From Rhodospirillales bacterium (GTDB lineage: Bacteria > Pseudomonadota > Alphaproteobacteria > Rhodospirillales > JASLLV01), in assembly GCA_030746935.1 (NCBI GenBank), contig JASLLV010000007.1:1-34900 (forward strand): a stretch of DNA of 34,900 nucleotides. Reading direction: 5' to 3'. Below the pieces are notes generated by a model. The model was not told where the DNA came from, ran no database searches, and saw nothing but the letters and a program-made list of their open reading frames with translations. Numbering within the stretch: position 1 is the stretch's first letter; each line of letters begins with the position of its first letter. Shown one piece after another: positions 1-34,900 of this stretch. Both the position numbers and the translations under genes were made by a program.

Positions 1-559
1 GATCGCGCGCCAAGCTGCGCATGTAGGCACCCTTGCCCGCGCAGACGTCAAACTCGGCATGGTCGACGTCGAGAACGCGCGACAGCTTGAGCGATTCGAT
101 GCGCACGATCCGCGGCTCGAGCTTGACCGACTCGCCGGCGCGCGCCAGGTCGTACGCCCGCCGGCCGCCCACCTTGATGGCCGAGAAGACGGGTGGAATC
201 TGCTCAATCTCGCCCGTGAATTGGTCGAGGACGCGCGCGATCTCTTCGCGCGTGGGACGGCCCGCGCTGGTCTCGGTCACCGCGCCTTCGGCATCCTCGG
301 TGGCACGCGCCTCGCCCCATCGAATCACGAATCGATAGTGTTTCGGACGCTCCATGGCATAGGAAACCGTCTTGGTCGCCTCACCGAACGCGAGCGGAAG
401 AACGCCCGTCGCCAGGGGATCGAGCGTCCCGCAATGGCCGACCCGCGCGGCACCGATCGTGCGTCGCGCCAGGGCGACCACGGCCGCAGACGTCGTGCCG
501 CGGGGCTTGTCGACGACGAGCCAGCCGTTGATCGCTTTTCCGCCTCGCCTACGACCCAT
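1..559 (-). CDS. truB: tRNA pseudouridine(55) synthase TruB, partial (C-terminus lies beyond the window edge)
   Basis: Minus-strand translation begins MGRRRGGKAINGWLVVDKPRGTTSAAVVALARRTIGAARVGHCGTLDPLATGVLPLAFGEATK, matching the TruB GTLDPLATGVL active-site motif; located after rbfA. Confidence 0.95.
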   Translation of the reverse strand, partial: MGRRRGGKAINGWLVVDKPRGTTSAAVVALARRTIGAARVGHCGTLDPLATGVLPLAFGEATKTVSYAMERPKHYRFVIRWGEARATEDAEGAVTETSAGRPTREEIARVLDQFTGEIEQIPPVFSAIKVGGRRAYDLARAGESVKLEPRIVRIESLKLSRVLDVDHAEFDVCAGKGAYMRSLARD

Positions 560-938
560 GGGCCTTCACGTCATCGTCGACGGGGTGCAGCAGCTCTTCG
601 ATGCGGCGCGCCTGATCGAACGTTTGGTCTGCATGGAAGCGAAGCTCGGGAACGAACTTGAGGCGTACGGTCCGCGCGATTTCGCGGCGAAGGAACGGCC
701 GCGCCCGCGCCAGCGCCTCGAGAATTGGGGTCCCATCGCCGCCGCCGAGGGGGACCACGAACACATCGGCTGAGCGAAGATCGGAGCTCATGCGTGCCTC
801 GGTGATGGTGATCGAATGCCCATCGAGGGCACGGTCACGCAATCGCCCGCGCTCCATCGATTGCGCGAGCGCGTGGCGGATCTCCTCGCCGACCCGCAAC
901 TGGCGCTGGCTGGGCGGTCTGCCCGTGCGTTTGCTCAT
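549..938 (-). CDS. rbfA: 30S ribosome-binding factor RbfA
   Basis: 129-aa ORF MSKRTGRPPSQRQLRVGEEIRHALAQ...; sits between infB and truB and overlaps the truB start. Confidence 0.9.
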   Translation of the reverse strand: MSKRTGRPPSQRQLRVGEEIRHALAQSMERGRLRDRALDGHSITITEARMSSDLRSADVFVVPLGGGDGTPILEALARARPFLRREIARTVRLKFVPELRFHADQTFDQARRIEELLHPVDDDVKAHGS

Positions 939-1019
939 GATCCGTTCTGTTCCGGAGTCGGTCCCCGCCGTCGCCGGTCCGCGTCGTCCCGGTCACCGGC
1001 CACGGCCGCCAGCACCCCG

Positions 1020-3599
1020 TCAAAGGGTGCGCACTAGCTCCTCGACCCGGTAGCACTCGATTACGTCGCCCTCGCGATAGTCCTGGAACCTCTCGAACGC
1101 GACGCCGCATTCGGTGCCTTCTCTCACTTCCCGGGCGTCGTCCTTGAACCGCTTCAGCTGCGAGAGCTCGCCCTCGTGCACGATGACGTCGTCGCGCAAC
1201 AGGCGCACCCGCGAGCCGCGCTGGATGGTTCCTTCCGTGACCATGCAGCCCGCGACCTTGCCCACCTTGGACACGCTGAAGACCTTGAGGATTTCCGCGG
1301 ACCCCAGCGAGTGTTCCTTCAACGCCGGCGCAAGCATGCCCGAAAGAGCACCCTTGAGATCATCGACGATCTCGTAAATCACCGAGTAGTAACGGATTTC
1401 GACGTCTTCGCGGCGCGCGAGCTCGCGCGCCTGGCGGTTGGCGCGGACACCGAAGCCGATGACGAGCGCGTTCGACGAACGCGCGAGCGTCACGTCGGCT
1501 TCGTTGATTCCGCCGACGCCCGCGTGCAGCACGTCGACCTTGACCTCGTCGGTTTCGAGACCCTTCAGCGCGCCCTCGATCGCTTCGGTCGAGCCGTGGG
1601 CGTCGGCCTTGATGACGACCGGCAGCTCTTGGGCGCCGCCTTCCTGGATCCTGTCGAACATCTGGTCCACTGTCCCGCGCACGCTTGCGGCCGCCCGCGT
1701 GTCGCGCTCCTTGCGCTTGCGGAACTCGGACACCTGACGCGCGCGGGCCTCGCTGTCGACAACGACGAAGTCGTCTCCGGCAGCCGGCGTATCGTTCAAC
1801 CCTTGGACTTCGACCGGCGTTGCGGGCCCGGCTTCGTCGGCGCTTTCACCGTGGGCGTCCATCAAGGCGCGCACGCGGCCCCACGCCCGCCCCGCGACGA
1901 GGACGTCGCCGACCCGAAGGGTTCCGTTGCGCACCAGGACGGTGGCGATCGATCCGCGGCCCTGCTCCATCCTCGATTCGATAATCACGCCGTCGGTTGC
2001 GCCTTCGGCGGCGGCCTTAAGATCGAGAATTTCAGCCTGGAGAAGGATGGCTTCCTCGAGCTTGTCGAGGTTGTTCCGCTCCTTGGCCGAGATCTCCACG
2101 TTCAACGTTTCGCCGCCCACCTCCTCGACCACGATGTCGTGCTGGAGAAGCTCGGTGCGGACGCGCCCCGGATCGGCGTTGGGACGGTCGATCTTGTTGA
2201 TGGCGACGATCACCGGCACATTCGCCGCCTTCGCGTGGTGGATGGCTTCGATCGTTTGCGGCATGACGCCATCGTCCGCCGCAACGACGAGGACGACGAT
2301 GTCGGTGATTCCGGCGCCGCGGCCTCGCATATCGGTGAAGGCCTCGTGGCCGGGCGTGTCGATGAATGTAATCTTGCCGCCCGATGACAGGGTGACCTGG
2401 TAGGCACCGATGTGCTGGGTGATTCCCCCGGCCTCGAGCGAGACCTGGTCGGTCTCGCGCAACGCGTCCAGAAGCGACGTCTTGCCGTGATCGACGTGGC
2501 CCATGACCGTCACCACCGGAGGCCGCGGCTGCTTGGAGCTTTCCTCGCCGTCGTCGCGCCCCAGTCCGATTTCGACGTCGGCCTCGCTCACCCGTTTGAC
2601 GTTGTGTCCGAACTCGGTGGCGACAACCTCGGCCGTATCGCCGTCGATGGACTGGTTGATGGTCGCCATGACGCCCATCTTCATGAGCGCCTTGATCACC
2701 TCGGAGCCGCGTTCGGCCATGCGGTTGGCGAGCTCCTGGACCAGAATCGCCTCGGGGATCGTCACGTCCCGGACGATCTTCTGGCCCTCGCCGTCGGCGT
2801 CGCGCAGAAGTTTCAGTCTCTCCTTCTCACGCGCCCGGCGAACCGACGCCAACGAGCGCGCCTTCTCGTCGGCATCACTAAGGGCGCTGGCGATCGTCAG
2901 TTTCGACGACCGCCGGCGGGGCTCGCCGCGGCGCGCCGAGATACCCGGACGTCCCGGCCTCTTGCCGCGGGGACGCTCCTCGGCCTCCTCGGGCTCACCG
3001 CCTTCCAGGGACTTGAGCTTCGCGGCGGCCAGCGCCGCGGCGGCCTTGGCCTGCTCCTCGCGGCGGTGCGCCTCCTCGTCCTCGGCCTTGCGGCGCGCCT
3101 CCTCCTCTTCGCGGCGGAGCGTCTCCTCCTCTTCGGCCTGGCGGCGTGCCACTTCGGCCGCCGCCTCGAGCTCCTCGGCCGTCGGCGCGGTTTCCGGCGC
3201 CTCTTCTCCCGCTTCACGTTGGGCGTCGTGGCGCGTCTGTTCCGAAACCCGGTGCGCGTCTTCGAGCGCGCGGACACGAACCGCCTTCTCTTCGGTCGTC
3301 AAATGGGCACCGGCCGCCGCGCCGGCGGCGGCGGGTGCGCGCGCGACCGTCGCGGCCCCGGACGCCGGCGTCGCTTCGCCGCCCTCCCTGACCTCGGTCG
3401 ACTCGCCTGACTGATCGAGGGCGTAGGTCCGCTTTCGCCGGACCTCGACGGCAACGACCTTGGACCGGCCGTGCGAGAAGCTCTGACGAACCTGGCCGCC
3501 CTCGACCGTCTTCTTGGTCTCGAGCTTCTCCGGCTGGGCCAAGCTCAAGGGCTTCTTTCGGGCCCTCTCGTCCGTCTCTTGTTCCTTCGTCTCGCTCAT
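1020..3599 (-). CDS. infB: Translation initiation factor IF-2
   Basis: 859-aa ORF with VTVMGHVDHGKTSLLDALR, DTPGHEAF and NKID G motifs; low-complexity charged N-terminus typical of IF-2. Confidence 0.98.
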   Translation of the reverse strand: MSETKEQETDERARKKPLSLAQPEKLETKKTVEGGQVRQSFSHGRSKVVAVEVRRKRTYALDQSGESTEVREGGEATPASGAATVARAPAAAGAAAGAHLTTEEKAVRVRALEDAHRVSEQTRHDAQREAGEEAPETAPTAEELEAAAEVARRQAEEEETLRREEEEARRKAEDEEAHRREEQAKAAAALAAAKLKSLEGGEPEEAEERPRGKRPGRPGISARRGEPRRRSSKLTIASALSDADEKARSLASVRRAREKERLKLLRDADGEGQKIVRDVTIPEAILVQELANRMAERGSEVIKALMKMGVMATINQSIDGDTAEVVATEFGHNVKRVSEADVEIGLGRDDGEESSKQPRPPVVTVMGHVDHGKTSLLDALRETDQVSLEAGGITQHIGAYQVTLSSGGKITFIDTPGHEAFTDMRGRGAGITDIVVLVVAADDGVMPQTIEAIHHAKAANVPVIVAINKIDRPNADPGRVRTELLQHDIVVEEVGGETLNVEISAKERNNLDKLEEAILLQAEILDLKAAAEGATDGVIIESRMEQGRGSIATVLVRNGTLRVGDVLVAGRAWGRVRALMDAHGESADEAGPATPVEVQGLNDTPAAGDDFVVVDSEARARQVSEFRKRKERDTRAAASVRGTVDQMFDRIQEGGAQELPVVIKADAHGSTEAIEGALKGLETDEVKVDVLHAGVGGINEADVTLARSSNALVIGFGVRANRQARELARREDVEIRYYSVIYEIVDDLKGALSGMLAPALKEHSLGSAEILKVFSVSKVGKVAGCMVTEGTIQRGSRVRLLRDDVIVHEGELSQLKRFKDDAREVREGTECGVAFERFQDYREGDVIECYRVEELVRTL

Positions 3600-3634
3600 C
3601 TCAATCCATCTGCGCCGGCTTCGTTCCGGCCCCG

Positions 3635-4342
3635 TTATCCATTTCCGCCGACCACCGCCGGATTGGATTCATGCCGCCCGGCGGCCTGGCACCGGTACTC
3701 GAGAAGGCGCCCGACCTCGTCCTTCAGGCGTTGGGCGAAGCGTCCCGGCGCGATGACGAAGCAAACACCGAACGAACGCCCCATGGCGGCCCCGAGCGCG
3801 TCGCCCTCGAACGCCTCGATCAACGGAATATCGCGCGCCAGCGCCTTGAGTTTTTGGCGCGCGGACGGCGAGCCGTCCACGGCTGCGAACACGACGCCGC
3901 CCCGGCCAGCGTTGATCCACGCCTTTACTTTTTCGAACCCGGCCGCCGCCTCGCCCGCCCGCCGAGCGAGCCCGACGAGATCGAGGCAACGACGGGCCAT
4001 CAACCCCTCCACCCGATCGGCCAGATCAGCGGGAACGGTGACGCGCGCCCTCGCCGCCTTGGCGAACGCATTCGTAGCGCACGCCGTATTTACCACATCG
4101 CGACGCGACCTCAACCACAATCCGCGACCCGGTAGGCGGCCGTCGAGGTCCGGTACAAGCGTGCCATCGGGGGCGACGACGAACCTAAGCAGCGCCGATT
4201 TCGGGAGTCGCGCGCCGGACACGAGACACCGGCGCACGGGCAAGGGCGCGGCGGCGATGGGGCCGCTCGTGAACTCGCCCGAAACCTTCGGGTGTGGCCT
4301 CACGGCCCTCCGACGCTCGCCGGTCCTCGATCGAACAGCCAT
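3635..4342 (-). CDS. YlxR (DUF448) plus L7Ae-like RNA-binding protein
   Basis: 235 aa; N-terminal RRCLVSGARLPKSALLRFVVAPDGTLVPDLDGRLPGRGLWLRSRRD is YlxR-like; C-terminal half L7Ae/L30e-like; position between nusA and infB. Confidence 0.88.
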   Translation of the reverse strand: MAVRSRTGERRRAVRPHPKVSGEFTSGPIAAAPLPVRRCLVSGARLPKSALLRFVVAPDGTLVPDLDGRLPGRGLWLRSRRDVVNTACATNAFAKAARARVTVPADLADRVEGLMARRCLDLVGLARRAGEAAAGFEKVKAWINAGRGGVVFAAVDGSPSARQKLKALARDIPLIEAFEGDALGAAMGRSFGVCFVIAPGRFAQRLKDEVGRLLEYRCQAAGRHESNPAVVGGNG

Positions 4343-4363
4343 CGCGGTCCGCGACGCCCCGCC

Positions 4364-5977
4364 CTAAACCGACGGTTCCTTAGGCACGGATTCGGCGCCG
4401 GCGGCGGCGTCCTCCGGGATCCGCGGTTGCGTGCCCTCGTCTTCGGCACCTCCGTCCGGCGTCGGGACATCCTCGCCCTCAAACCAGTGCGCCCTCGCCG
4501 CCATGATGATCTCGTTCGCCTTCTCGACGCTCAGCACACCCTCGGGCACGACCTCAAGAAGCTCGTCGCTCGCGAGATCGCCGAGGTCGTCGAGCGTCTT
4601 GACGCCGTTCTCGCCGAGAGCGACGAGACAGGCCGGGGTCAGTCCCTCGATCCCGGCGACGTCATCGGAGACACCGAGTTCTTGGCGAAGCCGCGAGTGT
4701 TCGGCGTCTTTCTCGGCAAGGAAAACGCGGCCGCGTTCCTGCAATTCCACGGCGACGCTTTCGTCGAACCCCTCGATCTCGACGAGGTCTCCGGTCGGCA
4801 CGAACGCCACTTCCTCGACCGTGGAAAACCCCTCCGTCACCAGGAGGTGCGCGATCACTTCGTCGACGTCGAGGGAATCGATGAACATTTGCGAAAGCGA
4901 GCGGAATTCCTCGGTGCGGCGCTCCGATTCCTCGGCCTCGGTCAGGATGTCGATGTCCCAGCCGGTGAGCTGCGAAGCCAGCCGCACGTTCTGCCCGCGC
5001 CGGCCGATCGCGAGGCTGAGCTGGTCGTCCGGCACCGCCACCTCGATACGGTGGGCCTCTTCGTCGAGGACGACCTTCGCCACTTCGGCCGGCGCCAGCG
5101 CGTTGACGATGAAGGTCGCGGGATCGGGCGACCACTGGATGATGTCGATCTTTTCGCCCTGAAGCTCGCCGACCACCGCCTGGACCCGCGATCCGCGCAT
5201 ACCCACGCAGGCGCCGACAGGATCGATGCTGGAGTCGCTGGAAATCACCGCGATCTTGGCGCGCGAGCCCGGATCTCGGGCCACCGCCTTGATCTCGATG
5301 ATCCCGTCGTAGATTTCCGGGACCTCCTGGGCGAACAGACTAGCCATGAAATGCGGATGGCTGCGCGAGAGGAAGATCTGGGGCCCGCGCGGTTCCTCGC
5401 GGACCGCGACGATGTGGGCGCGGACCCGGTCGCCGTTGGAAAAATGCTCCCGGGGAATGCATTCGTCGCGCCGCAGCAGCGCTTCGGCCCTCCCCAGATC
5501 GACGATCACGTTTCCGAACTCGACGCGCTTCACGAGGCCGTTGACGATTTCGCCTTCCCGGTCCTTGAACTCCTCGTACTGCCGCTTGCGTTCGGCCTCG
5601 CGCACCTTCTGGACGATAACCTGCTTCGCGGTTTGGGCGGCGATTCGCCCGAAGTCGATGGGCGGCAGGGGTTCGATCAGGAACTCGCCGAGCTCGGCGT
5701 CGGACTTCCGCTTGCGTGCCGTCTCCAAATCGACCTGCGTCACCTCGTCCTCGATTTCCTCGGCCACCTCGAGGTAGCGGGCCAGCTTGATGGAGCCGGA
5801 TTCGCGGTCGATCGCCGCGCGAATGTCGTGCTCGTGTCCGTATTTTGACCGGCCGGCCCTTTGGATCGCCTGTTCCATGGCCTCAAGAACCTCTTCGCGG
5901 TCGATGCCCTTGTCACGAGCCACCGTTTCCGCCACCTGCAGAAGCTCCAGACGCGTGTAGACTGCCTCATTTTCCAT
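4364..5977 (-). CDS. nusA: Transcription termination/antitermination factor NusA
   Basis: 537 aa; S1/KH region ([31 protein letters not shown]) and acidic C-terminus. Confidence 0.97.
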
Positions 5978-5997
5978 GGGTTCGAACCCTCGTCACT

Positions 5998-6516
5998 TCA
6001 CTGTTCGCGCTCTTTGCGCAACAACGCGTCGGTTAAAACCAGTTTCGCCCGCGTGATGTCGTCGATGGCAATGGCATGCTCTGTGCCGTCGATGTCGATA
6101 CGCACCGCACCGCCGTCGAGGCCCAGGAGCCGGCCACGAAAGCGCCTTCGCCCGTCGATCGCGCGGGCCGTGGTCAGCTTGGCCTCGCGGCCCGCGAAGC
6201 GCTCGAAATCCTCGGGTCGAACCAACGGACGATCGATTCCGGGCGAACTCACCTCAAGCGTATAGGAGCCGACGATGGGATCGTCCACAACCAAGACCGC
6301 CGAGATCGCGCGCGAGATGTCGGCACATTCGTCGACCGTGATCGATCCGCCGTCGTGACGCTCTGCCATGATCTGCAACCGGGGCCTTTGATCGCCGAGC
6401 ACCAGTACCCGGACGATTTCAAACCCGCGCTCGCGCACGGCCGGCGCGATCAGGCGTTCGATCCGGCGCGCCAGATCCGCGTCGAATGCGCGTGGGTCGT
6501 GACCATTTCGCGGCAT
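5998..6516 (-). CDS. rimP: Ribosome maturation factor RimP
   Basis: Translation from MPRNGHDPRAFDADLARRIERLIAPAVRERGFEIVRV...YTLEVSSPGIDRPL; upstream of nusA; the longer ORF in the track (to 6645) runs through a terminator hairpin. Confidence 0.93.
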   Translation of the reverse strand: MPRNGHDPRAFDADLARRIERLIAPAVRERGFEIVRVLVLGDQRPRLQIMAERHDGGSITVDECADISRAISAVLVVDDPIVGSYTLEVSSPGIDRPLVRPEDFERFAGREAKLTTARAIDGRRRFRGRLLGLDGGAVRIDIDGTEHAIAIDDITRAKLVLTDALLRKEREQ

Positions 6517-6610
6517 TGGCGGCTTCGAGCAAAATAAAGGGTGGGCCGCCGGCCCACCCTCGTCCATTCCGATCATCAAGGGCGACATTCGTAACGCAGC
6601 ATCTGCGCCA
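6517..6610 (-). ncRNA. rimP operon 5' leader (candidate attenuator RNA)
   Basis: Short leader between the putative promoter and rimP ATG with hairpin CGCAG-ATG-CTGCG (6595-6607) and a downstream terminator hairpin. Confidence 0.5.
6531..6560 (-). terminator. Rho-independent terminator/attenuator in the rimP operon leader
   Basis: Perfect 10-bp inverted repeat agggtgggcc-gcc-ggcccaccct (6538-6560); on the minus strand followed by TTATTTT. Confidence 0.85.
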
Positions 6611-6615
6611 CAACA

Positions 6616-6645
6616 AATATATACTCCGATCCGCGCCGAATACAA
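6616..6645 (-). promoter_or_regulatory. Putative sigma70-type promoter of the rimP-nusA-infB operon
   Basis: Minus strand TTGTAT (6645-6640), then TATATA (16-bp spacer) or TATATT (18-bp spacer), about 95 nt upstream of the rimP start. Confidence 0.5.
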
Positions 6646-6774
6646 GGGAGCCGTTCGTCGGCCGGGCGGCCGAGTTTTGCGCGTTTCCAGCCGTCGCGGC
6701 CGCGGCTACGGCGAGATCGCATTCCACTCGCTTGGAATTGCACCCCCGGCACCGGCTTAACGGGTAAGGCGCCT

Positions 6775-6910
6775 AGACCCGATCGCGGTCGATCGGAGCC
6801 GCGATGCGTTTCGATCAAACGCGCCGACCCGCTCGAACTCCATGGTGGCGACCAGAATTGCGCGGTCTGTGAATCGCGGTTAGCGGTTCCGATCGACCGC
6901 GATCGGGTCT
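6775..6910. repeat. Palindromic intergenic element: 28-bp inverted repeat arms flanking an internal hairpin
   Basis: agacccgatcgcggtcgatcgg (6775-6796) is the exact reverse complement of 6889-6910; extends to 28 bp (6775-6802 / 6883-6910) with one mismatch; internal gcgttt-cgatc-aaacgc (6806-6822). Confidence 0.85.
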
Positions 6911-7628
6911 AAGCGCGCGGCCGGCGCACGAACCGCAAGTGCACGCACGCGCGCCCCTGGCGTTCGGCCTTGGCCTCGTAGCGGGTCACGATCGCGTCGC
7001 CGGGACGGCGCCAGTCCGCGCGCGTCCGGGCGGTCCACGCAAAACGCGCATCCCGGCCCACGACGTCGAGGGTCTGGCGCACGTATTTGGCATGATCGCT
7101 CGCGAACCGGAGCTCCGCTCCGTCGCGCATGATACGGGCGAGGGCATCCAGGTTCTCGGCCGAGACGAAGCGGCGGGCGGCGTGGCGTGTCTTGGGCCAG
7201 GGATCGGGGAAAAGAACGAAAACCCGACCGACGCTCGCGTCCGGAAGCCGCCTCATCAACAGGCGGGCATCATCGTCGAAGATGCGGATGTTCATAATTT
7301 CGTCTTGCGCCATACGGGCGAGCAGCGCCGCAATTCCGTTGACGAACACCTCGCATCCGATGAGTCCGACGTCGGGATTCGCGCGCGCTTGGGCGGCTAA
7401 GTGTTCGCCCGATCCGAAACCGACCTCGAGCCACAACTCGCGGACGGGCCAGGAAAACAGGGTGTCGGTCCGGATGGAACCGGATTCGGGCACCGCCAGG
7501 CGCATCACGGGCAACATGTCTGCGATCAGCTTTCGGCGTCCGGGGCGAAGACCGTGCCCGCGCCGGCGCCCGTACAACCACCCGTGCGATCGAGTATCCG
7601 GCGATGCGTCCCGCTCGCGGCCGCTCAA
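6909..7628 (-). CDS. trmB: tRNA (guanine-N7)-methyltransferase TrmB, probable TTG start overlapping the metK stop
   Basis: [18 protein letters not shown]...[16 protein letters not shown]...[22 protein letters not shown] start at 7628 overlaps metK TGA. Confidence 0.92.
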
Positions 7629-8800
7629 CGCGCCGCGTGTGCCGAACGCAGTGCCGGCACCAAGTCCATGCGCTCCCATGAAAACCCGCCGTCGGGTTCC
7701 GGAGCCCGGCCGAAGTGGCCGTACGCCGCGGTCCGGGCGTAGATCGGCTGGTTGAGTTTCAGATGTTCGCGGATCCCCCGCGGCGATAGATCGACGAGGC
7801 TTTGAAGCGTGTCGGTCAGTTTGCGCCCGTCCAAGCGTCCGGTCCCGTGGGTGTCGATGTAGAGCGAAATAGGCTTGGAAACGCCGATCGCGTATGAGAT
7901 CTGGATCGTGCACCGATCGGCGAATTCGGCCGCGACCACGTTCTTGGCGAGATAACGCGCGGCATAGGCCGCCGAGCGATCGACCTTGGACGGATCCTTG
8001 CCGGAAAACGCGCCGCCGCCATGGGGCGCCGCGCCGCCATAGGTATCGACGATGATCTTCCGACCCGTGAGCCCCGCATCGCCGTGCGGCCCCCCGATCA
8101 CGAAGCGGCCCGTCGGGTTGACGAAAAATCTCTCCTCTTCGCACATCCAACCCTCGGGCAACACGTTGAGCACGTGCGGGCGGACGATCTCGCGAACTTG
8201 GTCTTGAGAGAGATCTTCGCCGTGCTGGGTGGACACCACCACGGCTTCGGCCCGGACCGGCTTGCCGTCCGCGTAGGCGAGGGTCACCTGGCTTTTCGCG
8301 TCCGGGCCCAGTTCCGGTTCGGCGCCAGAATGCCGGGCCTCGGCGATGGATCTCAGGATCGCGTGCGCATAATAGATGGGCGCCGGCATCAAGACGTCGG
8401 TCTCGCGGCACGCGAAACCGAACATCATGCCCTGGTCGCCGGCGCCTTCGTCCTTGTTGCCGGCTGCGTCCACGCCAACGGCGATATCCGCGGATTGGGC
8501 ATGCACGTAGATCTCGACGTTGGCCCTCTGCCAGTGAAAACTCTCTTGTTCGTAGCCGATGTCCTTGATCGCCATACGGGCAATGTTCTCGATCCTGTCA
8601 TCGGGGATCGGTTCTCGCCCGCGGACCTCGCCGGCGATGACGACGCGGTTGGTGGTGCACAGGGTCTCGACGCCGACGCGCGCATGGGGATCGGCCGTGA
8701 GGTAGGCATCCACGATCGCGTCGGAAATGCGGTCGCAGATCTTGTCGGGGTGCCCTTCGGAGACGGATTCGCTCGTGAACAGATACTCGCCGTTCTTCAC
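7625..8800 (-). CDS. metK: S-adenosylmethionine synthase
   Basis: 391 aa; [42 protein letters not shown] and [16 protein letters not shown] motifs. Confidence 0.98.
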
Positions 8801-8815
8801 GTCACGCGCCCCTGC

Positions 8816-9139
8816 TCAGCGGGTGGCCGACGTGATCGGCATCCCGACGCCCATCCGTCGCAACTTCGCGGCGGAATTCGGTGATTCGCGTTCGGGTTGT
8901 TGCGGTACACGCTCGGACGTGGCCTTGAAATCAACACACACATCTGGCGTCGTCAGCACGATGCGCGGCCGCGTCTTGCGGCCGGCGTTCAACACCCCCG
9001 CACGAACGCGGGACCGACGGCACCATTTCGCCTGCCCTCGCGGGCGGCAGTTCTTGTTGCAAGCTTTGGTACGAGCGTCAAGGGCATTCGCCCAGTCCAC
9101 ATGCGCCGCCGTGCTTGACACCGGACCGAGGGAATTCAA
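8816..9139 (-). CDS. Possible small protein between the XRE regulator and metK; alternatively a structured metK leader
   Basis: 107-codon ORF whose TTG start overlaps the upstream TGA (TTGA) and whose stop is 15 nt before the metK ATG; no family recognised. Confidence 0.25.
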   Translation of the reverse strand: MNSLGPVSSTAAHVDWANALDARTKACNKNCRPRGQAKWCRRSRVRAGVLNAGRKTRPRIVLTTPDVCVDFKATSERVPQQPERESPNSAAKLRRMGVGMPITSATR

Positions 9140-9621
9140 CGCCGCTTTCTTTGGCGCACCGGCCGGCTCAGGGATTTCGTCAGCTCGAACAGTTGCTTTC
9201 GCACCTTCGGATCGGTGATCCGATAATAGGCGCGTGCGAGCTCCAGGGTCTCACGGCGGTTCAAGGAATCGTCGCCGTACGGTTGCTGTGATTGATCCCC
9301 AAATCCGGGGGCGCCGGGAACGCGCTGCCCCATCGCGACGTCCACGGGCATCTCGTCGAAAAAGTACGAAACCGGCACATGGAGGATGAGACCGAGCTGA
9401 TAGAGTCTGCTCGAGCCGATACGGTTGGCTCCGCGTTCGTATTTCTGGACCTGCTGGAATGTCAGGCCGAGCGCCTGACCGAGCTTGTCCTGGCTTATCC
9501 CGAGCAAGGTGCGGCGTAATCTGAGCCGTGCGCCGACGTAAATGTCGACGGGGTTAGGACCACCCTTCGCCGACCTCCGCGACCGCTTCGTTCGCGGACG
9601 GGTTGCAGTTGCAGCCTTCAT
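9136..9621 (-). CDS. XRE-family helix-turn-helix transcriptional regulator
   Basis: 161 aa; VGARLRLRRTLLGISQDKLGQALGLTFQQVQKYERGANRIGSSRLYQLGLILHVPVSYFFDEMP is a classic Cro/cI-type HTH. Confidence 0.95.
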   Translation of the reverse strand: MKAATATRPRTKRSRRSAKGGPNPVDIYVGARLRLRRTLLGISQDKLGQALGLTFQQVQKYERGANRIGSSRLYQLGLILHVPVSYFFDEMPVDVAMGQRVPGAPGFGDQSQQPYGDDSLNRRETLELARAYYRITDPKVRKQLFELTKSLSRPVRQRKRR

Positions 9622-9700
9622 GTCAATTAAGCCCCCCTCGTGGGCGCGAACGCCGAAGCCGCGTCACGAGAGCGTCCGGAACCCGAATATCTACGCGCAA

Positions 9701-9730
9701 TATGATTGGCCGAGGCAAATGGGTCAATAG
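9701..9730 (-). promoter_or_regulatory. Putative sigma70-type promoter of the XRE gene
   Basis: Minus-strand TTGACC-N17-CATATT in an AT-rich intergenic region upstream of the XRE ORF. Confidence 0.45.
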
Positions 9731-9764
9731 AGAGTTTGGAAGGAGATATTGGAAGGGATATTGG
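9731..9764. repeat. Short phased direct repeats upstream of the XRE promoter
   Basis: gatattgg at 9745-9752 and 9757-9764, plus a degenerate agagtttgg at 9731-9739; 12-13 bp period. Confidence 0.5.
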
Positions 9765-9837
9765 GAACCTTCAGTGTGTGGTCAGTGGTCGGTTAGATAG
9801 AAACCGAAAATGTACTTCAACTTAAAGTTAAATAACC

Positions 9838-11436
9838 TTACTGATCGTTGTGTTTCCTCAAAATAACGCAAGAAAAAACCGCAATGACGATAGCGATCAG
9901 GACCGCTCGATCGCCGAATCGACCATAGGGCGTCACGCCCTTGAGCGACGCGGGAAGCGCGGAATCGACCACGCCCTTGCGCCCCAAGGGCATCGAGACC
10001 GTGGTCCGGCCGTACGCGTCGACGACGCCCGAGATCCCCGTGTTCGCCACCCGTACGAGGGGGATTCCTTCTTCGACCGCGCGCAGCTTGGCCGCCGCGA
10101 AGTGTTGGTACGGACCCGACGAGACGCCGAACCAACCGTCGTTGGTGACGTTGACGAGCCAGTTCGGCCGCCGTGCCGAATCCAAGACCTTCCCCGGAAA
10201 GATCGCTTCGTAACAGATCAATGGTCCGACCGCCGGGAGCCCCGGAAGATCGAGCGTCTGGCGACCCTCGCCGGGCGAGAAATCGGTTCCGCCTGAGGTG
10301 ATCTTGGACAGATCGAGGATGTCTCGAAACGGCACGTACTCGCCGAAGGGAACCAAGCGATGCTTGTCGTAGGTTCCCACGAGGCGCCCCTCGGCGTCGA
10401 TCGCGAAAAGGCTGTTCCAGACACGATAGGGAGCCGTTCCCGGAGGCGAGCGTCGCGGCGCGCCGAACAGGGTAAGCCCCCCCGCCGGCGTCGCCTCGGC
10501 GATCACGGCCCGGATGGCGGGGTCGTACTCGACGAAGAATGGCACGGCCGTCTCGGCCCAGATTACGTGGGTCGGCGACGGGTCCGCGGCGTCGGCACCA
10601 TCGGTGCTCAGGCGCACCTGTTCGACGACATGGCCGAGGCGCGATTCGGATCGCCACTTGTCCGCCTGGGGAATGGCGGGCTGCACGAGTCGCAGGTGGA
10701 CACCGGGGACGAATCGCGTTTCCGCGTGGGCGAGCCGGAACACACCGCCTGCCCAGACGAGCGCCAGCGGCGCGACCATCACCGCGATGGCCAGGGCCAC
10801 TCGGCGTGGGCGCGCCATCGCCCCGGCATCGATAAAAAGTACCGGAGCCGCCGCCGCGGCGACCGTGAGGAGGCCAAGCCCGTGCACGCCGAACAGAGCC
10901 GTCGCCTGGATCATGGAATCGGACACCGTCCAGACGCTCCCGACGAGGTTCCACGGCAAGCCGGTGAAGACCCAACTCCGTAACCACTCGAGCACCGCCC
11001 AGGCCACAGCGAACGCCGGAACGCGCCCCGGGCCGAAACCGCGGAAGACGCGGCCGAGCAGTGCCGCGAGCGCCGGAAAGGCCGCGCACACGCCTGCCAG
11101 TCCGGCGACCGCGAACGGCGCCATCCAGGCGTGGCGCTCGGCGTCTACCAGGAAGGCGAACGCGACCCAGTAGAGCCCACTTGCGAAATGCCCGAGGCCG
11201 AACCACCAGCCAAGGGCGAACGCATCGCGCCGCCGGGCGCTCGAATCGATGAGCAGCAGAAGCCCCGTAAACGCGGGAATCAGAAAGAAGACGAGATGCA
11301 GCGGGGGCATCGCCGCGGTTGCCGAGACGCCCAGCGCAACGGCCAACGCGGCCCGGCGCGCGCGTCCGAGCGCGCTCATGCGGCCCAACAAGGAACCTGC
11401 GTTCGCCGCCGCCGGCGACCCGGGGCGTGACCCCAT
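9838..11436 (-). CDS. lnt: Apolipoprotein N-acyltransferase
   Basis: 532 aa; multiple TM N-terminus and nitrilase domain (VIWAETAVPFF, YDKHRLVPFGEYVPFR, PLICYEAIFPG, NVTNDGWFG). Confidence 0.96.
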   Translation of the reverse strand: MGSRPGSPAAANAGSLLGRMSALGRARRAALAVALGVSATAAMPPLHLVFFLIPAFTGLLLLIDSSARRRDAFALGWWFGLGHFASGLYWVAFAFLVDAERHAWMAPFAVAGLAGVCAAFPALAALLGRVFRGFGPGRVPAFAVAWAVLEWLRSWVFTGLPWNLVGSVWTVSDSMIQATALFGVHGLGLLTVAAAAAPVLFIDAGAMARPRRVALAIAVMVAPLALVWAGGVFRLAHAETRFVPGVHLRLVQPAIPQADKWRSESRLGHVVEQVRLSTDGADAADPSPTHVIWAETAVPFFVEYDPAIRAVIAEATPAGGLTLFGAPRRSPPGTAPYRVWNSLFAIDAEGRLVGTYDKHRLVPFGEYVPFRDILDLSKITSGGTDFSPGEGRQTLDLPGLPAVGPLICYEAIFPGKVLDSARRPNWLVNVTNDGWFGVSSGPYQHFAAAKLRAVEEGIPLVRVANTGISGVVDAYGRTTVSMPLGRKGVVDSALPASLKGVTPYGRFGDRAVLIAIVIAVFSCVILRKHNDQ

Positions 11437-11636
11437 TTATCGGGTAATCCGTTTCAGCGGAACCAGCCCGCTCGCCGGCCCGACCGCCCCAATCGAACAA
11501 TGCCGTGGATGGTCGGGCGGGCACACGGATTGGTGTGATTCCACGGGCGTGGACAATGCTCTCGTGGCGCGTGTGCGATTCGCGAACGGCGCGACGCTCG
11601 GCAGCGGACCACGATCGCGCCGGGGGAGAACGCGGC

Positions 11637-12560
11637 TCACGGTCGCAGGCGCGGCTCCGACACGGCGCGCGGAGGAACGTTCCTGACCCGCAGGCGCTTG
11701 ATCCGTCGCGGGTCAGCCTCGAGCACCTCGAACTCGAGGCCCGAAGGGTGGCCGATAAGCTCGCCCCGGATCGGTACGCGGCCAGCGAGCGCGAAGACCA
11801 GCCCGCCGAGCGTTTCGACGTCCTCGCGCTCTTCGTCGTTGAGAACCCCCCCGACCCGTGCCTCGAGGGTCTCGACGGTCACGCGCGCGTCGGCGTCCAA
11901 AGTCCCGTCGGTTCTTTCGATCAGACGCGGCTCGAGTGCGCGGTCGTGCTCGTCCTCGATTTCTCCGACGATTTCCTCGACCAGATCCTCGATCGTGACG
12001 AGCCCGTCCACGCCCCCGAATTCGTCCACCACCAGGGCCATGTGCGAGCGCGTAACCCGCATTTCCAAGAGCAGCTCCAGCACCTGCATCGACGGCGCAA
12101 CGAACAGGACCTTGCGTAAGATTTTGGTGAGTGCGAAGGCTGTATCCTGGCCCCGCCACGCGAGCACGTCCTTGATGTGGACCATCCCGACGGCGTCGTC
12201 CAGGGTCTCGCGGTAGACTGGAAGCCGCGAATGCCCCGCCAGTGTCATGGACTGGATCACGTCGGCCAGCCGGGCCTCGGCGTCGATGGCGACGATATCG
12301 GCGCGGGGCACCATTACGTCCCGGACGGTGCTGCCGCGCAGCTCGAGGATGTTCGCGAGCAACGTGCGCTCGTCTTGATCGATCGGGACCTCGGATTCGT
12401 CGCGCTCCTCGATGAGTTCCTCGAGGGTGTCGCGCGCCGAGCCTTCTCCGTTGCGCAATCCGCGAAGGCCTTTCAACCAGGCGCGAAGGGAATGTGCGAA
12501 TGACGACGGGTGTCCGGCCCCGCTTTCGCGGGGCGAGCTAGTCGAGGATTGGTCGTCCAT
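11637..12560 (-). CDS. CorC/HlyC-family CBS-domain protein (hemolysin family)
   Basis: 307 aa; RGSTVRDVMVPRADIVAIDAEARLADVIQ, CBS pair and LVVDEFGGVDGLVTIEDLVEEIVGEIEDEHD; downstream of ybeY as in corC operons. Confidence 0.94.
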   Translation of the reverse strand: MDDQSSTSSPRESGAGHPSSFAHSLRAWLKGLRGLRNGEGSARDTLEELIEERDESEVPIDQDERTLLANILELRGSTVRDVMVPRADIVAIDAEARLADVIQSMTLAGHSRLPVYRETLDDAVGMVHIKDVLAWRGQDTAFALTKILRKVLFVAPSMQVLELLLEMRVTRSHMALVVDEFGGVDGLVTIEDLVEEIVGEIEDEHDRALEPRLIERTDGTLDADARVTVETLEARVGGVLNDEEREDVETLGGLVFALAGRVPIRGELIGHPSGLEFEVLEADPRRIKRLRVRNVPPRAVSEPRLRP

Positions 12561-12569
12561 CTCCCGGGA

Positions 12570-13094
12570 TCACTCTTGCGAGGAGCCGGCGTGAAAACCG
12601 GTGCCCGAAAGCGATGACAGGATTGTCGCCTCGAGCCGTTCCATGCGTTCGGCGGCCTCGTCCGTTTGGTGATCGAATCCTAGAAGGTGAAGCATACCAT
12701 GGACCACGAGGAGACTTAAGTGTTCCGCCAGGCGCTTGCCCGTGGCCGCCGCCTCGGCCGCCGCGGTCTCATAGGCGACGACGACATCGCCGAGCACCGC
12801 CGGCGCACCGTCGACGCTGTCCTCTTCCACCGTTTCGCCCTCGAAGGCCAGCACGTTGGTAGCGACGTCGCGGCCGCGGTAGTCGCGGTTCAACGACCGC
12901 ACGCGCGCGTCGTCGGCGAGCAGGAGGCTGACCTCTGAGCGGCGGTCAAGCCGCACGCCGGCGCCCGCGAATGCCGCTCGCGCGGCGTGGCGGCAAACGT
13001 CCTCGGCCTCGGCGAGCCCCTGGCGCCAGCCCTCGGCGCAAATGGTTACGTCGACGGCAAGCCCAGGCGCGGTCCCGGCGTCGACCGAGGTCAT
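12570..13094 (-). CDS. ybeY: Endoribonuclease/rRNA maturation factor YbeY
   Basis: 174 aa; HLSLLVVHGMLHLLGFDHQTDEAAERM contains the H-x3-H-x5-H zinc motif; starts within an ATGA overlap with phoH. Confidence 0.95.
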   Translation of the reverse strand: MTSVDAGTAPGLAVDVTICAEGWRQGLAEAEDVCRHAARAAFAGAGVRLDRRSEVSLLLADDARVRSLNRDYRGRDVATNVLAFEGETVEEDSVDGAPAVLGDVVVAYETAAAEAAATGKRLAEHLSLLVVHGMLHLLGFDHQTDEAAERMERLEATILSSLSGTGFHAGSSQE

Positions 13095-14095
13095 TTCTCG
13101 TCCCCGGGATTCGCATCCCGTTCCATTCGCTCGTAGGCCCGAACGATTCGCGTCACCAGCGCGTGGCGAACCACGTCCTGGTCGGAGAATGTGACCACGG
13201 CGACGCCGTCGAGATCGCGGACCACGTCCACGGATTCGCGCAACCCCGAGCGCGTGCCGCGGGGAAGGTCGGTTTGACTGAGATCGCCCGTCACGACCAT
13301 GCGCGCATTCTCGCCCAACCGGGTCAGGAACATCTTCATCTGAATGGGCGTCGTGTTTTGCGCTTCGTCCAGGATCACGAACGCGTTCGACAGCGTGCGC
13401 CCGCGCATGAACGCGAGTGGCGCGATCTCGATCTCGCCGCTCTCGAGGCGTTTCGCCACCTGTTGCGGCAGAAACATGTCGTAGAGCGCATCGTAGAGCG
13501 GGCGCAGATAGGGGTCCACCTTGTCACGCATGTCGCCGGGCAAGAATCCGAGCTGCTCACCGGCCTCGACCGCCGGACGTGAAAGGATGATTCGGTCGAC
13601 CTCGCCGTTGACAAGTTTTTCGACCGCCTTGGCCACGGCCAGGTACGTCTTTCCGGTTCCCGCAGGCCCGAGACCGAAGACGAGATCGCTGTCATCGATG
13701 GCGTTCACGTAGTCGAGTTGCGCCGCCGAGCGAGGCGTGATCTGTCGTTTGCGCGTGCGGATGACGTACGTGCCGGCAATCTCTTCGCGTCCGCCGCGGA
13801 CGGCCATGCGTACCGCGGCCTCCACTTCGGCGGGATTGACCGAAAGGTTGCGCCGCAGGCGCTCGTACAAGCCCTCGAGCACAGCCCGCGCCGCGGCCAC
13901 CTGATCGGTTGGTCCGGCGATGCTTACCTCGTTGCCTTGCGCATGCAACGAGACATCGAGCTGCTGCTCGATTCGCGCAAGATGGGCGTGGTGGGGGCCG
14001 AAGAGCCGGATCAAGAGAGCATTATCGGCGAATTCGAGCCGCTCGGACTTCCGCGCCCCGTCGACGGCCGCAGTGGGGACCACGGGCACCGTCAC
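13091..14095 (-). CDS. phoH: PhoH family protein (GTG start overlapping the miaB stop)
   Basis: [23 protein letters not shown] Walker [24 protein letters not shown]; the longer track ORF start (14509) lies inside miaB. Confidence 0.94.
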
Positions 14096-15513
14096 GGCCG
14101 CGCCTCCGCTCGTGATTCCGCACCCGGCGAGGCGATCACGCCGGCGCTCTCTCCAGGCTCCAACCGACCTCTCAGGCTGTTGGCGTATGCACGGACGATC
14201 CGTACTTCGACAACCGTTCCAATCCTGTCTTCGCCGGCCTCGGCGTGGACGGGTTGGGAATAGGGGCTTCGGCCGAGAATTTGGCCTGGCCGGCGGCCGC
14301 GGCGGTCGAACAGGACCCCCAAGGTGGTGCCCGCGCACCGCCGATTGAATTCCATCTGCTGATCGCCAAGGAGCGCCTGCAGCCGCGACAGACGGTCGAT
14401 TTTCACCGGTTCCGGCACCTGATCCGTCATTGCCGCCGCCGGCGTTCCCGGGCGCGGTGAATACTTGAACGAATAGGCCTGGAGAAAGCCGATATCGCGT
14501 ACCAGGCACAGGGTGTCTTCGAAGTCCGCCTCGCTTTCTCCCGGAAATCCAACGATGAAATCCGACGAAAACGCGATGTCGGGACGCGCCGCTCGCATCG
14601 CGTCGGCGATGCGCCGGTAACCGGCGGCGTCATGGCGGCGGTTCATGGCCGCGAGCACCTTGTCCGATCCCGACTGGACGGGCAGATGAACAAACGGCAT
14701 CAGCTTTGGAACGTCGCGGTGGGCGGCGATCAACTCGGCGTTCATGTCGGCGGGGTACGAGGTCGTGTACCGGATTCGCTTCAGACCTTCGATCGACGCG
14801 AGCTCTGCGATCAGTCGGCCCAGCCCCCACTCCGCCGCCCCCGGCCGCGACCGCGAAAACGTCCTGGGCGCCGCGCCGTGGTAGTTGTTGACGTTCTGGC
14901 CCAGAAGCGTGAGCTCGCGCGCGCCGGCGTCGACCAGGCGCCGGGCCTCGTCGCGGACGTCGCCGACGGGCCGCGAATACTCCGCGCCTCGCGTGTACGG
15001 CACGACGCAAAAGCTACAGAACTTGTCGCAGCCCTCTTGAACCGTCAAAAACGCACCGACGCCCGGCGCCGCACCCACCCCCGGAAGATGGTCGAATTTT
15101 GATTCGGGCGGAAATTCGACGTCGATCGCCGGAGCCTGGGTACGCTCGAGTTCGACGATCATGCGCGGCAACCGATGATAGACTTGCGGTCCGACCACCA
15201 AGTCGACGTACGGTGCCCGACGCAGGATTTCCTCTCCTTCCGCCTGGGCGACGCAGCCCGCGACGCCGAGAATCATGCGCCCGCCTCGGCCCTTTTTCCG
15301 CGCCTTGAGATGGCGCAGCCGGCCGAGTTCGGAATAGACCTTTTCGGCTGCCTTCTCGCGGATATGGCAAGTATTGAGGATCACCACGTCGGCGGCTTCG
15401 GCGCACTCGGTCGAGACAAATCCGAGCGGCGCCAACGCGTCCGCCATGCGGGCCGAGTCGTACACGTTCATCTGGCAACCGAAGGTCTTGATATGCAGCG
15501 TCCTAGCGCCCAC
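14092..15513 (-). CDS. miaB: tRNA-2-methylthio-N6-dimethylallyladenosine synthase
   Basis: 473 aa; [12 protein letters not shown], radical-SAM [19 protein letters not shown] motifs. Confidence 0.97.
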
Positions 15514-15943
15514 GGCTACCTTTCTTCGTCGGTGTCAGAGGAACGCCGTAAAGCTCCAGGCGATGTCCAACGAGCCTGAAACCATAGGATCGGGCCGTTT
15601 TTTCCTGAAGTGCCTCGATCTCGGGGTTCTGGAACTCGATCACGCGTCCTGAGCGGATGTCGATCAGGTGGTCGTGGTGGGTTTCGGAAACCGATTCGTA
15701 GCGGGAGCGCCCATCCCCGAAGTCGTGCTTTTCCAAGATGTCCGCGTCTCCCAGAAGTCGCAGCGTCCTGTAAACGGTGGCGATGCTGATCCGAGGATCG
15801 ATTTGGGCGGCGCGCCGATGGACCTCGACCACGTCCGGATGGTCGCTCGCATCCGAAAGCACGCGCGCGACGAGCCGGCGCTGGGCCGTCATCTTCATGC
15901 CGTTATCGATGCACAGTTGCTCGATACGGGAACGTTGGGCCAT
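15503..15943 (-). CDS. Fur-family metalloregulator
   Basis: From [29 protein letters not shown]...[19 protein letters not shown]...[18 protein letters not shown]; Fur signature, without the CxxC of E. coli Fur. Confidence 0.93.
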
Positions 15944-16013
15944 CGGATCGTCTCGGGGGCCGCCGCGCCGAACGTGGTGTTGCGGTGGTGTTAGGGGAAG
16001 CGCCGCCGGGCGA

Positions 16014-16436
16014 TCAATTGGCGCGACCGCGAGGGCGTCGAGGCTTTGTTCCGAGCCCGATCTTCTTGGCGAGATTGCTGCGGTGCTTGGCGTAGTTCGG
16101 TGCAACCATCGGATAATCGGGCGCCAATCCCCAGCGCTCGCGGTAATTCTCGGGCGTCATGTCGTACGTGGTCTTCAGGTGGCGCTTGAGCATCTTGAGT
16201 TTCTTGCCGTCCTCGAGGCAGACGATGAAATCGGGAGACACCGACTTCTTGATCGGTACCGCCGGCTGCGGCCGCTCGGGCGCGACGGACCCCGCCCCGA
16301 CTTGAGCCAAGGAACGGTAAACTTCCTGGATCAATTGGGTCAAATCATTGACGGCGACGGTGTTGTTGCCAACATGGGCGGAGACGATTTCAGTCGTCAA
16401 CTCCAGCAACTCTGTCGAATCCGGGGTTTCAGCCAT
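16014..16436 (-). CDS. MucR/Ros-family transcriptional regulator
   Basis: 140 aa; FIVCLEDGKKLKMLKRHLKTTYDMTPENYRERWGLAPDYPMVAPNYAKHRSNLAKKIGLG is the MucR zinc-finger signature. Confidence 0.95.
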   Translation of the reverse strand: MAETPDSTELLELTTEIVSAHVGNNTVAVNDLTQLIQEVYRSLAQVGAGSVAPERPQPAVPIKKSVSPDFIVCLEDGKKLKMLKRHLKTTYDMTPENYRERWGLAPDYPMVAPNYAKHRSNLAKKIGLGTKPRRPRGRAN

Positions 16437-16469
16437 TTAAATATGTTCCTCTCCTTCGGGGTTTTCACT

Positions 16470-16498
16470 AACATAGTTGGGTTATCAGGCACGTGCAA
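16470..16498 (-). promoter_or_regulatory. Putative mucR promoter overlapping the divergent TusA-like gene start
   Basis: Minus-strand TTGCAC-N17-TATGTT, about 26-35 nt upstream of the mucR ATG. Confidence 0.5.
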
Positions 16499-16789
16499 GA
16501 ATTTATCATGAACAATTCCTCGATCAACGAGGTTGATGAACCCGTTGACTACACGCTCGACATCACTGCGGAAGTCTGCCCTCTTACGTTCGTCAAGACG
16601 AAACTTCTGATCGAGCGCATGAAGCCAGGCGAGATTGCGGAAGTCGTACTTACGGGCACTGAGCCCTTGGAGAACGTGCCCCAGTCGGTGGTGGAGCACG
16701 GTCACACGGTTCTGGAGCTTTCGTCGGTTGCGTCGGGGAAAGGTCCGGACGCCGTCTACCGCCTGGTGATTCGAAAGGAAAAGGCCTGA
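16493..16789 (+). CDS. TusA/SirA-like sulfurtransferase family protein (GTG at 16493 or ATG at 16508)
   Basis: DITAEVCPLTFVKTKLLIERMKPGEIAEVVLTG matches the TusA CPxPxxxTK-like core. Confidence 0.88.
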   Translation: MQEFIMNNSSINEVDEPVDYTLDITAEVCPLTFVKTKLLIERMKPGEIAEVVLTGTEPLENVPQSVVEHGHTVLELSSVASGKGPDAVYRLVIRKEKA

Positions 16790-16798
16790 TCCGGGGTT

Positions 16799-16815
16799 CC
16801 CGCGCGAGCCGCGGG
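16799..16815. terminator. Weak candidate hairpin between convergent TusA-like gene and tsaB
   Basis: cccgcg-cgagc-cgcggg perfect 6-bp stem just after the TusA-like stop; no T-tract. Confidence 0.3.
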
Positions 16816-16889
16816 TGCACCTTGGACAGTAACCGCACGCTCCCTTCCATCCTTGCAAGACGCGCGTCGGTGAATACGGGATCGCGCAA

Positions 16890-17585
16890 TCACGGCCGCC
16901 GCCCGGGACCGGCAAGCGTCGTCGCCGGCGGGCGTAGGTACAGCGGGACCGGGGCGCGCGAGATCTCACCCGAGCGCGTGCCCATGGCCGCGATTTGCGC
17001 CACATGGATCGCATCCGCGGCGAAGGCGCGCTCGCACAACCGCGCCCCGACGCCCGCGGCGGTAAGCGCTTCCAACCCATCGCGCGCCCCATCGCCGGCA
17101 ACGACAACCTCGCCTTCACAAACCAATCCCGCAAGCTGGTTTCGATCGGCGACGCAAGGCGCGTTGACAGGTTTGCGTTCACGCGAGAACGCCTGCGCGT
17201 AATAACCCGTGCTCTTAGTCGCAAGGACGACGAGCAGGCTCGCGTCGCCGCGTTCGTCTTCCCCGACGGCATGGACGATCGCCTCGAACGTCGTCACGCC
17301 AACGAGGGGAAGACTGGCCGTCATCGCCATGCCCTTGGCGGCGGCGAGACCGATGCGGATACCTGTAAATGTGCCCGGACCGTTGGTGACCGCGATCAGA
17401 TCGAGGTCCCGGAACGCGCAATCCGCCGCCTCCAGGACGTCGCGCACCATCGGCATCAAGGCTTCGGCGTGGCCCCGTTCCATGACCACACGGCGGTTCG
17501 CCAGCACGCGATCGCCTTCGCACAACGCGACCGAGCAGACCGACATCGCCGTATCCAGGCCGAGCACCCTCGGCGACGAAGCCAT
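16890..17585 (-). CDS. tsaB: tRNA threonylcarbamoyladenosine biosynthesis protein TsaB
   Basis: MASSPRVLGLDTAMSVCSVAL...LIAVTNGPGTFTGIRIGLAAAKGMAM. Confidence 0.94.
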   Translation of the reverse strand: MASSPRVLGLDTAMSVCSVALCEGDRVLANRRVVMERGHAEALMPMVRDVLEAADCAFRDLDLIAVTNGPGTFTGIRIGLAAAKGMAMTASLPLVGVTTFEAIVHAVGEDERGDASLLVVLATKSTGYYAQAFSRERKPVNAPCVADRNQLAGLVCEGEVVVAGDGARDGLEALTAAGVGARLCERAFAADAIHVAQIAAMGTRSGEISRAPVPLYLRPPATTLAGPGRRP

Positions 17586-17754
17586 CCTCAAACCCTCCTC
17601 GTGCCGCATCTAAGGGCGGGGCGCGCTTCGCCGACCATCGGCTCCCGTAAAGCGGAACGGGTCCGCGCCCGCCCGATTTCGTGAACGGCGATCGGAGCCC
17701 GATGCGACGACGGCAAGTAGGAAGATCCGAAAATCCGACGGCGAATGGAGACGC

Positions 17755-18531
17755 TCAAAAATGGTAAGCGAAACCAAGGCTTGTGGTGAACTGGAGCTCG
17801 GTTCCCGCCGAATCGACGATGGGGCTGTCAGCGGCGTCGCCAAGCAGGTAGCCGGCCCGCGCCAGGGCAAGGATGCTCCAATTTCGGGACAACTCGTAGG
17901 TGACGTCGAGGTCAATGGCCACGTCTTTGAAGCTCGCGCTCGGGCTGAACTCGGCGAGCCCGCTGCTGCTCGCTTCCTTGGAGTTGATCCCGAAATAAGT
18001 CTTCATCTCGTTTTCATTGTACCAGGTGGCGTTGGGTCGGATGACGACGCGCCAATCGTCGTTGATCCGGGTCCCGTAGGCGGCGCCGAAGTTAATCTGC
18101 AGGCCCTCGGCGTCACCCGCGAGGGACTGGAGCGCCCGGGCATCGAACCGCCAATAGTCGAACGCGAACTCGGCGAAGGCGCCCCCTTGAATTCCGTAAT
18201 CGACCTCGTCGACCCCGGTCGGCATATCGCTGTTCCCGAGGTAATAGGTAAGCACGGGGCCAACGCGGACATTACGGGTCTTGTACGCGTTCCAACCCAA
18301 CCCCTCGGCGGAGTTGAGAAAGGCGATGTCCTTGTAGCGGACATCGACCACCGGAAGCGGCAGGAACTCGAACTCGTCCGATCCGTCGTAAGGCGGCTGG
18401 ACCGTCGCACCGGCCCCTAGCGTGACCCACCAGTCCCCGCCGTCGCGTTTCGACGACCACAGGTCTTGCGCCGTCGCCGGCACCGAGAATCCGAGCACGA
18501 GCGCGATCATCAAAACGCTCCGTTCGATCAT
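17755..18531 (-). CDS. MipA/OmpV-family outer membrane protein
   Basis: Signal peptide MIERSVLMIALVLGFSVPATAQ; VTLGAGATVQPPYDGSDEFEFLPLPVVDVRYKD; C-terminal aromatic F (FAYHF). Confidence 0.85.
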   Translation of the reverse strand: MIERSVLMIALVLGFSVPATAQDLWSSKRDGGDWWVTLGAGATVQPPYDGSDEFEFLPLPVVDVRYKDIAFLNSAEGLGWNAYKTRNVRVGPVLTYYLGNSDMPTGVDEVDYGIQGGAFAEFAFDYWRFDARALQSLAGDAEGLQINFGAAYGTRINDDWRVVIRPNATWYNENEMKTYFGINSKEASSSGLAEFSPSASFKDVAIDLDVTYELSRNWSILALARAGYLLGDAADSPIVDSAGTELQFTTSLGFAYHF

Positions 18532-18819
18532 GTGCGGGGCCCCTCTCCGGCGTTCCAAGAATCCGATCGTGTTTCCGCGTCGATCCTTTGCGACACTCGG
18601 CCGGGTGCACGTACGCCGGGAACTCGAGCCGAGATGAGATTATACGACGGCCCCGGCCAAAGAAAGGCCCCGAGCGCTTCGCTCGGCGCACAACAGCCTC
18701 GTACCCGAAAGACGCGAAAAGACGATCACACGGGTCGTCGTACTGTGATAGTGGGTACCAGGGGACGGGACGCAACGAATCGATCCCGGCGGCTGCGGCG
18801 GCGTGATAACCTCGGTTCC

Positions 18820-19884
18820 ATGATCGCTGCGCCACGGGTGGAATCCAGCCGTTTCGCGAAGCGGTTCGGAATTGTGCTCGGCGGACTTCTCGTCGTCGCG
18901 ATCCTGGCCGTCGAACCCGTTGCGCGCGCACGCGCCGCCGATTCCGCGGTGGTGGTGATGTACCATCGCTTCGGCGAATCGCAGCATCCATCCACCAACG
19001 TCACGCTCGAGCAGTTCGAATCTCACCTCGGCGAATTACGCGACGGCGAGTACGCGGTGCGTTCGATCACCGAGATCGTGACCGCCTTGCGCGAGGGCCG
19101 CGCGCTTCCCGAGCGCACCTTAGGACTCACAGTCGACGACGCTTTTCTATCCGTCTATCAGGTGGCATGGCCGCGCCTGCGCGAGGCAGGTTATCCGTTC
19201 ACCCTTTTCGTCGCCACGGACGCGGTGGACCGGGGACTTGGCGGATACATGAACTGGGACCAGATCCGCGAGTTGGTCAGCGCCGGTGTCACGGTGGGCA
19301 GCCAGACGGCGTCGCATTTGCACATGGCCAACGCCGATCGCGAGCGCAACCGGCGCGATATCGAACGATCGAACCGGCGTTTCGTCGAAGAGCTGGGACA
19401 GGCGCCGGCGCTGTTCGCTTACCCGTATGGGGAAGCCAGCCTGGCGGTCGTGGATTTGATCCGCGATGCGGGCTTCGTCGCCGCCTTTGGACAGCATTCC
19501 GGGGTCCTGGGAAGCAGCGAAAACGAGTACTTCCTTCCTCGGTTCGCCATGAACGAAACCTACGGCGGTATCGAACGGTTCCAGCTTGCGGTCAATGCCC
19601 TGGCGCTCCCGGTCACCGAGATCACGCCCGAAGATCCGCTGATCGGGGACCCGAACCCGCCGTCCATCGGATTTACGGTCCTCGCGCCATTGAGCGGTCT
19701 GGACCGACTCGCGTGCTACGCGTCGCACGAGGGACGGGCCAGCCTCGAAAGGCTGGGATCGTCCCGTTTCGAAGTTCGTCTGCGAACGCCGTTACCGGCC
19801 GGCAGGACCCGTCTAAACTGCACCATGCCAACGGATTCAGGACGGTGGCGCTGGTTCGGCCGCCAGTTCTACGTGGCGCCCTGA
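18820..19884 (+). CDS. Polysaccharide deacetylase (NodB-like) family protein with C-terminal extension
   Basis: N-terminal TM/signal; VVVMYHRFG, LTVDDAFLSVY, GSQTASHLHM, FAYPYGE motifs. Confidence 0.85.
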   Translation: MIAAPRVESSRFAKRFGIVLGGLLVVAILAVEPVARARAADSAVVVMYHRFGESQHPSTNVTLEQFESHLGELRDGEYAVRSITEIVTALREGRALPERTLGLTVDDAFLSVYQVAWPRLREAGYPFTLFVATDAVDRGLGGYMNWDQIRELVSAGVTVGSQTASHLHMANADRERNRRDIERSNRRFVEELGQAPALFAYPYGEASLAVVDLIRDAGFVAAFGQHSGVLGSSENEYFLPRFAMNETYGGIERFQLAVNALALPVTEITPEDPLIGDPNPPSIGFTVLAPLSGLDRLACYASHEGRASLERLGSSRFEVRLRTPLPAGRTRLNCTMPTDSGRWRWFGRQFYVAP

Positions 19885-19931
19885 CGGCGACCGTTCCGAA
19901 GTAGGCGGATCGTTCGTGGCGCGGTGACGCG

Positions 19932-20912
19932 TCAAATGGGCGATTCGACGGCGTTTTCGTGCAGGCGCGCGTCGTCGAGTCGGCTGAGATCGTTGGCGCG
20001 GATAATCGTCCGGATCGAGTGAATGTAAGCCTCTCCGCGCTCGGAGTAGCGCATCATCGTCGCGGCGAGCGCTAGTCCGTCCAAGGGCCGCCCGTCTGCC
20101 CGCGCGGCCGCCCGGCCGCTGCGAAATCGGCCGTAGGCGCTATGGGTGTTGAGGTTGTGCGCGTACGCCCGGGCCGAATGGAGCAGGTTGTCGAACGCCT
20201 TGATCTTATGGAACTTTCCGGCGTCCCGCCGACCCGGGATCAGGTGACCGGTGGCGCCAAACACCCATTGTCCGAAGAGCGCGTTTCCTTCGCGCACGAA
20301 CCGCGACGTTCCCCAGCCGCTTTCCTCGGCCGACTGCGCCAGCGCCAGCGACGGCGGAATGATATCCACCCGCTCGAGCAGAGCTTCGAAATCGTCGCGT
20401 TCGACCCCGTAACGATTCGCAAGCGCCACGAGCCACAAGCGCTCAAGCGCGTCGAGCCGATTCCCCGTGGCGACACGGTGGCGCAATGTCCAAATCCGAT
20501 GCCGGTCCGAAATAATCTGCTCGTTGACCCGAAGGATCAACGGCAATACCGACTTGAAGAAAACAGATTTGCGGACCTCGACGGGGGCGATCTCGTCCAT
20601 GTCGGGCGGGATGCTGCCGAGGAACACGCGCGGCACGCGGGAATCGCCGGAAACCACGGAATCCAAGTCGTAGCCAATTTGCGAGAACGAATCATTGAGC
20701 TTGGTCGCCGTGGGGAAGACGAAATGACCCCTCTCGGCCGAGCGCAACTTCGGTCTTATGAGCGGCGGCGGCATGGGAATCGTCGCCCGCAGCGCCAGCA
20801 CTGCCCTCGGCGAGACGGTAGCGGACGCGGGCGGTTGAACGGCTGCGGCGGCGGCGACAAAGGCCACCAGCGCACCGACGACGACGAGCGCGCCTTTTTC
20901 GTACGTCGTCAT
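19932..20912 (-). CDS. Bax-like glucosaminidase-domain protein
   Basis: Signal/TM N-terminus; SLALAQSAEESGWGTSRFVREGNALFGQWVF and RAYAHNLNTHSAYGRFR typical of the glucosaminidase (Bax) family. Confidence 0.85.
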   Translation of the reverse strand: MTTYEKGALVVVGALVAFVAAAAAVQPPASATVSPRAVLALRATIPMPPPLIRPKLRSAERGHFVFPTATKLNDSFSQIGYDLDSVVSGDSRVPRVFLGSIPPDMDEIAPVEVRKSVFFKSVLPLILRVNEQIISDRHRIWTLRHRVATGNRLDALERLWLVALANRYGVERDDFEALLERVDIIPPSLALAQSAEESGWGTSRFVREGNALFGQWVFGATGHLIPGRRDAGKFHKIKAFDNLLHSARAYAHNLNTHSAYGRFRSGRAAARADGRPLDGLALAATMMRYSERGEAYIHSIRTIIRANDLSRLDDARLHENAVESPI

Positions 20913-21144
20913 CTTACGGGCATCGCCCCGATCGGCCCGATGCGCCCGGGCCTTCGACTGTGGAGACGCATGCAAAAGCCCCCCTTCTCACCGTCGATCG
21001 AAGAGCCGGAACGCCCTCCGATGATGCCATCGCATGCGGAGACTTGGCCGGCTTGAAACGATGCAAATCTATAGGGGAGCGGTTACCGAAATGCCAGCCG
21101 TTTTTGTATGCCGCCTGAGACCGATCCGCCGCTCGGGCAGCACT

Positions 21145-22143
21145 TCAGCTACGCACGAACCCGACGATTTCGAAAACGTCGTCGAGAACCGGCTCGGCCA
21201 GGGCACGCGCGCGGCCGACGCCGTCGCTGAGCACCGTGTCTACGTGATCAGGCTCCGCGATCAAGCGGCGCATTTCGTCTTGGATCGGACCGAGGACGGA
21301 TACGGCGAGGTCCGCAAGATTCTGTTTGAACGTGGAGAACTGTGCACCCCCGTAGCGCTTGCAGACATCGTCCAAGTCGGTGTCGGAAAGGGCCGCGTAG
21401 ATCCCCATAAGATTGCCCGCCTCGGGCCGCCCAGCGACCGCGTCCGGCGCCTCGGGCATGGGATGGGGATCGGTTCGCGCCCTCCGAATCTTGAGCGCAA
21501 TGGCATCGGCGTCATCCGTCATGTTGATGCGCGAGTATTCGGAAGCATCCGACTTGCTCATTTTTTGCGAGCCGTCGCGGAGCGACATTACGCGGGTCGC
21601 CTCGCCCATGATGAGCGGCTCGATCAGGGGAAAGAAGTCGACGCCGAAGTCTGAGTTGAATTTCTGTGCGATGTCGCGAGACAACTCCAGATGCTGCTTC
21701 TGGTCCTCGCCCACCGGAACGTGGGTCGCCTTGTAGAGCAGGATGTCGGCGGCCATCAGGCTGGGATAGATGTAAAGGCCCGCGGACGCGTTCTCGCGGT
21801 GTTTTCCCGCCTTCTCCTTGAACTGGGTCATGCGATTGAGCCAGCCGAGCCGGGTGACGCAATTGAATATCCAGGCGAGCTGGGCGTGGCCGGACACCTG
21901 GCTCTGGTTGAAGATGATGGTGCGCTTGGGATCGAGGCCGGCGGCCAACAGCCCCGCCGTCACCTCGCGGGTATTGCGGCGAAGCTCATCGGGCGCCTGC
22001 CACACCGTGATCGCGTGCAGATCGACGACGCAGAACAGGCACTCATACTCATCTTGCAGCCGCACCCAGTTTCGGATTGCGCCAAGATAGTTCCCGAGAT
22101 GAAGATTTCCGGTGGGCTGAACGCCCGAGAAGATTCGGCTCAT
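21145..22143 (-). CDS. trpS: Tryptophanyl-tRNA synthetase
   Basis: [27 protein letters not shown]...[20 protein letters not shown] (KMSKS). Confidence 0.98.
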
Positions 22144-22275
22144 GATCGGACCCATCGCCTCCACCGGTATCCTGGGTTCGCGCAAGGCGGGCGCTTTATC
22201 ACCCTTCGCGACGGCGAGCGTCAAGACGGACGACGCTGCTCAGGTCCCGCGGGGACGGGGCGTTCCCTCCACCAA

Positions 22276-23820
22276 TCACCGGCCGCGCCCCAGACCCCGA
22301 AGTTCGGCCCAATTGGCCGCGCCAGTCAACAGCGCAAGGCCGGTAAACGCGCCGAGCCCGCCCGCGACCAGAGCCGCCAGCGAAAGGGCCTCGCTCAGGC
22401 CGTCCGCAGAAAGCGCGTCCGCGAGTAACCGCTCGCCGGCCACGAGCAGCGCCGTCATGGCGGCGGTCGCGACCGCGATGCGGGGGATTCGGCCCCGCAA
22501 CCGCGAATCGGCGACGAAATGCCCGCGCCGTTTCAGGATCACGGCCAAAAGACCTGCGTTGAGCCACGCCGAGATCGCCGTCGCCGCGGCGATGCCCACA
22601 TGCTTGAACGGCCCCATGAGGGCGAGGTTGAGCACCAGGTTGACGGCCATGGCGAGCACCGCCACCTTGACCGGCGCCGCCGTGTCCTGGCGGGCGAAGA
22701 AGCCGGGCGCGAGAACCTTGACTATGACGAAGGCCGGGATTCCCGCGGCATAGACCGCAAGGGCGCCGGCGGTGGCGCGCGTGTCGTCGGGCGTGAACTC
22801 GCCGTGTTCGAACAGGACGCCGATGACCGGACCGGGGATGACCATCAGCGCTGCCGCGGCCGGTAGCGTGAGGAGACAGCCGAACTCGAGCGCCCGGTTC
22901 TGGCTGTCGGCGGCGGCCGCCGATTCTCCCGCCTGGAGCTGGCGCGTGAGCAGCGGTAACAACGCTGTCCCGACGGCGACCCCGATCACGCCCAAGGGAA
23001 GCTGGGTCACGCGGTCGGCGAAGAAAAGGTACGCGATGGACCCGCTCGGAAGCAGCGAAGCGATCAGGGTATCGACGAGCAGGTTGATCTGATACACGCC
23101 CGCGCCGAGCGCCAGCGGGAGCATGCGGCGCAAGAGTTTGCGCACGTCGGCGCTAAGCTGCGGCACGGTGAGCCGTAGCCGTACCCCAGCCCGGTCGCAT
23201 CGCCACAGCAGCCAAATAAACTGGATCGCGCCGGCACCGGCCACCCCCCAGGCCAGCGCATGCGCCGGTGTCTCGGTAAAAGGCGCGAGCCCGACAACCG
23301 CGCCGATCAGGCAGAGATTCAGCAGAATCGGGGCCGCCGCCGCCGCCGCGAACCGGCCGAGCGAATTGAGAATGCCGCCCATCAACGAGACCAGCGAGAT
23401 AAAAATCAGGTAGGGGAACGTGATCCGCGTCAAGAGCACGGCCAACTCGTGCTTTCCAGGCACCGCCGCGAAGCCCGGCGCGAATCCATGAATCACGATC
23501 GGCATTGCAATCTCGACGACCGTCACCACGCCAAGAAGGCACCACAACAGAACGCCAAGCGCGTTTTCCGAGAACGCGCGGGCGGCGGCGGCGCCGTCGC
23601 GTTCCAGGCGTGCCGCGAACAGCGGCACGAAGGCGGCATTGAAGGCACCCTCGGCAAACAGCCGGCGAAACAGGTTGGGCAATTTGAACGCGACGATCCA
23701 GGCATCCGCCCACAGGCCCGCACCAAGGAACGCGGCAACCAGCACGTCGCGAACGAAGCCGAGGATCCGGCTAACCATCGTGAACGCGCTGATGGTGGCG
23801 ATGGAGCGGATCAGAACCAT
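22276..23820 (-). CDS. murJ: Lipid II flippase MurJ/MviN
   Basis: MVLIRSIATISAFTMVSRILGFVRDVLVAAFLGAG...FRRLFAEGAFNAAFVPLF; multi-TM; upstream of trpS. Confidence 0.96.
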   Translation of the reverse strand: MVLIRSIATISAFTMVSRILGFVRDVLVAAFLGAGLWADAWIVAFKLPNLFRRLFAEGAFNAAFVPLFAARLERDGAAAARAFSENALGVLLWCLLGVVTVVEIAMPIVIHGFAPGFAAVPGKHELAVLLTRITFPYLIFISLVSLMGGILNSLGRFAAAAAAPILLNLCLIGAVVGLAPFTETPAHALAWGVAGAGAIQFIWLLWRCDRAGVRLRLTVPQLSADVRKLLRRMLPLALGAGVYQINLLVDTLIASLLPSGSIAYLFFADRVTQLPLGVIGVAVGTALLPLLTRQLQAGESAAAADSQNRALEFGCLLTLPAAAALMVIPGPVIGVLFEHGEFTPDDTRATAGALAVYAAGIPAFVIVKVLAPGFFARQDTAAPVKVAVLAMAVNLVLNLALMGPFKHVGIAAATAISAWLNAGLLAVILKRRGHFVADSRLRGRIPRIAVATAAMTALLVAGERLLADALSADGLSEALSLAALVAGGLGAFTGLALLTGAANWAELRGLGRGR

Positions 23821-23886
23821 GGAACCCGACGCGCCCACGCCGCGGCGGCCCGCGGTCGGGACGACCGTGGATCCGAAAATTCCGGG

Positions 23887-26667
23887 CTATTCGGCGGCAA
23901 CGCGCTCGGCGCCGGGCTCGGTCGGACCGGGACTGGCGATCGCCTGCAACAGGGTTTCGCGGATGAGGTCCAGGCGGTCCGCACGTTCCACCTTCAGGCC
24001 AAACATGTCCTTGACGTAGAACACGTCGACCACGCGCTCTCCCCACGTGGAGACATGGGCGCTGGAGATCTGCAGGCCCAGATGCGTGATCGCGGACGTG
24101 ACATCGAACAAAAAGCCGATCCGGTCGCGACCGTTGACCTCGATGACCGTCGAATCGGCGCTTGCGACGTTATCCACCAGGACCCGCGGCGGCACCTTGA
24201 ACACGCCGGTGCGGCCGGGCCGGGTCCGGCGGCGCGCGATGTCGAGCTCGCGGGCGGGATCGATGCGGCCCGAAAGCGTGTCCTCGATCCGCGCCCAGAT
24301 CTTTTTCAGGCGTTCGCGACCGGCGATCGCGCCGCCCTCGAACCCCTGGATCCAGAAAGTATCGAGCACCATTCCGTCGGCCAGGGTCGCGATCTTGGCG
24401 TCGACGATGGAAGCGCCGGCCAGCGCCATCGCCCCGGCGATCTCGGCAAACAGTCCGACGTGATCGGCGGTATAGATGACGACCTCGGTGACGGCACGCG
24501 CGGGTTCCACCCGGGTCTCGACGTGGAGCGGCAGCTTGCGCCGGTTGGCCTCGCGAACGACCTTGGCATGGTGTTCGTGCGAGTCCGCATCGAACGTCAG
24601 CCAATAGTTGGGATATCCGCGGGCGATGAACGCCTCCACTTCTCTCGGCGGCCACCCCTCGAGCCGCTGACGCAGCGCCTCCTTGGCCCTTTCGACGCGC
24701 GCTCCACGGCGCTCGGCAGGCGCACCGCCGGTCATCTCCTCCATCGCCCGGAAGTACACCTCGCGCAAGAGCGTCGCCTTCCAGGCGTTCCACACCCCCG
24801 GTCCGACGGCGCGAATGTCGGCCACCGTAAGGATCAGCAGCAGGCGCAGGCGCTCGGGCGATTGCACGGCAGCGACGAAATCGGCCACCGTCTTGTCGTC
24901 CTCGATGTCGCGCTTGAACGCGGTCAGGCTCATGAGCAGATGATTGCGTACCAACCACGAGGCGGTTTCGCACTCCCAATCGGTCAGCCCCATGCGACGT
25001 GCGGTTTTGAGGGCGATCCCAGCACCGATGGCGGAGTGATCACCGCCCCGGCCCTTCGCCACGTCGTGCAGGAGGAGGGCGAGATAGAGGGTTCGCCTCG
25101 ACTGCAACTCGGGGATTGCGGCGCTCGCGACCGGGTGGTCGTCTTTGAGCTCGCCCGTCTCGATCCGATGCACGATCCCGATCGCGCGGATGGTGTGCTC
25201 GTCGACCGTATAGACGTGGTACATGTCGTACTGCATCTGCGCCACCACGCGGCCGAAATCCGGCACGAACCGGCCGAAGACGCCGGCCTCGTTCAACCGC
25301 TTGAGCGCAGTCTCGGGGTCCTTGTCCGACGTCAACATCTCCATGAACAGCCGGTTCGCGTCGGCATCGGCGCGCAGCGCGTTGTCGATGAGGTGCAGAT
25401 TCAAGCTGACGAGGCGGAGCGCCTGCGGGTGGATATCGAGCGAATGGTGCTGCGCTTCGTGGAACAACCGGATGAGTTTGACCGGATCCTTGGCGAAGGC
25501 GTCGGCGGACGTCACATTCAGCCGGTCGGCGTCGACCACGAAGCCCTCGATGCTGGGCCGGGCTCGGAAGAATGCGGGAACGCGCAAGCGTCGCGTCCGC
25601 TTCTTGTGCTGTTCCTCGAGCACCGCACAGACGATCCTCGTCAGATCGCCGACGTCCTTCGCGGTCAGAAAGTAGTGCTTCATGAACCGCTCCACGCCGC
25701 GCGCGCCAGCGTGGTCCGTGTAGCCCATTCGCTCGCCGATGCCCGTCTGGACGTCGAACGTCAGGCGTTCTTCGGCCCGCCCGGCGAGGTAGTGAAGGTG
25801 GCAGCGCACCGTCCACAGGAAGTTTTCGGCCTTGGCGAAACGCCGGACGTCGTCGGGTGTGAGAACCCCGTGGGCGACAAGATCGGCGGCTGAGCCCACC
25901 TGGTACAGGTATCTCCCGATCCAAAAAAGCGTGTGGAGGTCGCGCAAGCCCCCCTTACCCTCCTTAACGTTCGGCTCCAGCACATAGCGCGTATCGCCGG
26001 TGCGCGCGTGGCGCTGGTCTCGTTCCACGAGCTTCGCCTCGACGAAGTCGGCGCCGGATCCTTGGACGATTTCGTTCGAGAAACGCTTGCTAAACCGATC
26101 GAACAGTTCGGCGTCCCCGCACAGTCGCCTCGATTCGAGGAGAGAGGTGCGCACGGACACGTCGTCTCGCGCCCACTTGATGGCGTCGTCGACCGAGCGG
26201 GTGGCGTGTCCTACTTTCAGACCCAGGTCCCAAAGGGTGTAAAGCATGTACTCGATCACCTGCTCGCCGCGCGGCGTCTGCCGGTAGGGAAGCAGAAACA
26301 TCAGATCGACATCCGAAAACGGCGCGAGTTCGCCGCGCCCGAAACCGCCCACGGCGGCGAGTGAGAGCTGTTCGCCCTTGGTCGGATTGGACAGCGGATA
26401 AACGTGCTCAAGCACGAAATCGAACAACGCCACGACCAAGCCATCGAGCGCCTGGGCGTTCGCGCGGACGATCGCCGAGCCCGGCATTGCGGCATTTTCG
26501 AAGCGATCGCGGATTTCGGCCCGAGACTGGTCGAGTGCGGTTCTGAGAATCGCCAACGTCTCGCTACGCGAGCGCGCCGCATCGCGCGCGGAGGCGGCGC
26601 GCTCGCGCAATGCCGCCGCAATCGCCCCGCGATCGACGATGCCCTCGATATCGGAACCGTGGTTCAT
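23887..26667 (-). CDS. glnD: Bifunctional [protein-PII] uridylyltransferase/UMP-removing enzyme
   Basis: 926 aa; VGGFGRGELAPFSDVDLMFL nucleotidyltransferase, HD domain LLLHDVAKGRGGDHS, two ACT domains. Confidence 0.97.
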   Translation of the reverse strand: MNHGSDIEGIVDRGAIAAALRERAASARDAARSRSETLAILRTALDQSRAEIRDRFENAAMPGSAIVRANAQALDGLVVALFDFVLEHVYPLSNPTKGEQLSLAAVGGFGRGELAPFSDVDLMFLLPYRQTPRGEQVIEYMLYTLWDLGLKVGHATRSVDDAIKWARDDVSVRTSLLESRRLCGDAELFDRFSKRFSNEIVQGSGADFVEAKLVERDQRHARTGDTRYVLEPNVKEGKGGLRDLHTLFWIGRYLYQVGSAADLVAHGVLTPDDVRRFAKAENFLWTVRCHLHYLAGRAEERLTFDVQTGIGERMGYTDHAGARGVERFMKHYFLTAKDVGDLTRIVCAVLEEQHKKRTRRLRVPAFFRARPSIEGFVVDADRLNVTSADAFAKDPVKLIRLFHEAQHHSLDIHPQALRLVSLNLHLIDNALRADADANRLFMEMLTSDKDPETALKRLNEAGVFGRFVPDFGRVVAQMQYDMYHVYTVDEHTIRAIGIVHRIETGELKDDHPVASAAIPELQSRRTLYLALLLHDVAKGRGGDHSAIGAGIALKTARRMGLTDWECETASWLVRNHLLMSLTAFKRDIEDDKTVADFVAAVQSPERLRLLLILTVADIRAVGPGVWNAWKATLLREVYFRAMEEMTGGAPAERRGARVERAKEALRQRLEGWPPREVEAFIARGYPNYWLTFDADSHEHHAKVVREANRRKLPLHVETRVEPARAVTEVVIYTADHVGLFAEIAGAMALAGASIVDAKIATLADGMVLDTFWIQGFEGGAIAGRERLKKIWARIEDTLSGRIDPARELDIARRRTRPGRTGVFKVPPRVLVDNVASADSTVIEVNGRDRIGFLFDVTSAITHLGLQISSAHVSTWGERVVDVFYVKDMFGLKVERADRLDLIRETLLQAIASPGPTEPGAERVAAE

Positions 26668-26732
26668 CTCAGGCGCCCGAGCTTTCCAATTCCACTATAG
26701 GGGCCGCGCGTACGCCCGCAAAGCGCCGCACC

Positions 26733-29468
26733 TCAACACTCCTCGCCTGCGAGCGCCGCTTTCAAACGGTAGATCAGCTCGAGCGCCTGGCGCGGCGTGA
26801 GTGCGTCGGCGTTCAAGCTCTCCAGCATCTCCTCGACGAGCGACGGTTGCGCCTCGCGCTCTTCTACGCCAGCGGCGGCGAACAGCGGCAAATCGTCGGC
26901 GAGCCGCGTCAGCGCCGACGATTGCTCGCCCGCCTCGAGGGTGGCGAGCACACTTTCGGCCCGCGCCGTCACCGCCGAAGGCAATCCGGCGAGCCGGGCC
27001 ACGTGGATTCCGTACGAGCGGTCGGCGGCGCCGGGCGCGACCTCGTGGAGGAAGATCACCTCGCCCTGCCATTCCTTGACCCGCATGGTGTGGCATGCCA
27101 ATGCCGCCAAGCGTGAACTCAACGACGTAAGCTCGTGGTAATGGGTGGCGAAGAGGACCCGGGAACGGTTGACCTCGTGCAGATGCTCCACTACCGCCCA
27201 GGCGATGGAAAGACCGTCGAAGGTCGCCGTGCCGCGGCCGATCTCGTCCAGGATCACCAGCGATCGCGGCCCCGCCTGGTTCAGGATGGCGGCGGTCTCG
27301 ACCATCTCCACCATGAAGGTGGAGCGACCCCGGGCGAGGTCGTCGGCGGCGCCGACCCGCGAAAACAGGCGGTCGACGACGCCGATCCGCGCCGCGCCGG
27401 CGGGGATGAACGATCCCATCTGCGCCATCACCGCGAGCAGCGCGTTCTGGCGCAAAAACGTGCTCTTGCCGGCCATGTTGGGCCCGGTGAGCAGCCACAA
27501 CCGGCTTCCGGCATCCGGTCCGTCCTCGGCTCCACCGTCGGTGAGCCCGCAATCGTTGGCGACGAAGGCGCCGCGTCCGTCGGCAGCCAGCGCCGCTTCC
27601 ACCACGGGATGGCGGCCGGCCGTGACCTCGAAACCGAACCCGTCGTCGAGGATCGGCCGGCTGTAGTCCCTATCGGCGGCGAGCTCGGCCAGGGCCGCCG
27701 CCACGTCGAGCGCGGCCATGGCCGACGCCGTCCTCGCCACCGACTCGGCGCCCGTCATCACCGCGCGCGCCAACGTCTCGAACAGTTCGATCTCGAGGAC
27801 CACGGACTGTTCGCCGGCACGGGCGATACGCGATTCGAGTTCGGCGAGCTCGACCGTGGAATAGCGCACGGCGCTCGCCAGCGTCTGGCGGTGTCGGAAG
27901 TCGGATTCCGCACCGCCCGGCATCCGCTCCGCCTGCCGGGCGGGGACTTCGACGAAATAGCCAAGCACGTTGTTGTGGCGAATCTTGAGAGTCGAGATCC
28001 CGATTTCGTCCGCATATCGGCGCTCGAGGCCGGCGACCAGACGCCGTCCCTCGTCGCGAAGCGTGCGCAGCTCGTCCAACGGCGGCGCGAACCCTCTGGC
28101 GATGAAACCACCGTCCTTGGTGCTTGGCGGCAACTCGGGCGCCAGCGCCAGGCGCAGCTTCTCGATCAGCTCTGCGTGACCGCCGAGCGCCGCGAGCGCC
28201 TGGGCGACGCCCGCGGGCGGCGGTGTCAGACCGTCGCGCCCGAGCACGCGGCCGATCTCGGCGGCGATCCCAAGCCCGTCGCGGATGGCGGCAAGCTCGC
28301 GGGGGCCGCCCCGACCGACGCTCAGGCGAGACAGCGCGCGTTCCACGTCTGCCGCGCCGCGGAGCAATCCCCGAAGCGGGTCGCGCGCGGCGACGTCGTC
28401 GACGAAAAACTGCACCATGTCGAGCCGGCGCTCGATCGCACCCAGATCCCTCAGCGGCGCCGCGATGTGCGAGGCGAGAAGACGCCCGCCGGCGCCCGAA
28501 AGCGTGCGGTCAACGACGTCGAGTAGGCTTCCGCGCCGCTCGCCCGCGAAGGTTTCGGTAAGCTCGAGGTTGCGTCGGGTCGCGGCATCGATCTCCATGA
28601 CCGAGTCGGGGCCCAACCGCTTGGGCGCGGCAATGCGTGGCAGGCGCCCTTTCTGCGTCAGATCCACGTAGTCGATGAGGGCACCGCCGGCGGCCAACTC
28701 GGCCCGCGAAAAAGCACCGAAACCATCCAAGGTGTCGACCGCGAACAGGGATTCGAGCCGTTTTCGGCCGTTGTCGCTGTCGAACCGGCTCGCCGGCAGC
28801 GGGCTCAAGCGGTCGCCGAACGCGTCGCGGACACCGGCCATCGACGGTCGCGCGAGCAAGGGCTCGGGGACCAACACCTCGCCCGGTGCCAAGCGCGCAA
28901 ACGCCGCGTCCGCGGCCGCGGCCGTCGTCGCCTGCATGAAGAAATCGCCCGTCGAGACGTCGATCCAGGCGAGGCCGAGGTCGCCTTGCGCTTCCGCGAT
29001 GGCCGCGAGGAAATTGTTCCGCCGTGCCTCGAGCAGCGTGTCCTCGGTCAGCGTGCCGGGGGTGATGAAGCGCACGACCTCGCGTCTGACCACGGTTTTC
29101 GAGCCACGCTTTCGGGCTTCGGCCGGATTTTCGGTCTGCTCGCACACCGCGACCTTGAATCCCTTGCGGATCAGGCGCGAGAGGTAGACCTCGTGACTGT
29201 GAACCGGCACGCCGCACATGGGAATATCCCGGCCCAAGTGCTTGCCGCGCTTGGTCAGCGTGATGTCGAGCGCCGCGGCGGCGGCGGCGGCGTCGTCGAA
29301 AAAAAGCTCGTAGAAATCGCCCATGCGGTAGAACAGAAGGCCGTCCGGGTGCTCGCGCTTGACGGCAAGATACTGGGCCATCATCGGCGAGACGGCGGTG
29401 CCGTCCGCCGCCCCGGCCGGCACCTCCGGTTCGCTGGTCGGGTCGGTCGCGAGCCTGGGTCGAGTCAA
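26733..29468 (-). CDS. mutS: DNA mismatch repair protein MutS (start uncertain; TTG at 29468 proposed)
   Basis: [88 protein letters not shown]. Confidence 0.97.
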
Positions 29469-29539
29469 GGTCCGAATGGCGATCGGGGAATGGGTGTTCG
29501 CGACGACCTTACCACAACCGCGCCCGGGTGCCGGATGGG

Positions 29540-30469
29540 CTATTTCGTGCCGTGGATGGTGATCCGCGAGAGGATGTAGTCGCCGCCCCGGTTGATCACC
29601 GCAAACCCGTCGAAGGGATCGCGAAATCTGCGATCGGCGATCTTGATCCGCGCATCGCCGTCGACGGAAACGGTCATGTCGCCGAATGCGTCCCGGGTCC
29701 ATTCGATCAAGTGGGTGCGGCGGTCCTCGAGCGCCGGCGGCGAGGGGTCGGCGTCGATGACACCGGTGCCGCGCGCAGATGCCGCGAGCAACTCCAGCGC
29801 CCCTGAATCGCCGGGCCGGTAGGCGAGCCGGTAACCGGCCGCGCGATCGCCGCCCTGGAACAGATCGAATTCGATCTGGCCGTGCTTCTCCCACGACGTG
29901 AGCCCGATCCGGATGGCGAAGGCATTGGTGATGGGAACGCCGACGTGAATGGCGGCGAGGGCAGGAGCGTCCGGCCGTACCGCGGTCTGGCCCTTGGATT
30001 TCTGACCCAACGCCTGACCGAGGATCGAGCCGATGATCTCGGTGGCGAGATCCTTACGGTCCTCGCCCTGAGCAGGCCGCGGAGAGGCCGGCGCGGGCGC
30101 CGCAACCACGCTTCTCAACCCGTAGCCGGGCTCGATGTAATAGCGGCCCTGGGTCACGGTCCACGCCGGGTTGGCGGTGAAATCCCCGTCCGCAAAATCG
30201 TCGCCCAGCAGTTCGGCGCGCCAGGGCCAGTCGTAGCGGCGCGCCAGTTCACGAAGATCGCGCAGGAAAACCGGATCGGCGGAGCGTGTCTTCTCGGCTT
30301 CGCCGACCAGGCGCTTGAGCTCGTCCACCACCTCCTGGACGGCGCCCGTCGCGCCCTCGGTCTGGTTCGGGTCGTTCCAGGTGCCGTAGCGCTCTTGGGC
30401 GCCGGCGGGCGCGAAGCCGATCGCAAGGCCGAACATCAAGCCACCCGCCCATTTCGTCGTATTCTTCAT
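29540..30469 (-). CDS. Secreted hypothetical protein with possible C-terminal beta-sandwich (LamG/DUF1080-like) fold
   Basis: Signal peptide [26 protein letters not shown]-terminal [57 protein letters not shown]; fold is inferred by eye. Confidence 0.7.
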
Positions 30470-30500
30470 TTTCGCGCTCCCATGACGCTTCGATTGCGGC

Positions 30501-31025
30501 TCATTGCCGCGCGTTCGCTTGGGCGAGCGCGGTGCGATGGCGGTCCACCGATTCTGCACCGAAACAACTAAAGACGACGAAATCGACCCGCGCGTCGTTC
30601 GCAAGGACGTCGGCCACCGTTCGCACCGCGATTTGCGCCGCCCGGTCCGGCGAAAACCCGTACGCGCCCGTGCTGATGGCCGGAAAGGCGACGCTCGTCA
30701 CACCGTTTTCGGTGGCGACTTCGAGCGAACGGCGGTAGCAGCTCGCGAGAAGCGCGTCCTCGCCCGTGTTCCCTCCGCGCCACACCGGCCCGACAGTGTG
30801 GATCACGTGCTTGGTGGCGAGACGGTATGCATTCGTGATCTTGGCGTCGCCCGTCTCGCAGCCGCCGAGGCGGCTGCATTCCGCGACAAGCTCGGGCCCG
30901 GCCGCGCGGTGGATGGCGCCGTCGACGCCGCCGCCGCCCAGCAGCGATTCGTTGGCGGCATTGACGATCGCGTCCACGGCCAGCGTCGTGATATCGCCTT
31001 CGATGATCGAAATCCGATCCGCCAT
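30501..31025 (-). CDS. Macro domain protein (YmdB/MacroD-like O-acetyl-ADP-ribose deacetylase)
   Basis: [39 protein letters not shown]...[20 protein letters not shown]. Confidence 0.95.
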
Positions 31026-31156
31026 GCCGGGCTCCGTTCGCTCGCGCGTCGGATCGATTGTAATCATCGGCGCCGAGAAAGGCTCGCGCGAATCGCCTCG
31101 CACGCGCCCGCTCGGCTATGCTGGCCGGCGCCGCCAATGCGCTTCGGACTTCGCCC

Positions 31157-32167
31157 ATGACCGCTGCCGCCCAACAAACATCGAGCGTGTTGATCTATGT
31201 CGGCCTGGATAGGATCGGCGACGGCCTTCTCAAGCTCCCCTTCGTCCGCGGGCTCAGATCCGCATTTCCGAACGCGCGCTTGACCTGGCTCGCGGGCAAG
31301 GAGACCAGCGTTTACGCCAGTCTCTTGGCGCCTCTGGTCGCCGGCCTCCTCGACGAAGTAATCGAAAACGCCGGCATCGGCCGGACCCCGTGGGAAATTC
31401 TGCGCCGGCCCTTGGCCGGACGCCGGTTCGAGACCATCATCGACACCCAACGGATCGTCTGGACGACGCTTTCGCTGTGGCGGGTTCCGCACGCGACGTT
31501 CATCTCGCCCGCCGCGCGTTTCGCGCTTTCATCGCTGAAGCCCCCGAAGGAATACCGGACGCCCGCAAGCATGCAGCGCCAGATGCTCGATCTCCTGGAG
31601 ATTGCGAGCGGCCTGCGGTTCGAGACCCCGGCCAAACTCGATCTCCGAATCGATGCTGAGGTGCACGCGTTGGCCGGGCGATTGCTCCCCGACGGGCCGT
31701 CTTACGTCGGAATCGCGCCGGGCTCGGGGGGCCTGCCCAAGTGCTGGCCGTTGGAGCGTTTCGTCGAGCTTGCGCGCATCCAGGAAGCGCTGGGACGGAC
31801 GCCGGCGTTGTTCCTCGGGCCGAAGGAGAGCGACTGGGTCGCGCCGCTCAAAGACGCGCTTCCGAACGCGGCATTTCCCCTGCAGGTCGACGAAGGCAGC
31901 GAAAGGCATGGGTTCTCGCCACTGCTCACCATCGCCCTGGCTCGGCACCTGGTGGCGGCGGTGGCCAATGATTCCGGAACCGCGCACATGTTGGCGATCG
32001 GCGGCGCGCCCCTGGTCGCGCTGTACGGAACGACGGTGCCCGAGAAATTCATGCCCATGGCCGAGCGCCTCACGGTCATCCGCGCCGCCGACTTCGGCGG
32101 GAGTGAGATGCGCGACATTCCCCTGGACGCGGTGACCCGCGCCGTGGATGCAGCGATCGGCGGCTAG
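31157..32167 (+). CDS. Glycosyltransferase family 9 (heptosyltransferase-like)
   Basis: VLIYVGLDRIGDGLLKLPFVRGLRSAFPNARLTWLAGKE...GIAPGSGGLPKCWPLERFVELA...AVANDSGTAHMLAIGGAPLVALYGTT. Confidence 0.9.
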   Translation: MTAAAQQTSSVLIYVGLDRIGDGLLKLPFVRGLRSAFPNARLTWLAGKETSVYASLLAPLVAGLLDEVIENAGIGRTPWEILRRPLAGRRFETIIDTQRIVWTTLSLWRVPHATFISPAARFALSSLKPPKEYRTPASMQRQMLDLLEIASGLRFETPAKLDLRIDAEVHALAGRLLPDGPSYVGIAPGSGGLPKCWPLERFVELARIQEALGRTPALFLGPKESDWVAPLKDALPNAAFPLQVDEGSERHGFSPLLTIALARHLVAAVANDSGTAHMLAIGGAPLVALYGTTVPEKFMPMAERLTVIRAADFGGSEMRDIPLDAVTRAVDAAIGG

Positions 32168-33618
32168 TTCGCGGCCGCCTCGGCGGCTGATTCCACTTCT
32201 TTGCCGAAGAGCCGGACCCGCGCCCCCGCCAACATGGCATTGAGCTTGTGGCGGATGAGCCAGAGGCAGACGAGCGACGGGATCACCATGACCGCGGTGA
32301 GCACGAAAAAGATTCCCCAGTCGCCACCCAACCAATCCACCAGCGCGCCAGACGATGACGCCAACAGCGTCCGGCTTGCAGTGCCGATCGAGGCGAGCAG
32401 CGCGTACTGCGTGGCGGTGTAGTTGCGGTCCACCAGCATGGAGATGAAGGCGACGAAGGTCACGGTCGCGAACGATCCGGCCAGATCGTCGAGTACGACG
32501 GCCACGGCGAAGAGCGCTTCGGATTTCCCGACCCACGCCAGCACGGAGAACAAAATGTTGGTGAGCGCCATTGCGGCGCCGGAGACGAACATCGCCTTGA
32601 CGAGCCCGATCCGGATCGCCATCAGCCCGCCCAGAAGCGTAAATGCGACCGTGGTGAACCAGCCGAGACCCTTCGAGTAAAGCGCGATGTCGGATTTGGA
32701 AAACCCGATCTCCTTGTAGAAGATAATGGACATCCGGCCCAGGAACGCCTCGCCGATCTTGAACAGGAAGATGAACCCAAGAACGGCAAGGGCGATGGCG
32801 AATCCGTTGCGCCTGAAGAAGCTCATCAGCGGTCCGACGACGGTCCCGGTGATCCAGGCTATCGTTCGGGTCGCCGGACTCGGTAATCCCAGCCGGGCGG
32901 CGATCAAGCGGTCGGTTTCCGCCTGGGCGGCTGCGCGGGCGGCGGGTTGCGGTTCGGGAACGAACATCAAGGCGATGTTGCACAGGATCACGATCGATCC
33001 CAGAAACAGGAACGTGGCCTGCCAGTAATCCTGAACGCCTGCCTGCTGCAGCCGTTCCGCGGTAACGAGAGCGACCACGCCGCCGAGTTTGAAGCCGGTC
33101 CACCAACCGACGACGGCGATCGCCGCGCCGGCGGCCATGGAGTGGCCCTCGGTTTTCCCGATCTGCTCGATTCTCAGCGCATCGATGGTGATGTCCTGGG
33201 TCGCCGATGCAATGGCGATGACCAGACCGATCGCGATGACCCCTCCAAGATTGGCCGTCGGCTCAACCGTGCTCCAGCCGGCCAGGCAGATCAGGATCAC
33301 GAACTGAAGGGTCACGATCCACGCGCGCCGGTGGCCGAGCTTTCCGGTCAACCACGGGATTCGAAGCCGATCGATCAGCGGCGCCCACAAGAAGTTGAAC
33401 GCGTATACGCCGAAGATCAGCCCCGCCCAGCCGATGGTGCTGCGGCTGAGGCCGTCTTCCTTGAGCCAGAGGTTAAGGCTGCTGCCGATGAGAACCCATG
33501 GGAATCCGCTGATGATTCCCAGCAGCAGGATGCGGGCTATTCGCCGGTCGAGATAGACCTTTGAGGCCTCGAGCCAGGCGGCCACCGCGCCTTTCGATGT
33601 GTCGCTTGGGCCTACCAT
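32164..33618 (-). CDS. AmpG-like MFS transporter (muropeptide permease family)
   Basis: RIARILLLGIISGFPWVLIGSSLNLWLKEDGLSRSTIGWAGLIFGVYAFNFLWAPLIDRLRIP; about 12 hydrophobic segments. Confidence 0.85.
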   Translation of the reverse strand: MVGPSDTSKGAVAAWLEASKVYLDRRIARILLLGIISGFPWVLIGSSLNLWLKEDGLSRSTIGWAGLIFGVYAFNFLWAPLIDRLRIPWLTGKLGHRRAWIVTLQFVILICLAGWSTVEPTANLGGVIAIGLVIAIASATQDITIDALRIEQIGKTEGHSMAAGAAIAVVGWWTGFKLGGVVALVTAERLQQAGVQDYWQATFLFLGSIVILCNIALMFVPEPQPAARAAAQAETDRLIAARLGLPSPATRTIAWITGTVVGPLMSFFRRNGFAIALAVLGFIFLFKIGEAFLGRMSIIFYKEIGFSKSDIALYSKGLGWFTTVAFTLLGGLMAIRIGLVKAMFVSGAAMALTNILFSVLAWVGKSEALFAVAVVLDDLAGSFATVTFVAFISMLVDRNYTATQYALLASIGTASRTLLASSSGALVDWLGGDWGIFFVLTAVMVIPSLVCLWLIRHKLNAMLAGARVRLFGKEVESAAEAAAN

Positions 33619-33690
33619 ATCGCTCCTCTCTTCTTCGGGGCCGCGGCCTGCGATCATTACGCTCAGCGACCCGGTCACGCAAGCGGGCGC

Positions 33691-34821
33691 TCAGACCCGC
33701 GCGGCATCCGCGATCATGTCTGCGAGCGCGTCCATGACGGCTTTCGCATCAAGCCGCGCCACGCACGGATACATGCCTTCTTCGAACGCATGGATGCAGG
33801 ACCCGAGGCAGCCGCGACACGGCATGTCGTGATAGAGGAACCGCACATTGTCCGGCGTGATCCGCGAATCGTACGGCACGCTGTCGACAACGTGGGCGGC
33901 GCTCGCGAGACAAAGCGTCAGTGCCCCGATTCCGATGGCGAGATGCATCACCGAGGTGTCCACGGTGACCACGAATCGCGCACCCTGCATCACCGCCGCC
34001 TTGGATTCGAGCGAGCGCTCGTCGAGGCGGACGCGCGGCACCGACGCCAGCGCCCGGTATTCCGGGTTTCGGTCGAGATCGCCGGGACCCGCGGACAAGA
34101 CCACGTCGTGGTCGGACGGAAGCGCGGCCAAGATCCGAGCGAACAGAGCGTACGAATGCTGGCGCTCGCGGATCGCGGAAAAGGGGTGCAGAACCACGGT
34201 CGGCGTCTCGAATTGGCTCGGCGCAGGCAAGCGTTCCGGATCGAATCGGACAGCCGGCATCGGATCGCTTCGCCCCGTCACCCAATTGGCGAAATCGGTC
34301 CAGCGCACCATCCGGTGCGCCATTCCTTCGGGCACGGCGAACCAATCCGAATAGTAGCGGCGGTTGCGGGCCAGCCTGGCGTCGTGCTTGGGCCAGCTTC
34401 TGGGCGTCATCGCATAGCGCTCGTCCGCGCCCGAGGCCGCGACGAGCGCGTCGTCGACCCCGGGCAGGCGCAGATGGTCGGTCGAAATCGCCACGCGGTA
34501 ACCGGCCCCGGATACGTCGCGCGAAGTTCGGAGACGGTAAAGGGGATTGCGCAGGAACCGGCGGTAATCCACGGCTCGAACCCGCATTCGCGGCGGATAC
34601 AGGAAGCCCGCGGCAGCAGAACTGGTGCGGACGATCAAATCGACCGGCTCGTCGCCCTCGGCCAGATTCAAGAATCGGGGCGCGACCACGGAAAAGAGGA
34701 TGGTGTCGCCGAGACCGCCGCTCGAGACCAGAAGCACGCCGCGGCGCCTCGATCCCGGCCGCGGCGAGGATGCCCGCGCCCGGACGACGGCGTCGAGGGC
34801 GTCCGCGATTCTAAGGCGCAT
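33691..34821 (-). CDS. Glycosyltransferase family 9 protein
   Basis: GVLLVSSGGLGDTILFSVVAPRFLNLAEGDEPVDLIVRTSS...VVLHPFSAIRERQHSYALFARILAAL...VTVDTSVMHLAIGIGALTLCL; Cys-rich C-terminus. Confidence 0.85.
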   Translation of the reverse strand: MRLRIADALDAVVRARASSPRPGSRRRGVLLVSSGGLGDTILFSVVAPRFLNLAEGDEPVDLIVRTSSAAAGFLYPPRMRVRAVDYRRFLRNPLYRLRTSRDVSGAGYRVAISTDHLRLPGVDDALVAASGADERYAMTPRSWPKHDARLARNRRYYSDWFAVPEGMAHRMVRWTDFANWVTGRSDPMPAVRFDPERLPAPSQFETPTVVLHPFSAIRERQHSYALFARILAALPSDHDVVLSAGPGDLDRNPEYRALASVPRVRLDERSLESKAAVMQGARFVVTVDTSVMHLAIGIGALTLCLASAAHVVDSVPYDSRITPDNVRFLYHDMPCRGCLGSCIHAFEEGMYPCVARLDAKAVMDALADMIADAARV

Positions 34822-34900
34822 CGCCAGTCGACGCCCGGACCCCGGAGCCGCGATCCTCGGCACCCAGCACCTCGGTGAGCGCGTCCCACACCCGCTCGGC
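34811..34900 (-). CDS. C-terminal fragment of an upstream gene (continues beyond the window)
   Basis: Open minus-strand frame AERVWDALTEVLGAEDRGSGVRASTGDAP*; its TAG overlaps the start of the downstream GT9 gene; C-terminus resembles glycosyltransferases but too short to assign. Confidence 0.5.
   Translation of the reverse strand, partial: AERVWDALTEVLGAEDRGSGVRASTGDAP

Follow-up and report, generated by a model that had tools for sequence, protein, structure and literature searches.

The rimP-nusA-ylxR-infB-rbfA-truB operon of this Rhodospirillales bacterium is probably controlled by a transcription attenuator of the rimP-leader type, with NusA as its likeliest signal. The window is a stretch of 34,900 nucleotides that carries the leader and genes of the operon. 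The sequence of the leader, its conservation, its position, its specificity to rimP and two pairings that compete in silico were all observed. The rimP-leader is already known as a very widespread control element. What is added here, with moderate support from comparative sequence, is an overlapping candidate antiterminator hairpin that appears to be conserved in related bacteria.

The leader and its operon

The leader, on the minus strand, was read directly from the sequence; it lies in the spacer that runs from the trmB stop (6909) to the rimP ATG (6516). The genes that follow on its 3' side are rimP, nusA, ylxR/L7Ae, infB, rbfA, and truB. In the RimP alignment, the closest named relatives belong to Rhodospirillaceae, Kiloniellaceae, Azospirillum, and Thalassobaculum, among others, and all named relatives are Alphaproteobacteria. 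The features of the leader and the genes it precedes are listed in Table 1.

Table 1. Features of the rimP leader and the downstream operon in the window.
Feature	Position	Strand	Basis and remarks
-35-like hexamer TTGTAT	6640..6645	minus	Sequence reading; same in congener G001; comparable TTG hexamers, correspondingly spaced, in other genomes of the order
Alternative -10 TATATA	6623-6618	minus	Spacer of 16 nt to TTGTAT
-10-like hexamer TATATT	6616..6621	minus	Spacer of 18 nt to TTGTAT; preferred choice
5' leader hairpin TTGTGGCGCAG-ATG-CTGCGTTACGA	6589..6613	minus	Fold; 7-11 bp according to start site
Candidate antiterminator 5' arm TCGCCCTTG	6577..6585	minus	Predicted pairing with 6562-6554; order-wide analogue supported
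Shared arm CGAGGGTGG	6554..6562	minus	Candidate antiterminator 3' arm; overlaps terminator 5' arm by 8 bases
Terminator hairpin GAGGGTGGGCC-GGC-GGCCCACCCTT, GGGC...GCCC core	6537..6561	minus	Sequence reading, folding, conservation before rimP
T-rich tract TATTTT	6531..6536	minus	Sequence reading
rimP	5998..6516	minus	Pfam RimP_N and RimP C-terminal SH3 domain
nusA, suggested feedback regulator	4364..5977	minus	Pfam NusA_N, S1, KH_5
ylxR / L7Ae-like gene	3635..4342	minus	Pfam YlxR, Ribosomal_L7Ae
infB (encodes IF2)	1020..3599	minus	Pfam IF-2, GTP_EFTU

The first-pass annotation had described a promoter-like TTGTAT/TATATA followed by a perfect 10-bp hairpin plus TTATTTT, and had read the whole as an attenuator leader of rimP-nusA-infB. 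The promoter-like elements were confirmed on the minus strand, with TATATT as the better -10. The hairpin had been described essentially correctly; it is read here as 11 bp, made up of 10 Watson-Crick pairs and one terminal G-U, and is followed by TATTTT. An attenuator leader is still the best reading, and the arrangement is conserved, but the overlapping antiterminator-like hairpin and the 5' leader hairpin had been missed.

The promoter is absent from the scanner's list because TTGTAT matches TTGACA at only three of six positions. TATATT stands about 55 nt from the terminator hairpin. Across the order, -10-like hexamers are concentrated 40-69 nt 5' of the terminator arm (57 of 77 counted), and the best promoter score had a mean of 8.14, compared with 6.83 in shuffles. 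Comparative backing for this putative promoter is good. The block from 6655 to 6517 is 91% identical in congener G001, the rimP coding sequence is 84% identical, and the spacer farther upstream than 6655 can barely be aligned. In this congener, the promoter-leader block is conserved at least as much as the coding sequence.

The terminator hairpin has a predicted folding energy of -21.7 kcal/mol. In a generic scan of 16 kb, it was the top of 11 terminator-like sites and the sole one with 11 pairs. The threshold of the scanner is loose, and a shuffled region yields a mean of 12.7 such sites, so the generic count alone is no proof. In the organism's own whole genome, this hairpin pattern was found at a single site.

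Two other elements of the spacer were explored. The 5' leader hairpin, with its ATG loop, is kept in congener G001, where A-T stands in place of one G-C pair, a compensatory change. No such hairpin was seen in other families, which places it at the genus level. A small frame, ATGCTGCGTTACGAATGTCGCCCTTGA (MLRYECRP), runs from 6602 to 6576 and covers the antiterminator 5' arm. In the congener it has a GTG start and is without the early stop. The idea of a leader peptide was rejected, as the frame is not conserved there.

The spacer that separates the rimP promoter from the trmB stop contains, at 6771-6914, a palindromic interspersed repeat of ~145 bp with terminal inverted repeats of ~28 bp. It has 41 matches in its own genome and 24 in congener G001, where it is missing from the same spacer, and no matches in three other families. 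By its sequence and distribution, it appears to be a genus-level MITE/REP-like element. A miRNA-like Rfam match at the same position was rejected, since the region is a palindromic interspersed repeat and the score was below the family cutoff.

Conservation of the terminator before rimP

A GGGC...GCCC-type terminator with a T-run stands before rimP in nearly all of the 58 same-order genomes that were read. A hairpin of the rimP-terminator type is also present in most of 80 named alphaproteobacterial loci, where an automatic search found 72, a few of them doubtful. In other alphaproteobacterial families, a terminator-like hairpin precedes rimP in 37 of 40 (13% in dinucleotide shuffles) and the exact GGGC..GCCC motif does so in 29 of 40 (0.5% in dinucleotide shuffles). 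The presence of the hairpin upstream of rimP is far beyond chance.

The motif was also made into a covariance model, R1, and run against 115 whole genomes. It gave 11 matches at E<=0.01, and all 11 were located just upstream of rimP. With its strict filters the scan is specific and not sensitive (11 of 115 genomes), and the prevalence figures rest on direct reading of 40 upstream regions and not on R1. Within the window, R1 matched only the terminator part (model positions 35-64). In the terminator helix, 100% of the cells are paired, with compensatory changes. In these comparisons, conservation extends over the order for the promoter-terminator-rimP arrangement and over the class for the terminator. 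The GGGC...GCCC core seems to be strongly conserved only before rimP, which hints at a partner that recognizes this sequence and not at just any terminator.

Alternatively, the hairpin could serve to end the upstream metK-trmB transcript, with no relation to rimP regulation. The gene trmB does lie upstream in the same direction in the window, as it does in 37 of the 80 named loci. However, loci with no TrmB found upstream still have the hairpin, and therefore the element goes with rimP and does not serve as a terminator for trmB. The motif follows rimP across genomes, and the putative promoter is placed at a conserved distance between trmB and the hairpin. In addition, the 15 nt from the end of the T-tract (6531) to the rimP ATG (6516) are too short for another ordinary promoter and an untranslated leader. 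A metK-trmB terminator is thus highly improbable and, on these comparisons, appears largely refuted.

A candidate antiterminator

A second pairing could compete with the terminator. When TCGCCCTTG pairs with CGAGGGTGG, 8 of the 11 bases of the terminator arm are taken up. Minimum-energy folds of the growing chain gave the antiterminator while the terminator 3' arm was missing and the terminator once it had emerged. Many relatives possess a hairpin with a 3' arm that runs into the terminator 5' arm, for example CACTTTAATT...AATTAAAGTG and CATTCTTGTATTCCCG...CGGGATTGTGAGGGTG, each running directly into GGCC. The window's own antiterminator is weaker than the order consensus and shifted from it.

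Pairing in the upstream helix was compared with dinucleotide shuffles. The family mean z was -0.92 (35 groups, t = -3.8), while two control positions gave -0.27 and +0.13, and p<=0.05 was reached in 14 of 50 genomes. In a sequence-only alignment of 19 leaders, which were picked for a visible hairpin, 77% of the antiterminator cells pair, compared with at most 58% when slid. Covariation among related rimP upstream regions, which the first-pass annotation had advised to look for, was found in part: beside the compensatory changes of the terminator, these 19 leaders gave an antiterminator covariation score of 0.40 versus 0.28 in shuffles, but a fixed-register swap of arms between genomes was not significant. 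In that test, whose power is limited by bulged family variants and by G-U tolerance, pairing was 0.58 at the expected register versus 0.55 when swapped, with no significant covariation. Pairing did peak at the expected register, at 0.58 compared with 0.42-0.51 when slid by up to 3. RNAalifold returned no structure from the MAFFT alignment. An energy-based swap of terminator arms (0 of 3000 permutations) was dropped as proof because a control region farther upstream gave the same. This swap is confounded, probably by composition, and so the earlier family-level version falls too. Taken as sequence evidence, these results give moderate support for the overlapping hairpin as an antiterminator.

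Other forms of the leader are present in the class. Leaders of Rhodobacterales (L087-L139) have AGCGGCG, a hairpin, and CCACCGGAAA before ACGGGCCGCGCGCCCGTTTTTTTGTG. This appears to be a distinct conserved form without the overlapping antiterminator. Five leaders from Azospirillum, Skermanella, Niveispirillum, and a relative (L063, L064, L066, L123, and L130) have (C)CATACGG or similar, followed by a long hairpin, with TTTGCGGGTGGGC in the terminator region. In these same leaders, CCCATACG with TGCGGGTGGG may possibly be another antiterminator form. Within the order, too, some families show no overlapping antiterminator.

In 39 of 50 genomes, the terminator has the greater stability of the two, and the upstream hairpin may therefore be only transient. 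The element could then be a terminator of fixed efficiency without regulation, which trims the operon to a set level and makes a short leader RNA, the overlapping hairpin being a folding intermediate. The moderate evidence for the antiterminator, unshown outside part of the class, also agrees with this. Such a terminator is rather unlikely: upstream pairing is above the controls, and a GGGC...GCCC core that is strongly conserved before rimP only points to a sequence-specific partner.

Proposed mechanism and relation to known systems

For the attenuator, we infer a transcription start near 6609. As the leader emerges in the cell, TCGCCCTTG would pair first with CGAGGGTGG and act as the antiterminator. 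Once the C-rich arm emerges, the stabler terminator GGGTGGGCC/GGCCCACCC would displace it, and transcription would end ~80 nt from the start, before rimP. Because the antiterminator comes first in the folds and the terminator follows when its 3' arm is out, the default would be premature termination after about 80 nt. The share of polymerases that escape would set expression of the operon, and escape would depend on polymerase speed and bound factors. Ample NusA would favor pausing and terminator folding, a negative feedback, and the operon would be read when NusA is scarce. By analogy with known systems, this negative feedback is plausible and is the best-supported signal. More tentatively, the rimP-leader of this alphaproteobacterial order could work as a genuine switch between two states. 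Its overlapping antiterminator would set it apart from the gammaproteobacterial tandem leader, and NusA level or 30S-assembly status would determine read-through into rimP-nusA-infB.

The switch may instead answer to a signal other than NusA, such as cold, a ribosome passing over the small frame, or an action of RimP or of a ribosomal protein on the leader. The products of the operon serve 30S assembly and translation initiation, the operon mRNA goes up in the cold in E. coli (PMC6511841), and the small frame spans the antiterminator 5' arm. However, no known riboswitch, T-box, or ribosomal-protein leader matched the window at the Rfam gathering level, and in the congener the frame begins with GTG and lacks the early stop. 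NusA is also the regulator favored for the rimP-leader by Naville and Gautheret (2010; PMC2965389), who predicted the regulation itself. A signal other than NusA is considered improbable.

The rimP-leader is the most ubiquitous bacterial attenuator according to these authors (PMC2965389), and the first-pass annotation was correct that rimP leader attenuators have been described for bacteria. Its general form is a GGGc...gCCC terminator with a U-stretch, 4-130 nt before rimP and specific to this gene (PMC2965389). The window has the same kind of stem, GGGTGGGCC-GGC-GGCCCACCC, with a G-rich 5' arm and a C-rich 3' arm, and the U-stretch is provided by TTTATTTT, which covers the end of the stem and the bases that follow. 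The stem ends at 6537 and the T-tract at 6531, within the 4-130 nt range from the ATG at 6516. The motif is specific to rimP, with 11 of 11 genome matches there and one site in its own genome. In all of these sequence features, the window leader appears to be the rimP-leader attenuator of Naville and Gautheret. It differs in the upstream hairpin, which in the window as in many relatives shares bases with the terminator arm; Naville and Gautheret saw no antiterminator outside some Gammaproteobacteria (PMC2965389). In the literature searched, which left most subscription journals outside, no report was found of an antiterminator in an alphaproteobacterial rimP leader.

A search with the Rfam rimP-leader model, as the first-pass annotation had advised, did not recover the element. 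RF01770 gave no match to the window, either at the gathering level or at E<=10, and none at E<=1 in eight alphaproteobacterial loci, while the E. coli positive control scored 102 bits. The second hairpin of RF01770 shares the TGGGC...GCCC-T(n) core (E. coli CTGGGCTTTAGGCCCTTTTTTT), but the first tandem terminator, with CCCg...cGGG, is lacking in the window leader, where no such hairpin followed by a T-run was seen. The gammaproteobacterial rimP leader was rejected on both grounds. In the loci tested, no Rfam model matched the rimP-leader outside its gammaproteobacterial form, and the switch goes unseen in most lineages. If the antiterminator is true, its covariation in one order would give a concrete structure for the sensing of NusA by operons that encode NusA and IF2, and the leaders that bear it could serve as the seed of the missing RNA family model.

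The E. coli operon is regulated by its own product NusA and has two terminators upstream of rimP (PMC6511841). In B. subtilis, NusA stimulates termination within the leader of the operon that encodes it (Mondal et al., 2016, summarized in PMC12288461). According to that summary, NusA dependence is demonstrated in B. subtilis; here the operon encodes a NusA with S1 and KH domains, whose effect on the leader is proposed by analogy. What the two systems have in common is an intrinsic terminator, here a predicted one, in the 5' leader of an operon that encodes NusA.
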